A DNA stretch of 48,197 nucleotides from SAR116 cluster bacterium AG-325-F22. GTDB lineage: Bacteria > Pseudomonadota > Alphaproteobacteria > Puniceispirillales > Marisalimonadaceae. The position numbers were made by a program, and so were the translations under genes. How positions within the stretch are numbered: the stretch's first letter is position 1; the number at the start of each line of letters is the position of its first letter. The notes below the pieces were generated by a model. That model was given only the letters and a program-made list of their open reading frames with translations, was not told the origin of the DNA and made no database searches. Below are positions 1-48,197 of the stretch, piece by piece. Location: the NCBI GenBank assembly GCA_003282885.1, contig QBYJ01000007.1, positions 1 through 48,197 of the forward strand, in the 5' to 3' direction.

Positions 1-279
1 TTGCAAGATGATTATGAAGACCCGGGCCTTGACCAACAGGACATTTAGCTAAAGTAATAGTTATTCCTCCAGCTCCAATAATGGGCGCACCTGAATTAAT
101 AGGTGTTTTACCTTCTGACGGATCTAAACCGATTACTGAAAGTAGTTTTCTTGCATAAACAATGTCTTTACCAGCTTGAGGAATAGTTTCATCAATCTGA
201 ATAGGTAACGGCTCTAAGTCTAAAAATCTAGAAATTCTTTTTCTCATAGTTGATTGTGTTAATTTTAAAGTTTTCATTT
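1..279 (-). CDS. Cupin-domain protein, 3' end outside the window, start unclear
   Basis: The minus-strand reading frame that is open to the left edge encodes a sequence ending in a glycine/proline-rich turn and an HNH pair (GPGLHNH). This resembles the first metal-binding motif of the cupin fold, so a small metal-binding cupin is likely; substrate unknown. The start is a problem. The only ATG near the 5' end (277-279) is in another frame and hits TAG at 220-222. The cupin frame has no ATG, GTG or TTG from about 280 to the left edge. The two frames meet at a run of seven A on the coding strand (238-244). Either the gene is frameshifted, the homopolymer is miscalled, slippage occurs, or translation starts upstream of 280. 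Confidence 0.5.
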
Positions 280-343
280 TACTCACTCGTTTTAGACCAT
301 TTATAAGTAAACAAAGTAACTTAAATTAATTTATCTTCAAAAT

Positions 344-368
344 AAAAAAAAGGGCCAAAGGCCCTTTT
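344..368 (-). terminator. Rho-independent terminator of the cold-shock gene
   Basis: A perfect 9-bp stem (AAAAGGGCC / GGCCCTTTT) with a 3-base loop lies 22 bases past the stop codon of the cold-shock gene. Read on the minus strand it ends in a run of T, the classic intrinsic terminator layout. Confidence 0.85.
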
Positions 369-389
369 AATTAAAAGGTTTTAAATGGT

Positions 390-596
390 TCACATAGACT
401 GAAGGTTAACTGCAGCCACTTTACCGTTCTTTCCAGTTTCTAATTCAAAGCTAATTTTAGCTCCATCATTTAAAGTGTTCATACCAGCTGCTTCAACAGC
501 AGAAATATGAACAAAAACGTCTTGGGATCCACCTTCTGGCTCTATAAAGCCAAAACCTTTATTTGGATTAAACCATTTTACTGTACCGTTAGGCAT
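390..596 (-). CDS. Cold-shock protein, CspA family
   Basis: A 68-residue single cold-shock domain. It binds single-stranded RNA and DNA and acts as an RNA chaperone in the cytoplasm. Both nucleic-acid-binding motifs are intact: RNP1 KGFGFI at residues 13-18 and RNP2 VFVHI at 27-31, after the family's typical start with KWFN at residues 7-10. The length is normal. The ATG follows a strong Shine-Dalgarno (AAGGAG, spacing 6). The gene is monocistronic, with its own terminator downstream and a long leader upstream that contains three inverted repeats. The leader suggests post-transcriptional cold control as in other cspA genes. Which csp paralogue this is cannot be told from the window. Confidence 0.95.
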   Translation of the reverse strand: MPNGTVKWFNPNKGFGFIEPEGGSQDVFVHISAVEAAGMNTLNDGAKISFELETGKNGKVAAVNLQSM

Positions 597-735
597 ACTT
601 AACTCCTTGTTATTCGCTTAAATTTTAAGCTTTGTTGTTCAATCAAAACACGCTAGACTAGATTGAACATGAAATGAGCAAGTAAGTCGATCGTATTAGT
701 CAGATTTACTGACTGCCTTCCTAGGCTAAGATAGT
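597..735 (-). promoter_or_regulatory. Structured 5' leader of the cold-shock mRNA
   Basis: About 140 bases separate the predicted transcription start from the ATG. Three inverted repeats lie here: AGTCAG/CTGACT (698-714, 5-base loop), GTTCAATC/GATTGAAC (637-668, 16-base loop) and GCTTAAA/TTTAAGC (616-630, nearly no loop). Long folded leaders are known to act as temperature-dependent switches in cspA mRNAs. A similar role here is inferred from the layout and not from sequence similarity. Confidence 0.5.
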
Positions 736-741
736 TACAAT

Positions 742-770
742 GCTATATTCTAAATTTTATAATTTAGCAA
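742..770 (-). promoter_or_regulatory. Candidate sigma-70 promoter of the cold-shock gene
   Basis: On the minus strand TTGCTA (765-770) and TATAGC (742-747) are separated by exactly 17 bases, each matching its consensus at four of six positions. They sit between the end of yaiI and the cold-shock leader, where a promoter is required. Confidence 0.4.
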
Positions 771-800
771 ATAAAAAAATCTTTAGAAAATTAATAGTTC

Positions 801-1244
801 CTATTTTCTAGTAATTAAATTATCCAAAGCATTTAAAAACTTACCTTTATCTGCCTTTGTGAAAACTTTGTTTTTACCTTTTAAAAATGGATCAAACGAC
901 CTTAGATCAGACATTAAGTCTCTAGTGGCTAAAATGTTTCCTATATTAGTATTTGTTAAAACCAACCCATCATTTTTTAAAACAAATGCACCTTTATCTA
1001 TGCATCTAGCTGCTAATGGAATGTCTGAAGTAATAACAATATCGTCAACCTTAACATTGCTATGTATCCATTTATCTGCTTCATCAGCTCCTTCTGAAAC
1101 AATAATTAATTTCACCAATTTATTTTTAAACGGCCTAATACCGCCATTACAAACCATTAAGACAGAAATGTTATGCCGAATTCCAACTTTAATTATTTCA
1201 TCTTTAACTGGACAAGCATCTGCATCAACATAGATTCTTTTCAT
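801..1244 (-). CDS. yaiI: YaiI/YqxD family protein (DUF188)
   Basis: A 147-residue conserved bacterial protein of the YaiI/YqxD (DUF188) family, related to PIN-like nuclease folds; its cellular role is not established. The family signature YVDADACPVK is at residues 5-14. Further conserved acidic segments are EGADEADKW (around 51-59) and TSDIPLA (72-78), consistent with a metal-dependent active site. Length is typical. The start codon overlaps the stop of the upstream 96-residue gene by 4 bases, so the two are translationally coupled. Confidence 0.9.
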   Translation of the reverse strand: MKRIYVDADACPVKDEIIKVGIRHNISVLMVCNGGIRPFKNKLVKLIIVSEGADEADKWIHSNVKVDDIVITSDIPLAARCIDKGAFVLKNDGLVLTNTNIGNILATRDLMSDLRSFDPFLKGKNKVFTKADKGKFLNALDNLITRK

Positions 1245-1531
1245 AACCTAACTATATTATCTTTGACGATTATTGAAGGGATTAGAGTTTTTAAACGATT
1301 TAAAGCTTCTTTTTCTGACAATGCTGGTACAATTGCAGAGCCTATCATGTTTTCAATATCAATTGCTATATCTGAGTTATTATTTTCGCGAAATATATAA
1401 CAAGTTTTTGGAAGATTAAAAATTATTTTCCATATTGGAACTTTCCTTGGATAACCTAGATATCTACTTACCCTTGATGCATCTATAACAAGTCTTTCGA
1501 CAGTGTTAATTTTTTCTCCTGAAATCTCCAT
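1241..1531 (-). CDS. Hypothetical protein coupled to yaiI
   Basis: A 96-residue protein I do not recognise. It has no signal peptide, no obvious membrane segment and no known motif. A basic, aromatic middle part (SRYLGYPRKVPIWK, about residues 22-35) is followed by a more acidic half. Its stop overlaps the yaiI start by 4 bases (ATGA), which argues that it is a real expressed gene. A role linked to YaiI is only inferred from this coupling. Confidence 0.6.
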   Translation of the reverse strand: MEISGEKINTVERLVIDASRVSRYLGYPRKVPIWKIIFNLPKTCYIFRENNNSDIAIDIENMIGSAIVPALSEKEALNRLKTLIPSIIVKDNIVRL

Positions 1532-1626
1532 GATTTACCAATAATTTAACAATTTAATAACCTTTTACAATCTTATACAAAAAAGTTAATATTTTAACAA
1601 ATTTAATGAATTTTGAAGGATTTTTT

Positions 1627-1953
1627 ATGCTTTTAGACGTTAGAACATATACATGTAGGCCTGGAACTATTAATGCCCATCTAAAACTGTACAGCGAAAA
1701 AGGTAAACCTACACAGTCGAAACATTTAGGCCAACCATTGCTGTTTGCTACTACTGAGACTGGTAACCCAAACCAGTACACTCATATCTGGGTATATGAA
1801 AATGCAGGAGACAGAGAAAATAAAAGAGCGGCAATGTGGGCAGATCCTGCATGGGTTAGTTATACAGAAGAAAGTGCTAAACTTGGGGCTTTAGAAGCCC
1901 AGGAAAATAAACTTTTAAAACCTGTTGATTTTTATAAATTCGATTTTAAATAA
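1627..1953 (+). CDS. NIPSNAP-family protein
   Basis: A 108-residue protein of the NIPSNAP family, ferredoxin-like (dimeric alpha-beta barrel) proteins of uncertain function often found beside catabolic genes. It opens with the family pattern LLDVRTYTCRPG, followed by an HLKLY segment and a central HIWVYENAGDRENKR stretch. An ATG 21 bases further upstream is in frame, but GAAGGA at 1615-1620 places the start at 1627 with six-base spacing. It converges on the OYE gene with a 7-base gap, so no terminator fits between them. Confidence 0.8.
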   Translation: MLLDVRTYTCRPGTINAHLKLYSEKGKPTQSKHLGQPLLFATTETGNPNQYTHIWVYENAGDRENKRAAMWADPAWVSYTEESAKLGALEAQENKLLKPVDFYKFDFK

Positions 1954-1960
1954 CGCTCAG

Positions 1961-3097
1961 TTAAGCAGGTTTTGCAGCTCTATCTAAGTATTCATCTCTT
2001 CTAGATAAATAAAAAGAATAACTATCTGGAAGATAATCCTTCGCATTTTCTAGGTTAAAGTATGTAGCAGCTTTGTAAACCCACTGTGTATCAGCAAGTA
2101 ACTCTCTTCCCATAGCTACTAAATCGGCTCTTTTATTCGAAATAATTTCATTAGCTTGATCTGCGTTTATTATAGCCCCTACAGCCATCGAATTAATCTG
2201 TGCATCCTTTTTAATTTTTTCAGAATAAGGAACTTGAAAACCAGGAATAATCTTAGATTTGGTAAGAACTGGGGATCCGGTAATACCACCTGATGAACAA
2301 TCTATAACATCAACTCCAACACTTTTAAGAGATTTTGCCAACAGAACGTTATCTTCTAAGCTAGCACCTTGACCTGGGGCATCAATAGAAGACAACCTAT
2401 AAAATAATGGTTTATTTTCTGGCCAAACAGATTTTATGTCAGTAATTATTTCCAAAGCAAGTCTAATTCTATTTTCAAAACTACCTCCATATTCATCATG
2501 TCTTTGATTTGAAAGTGGTGAGAAAAAGGAATGCAATAAATAGCCATGAGCGCCGTGGATTTCAATAATATCAAAACCTGCTTTATCAGCTCTTTGAGCG
2601 GCTTTTTTGAAATCACCTCTTACTTTGTTTATATCCTCAATAGTCATTTCTTTTGGGACAGGTGAACTATTATTAATGGGAATCGCGCTCGGACCAATAG
2701 TTTGCCAAGCTGGCTCTAATTTATCATTTTCGGTAATGGGAGAAGCACCATCCCAGGGTCTTAAATAGCTAGCTTTTCTTCCAGCATGAGCTAATTGGAT
2801 ACCACTAAGACAATTGTATTCACTAAATATTTTTGCAATTTTAGACAATCCCTCAACATGACTGTCACTCCAAATACCTGTACACCCATGTCCAATTCTT
2901 CCTTCTGGAGATATTCCAGTAGCTTCAATGAATGCAGCACCTAGTCCTGAAAAAGCAAACCTTGAGTAATGTTGAAGATGCCAATCACTAATGACGCCGT
3001 CTTTTGCTTTATATTGGCACATAGGAGACAAAACTATGCGATTTCTAAAGCTTTTGGATTTAACTTTAAACAACGAAAAAAGAGGAACTTCACTCAT
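1961..3097 (-). CDS. NADH:flavin oxidoreductase, Old Yellow Enzyme family (YqjM-like)
   Basis: A 378-residue FMN-dependent TIM-barrel ene-reductase, cytoplasmic, expected to reduce activated C=C bonds with NAD(P)H. The N-terminus carries SPMCQY, with the redox-tuning cysteine (about residue 27) typical of YqjM/NamA-type enzymes. The substrate-binding HGAHGYLLH segment and the following SPLSNQR...YGGS motif are complete. Length is close to the family. A TTG six bases upstream is possible, but GGAGAG six bases before the ATG at 3097 decides the start. It is the second of two minus-strand genes after the HpcH/HpaI aldolase (30-base gap); the true substrate is unknown. Confidence 0.9.
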   Translation of the reverse strand: MSEVPLFSLFKVKSKSFRNRIVLSPMCQYKAKDGVISDWHLQHYSRFAFSGLGAAFIEATGISPEGRIGHGCTGIWSDSHVEGLSKIAKIFSEYNCLSGIQLAHAGRKASYLRPWDGASPITENDKLEPAWQTIGPSAIPINNSSPVPKEMTIEDINKVRGDFKKAAQRADKAGFDIIEIHGAHGYLLHSFFSPLSNQRHDEYGGSFENRIRLALEIITDIKSVWPENKPLFYRLSSIDAPGQGASLEDNVLLAKSLKSVGVDVIDCSSGGITGSPVLTKSKIIPGFQVPYSEKIKKDAQINSMAVGAIINADQANEIISNKRADLVAMGRELLADTQWVYKAATYFNLENAKDYLPDSYSFYLSRRDEYLDRAAKPA

Positions 3098-3127
3098 TTT
3101 CAACTCTCCAAAAAATATATAAATTGT

Positions 3128-3916
3128 TTATTTTTGAAAAGATCTTAATTTTTTTGATCTTTGCAACGCTGTATTCATCATAAAAGAAAGATCAGATCCT
3201 GACAATATAAATTTCATTCCGATACTAATATATTCCGACATAAGTTCTTCGTTATAAACACCACCCATACCTGGGGTCTTACCATATTTTTTGCATGCAT
3301 TAATAACTTTTTTATATGCCTCCTTTATCTTTGGATTAGAGTAATCTCCAGGAATACCCATTTCCATACATAAGTCATTAGTTCCTATTAATATGACATC
3401 CACACCAGGGACTGCAGCTATAGTTTCGACATTTTTAATAGCTTCAGGGCTTTCTAACATTATTACGACTAACATATTATCGTTAATGATTTTCGCAACT
3501 TCTGAAATTGGATATTGCTTGAAATCTAATTGTGGTAATAATCCCGTCATAGAACGGTGACCTTTAGGGGGGAAAAGACAAAAAGAAACTAATTTTTCAG
3601 CTATTTCAGCATTATCAACATGAGGAAAAACTATACCCATAGCTCCACAGTCAAGTACTCTTGTTGCATGGTGATGTGCAAAATCTGGCACTCTAACAAT
3701 AGGTGTTATGCCAGCATCTTGAGCAGCAACTGAAATCTGTGAAGCAATGTCTATGTCCATACTATTATGTTCCATATCTATGAACAACCAATCATAATCA
3801 CACGTAGCCATTATTTTACCTATATCTACCGTTCTACTTTGTCTTAAACCTACTCCAAGACACAATTCGTTTTTTTTAAGCTTTTCTTTAGCAGTATTTT
3901 TCATTATTATATCCAT
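3128..3916 (-). CDS. HpcH/HpaI-type class II aldolase
   Basis: A 262-residue metal-dependent aldolase/citrate-lyase-family TIM barrel that cleaves 4-hydroxy-2-oxoacids to pyruvate and an aldehyde (HpaI-like), or a related 2-keto-3-deoxy acid. Visible active-site landmarks are FIDMEH (about residues 45-50), the IVRVP strand (about 72-76), MLESPEAI with the metal-binding glutamate (about 151-158) and GTNDL with the metal-binding aspartate (about 177-181). A second ATG four codons in (MKNTAK) is an alternative start. It is divergent from a MarR regulator across 160 bases and followed by the OYE gene, so this looks like a small regulated catabolic unit. Confidence 0.88.
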   Translation of the reverse strand: MDIIMKNTAKEKLKKNELCLGVGLRQSRTVDIGKIMATCDYDWLFIDMEHNSMDIDIASQISVAAQDAGITPIVRVPDFAHHHATRVLDCGAMGIVFPHVDNAEIAEKLVSFCLFPPKGHRSMTGLLPQLDFKQYPISEVAKIINDNMLVVIMLESPEAIKNVETIAAVPGVDVILIGTNDLCMEMGIPGDYSNPKIKEAYKKVINACKKYGKTPGMGGVYNEELMSEYISIGMKFILSGSDLSFMMNTALQRSKKLRSFQK

Positions 3917-4051
3917 TTAATTCCATTAATTTTTATATTTATAATCAATATTTTTTTAAGAAACCATACTTCATGATAATTAAAATAAGAAATAATAATT
4001 TATATTTCTAGTTAAAATCAATTAATGAAAATATTTCTATCAAATAAGTTG

Positions 4052-4074
4052 ATATGTAATTTAAATTTACATAT
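4052..4074. promoter_or_regulatory. Candidate MarR operator (23-bp inverted repeat)
   Basis: ATATGTAA and TTACATAT form perfect 8-bp arms around a 7-base centre, ending two bases before the first possible start codon of the marR gene. MarR-family proteins bind palindromes of about this size, usually over their own promoter. AT-richness raises the chance of a coincidental repeat. Confidence 0.45.
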
Positions 4075-4076
4075 TA

Positions 4077-4556
4077 TTGCTAGATGGTTTATTGGGGGAT
4101 TTTAAAATTAATAATACCGACATAGCTAGTTTTCCAGAAACAAGTAAATCTTTACCGATTGCTATGTTAAGAGCTAGAGAGGCAATGATGTTGTCTTTTA
4201 GGCCAATCTTAGCTAAGCATGGATTTACAGAACAGCAATGGAGAGTTTTAAGAGTTTTGAGTGAAAATGGAACATCGGACGCTGGTCAAGTAGCATTCGA
4301 TGCTTGTATTTTAGCTCCAAGTTTATCAAGAATTATTGGAAAACTTGAAACTGGGAAATTTATTTCAAGATTTATTGATAATAAAGATGGAAGACGAATA
4401 AACTTATCTTTAACTTCACTTGGACAAGAAGTTTTAAATAAAATCGCTCCTGATATGGACATAATCTATAAAGCTATACAAAAACGTTATGGAGAAGAAA
4501 AATTGAGTAATCTCTTAGATTTACTTGGAGAAGTCAGTGAATGGCGCGGTAGATAA
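4077..4556 (+). CDS. MarR-family regulator, HpaR-like
   Basis: A winged helix-turn-helix regulator of up to 159 residues. The block LPIAMLRAREAMM followed by HGFTEQQWRVLRVL is typical of the homoprotocatechuate-operon regulator (HpaR/HpcR) branch. The recognition-helix region (LAPSLSRIIGKLE) and wing (DNKDGRRINLSLT) are intact. The start is unusual: no ATG or GTG exists in frame before residue 29. TTG at 4077 is the first standard codon after the stop at 4062-4064, while the best Shine-Dalgarno (GGGGGA, about 4093-4098) lies downstream of it and points to a rare ATT at 4107. It is divergent from the aldolase, which it probably controls along with itself. Confidence 0.85.
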   Translation: MLDGLLGDFKINNTDIASFPETSKSLPIAMLRAREAMMLSFRPILAKHGFTEQQWRVLRVLSENGTSDAGQVAFDACILAPSLSRIIGKLETGKFISRFIDNKDGRRINLSLTSLGQEVLNKIAPDMDIIYKAIQKRYGEEKLSNLLDLLGEVSEWRGR

Positions 4557-4563
4557 GTAAAAA

Positions 4564-5592
4564 TTAGAGAATTATATCATATTTTTCTGAAATGCTTTTT
4601 AAAGCTATCACAGTCTCATTACTTAATTCAAAACCCTCCTTTAAAGAATTTTGTCTTCTTAATAAGGCGTGTTGGCCTGGCATCCTTACTTTGTTATTTT
4701 CATTTATAGGAGGATTATTTATACATTCCTCATAAAGAAAAGTCATTTCATCTTTAAAAGCTTTCAAACCAGCAAATGCCTCAGGATCAATTACTTGAAC
4801 AAATATAGAAAGATTCATTGACTTTGGTTTTTTACTCCTTCCTGAACCAGATAATCCTTGAGACAAGGCCTCAATTCCTAAGGCAAGTCCAAAGCCTTTA
4901 TGACCATATTCTAATCCACCAACAGGCATAACAGTACCATTTTTTTCGATCACTTCTTTAGGATCATTAGTAGGAATTCCTTTTGATGTAAGCAAACAAT
5001 CAAAATCAAATAATTTATTTTTAGCTATTTTATCTGCGATCATATTATTAGTTGTTATAGAAGCACTAATATCAATAATTACAGGTTCTTTGTTAGTTGG
5101 GTAACCTAAAGCCATAGGATCAGGAGTTAATAGAGCTTTTGTTCCTCCAAATGGAGCAACAGTAGCTGAGGAAGGCACGGAACATTTAATTATAGGCACT
5201 AAATTTTGATTAATTATTGGCAACAAATATGCAGCAAGTGCACCATTGTGATGACTGTTTTTTATAAGAACCGTTGAAGTTCCATATTTTTTTGCTCGTT
5301 TAGATGACTCACTCAAAGCTCTTTTAGTTAACCATATTCCCGGAAGACTTTTTCCATCGATTGTTAAACAAGTTCCAGTATCCTTTAGAATTTTTTCTTC
5401 GCCTACTACATTCATGTTGCCAGATTCAATATCTTTAATATATAAAGGTAATAATCTAACACCGTGTGTAGAATGCCCCATCAAATCCGCTTCAATTAGA
5501 ATGTCAGAGGTATCTATTGCTTTTTCTTCATCCATTTTTAATTTAATAAAAACAGATTTACAAAAGTTCATAAGTCGAGGACGAGTAAACAT
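4564..5592 (-). CDS. Ldh-family NAD(P)-dependent oxidoreductase (malate/L-lactate dehydrogenase type)
   Basis: A 342-residue member of the LDH2/MDHG family, which oxidises 2-hydroxyacids such as malate, lactate, sulfolactate or ureidoglycolate with NAD(P)+. The N-terminal GHSTHGV motif carries the conserved histidine, and the middle shows KNSHHNGALA and the PFGGTKALLTPDPMALG stretch near the nucleotide site. An in-frame TTG at 5628 would add 12 residues, but AGG with six-base spacing supports the ATG at 5592. It converges on marR with a 7-base gap. It is a distant paralogue of the dehydrogenase at 34577-35704; its substrate cannot be assigned. Confidence 0.85.
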   Translation of the reverse strand: MFTRPRLMNFCKSVFIKLKMDEEKAIDTSDILIEADLMGHSTHGVRLLPLYIKDIESGNMNVVGEEKILKDTGTCLTIDGKSLPGIWLTKRALSESSKRAKKYGTSTVLIKNSHHNGALAAYLLPIINQNLVPIIKCSVPSSATVAPFGGTKALLTPDPMALGYPTNKEPVIIDISASITTNNMIADKIAKNKLFDFDCLLTSKGIPTNDPKEVIEKNGTVMPVGGLEYGHKGFGLALGIEALSQGLSGSGRSKKPKSMNLSIFVQVIDPEAFAGLKAFKDEMTFLYEECINNPPINENNKVRMPGQHALLRRQNSLKEGFELSNETVIALKSISEKYDIIL

Positions 5593-5662
5593 TTCAATCC
5601 TATTATTATTTATATTTTCACTTAACAAGTGTTAAATTTTTTTTTGAAAACACTCAAAATAA

Positions 5663-6049
5663 TTATTTAATTTCATTACAAAGATATCTAGTTATAGATG
5701 CGTTAGCAGCTAAAATAAATGATAAAACGTTATTATCTAAAAAAAAGATATCTTGTATGTGAGTCCATGGTTCGTTTTTGTCAAAAGCATAAGCTTTTCC
5801 AGTTCCTAAATCTAAGATTTCATATTTTGATTTATTAACCATAAAAAATCCTGAATCTGTACCTTGTCCATCTTTTATGGTAATTTCGACTGATTTTTCT
5901 TTTCCAGTAATTTTAAAAACTTGGATACCATTTGATCTAACTGCAGCTGCACTTTTAGGCTTGCAACTGTATTTAGTTTCTTTTGCAAAGCTATTAGCAG
6001 AAAAAAGAATAATTGATAATAAGACTGGTAAAAATTTTAAAATATTCAT
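5663..6049 (-). CDS. Small exported protein of unknown function
   Basis: A 128-residue protein with a clear Sec signal peptide: a short basic start, a hydrophobic core to about residue 18 and a cleavage site after SFA at about residue 22. The mature part is about 106 residues with cysteines at positions 29 and 124, which could form a disulfide joining its two ends. No recognised domain. A GGA precedes the ATG. It lies between malonyl-CoA decarboxylase and the Ldh-family gene on the same strand, possibly in one transcript; nothing else suggests its job. Confidence 0.75.
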   Translation of the reverse strand: MNILKFLPVLLSIILFSANSFAKETKYSCKPKSAAAVRSNGIQVFKITGKEKSVEITIKDGQGTDSGFFMVNKSKYEILDLGTGKAYAFDKNEPWTHIQDIFFLDNNVLSFILAANASITRYLCNEIK

Positions 6050-6070
6050 TTTTTTCCTTTAAAAAATTTG

Positions 6071-7372
6071 TTAATCATTTTTAGCATATTGTATTAAATC
6101 TTTTTTAGCATTTTTAGAAATATTAATTTTATTTTCTGAAATAAATGCTTCATGATTTTCTTCAACTTTATCCAGATCATAAAGGTAATTTACCATTAAA
6201 CCACCAGATAATTTTAAACCATTTAAAGAAGCGTCACCTAAGTAATTAATTTGTTCTAAAGATGCTCCATTACCTAGATGAAATCTAGCAACTGGATCAT
6301 TAGGCATGCCGTCAGATCTATCAGAATTTAAAAAATAGTCTCCAGCATATCTCATTAAAGAAGGTTTGATTTTTAAAAATTGTTCAGATTTCTTAAATTT
6401 TTCCAAAGTTAATTCAAATTTAGGATTTTTATTTTTAATCCATTTTCTTAGTCCTGGAACTGGAGACAAAGTTACAAACTTTTTTATATTATTAAACTCA
6501 AACTTTAGATCATTAGCAACTTGTTTAATTAAAAAGTTACCAAATGATATACCAGACAATCCTTTTTGACAGTTTGATATAGAATAAAAAACTGCAACGT
6601 TTGCTTCATGTGGCTCAATTAAATGTCTTTCTTCTTCTAAAACATCTTGAATTTTGGATGGAATATTATTCATTAGAGCAACCTCAACAAATATAATTGG
6701 TTCGTCTTGCATTGCTGGATGAAAAAAAGCAAAACATCTTCTGTCCTTAGGAGCTAATCGTAATCTAAGCTCATCCCACGAGTTTATTTCGTGGACTGCT
6801 TCATAAGCTATTATTTTTTCCAGTATATGTGCAGGTGTTTCCCAATTTATTGGCCTTAAAATAAGAAAGCCTCTGTTAAACCAGTTTTTAAATAAGTAGA
6901 CTAAATCATAGTCAACTGCGTTAAGTTCAGGGTTCTTTTTTAAAATATCTAGCAATCTTTTTCTTAAATTAACTAATCTTATAGTTCCTTTTGATATTCC
7001 ATTACATCTTCTAAAAATTTCACGCCTTTTAGGTTCTGAAAGTTTCATTAAAGTTATTAAATTTTCTGAATTACCGCCAATTTTATATTGATCAATAGCT
7101 TCAGAGAGTTCCGAAGTAGAAATATCGAAATTATCCCTAATTAATTTAAAAAAATTTATGAAATCTTTATCGTTTAATTGCTCACAATGTTGCATTAATA
7201 ATTCTGCATATTCAAGAGCTGAAACTTCACCTCTTGCAGAAGCAACATTTTCAATGATGTCTTTAGAAGATAAGGCTTGTTTCTTTTCTGAAAAAAAATT
7301 AAAAGATTTTCTCTTAATTGGTTTATCAAATAAAGAAGTAATTAAATCATGAAAAAAATTGATTTTACTCAT
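6071..7372 (-). CDS. Malonyl-CoA decarboxylase
   Basis: A 433-residue enzyme converting malonyl-CoA to acetyl-CoA and CO2. It has the helical N-terminal domain and a GNAT-like C-terminal domain that the family uses for catalysis. The catalytic serine is seen in LSPVPG (about Ser303) and the catalytic histidine in FHLGNGA (about His365); the SWDELRLRL and CFAFFHPAMQDEPIIFVEVAL regions are also typical. The start overlaps the stop of the aminotransferase gene by 4 bases, so the two proteins are coupled. Why malonyl-CoA turnover is tied to an aminotransferase is not evident; malonate use or malonyl-CoA detoxification are possibilities. Confidence 0.92.
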   Translation of the reverse strand: MSKINFFHDLITSLFDKPIKRKSFNFFSEKKQALSSKDIIENVASARGEVSALEYAELLMQHCEQLNDKDFINFFKLIRDNFDISTSELSEAIDQYKIGGNSENLITLMKLSEPKRREIFRRCNGISKGTIRLVNLRKRLLDILKKNPELNAVDYDLVYLFKNWFNRGFLILRPINWETPAHILEKIIAYEAVHEINSWDELRLRLAPKDRRCFAFFHPAMQDEPIIFVEVALMNNIPSKIQDVLEEERHLIEPHEANVAVFYSISNCQKGLSGISFGNFLIKQVANDLKFEFNNIKKFVTLSPVPGLRKWIKNKNPKFELTLEKFKKSEQFLKIKPSLMRYAGDYFLNSDRSDGMPNDPVARFHLGNGASLEQINYLGDASLNGLKLSGGLMVNYLYDLDKVEENHEAFISENKINISKNAKKDLIQYAKND

Positions 7373-8550
7373 TTTACAATATTATTAGTTAAATATTCAG
7401 ATGCTCTGCTAGCACCTCCTTTTTGATGAGGTACGCCAGCTAAAGAAAGTCCCATTTCCACCCCATTTAATGTTCCCATTAGCATTAAATCATTGAAATC
7501 ACCTAAATGACCAATTCTAAATACTTTTCCAGCTAGTTTTGACAAACCATTTCCAAGCGACATATTAAATTGTTCGAGTATGATTTTTCGTAAGCCGTCA
7601 GCATTGTGACCCTCTGGTAATTTAACAGCCGTTAAAACACTAGAATAATCTTTTTCTTCCTGACAAAGAACTTCTAATCCCCATGCTTGAACAGCAATTC
7701 TTGTAGCTTCTGCATGCCTGTCATGGCGCTTAAATACATTTGCCAACCCTTCTTCGTGAAGCATATTTATTGCTTCTTTTAGACCATATAAAAGATTGGT
7801 GGCTGGTGTATAAGGGAAAGATCCTAATTTATTAGATTTAATTTGTTCTTTCCAATCCCAATAAGATCTCTTCATACTATTTTCACTTGAGGCTAAAAGA
7901 GCCTTTTCAGATATTGCATTAAAGGACAATCCTGGAGGTAACATCAATCCTTTTTGAGATCCTGACACCGTCACATCAACACCCCATTCGTCATGTTTAT
8001 ATTCTAGAGAAGCTAAGCCAGATATTGTGTCTACCATCAATAATGCGTTATGACTTGAGGAGTCAATTGCTTCTCTTACTTCACTTATCCTTGAAATACT
8101 ACCAGTAGATGTTTCGTTATGTACAACACAAACAGCTTTTATTTTTTTTTCAGTATCTTTTTTTAATCGATCAAACAACTTTTCAGGTTCAGCACCTCTT
8201 CTCCAGTCAGTTTCTAAAAACTCAGTTTTAATTCCAAGTTTAAGAGCCATTTTATTCCATAAAGATGCAAAATGACCAGTTTCAACCATTAATACCAAAT
8301 CACCTTCATTAAGAATATTCACTAAAGCAGCTTCCCATGCACCAGTTCCCGACGCAGGGAAAATAATTACATCTGAGGTAGTTTTAAATATTGATTTCAT
8401 TCCATCAAGACATTCTCGAGTTAGTTTTGTAAAATCAGGTCCACGATGATCAATTGTTGGGTAATCCATAGCTCGTAAAATTCTATCTGGGACATTTGAA
8501 GGACCAGGTAATTGTAAAAAATGTTTTCCTGGCTTATATTTTTTATTCAT
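7369..8550 (-). CDS. Class V aminotransferase, serine/alanine-glyoxylate type
   Basis: A 393-residue PLP enzyme of fold type I, class V. The Schiff-base lysine is Lys200 in SGSQKG, and the phosphate-binding ASGTGAWEAAL (about 66-76) and VDTISGLAS (173-181) are intact. The opening LPGPSNVP is characteristic of alanine/serine-glyoxylate aminotransferases. It would use glyoxylate as amino acceptor to make glycine, fitting the glyoxylate made by the purine pathway in this window. The ureidoglycine-glyoxylate transaminase (PucG) is a close relative, but that route uses allantoate amidohydrolase whereas this locus encodes allantoicase, so serine- or alanine-glyoxylate activity is preferred. A GAAGGA lies before the ATG. 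Confidence 0.85.
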   Translation of the reverse strand: MNKKYKPGKHFLQLPGPSNVPDRILRAMDYPTIDHRGPDFTKLTRECLDGMKSIFKTTSDVIIFPASGTGAWEAALVNILNEGDLVLMVETGHFASLWNKMALKLGIKTEFLETDWRRGAEPEKLFDRLKKDTEKKIKAVCVVHNETSTGSISRISEVREAIDSSSHNALLMVDTISGLASLEYKHDEWGVDVTVSGSQKGLMLPPGLSFNAISEKALLASSENSMKRSYWDWKEQIKSNKLGSFPYTPATNLLYGLKEAINMLHEEGLANVFKRHDRHAEATRIAVQAWGLEVLCQEEKDYSSVLTAVKLPEGHNADGLRKIILEQFNMSLGNGLSKLAGKVFRIGHLGDFNDLMLMGTLNGVEMGLSLAGVPHQKGGASRASEYLTNNIVK

Positions 8551-8679
8551 AATTAAAAAATTCCTTCTTTACTAAGTAAGTTTTATTGAAAATATTAAGA
8601 TAATGTTTTACTTTATCTATACACTTTAAATTTAAAACTTTCCATACAGAATTTAATATCAAAATTAAAGGTTATTTCA

Positions 8680-11634
8680 ATGCCAGATGGCGATACAGAC
8701 CAATTATTATACAAATTAAAGAATAATACCTCAGCTGAGGTTTATTACGACAACTTTACCAAAGGAAGATATGCTACTGATGCTTCAATTTATCAAATGG
8801 TTCCTTATGGTGTGTTAATCCCAAAAACAAAAAAAGATTTAATAGAAACTATTAACTATGCAAGAGAAAGTAATATCCCATTATTAGCCAGAGGTGGAGG
8901 TACATCACAATGTGGACAAACAGTTAATAAAGCTATTGTTATCGATAATTCCAAATTTTTAAACAAAATCATTGATTTTGATAAAGAAAAAATGACTTGT
9001 ATTGTTGAACCTGGGATAGTTTTGGATGAGTTAAATCGTTTTTTAAAAACTTTTGGACTTTGGTTTCCAGTAGACGTTTCAACTTCGAGCAGAGCCACTA
9101 TAGGTGGCATGGCTGGAAATAACAGTTGCGGTGGTAGATCGATTAGATATGGGATGATGCGAGACAATGTCCTAGAAATAGAAGCTATACTATTTGACGG
9201 TTCAACATACAATTTTGGGAAAATAGAAAATAACAATCCCAATTTAAGTAATGGTGCTGCTACCAAAATTATTTTAAATCTCTTGAAATTAGCTAAAGAT
9301 AACCAAAATGAAATACTTGCAAAATTTCCAAAGGTTCTTCGAAGGGTAGGTGGATACAATATTGATGCCCTGCTTCCTGATGCAATGGCAAATAGACCTA
9401 ATGGTAAGGTAGGTGATGGTATAAATTTATCACACTTGTTAGTAGGGTCAGAGGGCACGCTAGCTTATTCATCTTCAATAACATTAAAATTGTCACCTCT
9501 TCCATCAAAAAAGATTATGGGTGTGTGTCACTTTCCTTCTTTTTATGAAGCTATGGACGCTGCACAACATATTGTTCCACTAGATCCGGTGGCAGTTGAA
9601 CTAGTTGATGACACTATGATACAACTTGCAAGAAAAATTGATATGTTTAAGCCAACTGTAGAAGCGGTTGTTAAAGGAGATCCTAAATCATTACTTTTAG
9701 TTGAATTTGCAGAAGAAGACATGGAAGAAAATCTAGTTCGATTAAAAAAGCTTCACGAATTGATTAATGATCTTGGATACTCGTGGAAAAATACAAAAAA
9801 ACCTGGTGGAGTTATAGATGTAATTGACACTTCTCTTCAGTCTAAAGTAAGTGAAATGAGAAAGTCTGGTTTAAACATTATGATGTCAATGAAGCAAGAT
9901 GCAAAACCAGTCTCATTTATTGAAGATTGTGCTGTTGAGCTTAAAGACTTAGCTGAGTATACTGACGGTCTTAACAAAATATTTGATAAATATAACACCA
10001 AAGGAACTTGGTATGCTCATGCATCCGTTGGATGCCTTCATGTAAGACCTGTTCTTAATATGAAATTTCAAGAAGATGTTTCCAAAATGAGAAATATTGC
10101 AAATGAAACTAGTAATTTAGTTAAAAAATTTAATGGCTCCTATTCTGGTGAACATGGAGATGGCATAGCAAGATCTGAGTTCAATGAAGTAATGTTTGGC
10201 AAAAAGATGAATAATCTTTTTAGAACCATAAAAAAATCATTTGACCCTAATAATATATTCAACCCTGGGAAAATTATTGATGCTCCTAAAATGGATAATA
10301 GAGATCTTTTTAGATATGCGCCATCTTATAACGCTGAAAATATTAAAACGCTTTTAGACTGGTCTTTGTGGACAGGTAAAGCTGGTGGTTTTCAGGGTGC
10401 AATTGAAATGTGTAATAATAATGGATCATGCAGAAAATTGGACGGTGGAGTAATGTGTCCATCGTTCAGGGTTACAAAGGATGAAAGAGATTCGACTAGA
10501 GGAAGAGCAAATTCTCTTAGATTAGCACTTTCGGGACAACTTGGAAAAGATGCTTTAATCAGTGACGAGATGACAGACACTATGAAATTATGTGTGTCCT
10601 GTAAAGCGTGTAAAAGAGAATGTCCAACAGGGGTAGATATGTCAAAAATGAAAATTGAATTATCTTATTTAAAAGCCCAAAAATATGGTTTAGATATTAA
10701 TAGCAAACTTGTTGCTTATCTTCCAAAATATGCACCATTTGCATCAAAGATATTTAAACTGATGAACCTTAGAGATAGAGTGCCAGTTTTAGCTAAAATA
10801 AGTGAGCTATTATTAGGTTTCACAGCTAAAAGACCTCTTCCCAAATGGAGAAATGATTACTTCAAAGATAGTGAATTACCAAATACAATAGATAAGACAC
10901 AAAACAAAACACCAGTTATTTTGTTTGTAGATACTTTTAATCGTTATCATGAACCAGAAAATGTAAGATCTGCAATAAAAGTTTTAAATGCTGCAGGATT
11001 TTTTCCGTTTATTCCAAAATCAAAAAATGTTAAAAGTGTAATGTGTTGCGGAAGAACGTATTTAAGTAATGGCTTGATTGATAATGCAAAAAAAGAGGCA
11101 ACTAACGTTTTAGATACTCTTTTACCTTACGTATCACAAGGTATTAGTGTAGTTGGATTAGAACCCTCATGTATTTTATCATTTAGGGACGAATTACCTG
11201 CTTTATTGAAAAATAAGAACACCAAACTTTTAAAAAATTATTCTTTTACCTTTGAAGAATTATTAGCCAAACAATATAAAAATCTTACCTTTAAAAAATT
11301 AAATGAAAAAGTGTTACTGCATGGTCACTGCCATCAAAAAGCATTTGATGCTGTTAAGCCAATCCAAAAAATTTTAAATTACATTGAAGGTTTAAATGTA
11401 GAAACAATAGAAACAAGTTGTTGTGGGATGGCTGGGGCATTTGGCTATGGAAAAGACACTTATGATATTTCTATGAGAATGGCTAACGAAAGGCTTTTTC
11501 CAGCTATAAAAAATAATTCAAAAGAAATTAAAATTATTGCTGATGGCACCTCTTGCAGATGTCAAATCAAGGATGGTTTAGATAGGCAAGCCATTCACGT
11601 TGCTAAATTTCTAGATGATAATATAATTTACTAA
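8680..11634 (+). CDS. Giant FAD/4Fe-4S dehydrogenase (YdiJ/GlcD-GlcF-like fusion)
   Basis: A 984-residue soluble or membrane-associated flavo-iron-sulfur dehydrogenase for a D-2-hydroxyacid such as D-lactate, D-2-hydroxyglutarate or glycolate. Order: PCMH-type FAD domain (about 35-275, with ARGGGTSQCGQ), FAD-oxidase C-terminal domain to about residue 540, then a cysteine pattern with GSCRK, VMCPS and CVSCKACKRECPTG (about 637-651) for Fe-S clusters, and two CCG motifs near 788 and 913 as in GlcF/HdrD-type proteins. Size is close to E. coli YdiJ. It is the first gene of a plus-strand operon with the molybdoenzyme 40 bases downstream; AAGG precedes the ATG. Substrate is unassigned; glycolate or another ureide-derived hydroxyacid is possible. 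Confidence 0.88.
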   Translation: MPDGDTDQLLYKLKNNTSAEVYYDNFTKGRYATDASIYQMVPYGVLIPKTKKDLIETINYARESNIPLLARGGGTSQCGQTVNKAIVIDNSKFLNKIIDFDKEKMTCIVEPGIVLDELNRFLKTFGLWFPVDVSTSSRATIGGMAGNNSCGGRSIRYGMMRDNVLEIEAILFDGSTYNFGKIENNNPNLSNGAATKIILNLLKLAKDNQNEILAKFPKVLRRVGGYNIDALLPDAMANRPNGKVGDGINLSHLLVGSEGTLAYSSSITLKLSPLPSKKIMGVCHFPSFYEAMDAAQHIVPLDPVAVELVDDTMIQLARKIDMFKPTVEAVVKGDPKSLLLVEFAEEDMEENLVRLKKLHELINDLGYSWKNTKKPGGVIDVIDTSLQSKVSEMRKSGLNIMMSMKQDAKPVSFIEDCAVELKDLAEYTDGLNKIFDKYNTKGTWYAHASVGCLHVRPVLNMKFQEDVSKMRNIANETSNLVKKFNGSYSGEHGDGIARSEFNEVMFGKKMNNLFRTIKKSFDPNNIFNPGKIIDAPKMDNRDLFRYAPSYNAENIKTLLDWSLWTGKAGGFQGAIEMCNNNGSCRKLDGGVMCPSFRVTKDERDSTRGRANSLRLALSGQLGKDALISDEMTDTMKLCVSCKACKRECPTGVDMSKMKIELSYLKAQKYGLDINSKLVAYLPKYAPFASKIFKLMNLRDRVPVLAKISELLLGFTAKRPLPKWRNDYFKDSELPNTIDKTQNKTPVILFVDTFNRYHEPENVRSAIKVLNAAGFFPFIPKSKNVKSVMCCGRTYLSNGLIDNAKKEATNVLDTLLPYVSQGISVVGLEPSCILSFRDELPALLKNKNTKLLKNYSFTFEELLAKQYKNLTFKKLNEKVLLHGHCHQKAFDAVKPIQKILNYIEGLNVETIETSCCGMAGAFGYGKDTYDISMRMANERLFPAIKNNSKEIKIIADGTSCRCQIKDGLDRQAIHVAKFLDDNIIY

Positions 11635-11674
11635 AATCAAATTAAGACTAGTATATTGTTAACAAGAGGTAAGA

Positions 11675-14020
11675 ATGCCAAGCAAAATTAGAAAACCTAC
11701 TTCTTTTCATTGGGGAAGTTATTACGCAGAAATAGAGAATGATAAACTAGTTGCAATGCGACCATATGAGAATGATAGAGACCCATCAAGTATTGCAAAT
11801 GGAATAATTAATAGCGTTGACGATGACTTAAGAATTAAAGTTCCACATGTTCGAAAAGGTTATCTTCGTGAAATAAGAAAAGAAATAGCTAATAGTAAAA
11901 TGTCTTTGACAGGCAAACGTGCAAGAGAAAAACGTGGATCCGATAATTTTGTTCCTTTAAGTTGGGATGAAGCTATAGATATCGTTGCTTTTGAACTGAA
12001 CAGGATTAAGAAAAAATATAAAAATAAAGCTTTCTATGCCGGTTCTTATGGTTGGGGGTCAGCTGGAAGATTTCACCACGCCCAAAGCCAACTTCATAGA
12101 TTTTTTAATAGTTATGGTGGTTATACAAGATCAGTCAACACATATTCCTATGCTGCAAGCGAAACAATTATGCCGCATGTTATTGGTTTGTCTTATAGAA
12201 AATTTCTTGACACTCACACTGATTGGAACAACATCAAAGATAATTCCCAGTTAATTGTAATGTTTGGGGGATTACCACTTAAAAACTCTCAAGTAACTTC
12301 TGGTGGAGTGGGTAAACATACTACCAAAGACTATATTAAAAAATGTCAAAAAAAGGGTATTAAATTCATTAATGTAAGTCCTATGGAAATGGAAGCTGAT
12401 GTAATTAGTAAAGCTGAATGGATTAAAATAAGACCTGGGACAGATACTGCTTTAATGCTGAGTGTAGCTTTCATCTTGGAAACTGAAAGTTTAGTTGATA
12501 GAGAGTTTTTAAATAAATATTGCATTGGATACGATAAATTTTTAAAATATTTAAAGGGAGTATCTGATGGCAAAGCTAAAACTCCTTTTTGGGCATCTAA
12601 AATAACTGGCATACCTAGTAACACAATAAATAGTTTAGCAAAAAAGATGTCTACAAATAGAACCATGATTACTGGAGCATGGGCCTTACAAAGACAACAA
12701 TATGGTGAACAACCTCATTGGATGATTACTGTCTTAGCTTGTATGCTTGGACAAATCGGAATGCCTGGTGGCGGCTTTGGTCTTGGATACAGTGCTGAAA
12801 ACGGTATTGGGAATCCAGTACAATATCACAAATGGCCAGCATTAGATCAATTTAAAAATGCTGTTTCAGATTTTATACCAGTAGCAAGAATATCAGATAT
12901 GCTTTTAAATCCGGGTGACATATTCTCATATAACGGTAAAGAAATAAAATATCCAGATATTAAATTAGTATACTGGGCAGGCGGTAATCCGTTCCATCAT
13001 CAGATGAACTTAAAAAAACTTGTTAAAGCATTTAAACAACCAGATACTATAATTGTAAATGAAATTTGGTGGAATAGTCTAGCAAGACATTCTGACATTG
13101 TCTTACCTGCAACTTCGTCACTTGAGAAAAATGACATTGGAATTCGACATTGGGATCAAACTATATCACCAATGCATAAAATAATTGAACCAATAGGTGA
13201 ATCAAAATCAGACTATGAGATTTTCTCATTAATTTCTTCAAAACTTAATATTAAAGACAAATTCACAGAAAATCGAAATGAAGATCAATGGTTACAATAT
13301 TTGTGGGACGAAGCAAAACAGGGTGCAAAAGAGGCTGGTTTTAATTTACCTGAGTTTGACAAGTTTTGGAAAAATGGATTTCAAGAAGTATTGTCACCCA
13401 AAAAGCAAACTATTTTGTTAGAAGAATTTGTAAAAGACCCTATTGAAAATCCTGTATCCACTCCGTCTGGAAAAATTGAAATATTTTCAGAAACTATAGA
13501 AAATTTTAATTATAAGGACTGCCCTGGTCACCCAACTTGGTTAGAACAAGAAGAGTGGCTAGGTTCATCTTTAACCAAACATTACCCTCTTCAACTTATA
13601 TCAGGTCAACCACATAATAGGTTACATAGTCAACTTGACAACGGATCTGAAAGTCAAAGAGAGAAAATATCTGGAAGAGAACCTATGAAAATTCATCCAC
13701 AGGATGCTCTTGCTCGAAAATTAAAGAATGGAGACATTGTTGAAATATTTAATAAAAGAGGTAAATGTCTTGCAGGAGTTGTTATAAGTGAAGAAGTTAT
13801 GAAGAGTATAGTTTTTCTACCAGTTGGTGCTTGGTATGACCCTGTTGATGATGGCGGATTTTGTGTACATGGCAACCCAAATGTATTAACTGCCGATGTA
13901 GGAACTTCGTCACTCGCACAAGGTCCGTCAGCTCACTCTACACTAGTTGAAGTCAAAAAGTTTACAAAAGAGTTGCCAGCAATAAGTATTCTAGAGAAAC
14001 CCAACATTGTTAATAAATAG
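11675..14020 (+). CDS. Cytoplasmic DMSO-reductase-family molybdoenzyme (BisC/DorA-like)
   Basis: A 781-residue bis-MGD oxidoreductase related to biotin sulfoxide, DMSO and TMAO reductases. The conserved active-site region GSYGWGSAGR has Tyr125 and Trp127, and Ser158 in NTYSYAASETIMPHV corresponds to the molybdenum-ligating serine of DMSO reductase. The C-terminal molydopterin dinucleotide-binding domain includes SGQPHNRLHSQ and KIHPQDA. There is no Tat signal and no N-terminal Fe-S motif, so it should be cytoplasmic like BisC. RBS AAGAGG precedes the ATG. It sits between the FAD/Fe-S dehydrogenase and the serine-substituted racemase homologue. S-oxide reduction is the family function; a role in ureide metabolism is only suggested by location. 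Confidence 0.88.
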   Translation: MPSKIRKPTSFHWGSYYAEIENDKLVAMRPYENDRDPSSIANGIINSVDDDLRIKVPHVRKGYLREIRKEIANSKMSLTGKRAREKRGSDNFVPLSWDEAIDIVAFELNRIKKKYKNKAFYAGSYGWGSAGRFHHAQSQLHRFFNSYGGYTRSVNTYSYAASETIMPHVIGLSYRKFLDTHTDWNNIKDNSQLIVMFGGLPLKNSQVTSGGVGKHTTKDYIKKCQKKGIKFINVSPMEMEADVISKAEWIKIRPGTDTALMLSVAFILETESLVDREFLNKYCIGYDKFLKYLKGVSDGKAKTPFWASKITGIPSNTINSLAKKMSTNRTMITGAWALQRQQYGEQPHWMITVLACMLGQIGMPGGGFGLGYSAENGIGNPVQYHKWPALDQFKNAVSDFIPVARISDMLLNPGDIFSYNGKEIKYPDIKLVYWAGGNPFHHQMNLKKLVKAFKQPDTIIVNEIWWNSLARHSDIVLPATSSLEKNDIGIRHWDQTISPMHKIIEPIGESKSDYEIFSLISSKLNIKDKFTENRNEDQWLQYLWDEAKQGAKEAGFNLPEFDKFWKNGFQEVLSPKKQTILLEEFVKDPIENPVSTPSGKIEIFSETIENFNYKDCPGHPTWLEQEEWLGSSLTKHYPLQLISGQPHNRLHSQLDNGSESQREKISGREPMKIHPQDALARKLKNGDIVEIFNKRGKCLAGVVISEEVMKSIVFLPVGAWYDPVDDGGFCVHGNPNVLTADVGTSSLAQGPSAHSTLVEVKKFTKELPAISILEKPNIVNK

Positions 14021-14031
14021 GTTAGTATGTT

Positions 14032-14736
14032 TTGAGCATTGAAATTTGTATTATAAATCCTTATGGGTCTCCTAAATCAAACGAAAAGCTAAAAAAATGT
14101 GCCTCGCAAATTATTGATGAAAATTCTAATATCTATATAAATGAAAATGATTTAGTAAATGATTATTTCAGTCATTATTTAGAAACAACTAATATTTCAA
14201 GTTTTATTAAACAAATAGAAAATAACAATTCATCAGATGCATTTATAATTGCATCTTTTGAAGATATTGGAGTTGATACAATTAGAAAGGTTACTTCAAA
14301 ACCAGTCATAGGTATTGGAGAAGCTTCATTTTATACTGCCAATATAATAGCTAATAAGTTTTCAATTATTACAAATGTATCTCAATCCCATGAGGCCTTA
14401 AAAAATAATTTAATTAAATATGATATGGACCACAAATGTGTTTCATTAAAGTCTATTGAAGTCCCAATCCTAGATATGGAGACAATGTCAAAGTCAAATC
14501 TAACAAAATTAGAAAATGAAATTCAAAGGACTATTTCAGAAGATAGTCCTGAAGCAATCATTATTACTAGCGCGGGAATAATAAATCTTGCAAAAGATTT
14601 AAGTCATAAATTTAATTTACCTATTATAGAAGGTATGACTGCAGCAACTGCTCTCATTGAAAATTTAACCAAACTTCAATTAAATATAAAAAAATTTGTT
14701 ACAAAACCTAATAGAAATTTTGGAATTCCAATATAA
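14032..14736 (+). CDS. Asp/Glu/hydantoin racemase homologue lacking both catalytic cysteines
   Basis: A 234-residue member of the cofactor-independent racemase family (hydantoin and allantoin racemases). Family enzymes use two cysteines as paired acid/base. The paralogue at 33203-33946 has them in ACFDDTG (Cys78) and GCAGMSNL (Cys183). Here the aligned motifs read ASFEDIG (Ser75, TCT at 14254-14256) and TSAGIINL (Ser180, AGC at 14569-14571). The NPNTT substrate loop near the N-terminus is also changed to NPYGS. The rest aligns well, including PVIGIGEA. It is 11 bases after the molybdoenzyme gene and starts with TTG. Classical racemization is unlikely; a binding, lyase-like or isomerase-like role is possible. 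Confidence 0.85.
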   Translation: MSIEICIINPYGSPKSNEKLKKCASQIIDENSNIYINENDLVNDYFSHYLETTNISSFIKQIENNNSSDAFIIASFEDIGVDTIRKVTSKPVIGIGEASFYTANIIANKFSIITNVSQSHEALKNNLIKYDMDHKCVSLKSIEVPILDMETMSKSNLTKLENEIQRTISEDSPEAIIITSAGIINLAKDLSHKFNLPIIEGMTAATALIENLTKLQLNIKKFVTKPNRNFGIPI

Positions 14737-14746
14737 ATAATAAATT

Positions 14747-16375
14747 TTATATCAATTCGTTTTCTATATCAGTTTCTATCAATTCCTTATCTCTATCAGA
14801 GTAACCTCCAAGTCCTCCGCCACCCGGTGTAAATATTTGTAATATTTCTCCTGCCTTAATTACTTGAGTTCCCTTACCATTAAGCATTCTTTTATTTTTA
14901 ATAGAGACCTGGCCTGCATTTCCATTTTCTCCGTTTGATCTGCCTCTAGCAGGAAATTTTATTCTATCAAAAGAAGCTAATAAATCCATATCTTCATCAA
15001 TTGCGGATTTAATTTCAATAACTTGACCTAAACCACCATTAAATTTTCCTTTACCACCACTTCCTGGGTTATATTCTTTTTTTAGAAATAATAATGGCGC
15101 AACGGCTTCATTAATTTCAACTGGGGTTCCTTTAACACCTGAAGGATAAGCTGTGGCTGATAATCCATCTTTGATTGGTCTTGCACCAGTACCTCCATTA
15201 ACCACGGCGGTAACAGCAAACAATGAATTATTATTAGCTCCTCTATCTGTGTTTCCACGAAAAGTTATGTTCCATAAACATGATGCTCCTTCTGCTGGAA
15301 CTTTATCTGGAATAGCTTTTTCTAAGCATCCAAAAACCATGTCTGGAAGCATTTGACCAATAATATGCCTTGCACAAACTGCTGCTGGATAAGGTGCATT
15401 CAAAATTGAACCTAATGGGGCTTGAATTTCAAAAGGATGTAAGGAACCTGCATTATTTGGTATTTCCGCACTAACAAGGCAACTTAATCCAAAACATGTG
15501 TAAGCCTTAGTATAAGATAAAGGTACATTTATGCCAAACTTTGATTTTTCTGAAGTACCAGTAAAATCTACAGATATTGACTTTTCTGAAACGATCAATT
15601 TAGCCTCTAGTTTAACATCCTTTTCAAATCCATCTATCATCATTGAGTTTTTATATTCACCATTAGGAATTTTTCTAATCTCATTTTCAACTGCCAATAA
15701 TGATTTAGTATAAATAAAATCAGACAAATCCTTTAAGTTACTTATTTGAAACTCGTCCATCATCTCAACTAACCTTCTACAACCAATATCATTGCAGGCT
15801 GCTAAAGAATATACATCCCCTTCTGTTTCTACTGGTTGCCTTGTATTTTCACTGATTAATTTTAGTAAAGTTTTATTCATCACCCCTTTATCAGCTAATT
15901 TTAACATAGGAATATATAAACCCTCCATATGAACATCTGTAGCATCAGGACCAACCCCTAATCCACCTATATCAGTCAGATGTGATGTACATGAAAAAAG
16001 ACCAACTATTTTTTTATCTTTAAAACATGGGGTAGTAATAACAAAATCATTTAAATGTCCTGTTCCCATCCATGGATCATTTGTAATAAAAATGTCACCT
16101 TCATTCATAGTATTTAAAGGAAAATGGTTAATAAAGTGCTTAACTGATTCTGCCATTGAGTTTACATGACCTGGTGTACCTGTAACAGCCTGTGCCATCA
16201 TTCTTCCATCTAAGTCAAAAACCCCTGCAGAAATATCCCCACACTCCCTAACAATTGGACTAAATGCAGTTCTCACTAGCGTTTGACCTTGTTCTTCAAC
16301 TACAGAAAGAAGACGGTTCCACATAACCTGATTTTGAATATTTTTTTTATCTTCTGTTAAATTATTACTATTCAT
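14747..16375 (-). CDS. hyuB: Hydantoinase B / oxoprolinase subunit HyuB
   Basis: A 542-residue subunit of the hydantoinase/oxoprolinase/acetone-carboxylase family, partner of HyuA. Recognisable are the N-terminal RTAFSPIVRECGDISAG block, ITNDPWMGTGHLNDF (about 97-111), HVNSMAESV and the glycine-rich end FTPGGGGLGGYSDR. Family enzymes hydrolyse cyclic amides with ATP (5-oxoproline, N-methylhydantoin) or carboxylate ketones. Its start overlaps the HyuA stop by 8 bases, indicating a heteromeric complex. Location among allantoin genes suggests a hydantoin-like ureide substrate, but this is inference. It converges on the racemase homologue with a 10-base gap. Confidence 0.92.
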   Translation of the reverse strand: MNSNNLTEDKKNIQNQVMWNRLLSVVEEQGQTLVRTAFSPIVRECGDISAGVFDLDGRMMAQAVTGTPGHVNSMAESVKHFINHFPLNTMNEGDIFITNDPWMGTGHLNDFVITTPCFKDKKIVGLFSCTSHLTDIGGLGVGPDATDVHMEGLYIPMLKLADKGVMNKTLLKLISENTRQPVETEGDVYSLAACNDIGCRRLVEMMDEFQISNLKDLSDFIYTKSLLAVENEIRKIPNGEYKNSMMIDGFEKDVKLEAKLIVSEKSISVDFTGTSEKSKFGINVPLSYTKAYTCFGLSCLVSAEIPNNAGSLHPFEIQAPLGSILNAPYPAAVCARHIIGQMLPDMVFGCLEKAIPDKVPAEGASCLWNITFRGNTDRGANNNSLFAVTAVVNGGTGARPIKDGLSATAYPSGVKGTPVEINEAVAPLLFLKKEYNPGSGGKGKFNGGLGQVIEIKSAIDEDMDLLASFDRIKFPARGRSNGENGNAGQVSIKNKRMLNGKGTQVIKAGEILQIFTPGGGGLGGYSDRDKELIETDIENELI

Positions 16376-18437
16376 ATTTAATATATTCCATTTTTAAAAA
16401 TTTATTGTCTAAAACTTTAATATCAAAATTTTTTGATACAATTATTGTTGTTTGCTCTTCTGAAATAATACATTGCCCCCTAATTAAATCTCCAGGCTTT
16501 AGATCATTTCTTTCAAAATATGGTACTTTAATCTTTTTCTCACTATGATAATCGACAAAATCAACTGAAGTATTCTCTTTTATATTCACATAAGAGTTTA
16601 GTTCTTTATATTGATTTGGATTTTCATTTTGGATAGATAAAGAAAGGGACCACGTTAAAATTTCTATATCTGCATTGGGAAGAATTCTTGCATATAAATC
16701 TTCATATTTTTTCTCAAATGAGCTTTTAATACTATCTATATCCATTAAAGATAATAAGTTATTCTCAATAGGAACTTTAATTTCATGCCCCTGACCAGCA
16801 TAACGCATATACGCAAAACGCTCTTCTATAAAATTGTTTTTTTCTGATTTATTTTCAATAATTTTTTTTGCTTCTTCTCTCATAGTTTTAAGTAAATTAT
16901 TTACTTTTTTTACTTGAAACCCCTTTAAAAGCATTCTAAGACTCTTTACAACTTCATAACCTACGGGAGCTTTTAAAAAGCCTACTGCTGATCCAACACT
17001 TGCATTAGTTGGTATGATTATAGAACTTACTTTTAATTTTTCAGCTACCCTTGCAACGTGCAAAGGGGCAGCACCTCCAAATGCTATAAGAGTTCTATTT
17101 GAGGTTTCGTGACCTTGTTCTACCGTATGAACCCTTGCTGCGTTCGACATTGTTTCATCTACAATTTCTGAAATTGCTAAAGCAGCAGTGTCTGTATCTA
17201 AATTAACTTTTTGACCAATGTTTTTTGTAATAGCATTGATTGATAAATCTTTTGATAATTTAATTTTTCCGCCTGCAAAATTTTTAGGATTAATTTTACC
17301 TATAACTAAATCAGCATCAGTTATAGTTGGCAATGTCCCTCCATTAGAATAACAGGCTGGACCAGGAACAGATCCGGCACTGTCAGGACCTGTAATTATT
17401 TGTTCTAATTTATTTACTCTAGCTATAGATCCTCCACCTGCACCAATCTCAACCATTTCAATTATAGGAATTCTCAGAGGAAACCCACTACCTTTTTTAA
17501 ACCTAGCTTTCCTATCAACTTCAAACTCTCTTGCTTTAATCGCTTTTTTATCTTCAATAATAGTAATTTTAGCTGTAGTACCTCCCATATCAAATGATAT
17601 TACTTTGTTTAAATTTAGATCTTTGGCAATAGAGGTTGCCAAAATTGCACCACCAGCTGGACCTGATTCGACTAATCTAACTGGATTTTTGCACGCACTA
17701 GATACATTAGTTAGTGTACCCCCTGAAGTCATTAAAAGGAGTGGACAAATAAAACCTTTCTCCTTTAATTCATAATCTAATTTTTTCAAATAATTAGACA
17801 TTAGGGGTTTTATATATGCATTTATCACTGTTGTAGTAAAGCGCTCATATTCTCTTATCTCAGGACACACGTCAGAGGAAATACTAACTTCAACTCCTTG
17901 TAAATTTTCAAGTATATATTTTTTTAAAACATTCTCATTTTTAGAATTAGCATATGAATGTAAAAAACCAATTCCTATACTTTCAAAATTTTCAATTTTA
18001 ATTTTCTCTATAATTTTTTTAAATTTAGTTGTATTTATGGGTTTAATTTGATTTCCATTTACATCAGTTCTTTCCTCAATAACATACCTATATTTTCTTG
18101 GGACAAGTGACATTGTTTTTTCAATCAAAATGTCGTATTGATCAAATCTACTTTCATAACCAATATCAAGAACGTCTCTGAAACCTTCAGTAGTTATAAA
18201 ACAGGTTTTTGCTCCTTTTCTCTCAATGATTGCATTTGTGGCCAAAGTAGTACCATGGATAATCATTTTAATTTCAGATGAATTAATATTATTTTCATTT
18301 AGAAGGTCAGATATTCCGTCAATTACTGCAACTTCTGGTTGAGCTGTCGAAGTTAAAACTTTTTTAGTTAGAAGTTGATGTTGATTTTCTAGTACAATAT
18401 CTGTGAAAGTTCCGCCTATATCGATAGCCAATCTCAT
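16368..18437 (-). CDS. hyuA: Hydantoinase A / oxoprolinase subunit HyuA
   Basis: A 689-residue ATP-dependent subunit with an actin/Hsp70-like nucleotide fold. The N-terminal phosphate-1 motif DIGGTFTDIV is at residues 5-14, the second GTT-containing loop is HGTTLATNAI (about 63-72), and the phosphate-2 region is FDMGGTTAKI near residue 287. ESGPAGGA precedes it. The full hydantoinase A length is present. GGAAA precedes the ATG. The gene lies 119 bases after uraD on the same strand and overlaps hyuB, so the pair is probably read with purine genes. Candidate substrates are allantoin or other hydantoins; 5-oxoproline remains possible. Confidence 0.92.
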   Translation of the reverse strand: MRLAIDIGGTFTDIVLENQHQLLTKKVLTSTAQPEVAVIDGISDLLNENNINSSEIKMIIHGTTLATNAIIERKGAKTCFITTEGFRDVLDIGYESRFDQYDILIEKTMSLVPRKYRYVIEERTDVNGNQIKPINTTKFKKIIEKIKIENFESIGIGFLHSYANSKNENVLKKYILENLQGVEVSISSDVCPEIREYERFTTTVINAYIKPLMSNYLKKLDYELKEKGFICPLLLMTSGGTLTNVSSACKNPVRLVESGPAGGAILATSIAKDLNLNKVISFDMGGTTAKITIIEDKKAIKAREFEVDRKARFKKGSGFPLRIPIIEMVEIGAGGGSIARVNKLEQIITGPDSAGSVPGPACYSNGGTLPTITDADLVIGKINPKNFAGGKIKLSKDLSINAITKNIGQKVNLDTDTAALAISEIVDETMSNAARVHTVEQGHETSNRTLIAFGGAAPLHVARVAEKLKVSSIIIPTNASVGSAVGFLKAPVGYEVVKSLRMLLKGFQVKKVNNLLKTMREEAKKIIENKSEKNNFIEERFAYMRYAGQGHEIKVPIENNLLSLMDIDSIKSSFEKKYEDLYARILPNADIEILTWSLSLSIQNENPNQYKELNSYVNIKENTSVDFVDYHSEKKIKVPYFERNDLKPGDLIRGQCIISEEQTTIIVSKNFDIKVLDNKFLKMEYIKYE

Positions 18438-18556
18438 TGATTGTTTCCTTATTAAATCTTTATTAAATCATAAAATTCACAAAGACATTAACATTCCATT
18501 AAAATTATTAAAGTTTTACTCCACAAAGGCACTATTTTGAAAATTAAATTTGCTAA

Positions 18557-19078
18557 TCAATAAGCCAAATCATTAATACGAAGTTTTGCTATTTTATGAA
18601 TTTCACTTATCGCAGTCTTAAATTCTTCTTCTTGACTATTTTTAACTCTTTTTTTCATATTCTCTATTATATAATTTTTGGATAAACCTTTAACTGCAAT
18701 TATAAATGGAAATTCAAATTTAGATCTATATTCTTTGTTAAGGTTTGTTAATATTTTATATTCTTCTTCGGTACATTGATCTAAGCCTACAGATTTCTGT
18801 TCTTCTTGAGAAAATTTTGTTAATTTTTTTATTTTTTGAAGCTTATTACCTAATTCTGGATGTGCCCTAATAAGATTTAATTTTTCTAATTTAGATGCAT
18901 CATCTACAATCTGTTTCATTTGTATATGCAACTCTCTTTTCGTTTTAATTTCAATACCTTCTTTAGATAAAAGTGTTTCTGGAACCCATGGGGAATGCTC
19001 ATAAATACTTTTAAGTAGATTTACAAATTTCTTACTACTGATTTTTTTAGAAATAAATGTAAAATATTTGTCTGACAT
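18557..19078 (-). CDS. uraD: OHCU decarboxylase (UraD)
   Basis: 2-Oxo-4-hydroxy-4-carboxy-5-ureidoimidazoline decarboxylase, the third step of the urate pathway, giving S-allantoin. In the 173-residue form chosen here the catalytic histidine is His73 in AHPELG, and the SQEEQKSVGL helix and FPFIIAVKG segment match the family. A further upstream ATG at 19105 exists, but AGG with seven-base spacing points to 19078. It is transcribed away from the HIU hydrolase gene across a 70-base divergent region, so urate-pathway steps 2 and 3 share a control region. Confidence 0.92.
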   Translation of the reverse strand: MSDKYFTFISKKISSKKFVNLLKSIYEHSPWVPETLLSKEGIEIKTKRELHIQMKQIVDDASKLEKLNLIRAHPELGNKLQKIKKLTKFSQEEQKSVGLDQCTEEEYKILTNLNKEYRSKFEFPFIIAVKGLSKNYIIENMKKRVKNSQEEEFKTAISEIHKIAKLRINDLAY

Positions 19079-19104
19079 AGTTTTACCTGATATTATTGAG
19101 TACA

Positions 19105-19124
19105 TAAATATTTAAGCATATTTA
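19105..19124. promoter_or_regulatory. Inverted repeat in the uraD/hiuH divergent region
   Basis: TAAATAT and ATATTTA are perfect 7-bp arms around TTAAGC, centred between the two divergent starts. The position suits a regulator of both urate operons, but in such AT-rich DNA the repeat may be due to chance. Confidence 0.25.
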
Positions 19125-19148
19125 ACACAAACTTGAATAGAGAAATTT

Positions 19149-19499
19149 ATGGCTGGTTTAACTACACACGTTTTAGATACAAGTAGGGGTAGACCTGCAG
19201 TTAATTTGAAGATTGAATTATATAAAATTATTAATGAGCAAAAAGAGTTAATAGACACTTTTATCACCAACAACGACGGTAGAATTAATGAACCATTAAT
19301 TTCAGCAGAAAATTTAGAAGAAATAACTTATGAGCTATTATTTTATGCTGGTGACTATTTGAAAAAACAAAATAACAATTTAAAAAATATTTTCTTAGAT
19401 CAGATTCCTATTAGATTTTCTGTAAATAATAGAGTTGAGCATTATCATGTTCCTTTGTTATTGTCTCCCTTTGGTTACAGTACTTATAGGGGGAGTTGA
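19149..19499 (+). CDS. uraH: 5-Hydroxyisourate hydrolase (transthyretin-like)
   Basis: A 116-residue HIU hydrolase that opens the ring of 5-hydroxyisourate to OHCU. It shows the N-terminal LTTHVLDTSRGRPA signature with catalytic His7, the central arginine in NNDGRINEP, the HYHVPLLLSP strand, and the diagnostic C-terminal tetrapeptide YRGS that separates these enzymes from transthyretins. No signal peptide, so cytoplasmic. It is the first gene of the plus-strand operon; the puuD start lies 4 bases after its stop. Confidence 0.96.
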   Translation: MAGLTTHVLDTSRGRPAVNLKIELYKIINEQKELIDTFITNNDGRINEPLISAENLEEITYELLFYAGDYLKKQNNNLKNIFLDQIPIRFSVNNRVEHYHVPLLLSPFGYSTYRGS

Positions 19500-19503
19500 T
19501 TAG

Positions 19504-20733
19504 GTGATATTTCTTTTCGAAGAGTGGATCGAGCTCATCTTAAGATGGTTCCATGTGATAGCTGGTATCGCTTGGATAGGGTCTAGTTTCTATTTTATAG
19601 CTCTTGATTTAAGTTTAAAACAAGGCAAAAATCTTCCAGATAAATCTCACGGGGAAGCATGGCAGGTACATGGTGGTGGTTTTTATCATTTAGTAAAATA
19701 TTTAGTTGCTCCGTCCAAACTTCCTTCTGAATTAACTTGGTTTAAATGGGAAGCTTATGCGACTTGGGTGTCAGGTTTCGCTTTATTGGCGTTGATATAC
19801 TACGCTGGAGCAGAATTATATATGATTGACATAATAAAGTATGATTTTGAAAAATATGAAGCAGTAATTATGTCAATTTTAGGAATTATATTTGGTTGGT
19901 TGATTTATGATATTATATGCAGAATTTCATTAGAAACAAATGTCTATACTCTTATTGGTTCAATATTTATTCTGATTACTGCTATGTCTTGGGTTTACTC
20001 TGAAATATTTAGCTATCGGGGTGCTTTTATGCAGATAGGAACTATTTTAGGAACAATTATGGTAGCAAATGTTCTGATGGTTATTATTCCTGGACAGAAA
20101 AAAGTTGTAGCTAGTTTGATCGCAAATGAAACACCTGACCCTAAACATGGAATGATAGCTAAGCAAAGATCGCTTCATAATAATTATTTAACACTTCCAG
20201 TGATTTTTATTATGATTTCAAATCATTATCCGTTGATATATGCTACTAAATATTCTTGGATTATTATTCCAATAATTTTAATCATAGGTGCCTTAATAAG
20301 ACATTTTTTTAATGTAAAACACACTGGATCTAGACCACCATATTGGGTGGCTATACCAGTTACTATTTTTACATTGCTTACAATTTATATTTCTTATTCC
20401 GGAAAACCTGAACTAAGTGAAATGAGAGGTAACGCAACTTTAATTAATAAAATACCAAAACCAATTTTAGCTAATGCTCAAGAGATAATAGTATCCAAAT
20501 GTGCTATGTGCCACGCAAGAGAACCTCTTTGGGAAAATATGGCAAATGCTCCAAAATTAATCAGATTGGAAACAAAAAAAGACATAGTGGATAATATTGA
20601 TAATATTTATTCTCAATCCGTATTATCTTTTGCAATGCCACCAGGTAATTTGTCATTTATTGAAGATCACGAAAGAGCAGAAATTCAAAAACTTTACATT
20701 GCAATAAATAATTTAAAAGACGAGCTTAAATAA
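19504..20733 (+). CDS. puuD: Membrane urate oxidase with cytochrome c tail (PuuD)
   Basis: A 409-residue integral membrane urate oxidase. About eight or nine hydrophobic segments fill the first 310 residues, beginning with the typical WIELILRWFHVIAGIAWIGS. The C-terminal domain is a c-type cytochrome: CAMCH (Cys333, Cys336, His337) with a probable axial methionine in FAMPPG (Met378). Electrons from urate would pass to the respiratory chain instead of making H2O2 as soluble uricase does. The start is GTG, preceded by a GGGGAG eight bases upstream inside the HIU hydrolase gene. It lies in the operon with all later ureide steps. Confidence 0.95.
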   Translation: MIFLFEEWIELILRWFHVIAGIAWIGSSFYFIALDLSLKQGKNLPDKSHGEAWQVHGGGFYHLVKYLVAPSKLPSELTWFKWEAYATWVSGFALLALIYYAGAELYMIDIIKYDFEKYEAVIMSILGIIFGWLIYDIICRISLETNVYTLIGSIFILITAMSWVYSEIFSYRGAFMQIGTILGTIMVANVLMVIIPGQKKVVASLIANETPDPKHGMIAKQRSLHNNYLTLPVIFIMISNHYPLIYATKYSWIIIPIILIIGALIRHFFNVKHTGSRPPYWVAIPVTIFTLLTIYISYSGKPELSEMRGNATLINKIPKPILANAQEIIVSKCAMCHAREPLWENMANAPKLIRLETKKDIVDNIDNIYSQSVLSFAMPPGNLSFIEDHERAEIQKLYIAINNLKDELK

Positions 20734-20746
20734 CGAGGAAATATAC

Positions 20747-22153
20747 ATGGAAAAACTTGATCTTATTTTTAAAAATGGAAAAATAGTAACAGAAAGTGGT
20801 GTTGAAAATTGTGACCTCGGCATTAGTGATGGACAAATTTCTGCAATAGGTGATTTAAGTGATAATGCAGAAGTAATAGAAGACGCCACGGATTTGCTAA
20901 TCCTTCCAGGAGGTGTTGATGCCCACGTTCATATAGATCAACCATCAGGACCAGATGTTGAAATGGCTGATAATTTTCAATCCGCGACAATGTCTGCAGC
21001 TGCAGGAGGAAATACAACAGTTTTACCGTTTGCAATGCAAGAAAAAGGGCAATCTCTTCGAGGGTGTGTTGAAAACTATCATAAAAAAGCCAAAGATAAT
21101 TTGTATATTGACACTTCTTTTCATTTAATAATCAGTGATCCTTCCCCGCAAGTTTTAGGACAAGAACTCCCAGCTCTAGCTAGGGATGGTTATACGTCAT
21201 TTAAAGTTTTTATGACATATGACGATCTAGTGTTAAATGATGAAGAATTATTGAAAGTTTTTGAAGTAGCTAAAAAAGAAAAAACTTTGGTAATGGTTCA
21301 CGCAGAAGGCTATGATGCTATAAGATATCTTACTAAAAAATTAGAAGAAGAAGGTAAAGTTGCTCCCTATTTTCACGGTATATCAAGACCACAAATCGTT
21401 GAAAGAGAAGCAACGCACAGAGCTATTAGTCATGCACAAATAGTAGATATACCAATTGTAATAGTTCATGTTTCAGGCAATGAAGCTCTGTCGCAGATTA
21501 AGTGGGCCAAAGAAAAAGGTATTAGAGTTTTTTCTGAAACATGTCCTCAATATATCTGTTTAACTGAAGATGATATGAAAGGTCTAAACATGGATTTTGA
21601 GGGCGCTAAATATGTTTGCTCCCCTCCTCCAAGAGACTTGGAAAGTCAAGAAGCTATTTGGGAAGGTATAATTGACGGCACCTTTGATATTTTTTCTTCT
21701 GATCATTGTCCATTCAAATTTAAAGATAAAAAAGGTAAAGACAGACCTGGTGCAAGGACGTCTTTTAAATGGGTTCCCAATGGTATACCAGGAGTAGAAA
21801 CTAGACTTCCAATATTATTTTCAGAAGGTGTAAGTAAGAAAAGAATTTCTCTTAAGAGATTTGTAGAGTTAACTTCTACAAACCCAGCAAAAATGTATGG
21901 CTTACATCCACAAAAGGGTTCAATTAAAATTGGATCAGACGCTGATTTAACTATTTGGGATCCGAATAAAATAGATACTATCAGGCAATCTGATTTGCAT
22001 CATGGCTCAGATTACACCCCATTTGAGGGAATAGAAGTTAGGGGTTGGCCAATACAAACTTGGCTTAGAGGTCAAAAAATTTACGAAAAAAATAAATTTT
22101 TAAAACAAAATAATCTTGGACAATACATTTCAAGGGGATTTTCTTCTCTATAG
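20747..22153 (+). CDS. Dihydropyrimidinase/hydantoinase-family amidohydrolase, probable allantoinase
   Basis: A 468-residue cyclic amidohydrolase with a complete binuclear metal site: His59 and His61 (DAHVH), carboxylatable Lys152 (SFKVFMTY), His184 (MVHAEG), His240 (VIVHVSG) and Asp318 (SSDHCPF). Tyr157 matches the substrate-orienting tyrosine of dihydropyrimidinases. The SDHCPF form and the overall sequence are closer to dihydropyrimidinase/D-hydantoinase than to AllB/PuuE allantoinases. Position decides the proposed role: it lies between urate oxidase and allantoicase, 13 bases after puuD, exactly where the allantoin-to-allantoate step is needed and no other allantoinase is in view. Dihydrouracil or hydantoin hydrolysis remains an alternative. 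Confidence 0.85.
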   Translation: MEKLDLIFKNGKIVTESGVENCDLGISDGQISAIGDLSDNAEVIEDATDLLILPGGVDAHVHIDQPSGPDVEMADNFQSATMSAAAGGNTTVLPFAMQEKGQSLRGCVENYHKKAKDNLYIDTSFHLIISDPSPQVLGQELPALARDGYTSFKVFMTYDDLVLNDEELLKVFEVAKKEKTLVMVHAEGYDAIRYLTKKLEEEGKVAPYFHGISRPQIVEREATHRAISHAQIVDIPIVIVHVSGNEALSQIKWAKEKGIRVFSETCPQYICLTEDDMKGLNMDFEGAKYVCSPPPRDLESQEAIWEGIIDGTFDIFSSDHCPFKFKDKKGKDRPGARTSFKWVPNGIPGVETRLPILFSEGVSKKRISLKRFVELTSTNPAKMYGLHPQKGSIKIGSDADLTIWDPNKIDTIRQSDLHHGSDYTPFEGIEVRGWPIQTWLRGQKIYEKNKFLKQNNLGQYISRGFSSL

Positions 22154-22174
22154 TATTCTTAAAAGGAAAATATT

Positions 22175-23170
22175 ATGACTGACAAAAATAATTCTCAAAC
22201 TTTAGTAAATTTAGTATCCCCTAAAATGGGCACTAAAATTTTAAGTGTTTCTGACGAATTTTTTGGTGAAGCGATCCGCATGCTTAGTGATAAGGAGCCA
22301 GTCTTTATTGAAGATAAATTTGATGAACACGGAAAGTGGATGGATGGATGGGAAAGTAAAAGAAGAAGGGATGGTGGGAATGACTGGGTTATAATAAAAC
22401 TTGGCTCACCTGGCGTAATATCAACTATTGAAGTAGATACTAGTTATTTTACTGGAAATTTTCCTCCATTTTTCTCTTTAGAAGGTTGTTACAGTTCAGA
22501 AATTCCAAATGATGATGATTGGATTTTATTAAAAACAAAGACTTCCTTAATAGGTGATAAAAAAAATAATTTTGATATCAAATCTAACAAAACTTTTAAT
22601 TATATAAGGTTGCAAATTTTTCCTGATGGAGGTGTTGCAAGATTAAGACTATTTGGTGAAGTAAAATATGATTGGGGCAAGTTTAAAAATAACGATTTAA
22701 TCGAATTATCTTCTCTTAATCTAGGTGGATCAATTGTTGCTTTCAATAACGCCCATTACGGAGATGTTTCTGCTCTTCTTTCAGAAGGGAGAGGTAAAAC
22801 TATGGGAGACGGCTGGGAAACAAGACGTAGAAGAGAGCCAGGCAATGATTGGATTATTATTAAGTTAGCAAAAAAAGCTATGATTAAAGAAATTGAAATA
22901 GATACAGCCCATTTCAAAGGTAACTTTCCAGATAGAGCATCAATACAAGCAGCATCAGTTTCTGAAGTAGTTAGTAGTAATGAGAATATAATCAAAGACT
23001 CTGAAAAATGGGATTTAATTTTAGATCAAACTAAATTAAAGGCTGATAACATTCATAAATTTAGTCTTGATTTAAATCCACAAAAAGAAGCAACACATAT
23101 TAGGCTAAACATTTATCCAGATGGTGGCGTTTCTCGACTTAGAATATTTGGAATAATATCAAATGATTGA
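22175..23170 (+). CDS. alc: Allantoicase
   Basis: A 331-residue enzyme hydrolysing allantoate to S-ureidoglycolate and urea. The family's tandem beta-sandwich repeat is plain. The first copy has DGWESKRRR, GNDWVIIKLG, IEVDTSYFTGNFP and FPDGGVARLRLFG (about 58-167). The second has DGWETRRRR, GNDWIIIKLA, IEIDTAHFKGNFP and YPDGGVSRLRIFG (about 212-327). Length is normal and an AAGGA precedes the ATG. It overlaps allA by 8 bases. Use of allantoicase means the pathway goes through ureidoglycolate without ureidoglycine and releases urea. Confidence 0.95.
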   Translation: MTDKNNSQTLVNLVSPKMGTKILSVSDEFFGEAIRMLSDKEPVFIEDKFDEHGKWMDGWESKRRRDGGNDWVIIKLGSPGVISTIEVDTSYFTGNFPPFFSLEGCYSSEIPNDDDWILLKTKTSLIGDKKNNFDIKSNKTFNYIRLQIFPDGGVARLRLFGEVKYDWGKFKNNDLIELSSLNLGGSIVAFNNAHYGDVSALLSEGRGKTMGDGWETRRRREPGNDWIIIKLAKKAMIKEIEIDTAHFKGNFPDRASIQAASVSEVVSSNENIIKDSEKWDLILDQTKLKADNIHKFSLDLNPQKEATHIRLNIYPDGGVSRLRIFGIISND

Positions 23171-23678
23171 CAACCTCCAGATTGAAAAATTAAATAAAGA
23201 AAATTTTTTTCCATTTGGCGATATAATAAATAAAAGTTTTTCTTCAAGTAAATTATCTATTAATCAAGGAACAACTATCAGGCATCATAATATTTCAGAA
23301 TTAAAATTATCAGATCAAAATGGAATACCTGCGATATCAATTTTTTCAGGTTCTCCAAGAGAATTTCCTATTCAAATTAAGATAATGGAAAAACACCCTA
23401 TTGCTTCTCAAAGTTTTTTGCCAATCCAAAACCATGATTGGTTAATAGTTGTATCCAAGGAGAAAAATGAGTTGCCTGATATAGATACTTTAAGATGTTT
23501 TCACGTAGATGGAAGTGTTGGTATCACCTACAAAGCAAATGTATGGCATCACCCACTATTAGTTAAAAAGAAACAAGATTTCTGGATTATTGATAGAATC
23601 AAGGATAAAGAAATATCTTCAACTAATCTAAAAGAATATCATTTTAAACAGAATGAAATTAGGATTATAACAATTTAA
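23163..23678 (+). CDS. allA: Ureidoglycolate lyase (AllA)
   Basis: A 171-residue lyase that splits ureidoglycolate into glyoxylate and urea, the last pathway step. It has the FPFGDI start typical of AllA, the central LPIQNHDWLIVV, and the cupin-like ITYKANVWHHPLL region with the histidine pair, close to the active site. Its start overlaps the allantoicase stop and its own stop overlaps that of the convergent deaminase gene by 4 bases. The glyoxylate formed could feed the aminotransferase at 7369-8550. Confidence 0.93.
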   Translation: MIDNLQIEKLNKENFFPFGDIINKSFSSSKLSINQGTTIRHHNISELKLSDQNGIPAISIFSGSPREFPIQIKIMEKHPIASQSFLPIQNHDWLIVVSKEKNELPDIDTLRCFHVDGSVGITYKANVWHHPLLVKKKQDFWIIDRIKDKEISSTNLKEYHFKQNEIRIITI

Positions 23679-25027
23679 ATTTCTAATAATTTTTTTGATG
23701 CCACTTTGTGTTTCTCTAAAAACAAACCAATATCAATATTATTAAGATTACCTTTTTCTGATATAATTTTACCATTACATATTGTGTAAGCTGTTTGCAT
23801 TGGTGAACATAAAACAAGAGCTGCTAAAGGGTCACTCCACGTTCCAGAAAGTACAATATTATTTAAGTCATATATTGCAAAATCAGCTGCCTTGCCTTTC
23901 GAAATTTGGCCAATATCATTTCTATTCAAAACATTAGCACCACCTCGAGTTGCAGTAAACAAAGCTTCTCTTGGTGAAAATTTGTTTGCACCCAAATTAA
24001 CTCTTTGTAAAAGCATTGCTTGTCGGGCTTCATTTAAAAGATTTCCGCTATCGTTTGAACTCGAACCATCAACGCCTAAACCAACATTAACACCTTCATC
24101 AATACATCTTCGTATAGGTGCTATCCCACTAGCTAATCGCATATTAGAACAAGGACAATGAGCAATACCTGTACGTGTTTTTGAAAATAAATCTATTTCG
24201 TTTTCGTTTAATTGAACACAATGTGCATGCCAAACATCGTTTCCGACCCAACCTAATTCTTCAATATATTGTCCTGGCCTCATTCCAAATTTTTCTTTAG
24301 TGTACACTATGTCTTCTATATTTTCAGCTAAATGGGTATGCATACCTACAGAATATTCTCTTGCTAAACTTGCCGTTTCTTTCATTAAATCTTGACTTAC
24401 GCTAAACGGGGAACAAGGAGCTAAAGCTATTTTTAACATTGCAAAATCAGAACTGTCGTGAAATTTTTCAATTACTCTTTGACAATCTTTCAATATAAAA
24501 TCTTCATTTTCGGTTAGTGTATCTGGTGGTAACCCACCTTTACTCTCTCCAATACTCATTGATCCTCTAGTTGCATGAAATCTGCAACCAATATCAACAG
24601 CTGCCTCAATCTGATCTTCAAGTTTTGACCCATTAGGAAAAAGATAAAGATGGTCACTTGAAGTAGTACAACCACTTAAGACCATTTCTGATAGACCAAT
24701 TAATGACGATATGTATATGTCTGAGGGACCAATTTTATTCCAAATAGGATATAAGCTAGTTAACCATCCAAACAAAGACTCGTTTTGAGCTTTCGGATAA
24801 CACCTTGTTAAGTTTTGGAATAAATGATGATGGGTATTAATTAACCCTGGTATTACAACCATTTCTGAGGCATTTATTGTTACGCGTTTATCATAATTGG
24901 AGTTAATACATTCTCCAATTTCAACAACTTTTCCATTTTCACAATAAATAGATTGATTGACAATTTCTCTTTTATTGTCATCCATAGTTGCGATAATTTT
25001 TGCATTTTTGATTAGTATATTTGACAT
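23675..25027 (-). CDS. Amidohydrolase, 8-oxoguanine deaminase-like
   Basis: A 450-residue cytosine-deaminase-like amidohydrolase of the AtzA/TrzN/guanine-deaminase group. Metal-site motifs are NTHHH (His66, His68), HTHLAEN with the catalytic glutamate, HAHC, and GVDGSSSND with the metal aspartate. The pattern GLINTHHHLFQ, CTTSSDHLYLFP and HCPCSNMRL agrees with 8-oxoguanine deaminases such as Pa0142, which produce urate from 8-oxoguanine. Guanine or isocytosine deamination are alternatives. All would feed this locus: 8-oxoguanine gives urate directly, guanine gives xanthine. It lies 125 bases after xdhB on the same strand. Confidence 0.82.
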   Translation of the reverse strand: MSNILIKNAKIIATMDDNKREIVNQSIYCENGKVVEIGECINSNYDKRVTINASEMVVIPGLINTHHHLFQNLTRCYPKAQNESLFGWLTSLYPIWNKIGPSDIYISSLIGLSEMVLSGCTTSSDHLYLFPNGSKLEDQIEAAVDIGCRFHATRGSMSIGESKGGLPPDTLTENEDFILKDCQRVIEKFHDSSDFAMLKIALAPCSPFSVSQDLMKETASLAREYSVGMHTHLAENIEDIVYTKEKFGMRPGQYIEELGWVGNDVWHAHCVQLNENEIDLFSKTRTGIAHCPCSNMRLASGIAPIRRCIDEGVNVGLGVDGSSSNDSGNLLNEARQAMLLQRVNLGANKFSPREALFTATRGGANVLNRNDIGQISKGKAADFAIYDLNNIVLSGTWSDPLAALVLCSPMQTAYTICNGKIISEKGNLNNIDIGLFLEKHKVASKKLLEI

Positions 25028-25152
25028 AGGCTAGAATAATTCTCAGTACATAATTGGGCACAGTAGCTTAACAAAATTTAAATGCATTTTACAATTTATA
25101 TTAATCTCGAAAAACCACTTCATAATAAAACTTAAATATAGACTAGATAATT

Positions 25153-27435
25153 TTAAGCATAAATAGCTTTTAGAATTTCTGAAGGGGTTGCAGGAGAATT
25201 TAGCAGTTCAGGCTTTGAGTCTTTTGATGATGCTTTGATAGCTTCTTTTAAAGCTAGAAAATGAGAAATAGCTAGTAGCAATGGTGGCTCACCAACAGCT
25301 TTAGATCTAAAAATAGTTTTTTCATCATTATCTGCATTTTCTAATAATTTGACATTGAATATAGGAGGAACATCTCTACTCCCAGGTAATTTATATGTCG
25401 ATGGGCCGGTAGTTAATAATTTTCCATCTTGAGAAAAATAAAGTTCTTCACAAGTGAGCCAACCCAATCCTTGTATAAAACCCCCTTCTATTTGTCCAAT
25501 ATCAATATTTTCATTTAATGAGTTTCCACAATCTTGAATAATATCTGCTCTTAAAATTCGGTTTTCACCAGTGTTAATGTCAATTAATGCCTCGGAAACA
25601 GCCGCTCCCCACGTAAAGTAAAAATAGGGTCGTCCTTTTAATTTTCCTTGATCCCAATGTATTTTAGGAGTTTTGTAAAAACCTGTGGATGAAAGTGATA
25701 TTCTATTTTCCCAACACGAAAAAGCTAACTCGGTAAATGATAAACTCTTGTTTCCTGATAGGATCCTTCCTTGTTCAAATATAATTTCTGACTTAGGTTT
25801 TTTAAATAATTTAGAAGCATGATCAATCATTCTTTTTTTTATCGTTGAAGCAGCATTCCATGCAGCCATTCCGTTTAAATCAGAGCCTGAAGAAGCTGCT
25901 GTTGCTGATGTGTTAGGGACCTCAGCTGTATTAGTTGAGGTAATATGTATCTGATCTAGAGATACTTTAAAACATTCTGCAACTACTTGGGCAACTTTAA
26001 TAAACAGACCCTGCCCCATTTCAGTACCTCCATGATTTAATCTTATAGATCCATCAGAATAAACATGTATTAAGGCACCAGCCTGATTGAAAGACGGCTT
26101 ATTAAACGAAATACCAAATTTTGCAGGCATAAGAGCAAGGCCTTTTCTAAACGGCAATTGATTTTTTTGTTGGTTAGAATTAAAGATTTTAATTTGTTTC
26201 AATCTTTTTTTATAATCACTTAATTTATAAGTTTCATTTAAAATCCGTTCAATTCTTGGTTTTGAAACTACTTGCCCATAAGGAGTAATAACTCCGTTAG
26301 ACTTAGAATAATAATTAATTTGTCTAACATGATCTAGAGATTTATTTAAGAACTGAGATATACTAAAAAGTATATTTTCAATTACTAGCATACCTTGTGG
26401 ACCACCAAAACCTCTGAAGGCGGTATTGGAGACGGTGTTTGTTTTACAAATATATCCATAAGCTTTTATAGATTTAATAAAATAACAATTATCTAAGTGT
26501 GTTAAAGCTCTTGTCATTACTGGACCTGAAAGATCCAGTACATTACCCCCATTACTTAACATTTTAATATCGAGTGCATTTATTTTAGCATTACTTGAAA
26601 AACCTGCAGTGAAATAAACTTTAAAATTATGCCTTTTCCCTGAAGCTGTCATGTCACTATGCCTGTTAAGACGAATTTTAACTGGTTGGTGAGTAATAAA
26701 AGCACATAAAGCTGATATTCCTGCAAAAATAGTTGCTTGGCTCTCTTTACCTCCAAACCCACCACCTAACCTTCGAACTTTACTATCAATTTTAGCTGAT
26801 GGAATATTTAAAATTTTACTTACTCCATGTTGAACTTCTGTAGGATGCTGGGTGCTTGACCAAACAATGTATTCGTCATTTTCTCCTGGAAAAGTAATTG
26901 CCACATGGGTTTCTAGATAAAAATGATCTTGACCACCAATTTCAAACTCACCAGATTTTTTAAACTTTGAGTTATTTATTTCTTTTTCAACTGAGCCTTT
27001 TTCCAATATAATAGGATCATCATGAAAAGAATTTTTACTATATGCATCGTCTAAGGTAAGTATTGGATCATCTAAATATTCTATTTCAATTTTTACCAAA
27101 TCACTTGCATATTGAGCTTCTTGGAATGTTTTTGCCAAAATAACAGCAACGGGTTGTCCGTAATACGTTATAATATCATCAGCAAGTATCGGCTCGCCAT
27201 TTTTAATTGGACCTATCTCATTTTCACCTGGAATATTTTTTGCTGTTACAGTTTTTGTATAAAAAGTTAAATTTTTTAATCGACTAAAATCAATTTTTTT
27301 TATTTTACCATATGCGCATTTTGACAAGACTAGTGCACCATGAAGAAGATTTTCTTGATCCGGAATATCATCAATGTAAATTGCCTGACCAGTTGTATGC
27401 CTTATTGATGAGTCATGGATAGCAACATTATTCAT
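25153..27435 (-). CDS. xdhB: Xanthine dehydrogenase, molybdenum subunit
   Basis: A 760-residue Mo-binding subunit, oxidising hypoxanthine and xanthine to urate with XdhA. It shows GQDHFYLETH, RLGGGFGGKESQ, AFRGFGGPQG, TNTAEVPNTSATAASSGSD for molybdopterin cytosine dinucleotide binding, and the catalytic glutamate in KAVGEPPLLLA near the C-terminus. Length matches the bacterial two-subunit type. It starts 2 bases after xdhA. XdhC, needed to load the sulfurated cofactor, is not in this window and must be elsewhere. Confidence 0.95.
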   Translation of the reverse strand: MNNVAIHDSSIRHTTGQAIYIDDIPDQENLLHGALVLSKCAYGKIKKIDFSRLKNLTFYTKTVTAKNIPGENEIGPIKNGEPILADDIITYYGQPVAVILAKTFQEAQYASDLVKIEIEYLDDPILTLDDAYSKNSFHDDPIILEKGSVEKEINNSKFKKSGEFEIGGQDHFYLETHVAITFPGENDEYIVWSSTQHPTEVQHGVSKILNIPSAKIDSKVRRLGGGFGGKESQATIFAGISALCAFITHQPVKIRLNRHSDMTASGKRHNFKVYFTAGFSSNAKINALDIKMLSNGGNVLDLSGPVMTRALTHLDNCYFIKSIKAYGYICKTNTVSNTAFRGFGGPQGMLVIENILFSISQFLNKSLDHVRQINYYSKSNGVITPYGQVVSKPRIERILNETYKLSDYKKRLKQIKIFNSNQQKNQLPFRKGLALMPAKFGISFNKPSFNQAGALIHVYSDGSIRLNHGGTEMGQGLFIKVAQVVAECFKVSLDQIHITSTNTAEVPNTSATAASSGSDLNGMAAWNAASTIKKRMIDHASKLFKKPKSEIIFEQGRILSGNKSLSFTELAFSCWENRISLSSTGFYKTPKIHWDQGKLKGRPYFYFTWGAAVSEALIDINTGENRILRADIIQDCGNSLNENIDIGQIEGGFIQGLGWLTCEELYFSQDGKLLTTGPSTYKLPGSRDVPPIFNVKLLENADNDEKTIFRSKAVGEPPLLLAISHFLALKEAIKASSKDSKPELLNSPATPSEILKAIYA

Positions 27436-27437
27436 AT

Positions 27438-28841
27438 CTAAAATTCCATAACTGACATAGTTTTTATATCATTTTCTAGGCATTGTTTTAGTCTTTTAAA
27501 TAGTCCCTTAAAAGAAGCTTTTCTATATGAGGAAGTTCCTCTTAGATCTGAAATTGGACGAATATAATTATCTATATTATCAATCGCTAGTTTGATTGCT
27601 TGATCAATATTTTTATTAATCATTTTTCTTGATAAATCATTCAATTCTTTTGGGATCTCTGCAACACCTCCTGCAGCAATATACAAATCTTTTATAATAT
27701 GATTTTGTGTCTTAATGTTTATTGCGAGTGAAATTGTTGAAATATCTTGATCAAATCTTTTTGATAGTTTCCAAAAGAAAAGTTTATTACTGTTACTGGG
27801 GATAGGTATTTCAAGAGAAACTAAAATCTGATCTTTTTTTAGAATATTTTTTCTATAGCCTTTAAAAAATTTGTTAATGGGTATACTTTCCTGCCCATCC
27901 TTTCCAAAGATATTTAATTTAGATTTTAAAACTAAAAGTACAGGAGCCAAATCTCCTATGGGGCTAGAAGTGCATAAGTTGCCTCCAATAGTAGCTTGAT
28001 TTCTAATTAAAGGAGAACCAAATCTTTTCAGAATTTCAATCATTTCAGGAATTTTACCTTCAATAAGTTCAAGGAATGTTTCTATTGTGACAGAGCTACC
28101 TACTAAAATTTTATTATTTGATATTTTAATGTTTTTTAATTCATCTATGGAACTTAAAGAAATAATAGAGTGTTCTTTTTCGTTAATTATAGGTCTTTGA
28201 AGATTTAAATCAGTTCCACCAGCTAAAAATCGAAAGTTTCTAATCTTAGTAAGGTTCTTTAATTCTTCTATTTTTAACGGATGATAATAAGTAACATTCC
28301 CTAATTTAATATCGTGGGTTTCTTCTTCAAAAAATTTCTGTTTAATTTTAATTTTGTCTTTAGCAACTGTTTTGATTGCTTTTAATATTGGAGAATAACC
28401 TGTACATCTGCATAAATTACCAGAAAATGCATCGTTTATTGTATTATCATTTATATCCTTATCAGAGTTAAGCAAGCTAACACCTGAAATAATAAATCCA
28501 GGTGTACAATACCCGCATTGAGAAGCATTTTCTTGAGAAAAAGCAACTTGTAATGGATGAGGATCTTTGTCATCACCCAAACCTTCTATTGTAACTATAT
28601 TTTTACCAATAACCTGACCTAATCTTACTAAACATGAATTTATCGGTTTTAAATTAGAGTTGTTTTCTTGATTGATTATAACTGAACAAGCACCACAATC
28701 ACCTTCGGCACAACCCTCTTTTGTTCCAGTCATCTTCAAATTATTTCTTAGCCAGTCTAAAAGTGTAATGTCATGATCAACGTTTTCGATAGTCTCTTTT
28801 TTACCATTTATAAAAATATTATTTATTTTCCCAGATATCAA
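27438..28841 (-). CDS. xdhA: Xanthine dehydrogenase, Fe-S/FAD subunit
   Basis: A 467-residue subunit that passes electrons from the molybdenum centre to NAD+. The N-terminal [2Fe-2S] ferredoxin domain has GCAEGDCGACSV (about 43-54); the second cluster domain has CGYCTPGF and CRCTGYSP (about 112-150); the FAD domain from about 180 has AGGTDLNLQ and IRNQATIGGNLCTSSPIGD. All cluster cysteines are present. The start is TTG, supported by GAGGT seven bases upstream, with no ATG near. It is 82 bases downstream of the ABC ATPase gene on the same strand and probably cotranscribed with it. Confidence 0.95.
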   Translation of the reverse strand: MISGKINNIFINGKKETIENVDHDITLLDWLRNNLKMTGTKEGCAEGDCGACSVIINQENNSNLKPINSCLVRLGQVIGKNIVTIEGLGDDKDPHPLQVAFSQENASQCGYCTPGFIISGVSLLNSDKDINDNTINDAFSGNLCRCTGYSPILKAIKTVAKDKIKIKQKFFEEETHDIKLGNVTYYHPLKIEELKNLTKIRNFRFLAGGTDLNLQRPIINEKEHSIISLSSIDELKNIKISNNKILVGSSVTIETFLELIEGKIPEMIEILKRFGSPLIRNQATIGGNLCTSSPIGDLAPVLLVLKSKLNIFGKDGQESIPINKFFKGYRKNILKKDQILVSLEIPIPSNSNKLFFWKLSKRFDQDISTISLAINIKTQNHIIKDLYIAAGGVAEIPKELNDLSRKMINKNIDQAIKLAIDNIDNYIRPISDLRGTSSYRKASFKGLFKRLKQCLENDIKTMSVMEF

Positions 28842-28923
28842 AAGCTGTACCTCAACAAATTATGATTTTGAGTATGATTATAGCTTTTATATTTTGTAAA
28901 AATCAATTAAAGAAGATGAGATA

Positions 28924-29922
28924 TTATTCCAACAAACTTTCTCGTTCATCATTCCAACTTATAAAAACTTCATCTTCAATTTCAAATCTATTTTTAAGAA
29001 ACTTTTCATCTGATAATTGAACACTTAACTCACCAAAATTTTTAGTATCGCCACTAACTTTTACAATTTGTCCTTGGAATTCTATCTCCTTAACTTTAAA
29101 CAAATTTACGTTATTATATTTGGTATTTTTTACTTCTTTCAGTTGTAAATCTATGTGATCCATTCTTATCGAATAAGTTTTTTTATTTTTGGTAATTACA
29201 TTATGACCGCCCACAAAAGAAGCTATAAATTTATTTTTGGGGTTATTAAAAATTTCATAGGGACTACCAACTTGTTCAATAATACCGTTATTCATTACAA
29301 CAATCATATCTGCTAAGGCCATTGCTTCATCTTGCGAATGAGTGACATGTATAAAAGTAATACCAAGTTTTTTTTGAAGAACTTTCAATTCACTTCTCAT
29401 TTTAATCCTTAAAAAAGGATCTAAAGCAGATAAAGGCTCATCTAAAAGTAGAATAGACGGATTAGTTATGAGGGCTCTAGCTAAAGCAACTCTTTGTTGT
29501 TGACCACCTGACAATTGAGCAGGTAACCGATCAGAAAATTCAGACATTTGAACTAATTGAAGCATTTTTTTAGCTTCAATGTTTCTTAAATCTTTTTGTA
29601 AGCCTCTCATTTTAAGAGCGAATGCAACATTTTCTAAGCATGATAAATGCGGAAATAATGCATAGTTTTGAAACATCATTGCCGTACCACGTTTGGCTGG
29701 AGATAGTTCGTTTATAATATTATTACCTAATAGAATATCACCTTCTGAAATTTCTTCATGACCAGCTATCATTCTTAAGGTTGAGGTTTTACCACAACCT
29801 GAAGGACCTAAGAGACAACAATAGGTTCCTGCCGGTATCTTAAGATTAATGTTATTCACGGCTAAAGTTTTATCATATCTCTTTGTAAGAACAGCAAATT
29901 CTAAATCTTCTGCAGTATTCAA
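28924..29922 (-). CDS. ABC transporter ATPase, PotA-like
   Basis: A 332-residue ATPase of the spermidine/putrescine-type importers. It has Walker A GPSGCGKT (39-46), Q-loop Gln85, signature LSGGQ (137-141), Walker B ILLLDE (157-162), switch His195 and a C-terminal TOBE-like domain. The start is TTG with AGAGG seven bases upstream. Binding protein and permeases are divergent, across 190 bases. The ATPase leads the strand that carries xdhAB and the deaminase, which ties the transporter to purine use. Confidence 0.93.
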   Translation of the reverse strand: MNTAEDLEFAVLTKRYDKTLAVNNINLKIPAGTYCCLLGPSGCGKTSTLRMIAGHEEISEGDILLGNNIINELSPAKRGTAMMFQNYALFPHLSCLENVAFALKMRGLQKDLRNIEAKKMLQLVQMSEFSDRLPAQLSGGQQQRVALARALITNPSILLLDEPLSALDPFLRIKMRSELKVLQKKLGITFIHVTHSQDEAMALADMIVVMNNGIIEQVGSPYEIFNNPKNKFIASFVGGHNVITKNKKTYSIRMDHIDLQLKEVKNTKYNNVNLFKVKEIEFQGQIVKVSGDTKNFGELSVQLSDEKFLKNRFEIEDEVFISWNDERESLLE

Positions 29923-29969
29923 ATTTTCACCTCTAAATTCCGTAAATTATTAAATGTAATATTACAAAG

Positions 29970-29998
29970 TTGACTGGTATTTAATCAATATTTAAAAT
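29970..29998 (+). promoter_or_regulatory. Strong sigma-70-like promoter for the transporter operon
   Basis: TTGACT (29970-29975) and TAAAAT (29993-29998) are separated by exactly 17 bases, each five of six to consensus. Transcription would begin near 30005, leaving a leader of about 108 bases before the binding-protein ATG. Confidence 0.6.
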
Positions 29999-30017
29999 TT
30001 TAATAAAAGTGATTAAA
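29980..30017. promoter_or_regulatory. Inverted repeat around the -10 region, candidate operator
   Basis: TTTAATCA (29980-29987) and TGATTAAA (30010-30017) are perfect inverted copies whose centres are 30 bases apart, about three helical turns. They bracket the -10 box and the likely start point, so a dimeric or tetrameric repressor could control the transporter and perhaps the divergent ATPase-xdh operon. Confidence 0.35.
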
Positions 30018-30022
30018 AATTA

Positions 30023-30056
30023 GGCATCATTGCTGACGTGCCAAGATTTCTTTTTT
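30023..30056 (+). promoter_or_regulatory. Leader hairpin followed by a T-rich stretch, possible attenuator
   Basis: GGCATCA pairs with TGA plus TGCC across a CG bulge, with a TTGC loop (30023-30042). It is followed after eight bases by a run of six T. The layout resembles a weak intrinsic terminator inside the leader. It matches no riboswitch class I can recognise. Confidence 0.25.
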
Positions 30057-30112
30057 AATTATATCATAAATGTAATTTACTACCAATTTTATAAATTCTA
30101 ATGGAGGTTAAA

Positions 30113-31384
30113 ATGAAAAAAAATATTACTAGACGTAATATGTTAAAAACATCAACAGCCGCTGTCGGTGCTGTTGCAGGAGCAGGACTACTTAAAGGAT
30201 TTCCTGCAATTCATGCGGCAGACGCCCCTGTTATTCGTTATTTAGGTACTGCTGTTAACATGGGTGACGCTGTACAAAAAAGATTATTCGACGACACAGG
30301 CATTAAAGTTAAATTTATAGTTAAGACAACTGACGAAGTTGTTAAAACAATTTTCACACAGCCAAACAGTTTTGATATCGTTGATTCTGAGTATTTCAGT
30401 ATGCCAAAGTTAGTTCCATCAGGTAACTTATTAGGAATGGATACTAAAAGAATAAAAGAGTGGGATAATGTTACAAGTGCATTCACCAAAGGTGAGGTTG
30501 CAGGAAAGAAAATTGGTGATCAAGGAACTGCACCCAAAAAAGTTATGTATTTAAAGGGTTCAAATTCAAAAGAATTTGCTTCCGAACCTACTCAACACGT
30601 AACTTTAATTCCTACAGTTTATAATGCTGATACGCTTGGTATTCGTCCAGATCTAATTAAAAGACCTATTAGTACTTGGGCTGAATTATTAAACCCTGAA
30701 TTTAAAGGTAAAGCTTCTATCTTAAACATACCATCCATAGGAATTATGGATGCCGCAATGGTTGTAGAATCTATGGGAGAATACAAATACCCTGACAAAG
30801 GTAACATGACCAAAAAAGAAATTGACTTGACTATGAAAATTTTTACTGAAGCTAAAAAAGCTGGCCAATTTAGAGCATTTTGGAGCGATTTCAATGAAAG
30901 CGTTAACTTAATGGCTTCAGGTGAAGTAGTAATTCAATCAATGTGGTCCCCAGCGATTACAGCAGTAAGAACAAAAGGCATACCTTGTGTTTACCAGCCA
31001 CTTAAAGAAGGTTACAGAGCATGGGCTGCTGGTTTTGGATTACCTGCTACAACAAAAGGGAGACAAGCTGACATTTGTTATGAATTTATTAATTGGTATT
31101 TGTCTGGCTGGGTAGGAGCATATCTAAACAGACAAGGCTATTATTCAGCTGTTATTCCAACTGCTAAAAAATATATGGAATCATATGAGTGGGATTATTG
31201 GATGTTAGGTAAACCTGCCACAGCTGATATTATGAGCCCTGAAGGTAAAAAATTAGCTTCAAAAGGCGAAATCAGAGATGGCGGCTCATATGAAGCTAGA
31301 ATGGGATCCGTTGAATGCTGGAATGCAACAATGGATGAAAATAAATACATGGTTAGAAAATGGAATGAAATGATTGCATCATAA
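30113..31384 (+). CDS. ABC transporter substrate-binding protein, PotD-like, Tat-exported
   Basis: A 423-residue periplasmic binding protein of extracellular solute-binding family 1. The N-terminus carries a twin-arginine motif TRRNMLK (6-12), a weakly hydrophobic alanine/glycine-rich core and a cleavage site near AIHA (about residue 34). An in-frame ATG at 30101 is rejected because GGAGG at 30103-30107 precedes the ATG at 30113. The fold is that of polyamine-type binding proteins, but gene context (xdhAB, upp, racemase) points to a purine, pyrimidine or ureide ligand; the ligand cannot be read from the sequence. A strong hairpin follows the gene. Confidence 0.9.
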   Translation: MKKNITRRNMLKTSTAAVGAVAGAGLLKGFPAIHAADAPVIRYLGTAVNMGDAVQKRLFDDTGIKVKFIVKTTDEVVKTIFTQPNSFDIVDSEYFSMPKLVPSGNLLGMDTKRIKEWDNVTSAFTKGEVAGKKIGDQGTAPKKVMYLKGSNSKEFASEPTQHVTLIPTVYNADTLGIRPDLIKRPISTWAELLNPEFKGKASILNIPSIGIMDAAMVVESMGEYKYPDKGNMTKKEIDLTMKIFTEAKKAGQFRAFWSDFNESVNLMASGEVVIQSMWSPAITAVRTKGIPCVYQPLKEGYRAWAAGFGLPATTKGRQADICYEFINWYLSGWVGAYLNRQGYYSAVIPTAKKYMESYEWDYWMLGKPATADIMSPEGKKLASKGEIRDGGSYEARMGSVECWNATMDENKYMVRKWNEMIAS

Positions 31385-31395
31385 AATGTATTTTA

Positions 31396-31423
31396 ATATA
31401 GGGTAACTAATGTTACCCTATAT
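31396..31423 (+). terminator. 12-bp hairpin between binding-protein and permease genes
   Basis: ATATAGGGTAAC and GTTACCCTATAT form a perfect 12-bp stem with a TAAT loop, 11 bases after the stop codon. There is no T run after it, so it is more likely an mRNA-stabilising or partial-termination element that keeps the binding protein in excess over the permeases. Confidence 0.7.
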
Positions 31424-31446
31424 AATTAACAATTCGATTTTTCAAT

Positions 31447-32331
31447 ATGCCAAAACTATTTCAAATAAAACCATCTGTTGGTTTACTCTCCCTTCCTTAT
31501 AGCTTAGTTTTTATTTTCTTTTTTTTTATACCTTTAGTTCTTACATTTGTTATCAGTTTCTGGGATTATAATGAATATTCAATTATACCTGATTTTATAT
31601 TAGAGAATTATAGGTATATCTTTGAAAACTGTTTTTCTTTTGAAAATGGTATGTGTGTTACATTCAAAACTTATCTATCTACATTTATGTTTTGTTTGAT
31701 AACATGGTTTTTCACACTTATTATTGGGTTTTTTGTAGCTTACTTTCTATCTTTTTATGTAAATTCACTTACATGGCAAATAGCTTTATTTCTTCTTTGC
31801 ACCATTCCATTCTGGACATCAAATGTTATAAGGATGATTTCATGGATACCATTATTAGGTAGAAATGGACTAGTTAATGATTTTTTTCTATCTACCGGAT
31901 TAACAAGCACTCCACAAGAATGGTTGCTATATTCAGGATTTTCAGTAGTTTTGGCTTTTGTTCATTTGTACACATTATTTATGATAGTTCCTATCTTCAA
32001 TTCTATGATGAGAATAGATAAATCAATAATTGAAGCAGCTTACGATAGCGGTGCTAACGGATTTCAAATTTTATGGAACATTATTATACCATTATGCAAG
32101 CCGGGAATTGTTATTGGATCAATTTTCGTTATCACCGTAGTAATGGGAGACTTCATAACAATAGGAATAATGGGAGGACAACAAATACCATCCATTGGCA
32201 AAATTATTTATGTAGAAATGAGTTATCTACAATTGCCTGCTGCTGCCGCTAATGCAGTAATTTTGTTATTATTAACTCTATTAATTATTTGGATAATGAC
32301 AAAAATGATTGATATAAGAAAAGAACTTTAA
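31447..32331 (+). CDS. ABC transporter permease, PotB-like
   Basis: A 294-residue inner-membrane permease with about six transmembrane helices. The cytoplasmic coupling loop EAAYDSGANGFQILWNIIIP (about 197-216) is the EAA motif that docks on the ATPase. No clear Shine-Dalgarno precedes the ATG, so its translation may be low or depend on the upstream hairpin region. It forms the membrane pore with the next gene. Confidence 0.92.
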   Translation: MPKLFQIKPSVGLLSLPYSLVFIFFFFIPLVLTFVISFWDYNEYSIIPDFILENYRYIFENCFSFENGMCVTFKTYLSTFMFCLITWFFTLIIGFFVAYFLSFYVNSLTWQIALFLLCTIPFWTSNVIRMISWIPLLGRNGLVNDFFLSTGLTSTPQEWLLYSGFSVVLAFVHLYTLFMIVPIFNSMMRIDKSIIEAAYDSGANGFQILWNIIIPLCKPGIVIGSIFVITVVMGDFITIGIMGGQQIPSIGKIIYVEMSYLQLPAAAANAVILLLLTLLIIWIMTKMIDIRKEL

Positions 32332-32333
32332 GT

Positions 32334-33206
32334 ATGTTTAGTAAAAAAAATAATACCTATTATGTATGTGTCTTCTTCTTTTCCTTATTTGTTTTATTTC
32401 TTTATGGTCCCACATTTACAATAATCCTTCTAAGTTTTCAAGGACCAGACGGAGGATTAACCTTTCCTCTTAATGGAATATCAACTTATTGGTTTGAAGA
32501 ACTTTGGAGAGGTGGATCTGTAGTGGATATTGGTTCGGCTTTTAAAAGATCCATAATTTTAGGTATAATAGTTATGATTTTAACTGTAGTTTTGTCTGTT
32601 GCAGCAGGATTGGCATTTAGAAAAAAATTTTGGGGCTCTAATGTTCTTTTTTTTACGACTGTAGCAAGCCTTATAGTTCCGTCAATAGTATTATCTTTAG
32701 GTGTCGCTTTACAATTTAGACTAATTGACGACTTGACAAAATGGATTGGAAGTTCACTTAACATTAGTTGGGTAAATGATTCTTTCCAAACATCATTGGG
32801 TATGTATTCAAGTGGACTTGGGGCACAATTAACTTGGACCCTTCCTTTTGGCTTATTAATAATGTTTGCCGTCTTTAACCGATTCGATAAATCTTACGAA
32901 GAAGCAGCGAGAGATCTAGGGGCAACTCCATGGAAAACTTTCAAGGAAATTGTATTACCCCTTATTGCACCAAGTATTATTGGAATTGCGTTATTCGGAT
33001 TTACATTGTCATATGATGAATTGGCAAGATCATCTCAAGTTATGGGATCTGGCAATACACTTCCACTTGAATTACGTGGTTTAACAACTACAGTTACTAC
33101 ACCTATTATATATGCTTTAGGCACAGTAACGACTTTTGTGTCATTCACCGTCATTGCTATTTCAGTTGGATTTTATCTGTTTCTCAAAAGGAAAAAAGGA
33201 ATATGA
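32334..33206 (+). CDS. ABC transporter permease, PotC-like
   Basis: A 290-residue inner-membrane permease with about six helices and the EAA loop EEAARDLGATPWKTFKEIVLP (about 188-208). It begins 2 bases after the first permease and overlaps the racemase start by 4 bases (ATGA), so racemase production is directly coupled to transporter production. Heterodimer partner of the PotB-like permease. Confidence 0.92.
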   Translation: MFSKKNNTYYVCVFFFSLFVLFLYGPTFTIILLSFQGPDGGLTFPLNGISTYWFEELWRGGSVVDIGSAFKRSIILGIIVMILTVVLSVAAGLAFRKKFWGSNVLFFTTVASLIVPSIVLSLGVALQFRLIDDLTKWIGSSLNISWVNDSFQTSLGMYSSGLGAQLTWTLPFGLLIMFAVFNRFDKSYEEAARDLGATPWKTFKEIVLPLIAPSIIGIALFGFTLSYDELARSSQVMGSGNTLPLELRGLTTTVTTPIIYALGTVTTFVSFTVIAISVGFYLFLKRKKGI

Positions 33207-33946
33207 GTTTGAATAAAAAGATTTGCATTATAAATCCAAATACCACTACTTCCATGACAAAAGTCATAGATAATACTGCAAAAAAATATGCTGGACTTGA
33301 TACAGAAATTATATCAACTCAATCTAAAACTGGTCCTGAAAGTATTGAGGGTTATTATGATGAAGCTTTTTGTATTCCCGGATTAATTGAAGAAATCAAA
33401 GATAATATAGATGCTGATGGTTATGTAATTGCATGTTTTGATGACACAGGTCTAGATGCCGTAAGATCAATTACCGACAAACCCGTCATTGGAATTGGAG
33501 AAGCGGCTTATCATGTAGCAAGTCTAGTTTCTGGAAACTTTTCAGTAATAACAACATTAACGAGATCGATAAATCCCTTAAAACATAATCTAAAAAAATA
33601 TGGACTATTTGAAAAATGCGTAAGTGTCACTGCTATAGAGGTACCTGTATTAGATCTAGAAGAAATCTCAGATGATAATCTTGACAAACTAAATAAGGGT
33701 ATAGAAAAAACCATATTAGAAAATAATTCAGAAGCTATTATTCTTGGATGTGCAGGAATGTCTAACTTAGCAAAAGACCTTGAGCTAAGTCACGGTCTGC
33801 CAGTAATAGAAGGGGTTTCTTCAGCAGTTGTATTAATAGAAGGTTTGATTAATCTTCAAATTAAAACAAGTAAAATCGGCTCTTATGCTTTACCTAGAGA
33901 TAAGAATTATTCCGGTTATTTGAGTAAATTTAGACCACAAAGATAA
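33203..33946 (+). CDS. Hydantoin/allantoin racemase (Asp/Glu racemase family)
   Basis: A 247-residue cofactor-independent racemase with both catalytic cysteines, Cys78 in ACFDDTG and Cys183 in GCAGMSNL, and the NPNTT substrate loop at residues 11-15. The most sensible substrate here is allantoin or another 5-substituted hydantoin, since UraD makes only S-allantoin while imported or spontaneously formed allantoin is racemic. Coupled to the permease by ATGA overlap and followed after 4 bases by upp. It is the intact paralogue of the serine-substituted protein at 14032-14736. Confidence 0.88.
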   Translation: MSLNKKICIINPNTTTSMTKVIDNTAKKYAGLDTEIISTQSKTGPESIEGYYDEAFCIPGLIEEIKDNIDADGYVIACFDDTGLDAVRSITDKPVIGIGEAAYHVASLVSGNFSVITTLTRSINPLKHNLKKYGLFEKCVSVTAIEVPVLDLEEISDDNLDKLNKGIEKTILENNSEAIILGCAGMSNLAKDLELSHGLPVIEGVSSAVVLIEGLINLQIKTSKIGSYALPRDKNYSGYLSKFRPQR

Positions 33947-33950
33947 AATT

Positions 33951-34574
33951 ATGACAGTTAAAGTCCTAAATCACCCTTTAATAAATGTACTTATGACAAA
34001 CCTACGTTCTCAAGAGACAAGTAGTTTTGAATTTAGATATACGGCCAAAAAAATATCTTCCTTAATGGCTTTTGAAGTATTTAAAGATCTTAACGTTGAT
34101 AGAAAAAAGATTAATACTCCACTTGAAAGTTTCTTAGGTGTAAAAACTCAAGACCCTAAACCTTGTGTTATATCAATTCTTAGAGCGGGTTTGATAATTT
34201 CTGAAGGTTTCACCGACATTTTCAAAGATGTGTCAATTGGACATATAGGTATGTATAGAGATGAAAAGACACTTAGCCCCGTAAATTATTTAATAAAACT
34301 TCCTTCAAACCTTCAAAATAGACAATGTTTTCTTTGTGATCCAATGCTCGCAACGGGAGGAAGTGCAATATCTTCACTAGAAACCCTAAAACAAAATAAT
34401 GCGTCTGACATAACATTAGTTTGCTTACTTGCATCTGAAGAAGGTATCAAAAATGTTAAAGAAAAATTCTCAGATGTAACCATAATATGTGCCCAAAAAG
34501 ACGATCATCTCAATGAAAAAGGGTTTATAGTTCCGGGTCTTGGAGATGCTGGAGACAGAATTTTTGATACATAA
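33951..34574 (+). CDS. upp: Uracil phosphoribosyltransferase
   Basis: A 207-residue enzyme making UMP from uracil and PRPP. The PRPP loop DPMLATGGS is at 130-138 and the C-terminal uracil-binding signature GFIVPGLGDAGDR is complete. Length matches bacterial Upp. It is the last gene of the transporter operon and stops 2 bases from the end of the convergent dehydrogenase. Placing a pyrimidine salvage enzyme behind the importer suggests that the importer brings in nucleobases. Confidence 0.95.
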   Translation: MTVKVLNHPLINVLMTNLRSQETSSFEFRYTAKKISSLMAFEVFKDLNVDRKKINTPLESFLGVKTQDPKPCVISILRAGLIISEGFTDIFKDVSIGHIGMYRDEKTLSPVNYLIKLPSNLQNRQCFLCDPMLATGGSAISSLETLKQNNASDITLVCLLASEEGIKNVKEKFSDVTIICAQKDDHLNEKGFIVPGLGDAGDRIFDT

Positions 34575-34576
34575 TG

Positions 34577-35704
34577 TTAATTTACAGCTTCTTCAAATCT
34601 CTGTAGGTTCGGAACATTTAAATTTTCAGCAGTTTGCCTAATATTTTCCCAAACCAAAGGGACCACTGGTAAACCATTTTTCATTCTATCTTCATTTGTC
34701 AATATTTCTTTGTCACCAGGTATCATTACTTTTTCATTTTGATTTGCAGGTGGAGATGCCCTTACAAAATCTGCGTAAGATTTAACTTCCTTAGAAAAGT
34801 AATCTAAATCAACCATCTTTTGTACAGATATGTACAATGACAACATGCCATTCCCAAATTTTCTTTTTTCTTTATCTTCAATACCCGCTGACACACCTGA
34901 GCCAGTTAGGGCTCCACCTAACATTTCCATCATAAAATTAATTCCAGATCCCTTGTGTAATCCAAAAGCTGTGATTGCACCCGTTCCGTTCTCAGAGTTT
35001 GGGATCTCATCATCACTTATTTTGCCATACATAACTTCAGTATCAGTAGTTAAATTTCCAGAACTATCAATTAATGCGCCAAAGGGTAATTTTTTTCCTC
35101 CCTTTTGAGCTACCATTACTTTTCCTTCTGCAACTGTCGAAGTTGCCATATCTAAGATGATGTGAGGAGATCCTTTAGATGGTATTCCGATTGATAACGG
35201 AGATGTGCTTCCTCTTCGGTCGCTTCCTCCAAAGGGTGCCACAAGCAAGCTCCCCCTTACATTTACAAAATGAAAAGAAATTAATCCTGCATCAGCCGCT
35301 CTTTCAGACCAGTCTCCAATCCTACCAAGATGACCAGAATTTTTCAAACCTATAACAGATATACCGTGTTTTGTAGCTCTTGTAATTCCTTCATCAACTG
35401 CATATTCACCAGCCACTTGTCCAAAGCCTTGTTTTGCGTCCAGTAAAGCCATTGCTCCAGCATCCACTATTATTTCAGGTTTAACATTTGGAAAAACCCA
35501 GTTCCAGTCCATCCATTGTACATATCTTGGAACTCTAACAATTCCATGACTGTCATGACCTTTTAAATTTGAACCACATAGTCTTTCCGCAATTGTCTTA
35601 GCTTCATAGTCACTACATGACTTGGCTTGAAATATTTCAGTAATAAGTTGAATTGCGTCTTTAACTTTAATACGAATTTCAGAATTAATATTTTCCCCCG
35701 GCAC
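34577..35704 (-). CDS. Ldh-family oxidoreductase, possibly ureidoglycolate dehydrogenase-like
   Basis: A 375-residue LDH2/MDHG-family dehydrogenase with the GHDSHGI motif carrying the conserved histidine (about 50-56), GLKNSGHLGRIGDW and VAPFGGSDRRGSTSPLSIGIP. Members include malate, lactate, sulfolactate and ureidoglycolate (AllD) dehydrogenases. Near a ureide cluster AllD-like activity (ureidoglycolate to oxalurate) is attractive, but AllA already handles ureidoglycolate and no carbamoyltransferase is seen. GTG start with a strong GGGGAG four bases upstream. Confidence 0.82.
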   Translation of the reverse strand: MPGENINSEIRIKVKDAIQLITEIFQAKSCSDYEAKTIAERLCGSNLKGHDSHGIVRVPRYVQWMDWNWVFPNVKPEIIVDAGAMALLDAKQGFGQVAGEYAVDEGITRATKHGISVIGLKNSGHLGRIGDWSERAADAGLISFHFVNVRGSLLVAPFGGSDRRGSTSPLSIGIPSKGSPHIILDMATSTVAEGKVMVAQKGGKKLPFGALIDSSGNLTTDTEVMYGKISDDEIPNSENGTGAITAFGLHKGSGINFMMEMLGGALTGSGVSAGIEDKEKRKFGNGMLSLYISVQKMVDLDYFSKEVKSYADFVRASPPANQNEKVMIPGDKEILTNEDRMKNGLPVVPLVWENIRQTAENLNVPNLQRFEEAVN

Positions 35705-35826
35705 TTTACTCCCCCCGTAAGTATTTATTCATATACTGAGATTTAGATATAATTTATTTAATATATTAAGTAAAATAAAATACATACCAATATTTTCTAT
35801 AAACATATTTTTTTGATGGATGTTTT

Positions 35827-36882
35827 ATGAGTAAAATTCAAATTATTTCAACAACAATTTTTATTGGTATTTTAGGTGGCATTACTTTCAATTTATTACT
35901 TTTCCCTTTGCCTTGGGTTTTGGGACCTGCTTTTTCAATAGCAATTTTTACACTTTTTGGAAACGACGTACATGTTCCACAAAAACTAAGAGATCCTTTT
36001 GTAGGCATTATAGGTATTTGGTTAGGTCAGTCATTTTCATCTTCAATTTTTCATGAATTGAATGATTGGTTAATTTCTATCATGTTCTTATTTCTGTATG
36101 TACCAATTGCATTTATTATTACTTACGTGTTCCTTTACAAAATTTTAAAAGTACCAAGAGTAGAGGCCTTTTTTATTTCTTCTCCAGGTGGTCTGTTAGA
36201 AATGGCTTTAGGAGCTGAAGAATGTGGTGCAAACTCAAAGAAGGTAGGACTTATACATATCATAAGAATTTTTATAACTGTATTTACCATCCCCACTTTA
36301 ATATTGTTAGTATTTCCGGAATCATTTGAAAGACAACCAATGTGGCCATCTTTTCATGGAAGTATAATAGATTGTTTTATAATTCTTGTATTAATCCCTA
36401 GTGGTATATTTTTTGGGACAATCATAAAACTTCCAGGAAAAAGACTGTTTGGACCGTTAATCCTAAGTGCCGTTCTTCATATGACTGATGTAGTTGATTT
36501 AGACGCTCCTATTATAATATTCATTTTAGCACAACTTATGGTTGGCAGCTTTTTTGGAAGTAACATGCATGGACTAAATTGGAAAATCGCGAGAAACTAT
36601 GTTGGCATTGCAATCGGGATAGTCATGTCCCTTACAGTTTGTATGATACCTTTTATAGTTTTTTTAACTTTTTTAACAGGTGCTAAACCCGAAGCAATAA
36701 TATTAGCCTTTGCTCCTGGTGGAATTCAAGAAATGGGTTTAGTAGCTTCATCATTAGATATTAAACCAGCATTTGTTGTCACTCATCATTTTTTTAGATT
36801 GTTAATTGTACTCATAATCTTATCTATAGCCCAAAAATATATTTATCCTAAACTGAAATTATTAATACAGAATTCAAATTGA
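35827..36882 (+). CDS. AbrB-type membrane protein with internal duplication
   Basis: A 351-residue polytopic membrane protein of the Gram-negative AbrB-duplication family, often misnamed ammonia monooxygenase or transcriptional regulator. Two homologous halves are visible: SPGGLLEMALGAEECGA with a following HIIR (about 119-147), and APGGIQEMGLVASSLDI with HHFFR (about 296-323). The LPLPWVLGP-type motif near residue 28 is also typical. It is likely a transporter or channel, substrate unknown. It leads a three-gene plus-strand group with a DapA-family lyase and a GFA-like protein. Confidence 0.85.
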   Translation: MSKIQIISTTIFIGILGGITFNLLLFPLPWVLGPAFSIAIFTLFGNDVHVPQKLRDPFVGIIGIWLGQSFSSSIFHELNDWLISIMFLFLYVPIAFIITYVFLYKILKVPRVEAFFISSPGGLLEMALGAEECGANSKKVGLIHIIRIFITVFTIPTLILLVFPESFERQPMWPSFHGSIIDCFIILVLIPSGIFFGTIIKLPGKRLFGPLILSAVLHMTDVVDLDAPIIIFILAQLMVGSFFGSNMHGLNWKIARNYVGIAIGIVMSLTVCMIPFIVFLTFLTGAKPEAIILAFAPGGIQEMGLVASSLDIKPAFVVTHHFFRLLIVLIILSIAQKYIYPKLKLLIQNSN

Positions 36883-36931
36883 AATATATTTCTTTAGAAA
36901 ATTAAAGTAATGTAGAAATTTAGTTGGATTC

Positions 36932-37843
36932 ATGGAGACAAAATTGATTAAAGGACTAATTGCACCAATCTTAACACCTTTTGACAATAAACTTAAAGTT
37001 GATCAAATAATGTATAATGATCTAGCACAAAATCTAATGGAGAATGGATGTTCTGGCCTAGCCCCTTTTGGAACGACTGGAGAAGCATTATCAGTTGGAA
37101 ATAAAGAAAGGATGGAAGCAATTGAAGGTTTAGTTAAATCTGGTATTAACCCCAAAACATTAATTCCTGGGACTGGTTTATGTAATTTACCTGATACAAT
37201 TGAAATTACTAAACATGCTATTGACTTAGGCTGCTTTGGTGTAATGACTTTACCACCATTTTACTTCAAGGGTATGAGCGATGATGGACTGTATGAATAT
37301 TTTGAAAAATTAATTGATGGTGTAAATGACCAAAGACTTAAAATATATTTGTATCATATACCTCAGGTAAGTGGCGTAGGTTTATCAATCAATCTGGTTC
37401 AGAAGCTAAAATCATCATACCCTGACTTTATAATAGGTATAAAAGATAGTTCAGGTGTTTGGGAGAATACAGAAGCACTTCTGAAAATAAATGGGCTTGT
37501 AGTTTATCCAGGAGCAGAACTTCCCGTTATTGAGGCAATCAAACTTGGCGCGCCAGGGTGTATATCAGCAACTGCCAACTTGAATAGTAAAGATATATCT
37601 AAGGTTATAGATCTTTGTCACGCTGGAGAATGGGAAGAAGCAGAAGAACTCCAAAAGAAAGTTAAATCAGTTAGACTGTTATTTCAGGATTATGCTCCGA
37701 TACCAGCACAAAAATCTTTACTGGCATTACAAACTAAAAATGCTATGTGGAATAATTTAAGACCACCATTCATACCTATATCCGATCATAAGACAAACGA
37801 ATTGGCCAATAAATTAAAAAGTGATTATGGGTTCATTTTTTAA
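36932..37843 (+). CDS. DapA-family (dihydrodipicolinate synthase/NAL) lyase
   Basis: A 303-residue class I aldolase TIM barrel. The GTTGE motif is at 47-51, the catalytic tyrosine is Tyr141 in YLYHIP, and the Schiff-base lysine is Lys171 in GIKDSSG. It lacks the features needed to choose between lysine biosynthesis and catabolic pyruvate-aldolases (N-acetylneuraminate, 2-keto-3-deoxysugar acids, 4-hydroxy-2-oxoglutarate). The neighbouring transporter-like genes favour a catabolic role. TTGGA precedes the ATG. Confidence 0.88.
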   Translation: METKLIKGLIAPILTPFDNKLKVDQIMYNDLAQNLMENGCSGLAPFGTTGEALSVGNKERMEAIEGLVKSGINPKTLIPGTGLCNLPDTIEITKHAIDLGCFGVMTLPPFYFKGMSDDGLYEYFEKLIDGVNDQRLKIYLYHIPQVSGVGLSINLVQKLKSSYPDFIIGIKDSSGVWENTEALLKINGLVVYPGAELPVIEAIKLGAPGCISATANLNSKDISKVIDLCHAGEWEEAEELQKKVKSVRLLFQDYAPIPAQKSLLALQTKNAMWNNLRPPFIPISDHKTNELANKLKSDYGFIF

Positions 37844-37860
37844 AAAATATAAGAGTAGAT

Positions 37861-38253
37861 ATGAAAATTGACAATTTATCTTTACCCCTTAGAGGGAAAT
37901 GTCATTGTGGTTCAGTTAGATTTGAAGTGAGCACAATCATAAAAAATTTACGTAGGTGCAACTGTTCTATTTGTTCTAGAAAGGGCTTTGTTATGGGAAC
38001 AGCTTTAATAGACGAATTAACTATCACTGAAGGTAGAGAATTTTTAACCTCTTATAAGTGGAACACCAAAGTAGCTGAGCATTACTTTTGTAAGATATGT
38101 GGTATAAATACCCATCACAAAAGACGATCTGATCCTAATCAGTATGGATATAATATTGGTTGTATTGAAGGCTTTGAAATGTCTTGGATAAATAATGCAC
38201 CTTTTGTTGATAATAGAGGCATGAGCTTGATTAATTCAAAAAATAAGTCTTAG
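37861..38253 (+). CDS. GFA/CENP-V-like zinc-binding protein
   Basis: A 130-residue protein of the glutathione-dependent formaldehyde-activating (Gfa)/CENP-V fold. Zinc cysteines are visible: Cys14 and Cys16 (KCHCGSV), Cys33, Cys35 and Cys38 (RCNCSICSR), and Cys77 and Cys80 (FCKICG). The family binds S-hydroxymethylglutathione or unknown thiol adducts; function here is not established. It is the third gene of its group and converges on the second AbrB-type gene with a 9-base gap. Confidence 0.88.
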   Translation: MKIDNLSLPLRGKCHCGSVRFEVSTIIKNLRRCNCSICSRKGFVMGTALIDELTITEGREFLTSYKWNTKVAEHYFCKICGINTHHKRRSDPNQYGYNIGCIEGFEMSWINNAPFVDNRGMSLINSKNKS

Positions 38254-38262
38254 TAAAGTGAT

Positions 38263-39336
38263 TTAAATAAATCTTTTTATGATTTTATGTAAAATTCCTG
38301 CAAAAATAATCACAAGAAACACTCTGAACATATGGTGAGGGCTTATGAAAGACATATCTGCACCAACAGACAATGCTAAAATATTCATCTCAGATTGACC
38401 ACCTGGAGAAAAAGCTAACAAAATTGATAGAGGATCATAACCAATATTACTTAAAAAATAATAAATTATAATTAAAGGTATTATTGCAATTAAAGTCGTT
38501 ACTAACCCAGCTAATATTGGACCAGACATTTCTTTAAGGGTAATGTTTTTAAATAAACATCCAAGTGCTGAACCAAGCAAAATTTGAACAGAAATTACTA
38601 TAATATACATTGGCATTGCATCTACAATCTGAAAAATATGGGCAGCTGCTGATAAAATCATTGGACCTATAATTGTTGGTCCAGGTATTTTTAGTTTGAC
38701 TGCAAAAAACCATCCGATTAGCGAAACTAGAATAACAATTGGGGTTTGTTTCCAATTATAAAATAAATCTGGTTCAGGTAAATCTTCAACACCTAAATTC
38801 GGAACAAATAATATTACCAAAGAAGCTAAAAACACAACTACAACTATTCTTGTTGCATGAATTAAAACAAGTGTCCTTGGATCAGCTCCAATTTCTTGAC
38901 CTAAAATAACCATTTCATTTAATCCACCCGGAATTGAACCATAAATTGACGTTGATCGATCCATTTTCATAATTTTTGATAAATATAAAAAAGTTGTGAG
39001 ACCCATAATTAAAACAAAACCAGGTATAAATAACAACGACACTCCGATTTCACTAAATCTGTTTAAAATCTCTGGCCCAAAATTAGCCCCAATAGTACAG
39101 CCTAAAAGTGCTCTACAAATAGGTCTAGGCTTTTTACCAATTTTGACCGGTTTACCAATTGCCGCAAAAAAGCCACAGCCTATCAATGGTCCTAACATCC
39201 AAGGTAGAGGCAAACCTAAATAATAGGCAATCAAACTACTAATTACAGCTAACAGTAAACTGAAAATATACGCCCACTTTTGAGGCCACCAGTCAAAAAA
39301 ATTTTTAAAGTATAAGTTAGTAGATTTAATCATCAT
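38263..39336 (-). CDS. Second AbrB-type membrane protein with internal duplication
   Basis: A 357-residue paralogue of the protein at 35827-36882, with the same two-part pattern: IPGGLNEMVILGQEIGAD followed by HATR (about 135-163), and SPGGQSEMNILALSVGAD followed by HHMFR (about 310-338), plus LPLPWMLGP near residue 42. Its start overlaps the end of the PrpF gene by 11 bases, so it is the last gene of the six-gene acid-degradation operon and may transport that operon's substrate or product. Confidence 0.85.
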   Translation of the reverse strand: MMIKSTNLYFKNFFDWWPQKWAYIFSLLLAVISSLIAYYLGLPLPWMLGPLIGCGFFAAIGKPVKIGKKPRPICRALLGCTIGANFGPEILNRFSEIGVSLLFIPGFVLIMGLTTFLYLSKIMKMDRSTSIYGSIPGGLNEMVILGQEIGADPRTLVLIHATRIVVVVFLASLVILFVPNLGVEDLPEPDLFYNWKQTPIVILVSLIGWFFAVKLKIPGPTIIGPMILSAAAHIFQIVDAMPMYIIVISVQILLGSALGCLFKNITLKEMSGPILAGLVTTLIAIIPLIIIYYFLSNIGYDPLSILLAFSPGGQSEMNILALSVGADMSFISPHHMFRVFLVIIFAGILHKIIKRFI

Positions 39337-40426
39337 CTATATTTTCTGGAATATAGACAATACCATCCATTATTTTTCTTGAAGTACGATATATACCACA
39401 AGATTTGATAAAATCTTTATCAAAACTATTTACTGTGGTTGAGGTTTCAACCAAACAATCTATCAGACCTAATGGGTGCTCTATTATTATTTTATCGTTA
39501 CCAGTTGCTGCAATATTTGTAATTTTAGATGCTACTGTATTGGAAATTAAACATGCTGATGCAATACAATTAGAACCAGTTGCAGCGTGTGTCTCATGGC
39601 AGGTTTTTGGAGTAAAATACCTTGAAGTAATAGTTCCACCATTTAGTGATTTTGATAAAAGAGCAAACTTAGGAATTACTTTCCCACTTACGTCTCCCAT
39701 ACCCATTTTTAAGGCAGCACTAAGTCGAATTTCTTCTATTTTTTTTAATAAAGTTTTGTTTTCATTTAAATCTTTACTAGTTTCATTTCCAAAAATCCCA
39801 AAATCTTTTGCATTTGCCATAACCATTGGCATTGAAACATCTAAACATGTAACCTCAATACCATTTATAATTGTGGTTGGATGATCCGTTGGTAAAAGTT
39901 TACCAGTAACACCCCCAACTAGGTTTTTGAACTTTAATAATATTGGTGATCCTTCACCAGGAACTCCTGCAATTTTATAATCACCAGAATATTTGACCTT
40001 CTTATTTGGAGTTTGAATAGTTGCTTCTATAATTGAACCAGTATTGACTGATCTTATAACTATATTAGTTTTAATCTCTTTTGCATCTATCATACCCTTT
40101 TCAATAGCAAAGGGGCCAACTGCCGAGAGCATATTACCACAAGTTGGGCCATAATCTACTCTAGCCTCATCAACTAAAACTTGAGCAAAAAAATAATCTA
40201 TATCAACATTTTCAAGCTCACTTTTTGAAATTATACAAACTTTACTAGTTACTGAAGTAGCTCCGCCCATTCCATCTATCTGACGCATATCAGGTGAACC
40301 CATTGCAGCTAGTAAATATTTACTTATTTTTTTTTCTTCCAAAGGTAAATCTCTTTTGTCGAAAAGTAATCCTTTGGATGTTCCCCCTCGCATAAAAACT
40401 GTAGGTATAGATATTTGATCAGTCAT
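39326..40426 (-). CDS. PrpF-family isomerase
   Basis: A 366-residue diaminopimelate-epimerase-fold isomerase of the PrpF family. Members move the double bond of 2-methylaconitate or aconitate, or act as 4-oxalomesaconate tautomerase. The N-terminal MRGGTSKGLLF, GPTCGNMLSAVG (about 95-106) and the CHETHAATGSNCIA region are typical. Shine-Dalgarno is weak; the gene starts 6 bases after the isocitrate/isopropylmalate-type dehydrogenase gene and is probably coupled to it. Pairing with that dehydrogenase points to a tricarboxylic or branched unsaturated acid substrate. Confidence 0.9.
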   Translation of the reverse strand: MTDQISIPTVFMRGGTSKGLLFDKRDLPLEEKKISKYLLAAMGSPDMRQIDGMGGATSVTSKVCIISKSELENVDIDYFFAQVLVDEARVDYGPTCGNMLSAVGPFAIEKGMIDAKEIKTNIVIRSVNTGSIIEATIQTPNKKVKYSGDYKIAGVPGEGSPILLKFKNLVGGVTGKLLPTDHPTTIINGIEVTCLDVSMPMVMANAKDFGIFGNETSKDLNENKTLLKKIEEIRLSAALKMGMGDVSGKVIPKFALLSKSLNGGTITSRYFTPKTCHETHAATGSNCIASACLISNTVASKITNIAATGNDKIIIEHPLGLIDCLVETSTTVNSFDKDFIKSCGIYRTSRKIMDGIVYIPENIDDD

Positions 40427-40432
40427 GACTTA

Positions 40433-41521
40433 TTAAATTAAATGATTTAAAATATTAATTAGATTTTCGGTTGTTTTTTCTGTTGAAGCCGTTCCACCAA
40501 GATCTTTAGTAAAATTATTTTTGTTTTCGAATAGATTTGTAACAGATTTATCAATTAAACTCGATGCTAAAATTAGGTCCTTTATCTTTCTCCTTTCTCC
40601 AAGCCAATTGAGTAACATACTTGTAGACAAAATTAAAGAAATTGGGTTTGCCGTATTTTGACCCGCAATATCTGAAGCAGAGCCATGTTGAGCTTGAGCC
40701 ATTGCATAATTCTCACCGGCATTTAGCGATCCTGCCAAACCTAAGGAACCCGAAAATTCAGTTGCTAAATCAGATAAAATATCTCCAAACATATTAGTAG
40801 TTACAATAATATCAAATTGACTTGGATCTCTTATAATATGAGCAGCACAAGCATCTACAAGCATTTCTTTATAAATAATATCTTTGTATTTTTTAGACAC
40901 TTGCCTGCAAGCATCTAGAAAGATACCATCTGTTAATTTCATTACATTTGCTTTATGAATTGCATGAACAACTGGTTTTTTAATTTTATTATTTTTTAAT
41001 TTAGCTATTTTAAAAGCTGTTTCTGCTATTCTAAGCGACGCAGCTTTAGTTATTTTCCTAATAGCTAATCCTATTCCAGGAGACGGGCTAAATTCACCAC
41101 TCCCTGCAAACATATTTCGATCAGCGTAAAAACCTTCAGTGTTTTCTCTTAATATAACTAAATCCATGTCTTTAGAAAGAGACTTAACATTTTTATAATT
41201 TTTCGCAGGTCTTATATTTGCATATAAATCTAATTCTATTCGAAGTGTTCCAGATGGGTTAATACCACCCTGCTTCTTGGACGGATAAGCATTGTGGTCA
41301 ACAGGTCCCAAAATAATTCCATCTGCTTTTTTTGCTTTTGTTAGTGCGTCTTCTGTAAAAGTCGTTCCTTTTTGTTCTAGTGATTTAAAACCTATAGGTT
41401 CTTTAGATATATCTATTTTTAATTTTAATTTCTTATTCAAAAGCTCAACGATATCGAGTGTCGATTTCATTATCTCAGGGCCAATACCATCACCGTCAAA
41501 AGCTAAAATATTAATCGACAT
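40433..41521 (-). CDS. Isocitrate/isopropylmalate-family dehydrogenase
   Basis: A 362-residue NAD(P)-dependent beta-decarboxylating dehydrogenase. Visible are the substrate arginines in LRIELDLYANIRPA, LRENTEGFYAD, the catalytic lysine region HKANVMK, and the metal site TTNMFGDILSDL with HGSASDIAGQNTANP for NAD binding. The family includes LeuB, homoisocitrate and tartrate dehydrogenases. No other leucine genes are nearby, so a catabolic 2-hydroxy-tricarboxylate or alkylmalate substrate is more likely than leucine biosynthesis. Confidence 0.88.
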   Translation of the reverse strand: MSINILAFDGDGIGPEIMKSTLDIVELLNKKLKLKIDISKEPIGFKSLEQKGTTFTEDALTKAKKADGIILGPVDHNAYPSKKQGGINPSGTLRIELDLYANIRPAKNYKNVKSLSKDMDLVILRENTEGFYADRNMFAGSGEFSPSPGIGLAIRKITKAASLRIAETAFKIAKLKNNKIKKPVVHAIHKANVMKLTDGIFLDACRQVSKKYKDIIYKEMLVDACAAHIIRDPSQFDIIVTTNMFGDILSDLATEFSGSLGLAGSLNAGENYAMAQAQHGSASDIAGQNTANPISLILSTSMLLNWLGERRKIKDLILASSLIDKSVTNLFENKNNFTKDLGGTASTEKTTENLINILNHLI

Positions 41522-41533
41522 AAAATGACTCTC

Positions 41534-42325
41534 TTATTCACCTTTGAATGTGACTGTTTTTTTCTTTACGAACGCATCAATCCCATTAATACCATCTTTT
41601 GTTTTTGCAGATTCAGCAATCATTCTTGACTCATACTCCATTTGTCCTTCAAGAGAGTCTAGAAAACTGTTGTGGACTAAATTTTTTAATTTACCAAATG
41701 CTAGAGATGGGCCCGCTGCTAATTTTTTTGCTAAATTATGTGCCTCATCTTTTAGATCTTTAAAATCAACGACTTTATTTATCAACCCCCAATCAAGTGC
41801 TTCTTTTGCACTTAAAACTCTATTTGTTAATACAAGTTCCGTATATCTTCTTGTACCAATAATTCTTGGCAAAAAGTATGTTGAGGATCCGTCTGGTGTT
41901 AATCCTATTTTTGAATAAGCTGAAACAAATGTTGCATTTGTTGATGCAATTGCAATATCTGCAAATCCAACAAAAGAAAAGCCAGCGCCAGCAGCTACAC
42001 CATTTACCGCGACAACAAGAGGAGCATTCATTCTTGAAAGTCTTGAAATAGCTCCATGAAGAATTGTTGTGACTTCCTTTAGATGATTAGCGGTCTTATG
42101 GCCATATTTATGAAAAGAATTTACGTCACCACCTGCACAAAAGGCATCTTCTCCAGCTCCACTCATCAAAACAGATCTAATATTTGGATTATCGTCGCAT
42201 TCCAATGAGACTTGAAATAAGTCCTCTGCCATGGCTTGATTTAAAGAATTATATTGTTTTGGTCTATTCAATTCAATAAATGCTATTTCATTTTCAATTT
42301 TAAAATTTATTGTCTTTAAATCCAT
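41534..42325 (-). CDS. Enoyl-CoA hydratase/isomerase family protein
   Basis: A 263-residue crotonase-fold enzyme. The oxyanion-hole segments are GEDAFCAGGDVNSF (about 57-70) and GVAAGAGFSFVGFADIA (about 108-124). The second loop continues with AYSKIGLTPDGSSTYFLPR, in the style of PaaG-like hydratase/isomerases; the usual second glutamate is replaced by DGSS, favouring isomerase or unusual hydratase chemistry. In this operon it may hydrate a methylglutaconyl- or mesaconyl-like CoA ester before HMG-CoA lyase. Weak GGAGA lies 10 bases before the ATG. Confidence 0.88.
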   Translation of the reverse strand: MDLKTINFKIENEIAFIELNRPKQYNSLNQAMAEDLFQVSLECDDNPNIRSVLMSGAGEDAFCAGGDVNSFHKYGHKTANHLKEVTTILHGAISRLSRMNAPLVVAVNGVAAGAGFSFVGFADIAIASTNATFVSAYSKIGLTPDGSSTYFLPRIIGTRRYTELVLTNRVLSAKEALDWGLINKVVDFKDLKDEAHNLAKKLAAGPSLAFGKLKNLVHNSFLDSLEGQMEYESRMIAESAKTKDGINGIDAFVKKKTVTFKGE

Positions 42326-42342
42326 TATATTTAATCTCCAAA

Positions 42343-43497
42343 TTACTTTTTAATTTTTTTTAGAACTTCTTCTGTATGTTCACCTAGTAAAGGTGGGGGT
42401 CTATAAAGTTGTGATGGTGTTTCAGATAATTTAACTGGGAAACCTGTCATTTTAATTTGTCTGTCTTCTGGGCCGTTTGAGCATATAACCATATCAGTAT
42501 CTTTTATTAATTGACTATTAAGAGCTTCTGGTAGTGAAACAATTTTAGCAGCAGGACAACCCGCATCATTTAGTTTTTTTATCCAATAATCAGACGATTT
42601 TAAAATCATTTTTTTATTAACAATTTTATTAAGACTTTCCCTATTCTTCATTCTATTTGTATTATTTTTATATAAATCATCTTCTAACAAATTTGTTAAA
42701 TCAGTACTTTTAAGGAATATATTGCAAAACTTGTCGCTTGCAGGAGCTACGGCTACCTCACCATCAGATGTTTGAAAAATCCCATAAGGTGCTAAAATAG
42801 GATGATTATTACCAGATTTTTTTGGGGCTTTACCAGTAACAAAACTCTCAGATGACAAATACGCCATCATTGATATTAGACCTGATGTAAGACAAGACTC
42901 AACTTGTTGCCCTTTTCCTGTTTGAACTCTTGAATATAAAGCACTTACAATTCCGAAGGAACAATATAGACCAGCAACTAAATCTGATATGGGTATAGCT
43001 GCTCTCATTGGACCACTTTCATCAGTACCATTTAATGACATAAATCCGCTTAATGCCTGAGCTATGAAATCAAACGCTGGTCTATCACTCATTTCTCCTT
43101 TACTTCCAAAACCATTGACAGATGCACTAATCAGTTTCGGATTGATTGATTTCAAGGTTTCATAATCAAAACCCATTTTATTAAAAACTCCTGCCTTAAA
43201 ATTTTCTACAACAACATCTGCATCACTAAGCAAAGATTTTAATAACTCTTTATCGGTTTCTTTATATAAATCTAAAATTACGGATTTTTTATTTCTATTG
43301 AACTGGGCAAAGTAAGAACTATAACCGTCAACCATGTCACCCTGGTTCCTTACATTGTCACCTTTAGGTGGTTCTATTTTAATTACTTCTGCTCCCATAT
43401 CAGCTAAAAGCATTGTGCAAAAAGGACCGGATAGCACTCTTGTTAGATCAATAACTTTTATACCAGAAAGTGCACCATTATTATTTTCAAAAGTCAT
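42343..43497 (-). CDS. CaiB/BaiF family (class III) CoA-transferase
   Basis: A 384-residue formyl-CoA-transferase-like protein. The N-terminal GIKVIDLTRVLSGPFCTMLLAD and IEPPKGDNVR blocks are typical, and the catalytic aspartate is Asp143 in RPAFDFIAQA. It would activate a free acid by moving CoA from succinyl-CoA or another donor. Its ATG follows the HMG-CoA lyase stop with no gap (TAA-ATG), and its Shine-Dalgarno lies inside that gene. With a lyase and hydratase next to it, the acceptor may be a 3-hydroxy-3-methylglutarate-, itaconate- or citramalate-like acid. Confidence 0.9.
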   Translation of the reverse strand: MTFENNNGALSGIKVIDLTRVLSGPFCTMLLADMGAEVIKIEPPKGDNVRNQGDMVDGYSSYFAQFNRNKKSVILDLYKETDKELLKSLLSDADVVVENFKAGVFNKMGFDYETLKSINPKLISASVNGFGSKGEMSDRPAFDFIAQALSGFMSLNGTDESGPMRAAIPISDLVAGLYCSFGIVSALYSRVQTGKGQQVESCLTSGLISMMAYLSSESFVTGKAPKKSGNNHPILAPYGIFQTSDGEVAVAPASDKFCNIFLKSTDLTNLLEDDLYKNNTNRMKNRESLNKIVNKKMILKSSDYWIKKLNDAGCPAAKIVSLPEALNSQLIKDTDMVICSNGPEDRQIKMTGFPVKLSETPSQLYRPPPLLGEHTEEVLKKIKK

Positions 43498-44436
43498 TTA
43501 TGCTCCAACAGCAGTAGGTACTTCGTCCATAGAGTAAGACAATAATCTGTGGCCTGCTCTCATAACCTGACCAGGTAATTTATGACCAACTAATTTTTCT
43601 ACTTTTTTAGCAATCGAAATCATCTGATCTAAATCAATCCCAGTTTCTATTCCCATTTCATGAAGTAAATAAATAAGATCTTCAGAGCAAATGTTACCCG
43701 TTGCATTTGGAGCAAAAGGACATCCTCCCATCCCACCAAAGCAACTTTCGTAATCAGTTATTCCCTCATTCAATCCTGTCATCACGTTAGCAAGTCCAAC
43801 ACCTCTAGTGTTATGAAAGTGAAGAGTAATTTCTAGATCTGGAACTTTATCCCTTATTGCGTGGATAGCATCTATCACGACTGGAGGTGTTGCCATTCCA
43901 GTTGTGTCTCCTAAAGTAACACCTTTGAAGCCCATTAATTTATATTCATTAGAAATTTCAGCTAGTTTTTTAGCTGGAACATTACCTTCAAATGGACAGC
44001 CAAAAGCCGTCGCTATATCACCTTGAACTGGTATATTATTTCTACCTGCAATATCTGCAATTTCTTTAAATCCAGTTAATGATTCTTTTACACTTCTATT
44101 AACGTTTTTTTTATTATGGCTTTCAGAAGCTGAGAGAAAAACAACAATTTCATCAAGTTTTGCATCAACAGCCCTTAATGCTCCTTTAGCATTAGGTACT
44201 AATGCAGCTAGAATAGCATTAGAGTTTCGTTTCACTTTTTCTAAAATTGTTGCTGCATCAGCTAATTGTGGAATCGCTTTTGGGGAAACAAAAGAGGAAA
44301 CTTCTATTCTTTGAAAACCAGCTTTTATTAAATGGTTAATTATATCAACTTTGTCTTCGGTTTTTAATACAGTTTTTTCAGATTGGAATCCGTCTCTTGG
44401 GCCTACTTCAGTAACCTTAACCTGTTTAACATTCAT
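43498..44436 (-). CDS. Hydroxymethylglutaryl-CoA lyase family
   Basis: A 312-residue DRE-TIM metallolyase that cleaves HMG-CoA to acetyl-CoA and acetoacetate, or a similar 3-hydroxyacyl-CoA. Seen are EVGPRDGFQ (about 10-18, metal Asp15), HFHNTRG with His206 and His208, and the flexible-loop catalytic cysteine Cys239 in GGCPFAPNATGN. Length is normal for bacterial enzymes. GAGGA is six bases before the ATG. It is the first gene of the six-gene operon, divergent from the TAXI-TRAP genes across 144 bases. Confidence 0.92.
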   Translation of the reverse strand: MNVKQVKVTEVGPRDGFQSEKTVLKTEDKVDIINHLIKAGFQRIEVSSFVSPKAIPQLADAATILEKVKRNSNAILAALVPNAKGALRAVDAKLDEIVVFLSASESHNKKNVNRSVKESLTGFKEIADIAGRNNIPVQGDIATAFGCPFEGNVPAKKLAEISNEYKLMGFKGVTLGDTTGMATPPVVIDAIHAIRDKVPDLEITLHFHNTRGVGLANVMTGLNEGITDYESCFGGMGGCPFAPNATGNICSEDLIYLLHEMGIETGIDLDQMISIAKKVEKLVGHKLPGQVMRAGHRLLSYSMDEVPTAVGA

Positions 44437-44511
44437 AAAAATTCCTCACTACATGTTTTATATTTTAAAATAATTAACAATAAGATTAAATAAAAAAAAT
44501 ACAACATTCAC

Positions 44512-44541
44512 TTGACCTTTTTCATAATAAATTGTGATACT
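44512..44541 (+). promoter_or_regulatory. Candidate promoter of the TAXI-TRAP operon
   Basis: TTGACC (44512-44517) and GATACT (44536-44541) are 18 bases apart, five and four of six to consensus. They would start the mRNA about 33 bases before the binding-protein ATG, within the divergent region. Confidence 0.4.
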
Positions 44542-44580
44542 GAATTCTATTTTATTTAACTTAAATATTTGGGGGTTTTA

Positions 44581-45537
44581 ATGAAAAATATTTCAAGCGC
44601 ATTATTAGTTGCTTCATCACTAATAGTGACTGCGTCAATTGCAAACGCAGATCAATTTTTAAGAATGGTTTCTGGACCATCTGGTGGATCATGGTATCCA
44701 CTTGGTGCTAAAGTAATGCAAACAATGGAAAGTAACATAAAAGGTGTTTCCACTTCTAATACTTCCGGTGGTGGTATTTCTAACGTAATGTCTGTAGACG
44801 GAGGTGATGCAGAAATTGGTTGGACTTACGCTCATACAGTAGCTAATGGATACTCTGGAAAAGGTAAATTCAAGAAAGCACATAAAAACGTGAGATATTT
44901 TGCTACTTTATATCCTGCAGCTTTTCAGGTTGCAGTTAGAGCAGACTCTAAAATCAAAAGTTTTGAAGATATGAAATCTGCAAACATAAGTCCAGGTAAA
45001 CCAAAGTGGACTGGAACAGCATTTTGTGAGTCTATTATAAAAGATTATGGCTATGATTTTAGCACTATCAAAAAAAATGGTGGCGTCGTTCACATGGTCA
45101 GCTATAAAGAATCAGTTGCACTTATGAAAGATGGACAAGCAGATGTTTTTATGGCAGCCACTTCAGTTCCACAAGCAAGTTTTATTGAGCTTGAAAATAG
45201 CCCTGGAATAAGATTTATCGGATTACCTAAAGATAGAATTGATAGAATTGTTAAAAATAATCCTGGATATATTTATGGTAAAATTCCAGCAAGCGCATAC
45301 AAATCTCTTGATAAAGACATACCTACATTAGGTATTGTTACTTCTATGATAGTTCACAAAGATTTATCTGATGATTTAGTCTACAAAATGACAAAAGTTT
45401 TCTGGGATAATCATGCTGAATTTGTAAAAGTTAAAGGTGTTTGGAAAAAAGTGTTAATGAAAGATGCTGTTAACGGTGCTGCTGTACCTATTCATCCAGG
45501 TGCTGCTAAATACTACAAAGAACAAGGTGTAATGTAA
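44581..45537 (+). CDS. TAXI-family TRAP substrate-binding protein
   Basis: A 318-residue periplasmic receptor of the TAXI type. A Sec signal peptide covers about residues 1-23 (cleavage after IANA), followed by the family opening FLRMVSGPSGGSWYPLGA and the DAEIGWTYAHT strand. An in-frame TTG at 44569 is rejected because GGGGG at 44571-44575 serves the ATG at 44581. Known TAXI ligands include glutamate and dicarboxylates; the divergent acid-degradation operon suggests a carboxylic acid here. A hairpin follows the gene. Confidence 0.92.
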   Translation: MKNISSALLVASSLIVTASIANADQFLRMVSGPSGGSWYPLGAKVMQTMESNIKGVSTSNTSGGGISNVMSVDGGDAEIGWTYAHTVANGYSGKGKFKKAHKNVRYFATLYPAAFQVAVRADSKIKSFEDMKSANISPGKPKWTGTAFCESIIKDYGYDFSTIKKNGGVVHMVSYKESVALMKDGQADVFMAATSVPQASFIELENSPGIRFIGLPKDRIDRIVKNNPGYIYGKIPASAYKSLDKDIPTLGIVTSMIVHKDLSDDLVYKMTKVFWDNHAEFVKVKGVWKKVLMKDAVNGAAVPIHPGAAKYYKEQGVM

Positions 45538-45547
45538 TTTAAAATTT

Positions 45548-45580
45548 GAAAGGCACAAACTTGTGCCTTTCTTTTATTTT
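45548..45580 (+). terminator. Hairpin with T run after the TAXI binding-protein gene
   Basis: GAAAGGCACA and TGTGCCTTTC form a perfect 10-bp stem with an AACT loop, followed by TTTTATTTT. It looks like an intrinsic terminator 11 bases after the stop. As the permease gene starts only 15 bases later on the same strand, partial termination is likely. Confidence 0.8.
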
Positions 45581-45594
45581 CATCTTTAAAAAAT

Positions 45595-47610
45595 ATGTCA
45601 CAAACCTCCAAAAAACTAGTTTACAACGAAGTTAAAGAGACAAGTTTCTTTGATGAATTGTTGGAATGGAATAAAGACAAATCAGTTTATTATTGGATTT
45701 TAGTTATTTGTTCTTGGCTTTCAGTTGGTTTGGCATTTTACCATCTGTTCGTTGCAGTTTACGGAACTCCAGAAGGTCGATCCTTTAGATCCATCCATCT
45801 ATCAGCAATGATGGTCTTAGCAGTGTTTATATACCCACTCTTTAGAAATAGCGTAAAGGATCCAATAGTCCTAGAAAAAGATCCAAAAGGAAATTTTTAT
45901 AGAGTTTTTGGCTTCTCGTATGACCTTGTGATTATCCTCTCAATAATATTTGTTCAATTGTGGACAACTTGGGATGTTGAAAATTTTATGATGAGGTATG
46001 GTGATAAATATATTGGTGATATAATAGTCGGATCAATTCTTATTTTTATAGTTTTAGACGCAACTAGACGTGCCGTTGGCTGGGCAATGGTTTTTGTTGC
46101 AGGTTTTTTTATGCTACACGCATTATACGCTCATAAATTTTTTGGTTTTTTTTATGGGCCTCCAACAAGGTTAGCTAAATATATAGACACCTTATTTATG
46201 ACTTCAGACGGAATATACGGCATACCATTATATGTAGCATCTACATATATAGTCTTGTTTATAATATTTGGAGGTATTTTAATAAGATCTGGAGTTGGAA
46301 GATTTTTTGTTGATTTAGCCGTTGCACTTACTGGACACAGAACAGGAGGGCCTGCAAAAGCAGCAGTTGTAGCTTCAGGAATGACAGGAACTGTATATGG
46401 TTCTGCTGTTGCAAATGTTGTAACTACTGGGTCTTTTACAATACCACTAATGAAGAATTATGGTTATAGAGCAAAATTTGCTGCGGCAGTTGAAGCTTGC
46501 GCATCTTCTGGCGGTCAAATAACACCTCCCATAATGGGGGCCGCAGCTTTCATAATGGCAGAATTTTTAGAAGCTCCATATTCATACGTAATTCTTGCGG
46601 CAATAATTCCAGCTTTTTTATATTTCACTACAATTTACTTCATGGTCCACATAGAAGCTGAAAAACATGGTATAGAAAAAATTGATAAGTCCATGCTGCC
46701 TAATGTCATTGAGGTATTAAAAGGTGGAGGACATATGTTGCTTTCGCTTGTAGTACTAATAGGTCTGTTGATTTATGGGAAGACGGCAATGACCGCTGGT
46801 TTTTGGAGTATTGTCTCAGTCATAATCTTAAGTTTTATCAAAAAAAGTACGAGAATGTCAGTTATCGATATTCTTGGAGCATTTGAAAGTGGTATTAAAT
46901 CAACTGTACCTGTTACTATTGCCTGTGCTTGCGCTGGAATAATTATTGGCTCTGTTTTTGTTTCAGGTCTTGGCCTAAAATTTACACAATCAGTTATAGA
47001 TTTATCTGGTGGCGTACTCTTTATTTTGCTTTGTCTTACTGCCATTTCAGCAATTATTCTTGGAATGGGTATGACTACTACTGCAGTTTACATAACTGTA
47101 GCAGCACTGATTGTTCCATCCTTAATTGAAGCTGGGATAATTCCTATCGCAGCACATATGTTTGCTTTTTATTTTGGAGTTGTATCGACTATAACGCCTC
47201 CTGTAGCCTTAGCCTCATTCGCAGGAGCGGCAATTGCTAAATCACCGCCAATGGCAACTGCAGTTGAGTCTAGTAAAGTAGGTATTGCTAAATATATTGT
47301 ACCTTTTGCTTTTGTTTATAATCCCTCTCTATTAATGGAAGGACCAATAGTTTGGAGTTTGTATAGTCTTATTGCTGTTCTCCTAGCTTACTGGTTAATG
47401 ACGCTTGGTCTTGAAGGATGGTTTAATGGTAAATTAAACTCTTTCAAGAGAACTTTAGTTTTATTGGGTTCAGTAACTTTATTAATACCACCCTTAGAAA
47501 TAATTTACGGTTTAAACGGTTTTTACTATAATTTAGTTGGAATTTTAGTTCTATTAATTATTTATTTTTTACAAGATAAATTAACCTTTAAATCAAAGGT
47601 AACAACATGA
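45595..47610 (+). CDS. TRAP transporter fused permease (DctQM type)
   Basis: A 671-residue inner-membrane protein joining the small four-helix and large twelve-helix TRAP subunits, as usual for TAXI systems. Typical large-subunit segments are VASGMTGTVYGSAVANVVTTG (about 257-277), CASSGGQITPPIMGAAAFIMAE (about 302-323) and a second GVVSTITPPVALASFAGA (near 523-540), matching the two pseudo-symmetric halves. Import is driven by sodium or proton gradient. No clear Shine-Dalgarno precedes the ATG, and the small downstream gene overlaps it by 4 bases. Confidence 0.93.
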   Translation: MSQTSKKLVYNEVKETSFFDELLEWNKDKSVYYWILVICSWLSVGLAFYHLFVAVYGTPEGRSFRSIHLSAMMVLAVFIYPLFRNSVKDPIVLEKDPKGNFYRVFGFSYDLVIILSIIFVQLWTTWDVENFMMRYGDKYIGDIIVGSILIFIVLDATRRAVGWAMVFVAGFFMLHALYAHKFFGFFYGPPTRLAKYIDTLFMTSDGIYGIPLYVASTYIVLFIIFGGILIRSGVGRFFVDLAVALTGHRTGGPAKAAVVASGMTGTVYGSAVANVVTTGSFTIPLMKNYGYRAKFAAAVEACASSGGQITPPIMGAAAFIMAEFLEAPYSYVILAAIIPAFLYFTTIYFMVHIEAEKHGIEKIDKSMLPNVIEVLKGGGHMLLSLVVLIGLLIYGKTAMTAGFWSIVSVIILSFIKKSTRMSVIDILGAFESGIKSTVPVTIACACAGIIIGSVFVSGLGLKFTQSVIDLSGGVLFILLCLTAISAIILGMGMTTTAVYITVAALIVPSLIEAGIIPIAAHMFAFYFGVVSTITPPVALASFAGAAIAKSPPMATAVESSKVGIAKYIVPFAFVYNPSLLMEGPIVWSLYSLIAVLLAYWLMTLGLEGWFNGKLNSFKRTLVLLGSVTLLIPPLEIIYGLNGFYYNLVGILVLLIIYFLQDKLTFKSKVTT

Positions 47611-47792
47611 ATAAAATATTTATGGGAAAACCAATCCATTGGCTTATGATTGTTATTACAACTGCAATTATATTTTCTTGTGGTTTAAATAAAATGCATG
47701 TCAGTAACTTTAATTTATTCATTTCTATTATTTTTATTTCAATAGCAATACTAATTTTTTTAATATTAAAGACTTCTAAACAAAAAAATTGA
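47607..47792 (+). CDS. Small membrane protein coupled to the TRAP permease
   Basis: A 61-residue protein with two hydrophobic segments (about 11-27 and 36-54) and a lysine-rich tail. The ATGA overlap with the permease stop supports real translation. I recognise no family. It may be an accessory subunit of this TRAP system, but only its position says so. Confidence 0.65.
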   Translation: MNKIFMGKPIHWLMIVITTAIIFSCGLNKMHVSNFNLFISIIFISIAILIFLILKTSKQKN

Positions 47793-47854
47793 ATACTATA
47801 AATATATTGTTATGGTCATATTAATTTTAAAAGTTAATATTTTATGGGTATGTT

Positions 47855-48197
47855 ATGGCAATAAAAAAAGAGCCAAAAATTCTTTTAAAAGCATCTAATA
47901 TAAATAAATCTTTTGGAAATTTCGTTGCAAACAAGGATATTGACATATCTATAGCTAAGGGAGAAATTCACGCTCTCTTGGGCGAAAATGGTGCCGGTAA
48001 ATCAACACTTGTAAAAATTTTTTACGGTGTTTTAAAACCAGATACAGGAACCATAAAGATTAATAATAATGAAGTTTTTATATCCTCCCCTAATTCTGCT
48101 AGAAAAAATGGTATTGGAATGGTATTTCAACATTTTTCCTTATTTCCAGCACTTACAGTTGCTGAAAATATTTTAATATCACTAGATAAAAAAACTA
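47855..48197 (+). CDS. ABC transporter ATPase, nucleoside/simple-sugar type (partial)
   Basis: The first 114 residues of an ATPase cut off by the window edge. Walker A GENGAGKST (about 44-52) and the Q-loop MVFQHFSLFPALTVAEN (near 91-107) resemble the double-domain ATPases that work with BmpA-type lipoproteins (YufO/NupO-like) in nucleoside uptake. Sugar uptake is an alternative. The missing C-terminal half and neighbours outside the window would settle this. Confidence 0.85.
   Translation, partial: MAIKKEPKILLKASNINKSFGNFVANKDIDISIAKGEIHALLGENGAGKSTLVKIFYGVLKPDTGTIKINNNEVFISSPNSARKNGIGMVFQHFSLFPALTVAENILISLDKKT

Follow-up and report, generated by a model that had tools for sequence, protein, structure and literature searches.

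The stretch of DNA analysed here (hereafter, the window; 48,197 nucleotides) belongs to an incomplete assembly of 1.6 Mb (88 contigs, 63% complete) and corresponds, according to profile matches, to a urate-degradation region. It encodes the large subunit of a xanthine dehydrogenase (TIGR02965, 981.7 bits, over the cut-off) and the small one (TIGR02963, 390.2 bits, under the cut-off of 467), a PuuD-type urate oxidase (PF06181), a HIU hydrolase (TIGR02962), an OHCU decarboxylase (TIGR03164), a dihydropyrimidinase/allantoinase (NF009941), an allantoicase (TIGR02961) and a ureidoglycolate lyase (PF04115). The window also carries two genes for proteins of the Asp/Glu/hydantoin racemase fold (PF01177), RacSS and RacCC. 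RacCC (33203–33946, + strand, 180.7 bits against PF01177), located after ABC-transporter genes about 18.5 kb from RacSS, retains both catalytic cysteines and is probably an allantoin/hydantoin racemase; its match to the arylmalonate decarboxylase model NF052327 reaches only 21.5 bits for a cut-off of 225.

The RacSS gene (14032–14736, + strand) starts with TTG and encodes 234 amino acids with no internal stop, an open frame as reported in the initial annotation. The protein matches PF01177 with 95.1 bits (cut-off 31) over positions 1–210 of the 211 of the profile, and none of the NCBIfam models, NF052327 included, matched it at E values up to 0.001. Its residues Ser75 (codon TCT, 14254–14256) and Ser180 (codon AGC, 14569–14571, directly preceded by Thr179) align with Cys79 and Cys184 of the Klebsiella pneumoniae allantoin racemase KpAllR and with Cys78 and Cys183 of RacCC, such that RacSS lacks the catalytic cysteine pair of allantoin and hydantoin racemases. 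Both replacements had been noticed in the initial annotation, with codons and coordinates that proved exact, as had the alteration of the N-terminal loop, which reads NPYG in RacSS and NPNT in RacCC. Each of the two serine codons is one base away from a cysteine codon; our reading found no cysteine codon at either position, and the same state recurs in 29 genomes, the window's included, which excludes a sequencing artefact. Elsewhere in the same genome, a weak PF01177 match (L003 1501–1893, i.e., G000:C8:2017–2409; 31.8 bits for a cut-off of 31) is interrupted by four stops; its open pieces of at least 30 amino acids gave no convincing match to the racemase profile or to the proteins of the window, and it could be a chance match or an old remnant.

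RacSS is the last gene of a same-strand run that begins with the fusion of a FAD-linked oxidase and a Fe-S/GlpC-like half, resembling 2-hydroxyacid dehydrogenases by profile and sequence matches (8680–11634, + strand), and continues with a BisC-family molybdoenzyme (11675–14020, + strand). The latter scores 952.8 bits against TIGR00509, just under the cut-off of 1017.55, and its best match of solved structure is 7l5i, a trimethylamine-N-oxide reductase entry; from its sequence, it appears closest to S/N-oxide reductases, and no signal peptide could be seen by eye. The proximity to a molybdoenzyme mentioned in the initial annotation is in fact immediate, the molybdoenzyme frame ending 11 nt upstream of RacSS. 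On the other side, HyuB and HyuA genes (14747–18437) adjoin RacSS and precede the OHCU decarboxylase gene.

We searched for orthologues in 58 genomes of the same family (f1), of which 40 belong to the same genus, two to a sister genus (g3) and 16 to g2 and g4. Counting that of the window, 31 of the 40 genomes of the genus yielded a RacSS-type match, as did both g3 genomes; none was found in the 16 genomes of g2 and g4. Of the 32 RacSS-type loci in named records, 23 bear the name SAR116 cluster and nine that of alpha proteobacterium or a wider one. Among the 30 full-length orthologues of the genus, again counting the window's, 29 display the Ser/Ser state and one (G017) is Cys/Ser, while in G016 the end of a contig truncates the copy and leaves visible only the second position, a serine. 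Both g3 copies carry the first cysteine and, in place of the second, a Thr directly preceded by another Cys. RacCC was read within the family in 17 of 31 cases in the genus and in 8 of 9 in g2/g4. Eight genomes with RacSS have no RacCC match, six from the genus and the two of g3; they include G044 (listed as 100% complete) and G004 (95%), and an obligate RacSS–RacCC complex is unlikely on account of these eight.

From the 118 distinct hits, three short ones were dropped (the truncated G016 copy and two from the order, L132 and L133), and the motif alignment of the other 115 contains 58 Cys/Cys, 29 Ser/Ser, 25 Ala/Gly, two Cys/Thr and one Cys/Ser rows. Of the Cys/Cys rows, 25 originate from the family and 33 from elsewhere in the order and class. 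The single cysteine that characterizes proteins of the arylmalonate decarboxylase or Pseudomonas fluorescens allantoin racemase (PfAllR) type is also missing from the 29 Ser/Ser rows, which are devoid of cysteine at both positions; they encode the first serine by TCN codons and the second by AGY codons. The second cysteine is absent from all 32 rows of the RacSS clade and the first is kept in three of them (one Cys/Ser and two Cys/Thr), which suggests that the second was probably the first to be lost. The states Cys/Cys, Cys/Thr, Cys/Ser and Ser/Ser thus live on in close relatives, and these surviving intermediates make the stepwise loss of the two-base racemase mechanism traceable. Searches of the open-licence literature, which could not target this state directly, yielded no description of a naturally occurring Ser/Ser member.

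The gene order around RacSS is strongly conserved on one side. In 30 of the 32 loci, the next matched gene upstream is that of the molybdoenzyme, 29 times directly and once across an insert, the two other loci lying at contig edges. The gene downstream is HyuB in 25 loci, the OHCU decarboxylase in six and a Ldh2-type gene in one; these counts identify the molybdoenzyme as the stable neighbour and the hydantoinase genes as the variable one. The FAD/Fe-S gene adjoins the molybdoenzyme gene in the RacSS loci that reach that far, as well as in two g4 loci (L116 and L117). In the Ser/Ser rows, the TTG codon lies a few bases past the molybdoenzyme stop, except in L030 (G035), in which an insert of 2.7 kb (L076, about 7300–9980) separates the two genes and harbours other ORFs, one of them methyltransferase-like by eye. 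In G007 (L055, 7631 and 9264), the molybdoenzyme corresponds to two matched frames adjoining an intact RacSS, owing to a frameshift or an assembly error.

At E values up to 1e-150, the molybdoenzyme was detected in 29 and the FAD/Fe-S gene in 28 of the 31 genomes of the genus with RacSS, and neither was detected in the nine genomes of the genus without it, a co-absence of RacSS and molybdoenzyme that is partly trivial given the adjacency of the genes and the many incomplete assemblies. The 16 genomes of g2 and g4 have the FAD/Fe-S gene in 11 cases and the molybdoenzyme in 12 without any RacSS, which indicates that RacSS is not needed for the basic function of these two proteins. In L116 and L117, the FAD/Fe-S and molybdoenzyme genes precede those of the OHCU decarboxylase, HIU hydrolase and PuuD, with no RacSS in between, and a g2 contig starting at the molybdoenzyme (L118) exhibits the same order, again without RacSS; on the basis of these loci, RacSS looks like a later addition. 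Outside the family, we searched the class for the molybdoenzyme (E up to 1e-200, window's genome left out) and compared the flanks, up to 1.5 kb and in some cases cut by contig ends, by blastp with a set of proteins from the window and from L037: no racemase-like match was present in the flanks of the best 29 of 75 genomes' loci, and we found no sign there of a general molybdoenzyme–racemase pair. In two of these 29 loci (L104 and L114), a distant FAD/Fe-S-like match (25–26%) adjoins the molybdoenzyme. A part for RacSS in a FAD/Fe-S–molybdoenzyme module may be proposed from the position of its gene.

In a tree of 90 rows, built without the motif columns and without Ala/Gly rows, the 32 RacSS rows form a clade with maximal support (100/100) on a long stem (1.16 changes per column), beside the RacCC proteins of the same genus (99/81); the program warned of long branches. 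The initial annotation had proposed to test whether the Ser/Ser form makes a clade of its own, with kept gene order beside the molybdoenzyme, and this clade and 30 of the 32 loci support it. The duplication likely took place within or before the family: the tree favours a date after the split of g2 and g4, but the alternative, in which all Cys/Cys rows of the family form one clade, was not rejected by the AU test (p 0.349). Monophyly of the Ser/Ser rows without the Cys/Ser row was likewise not rejected (p 0.329), such that the Cys/Ser state could be either ancestral or a reversal. The sporadic and decaying Ser/Ser form that would have contradicted the initial annotation was not encountered: the state is shared by 29 of 30 copies in the genus, there are no stops in the frames of these 30 full-length copies or of both g3 copies, and the TTG start is found at the same place in 29 of 29 Ser/Ser rows. 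The median omega (Nei-Gojobori, pairs with dS of 0.05–1.5) is low and indicates purifying selection: it amounts to 0.157 among the Ser/Ser rows, where 307 of 406 pairs could be used, and to 0.129 among the RacCC sequences of the genus, where 102 of 136 could. RacSS is hence a real and conserved gene whose product, judging from its sequence, is probably functional.

Beyond the two cysteines, alignment to KpAllR, on which all our statements about the pocket rest, revealed a set of changes that are fixed or nearly so between Cys/Cys and Ser/Ser rows: N12Y, T18N, C79S, H105Y, T119N, G135D, G183T and C184S (KpAllR numbering). All 58 Cys/Cys rows have Asn at the position of Asn12, where 27 of 29 Ser/Ser rows have Tyr (Tyr11 in RacSS, codon 14062–14064); the position of Thr119 is occupied by Thr in 50 of 58 Cys/Cys rows, with eight lacking it, and by Asn in 29 of 29 Ser/Ser rows (Asn115, codon 14374–14376). 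H105Y alone is not special, since seven of the 58 Cys/Cys rows also have Tyr there. The RacSS clade shares, in each of its 32 rows, two adjacent acidic residues (Glu77-Asp78, codons 14260–14265); Glu77 is found in none of the 58 Cys/Cys rows and Asp78 in all 58. In the g3 rows, positions 12 and 105 are already Tyr, but Thr119 and Gly135 are retained. The substrate contacts of KpAllR include Asn12, Thr118 and Thr119 (PMC12661438), and this trio becomes Tyr11, Thr114 and Asn115 in RacSS, with one of the three kept; such altered contacts speak for a different ligand.

An AlphaFold2 model of RacSS, computed from a 38-row alignment that included Cys/Cys rows, reached a pLDDT of 86.9 and a pTM of 0.85. 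Foldseek retrieved as best match the KpAllR entry 3qvk (E 8e-20), followed by 3qvj (E 5e-19), with 27–28% identity and a TM-score of 0.87 (query) for both, so the predicted protein retains an intact two-domain racemase fold, the outcome of the structure prediction that had been suggested as a check together with an inspection of the pocket. KpAllR (HpxA, 3qvj) shares with RacSS this fold and the conserved Thr118 position and differs from it by Cys79/Cys184 and Asn12, where RacSS has its natural Ser/Ser pair and Tyr11, and by the residue facing Asn115. The chains of 3qvk and 3qvl have Ser/Ser at the cysteine positions, as in RacSS, and represent what we take to be, from their sequence, an engineered double mutant of KpAllR. 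Arylmalonate decarboxylase and maleate isomerase, which have the superfamily fold, were also among the Foldseek matches; their one-thiol chemistry illustrates that this fold is capable of other reactions, and to our knowledge both retain at least one catalytic cysteine.

We tentatively favour the view, still short of an even chance, that RacSS is a duplicated protein of the allantoin racemase type that kept the two-domain fold, gave up two-thiol proton transfer and was rebuilt for another ligand or reaction. RacSS would no longer racemize allantoin, and a label of allantoin racemase, which similarity could suggest, is probably wrong. The cleft between the half-domains would accommodate a different small molecule, probably ureido/hydantoin-like or 2-hydroxyacid-like, and residues Tyr11, Tyr101, Glu77/Asp78, Thr114/Asn115 and Thr179-Ser180 are expected at or near the site from the alignment. 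The protein could convert this molecule in a non-thiol step that would belong to the part of metabolism served by the flavo/Fe-S dehydrogenase and the molybdoenzyme. Since the changed pocket residues are themselves tightly conserved, we prefer an altered catalyst to a protein that only binds. A more specific version, which we regard as doubtful, would have a thiol-free enzyme of these marine SAR116 bacteria arise through one-thiol forms resembling Cys/Thr and Cys/Ser to the Ser/Ser state and now catalyse a new reaction, a different step on an intermediate of the urate or glyoxylate pathway, beside the flavo/Fe-S–molybdoenzyme pair. The changed role put forward in the initial annotation is thus the best reading of the clade, the gene order, the purifying selection and the remodelled pocket, whereas the loss of activity that accompanied it is, for RacSS itself, a prediction, and the binding protein, decyclase and single-base isomerase suggested there are candidate roles.

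RacSS might instead be a pseudoenzyme, binding a metabolite of the allantoin pathway without converting it and serving as a sensor, a buffer or a protein partner, e.g., of the molybdoenzyme. The Ser/Ser pair of the KpAllR chains in 3qvk and 3qvl, the first of which is the best fold match, as well as the conservation of both fold and neighbour, would agree with this. However, the pocket acquired many new residues that became fixed, beyond what mere disabling requires, and the RacSS-type genes of G044 and of both g3 genomes, without RacCC match, speak against an obligate partner of RacCC; we consider a pseudoenzyme rather unlikely.

A serious rival to the altered catalyst, even if unlikely in our estimation, is that RacSS still isomerizes allantoin or a related compound, as a racemase, epimerase or single-base isomerase in which the carboxylate of Glu77 or Asp78 and/or a hydroxyl would replace the thiols. 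It deserves attention because PfAllR, a natural Gly/Cys enzyme (5lfd, deposited as allantoin racemase, and 5lg5), dispenses with one thiol: it has the same fold as RacSS and, like it, no cysteine at the first position, which is Gly here and in the same Gly/Cys motif of four of 109 Pseudomonadota homologues. In work of 2016 by Cendron, this enzyme is said to use a nearby Glu, three residues on, in place of the first cysteine, and Asp78 of RacSS would stand at the place of this Glu, beside the invariant Glu77. The Cys/Thr form of g3, moreover, keeps one thiol and is the sole PF01177 match to the RacSS query in these two genomes. On the other hand, Asp78 is no special replacement, being present in all Cys/Cys rows too, PfAllR keeps the second cysteine that the RacSS clade has lost throughout, and the Ser/Ser rows offer no candidate substitute for that second thiol. 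OpaE and NozR are specialised proteins of the hydantoin/allantoin racemase group in which the residues at the positions of Asn12, Thr118 and Thr119 of KpAllR differ from those of allantoin racemases (PMC12661438), as do two of the three in RacSS. They nevertheless keep and require the catalytic cysteine pair: relative to the wild type, epimerization activity falls to 4.8% in OpaE C90S and to at most 0.3% in C199S and the double Ser mutant (PMC12661438), and the Cys-to-Ala mutants of NozR gave no detectable conversion (PMC10156859). The claim of the initial annotation that a change from Cys to Ser costs activity agrees with these mutants; the Gly of PfAllR and the Cys-less homologues found elsewhere in the family call for caution in extending it to RacSS. 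Finally, the idea that RacSS is a degenerating copy retained as a passenger of the operon, to which the long stem branch could point, is highly improbable and was rejected on the open frames of the 30 copies of the genus and both g3 copies, the TTG shared by 29 Ser/Ser rows, an omega of about 0.16 and the fixed new pocket residues.

The loss of thiols is not unknown in the family, and what is special to RacSS is a traceable loss from the allantoin racemase type with surviving intermediates. A survey of 398 sampled Pseudomonadota genomes, window's genome excluded, yielded 118 matches (E up to 1e-25), and the 109 that were read, at least four of which repeat loci of the class survey, fall into 82 Cys/Cys, 12 Ala/Gly, six Cys/Gly, four Gly/Cys, three Thr/Ser, one Ile/Gly and one Ser/Gly. 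Both cysteines are therefore absent in 17 of these 109 homologues, among which no Ser/Ser was found. A second Cys-less paralogue, RacAG (motifs AAFGDPG and FAGAPLSG), is encoded in L037 (16455–17204, − strand) and also in L036, L041–L043, L051 and others, near genes for a TRAP transporter and PuuE-like and DapA-like proteins and, in g1 loci, together with hydantoinase A/B. Like RacSS, RacAG belongs to the purine/hydantoin gene region and, as do the Ala/Gly homologues of Pseudomonadota, lacks cysteine at both positions; unlike RacSS, these proteins have Ala/Gly there and keep Asn at the Asn12 position, and RacAG, with 22–25% identity to RacSS in the matches, represents a separate lineage. The window is devoid of the TRAP, PuuE-like, RacAG and DapA-like genes that come after HyuB/HyuA in many sister loci. 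Another natural Cys-less type, with Thr/Ser at the cysteine positions (e.g., TVSDSG and GSTTMHQ), is present in L266, L270 and L271.
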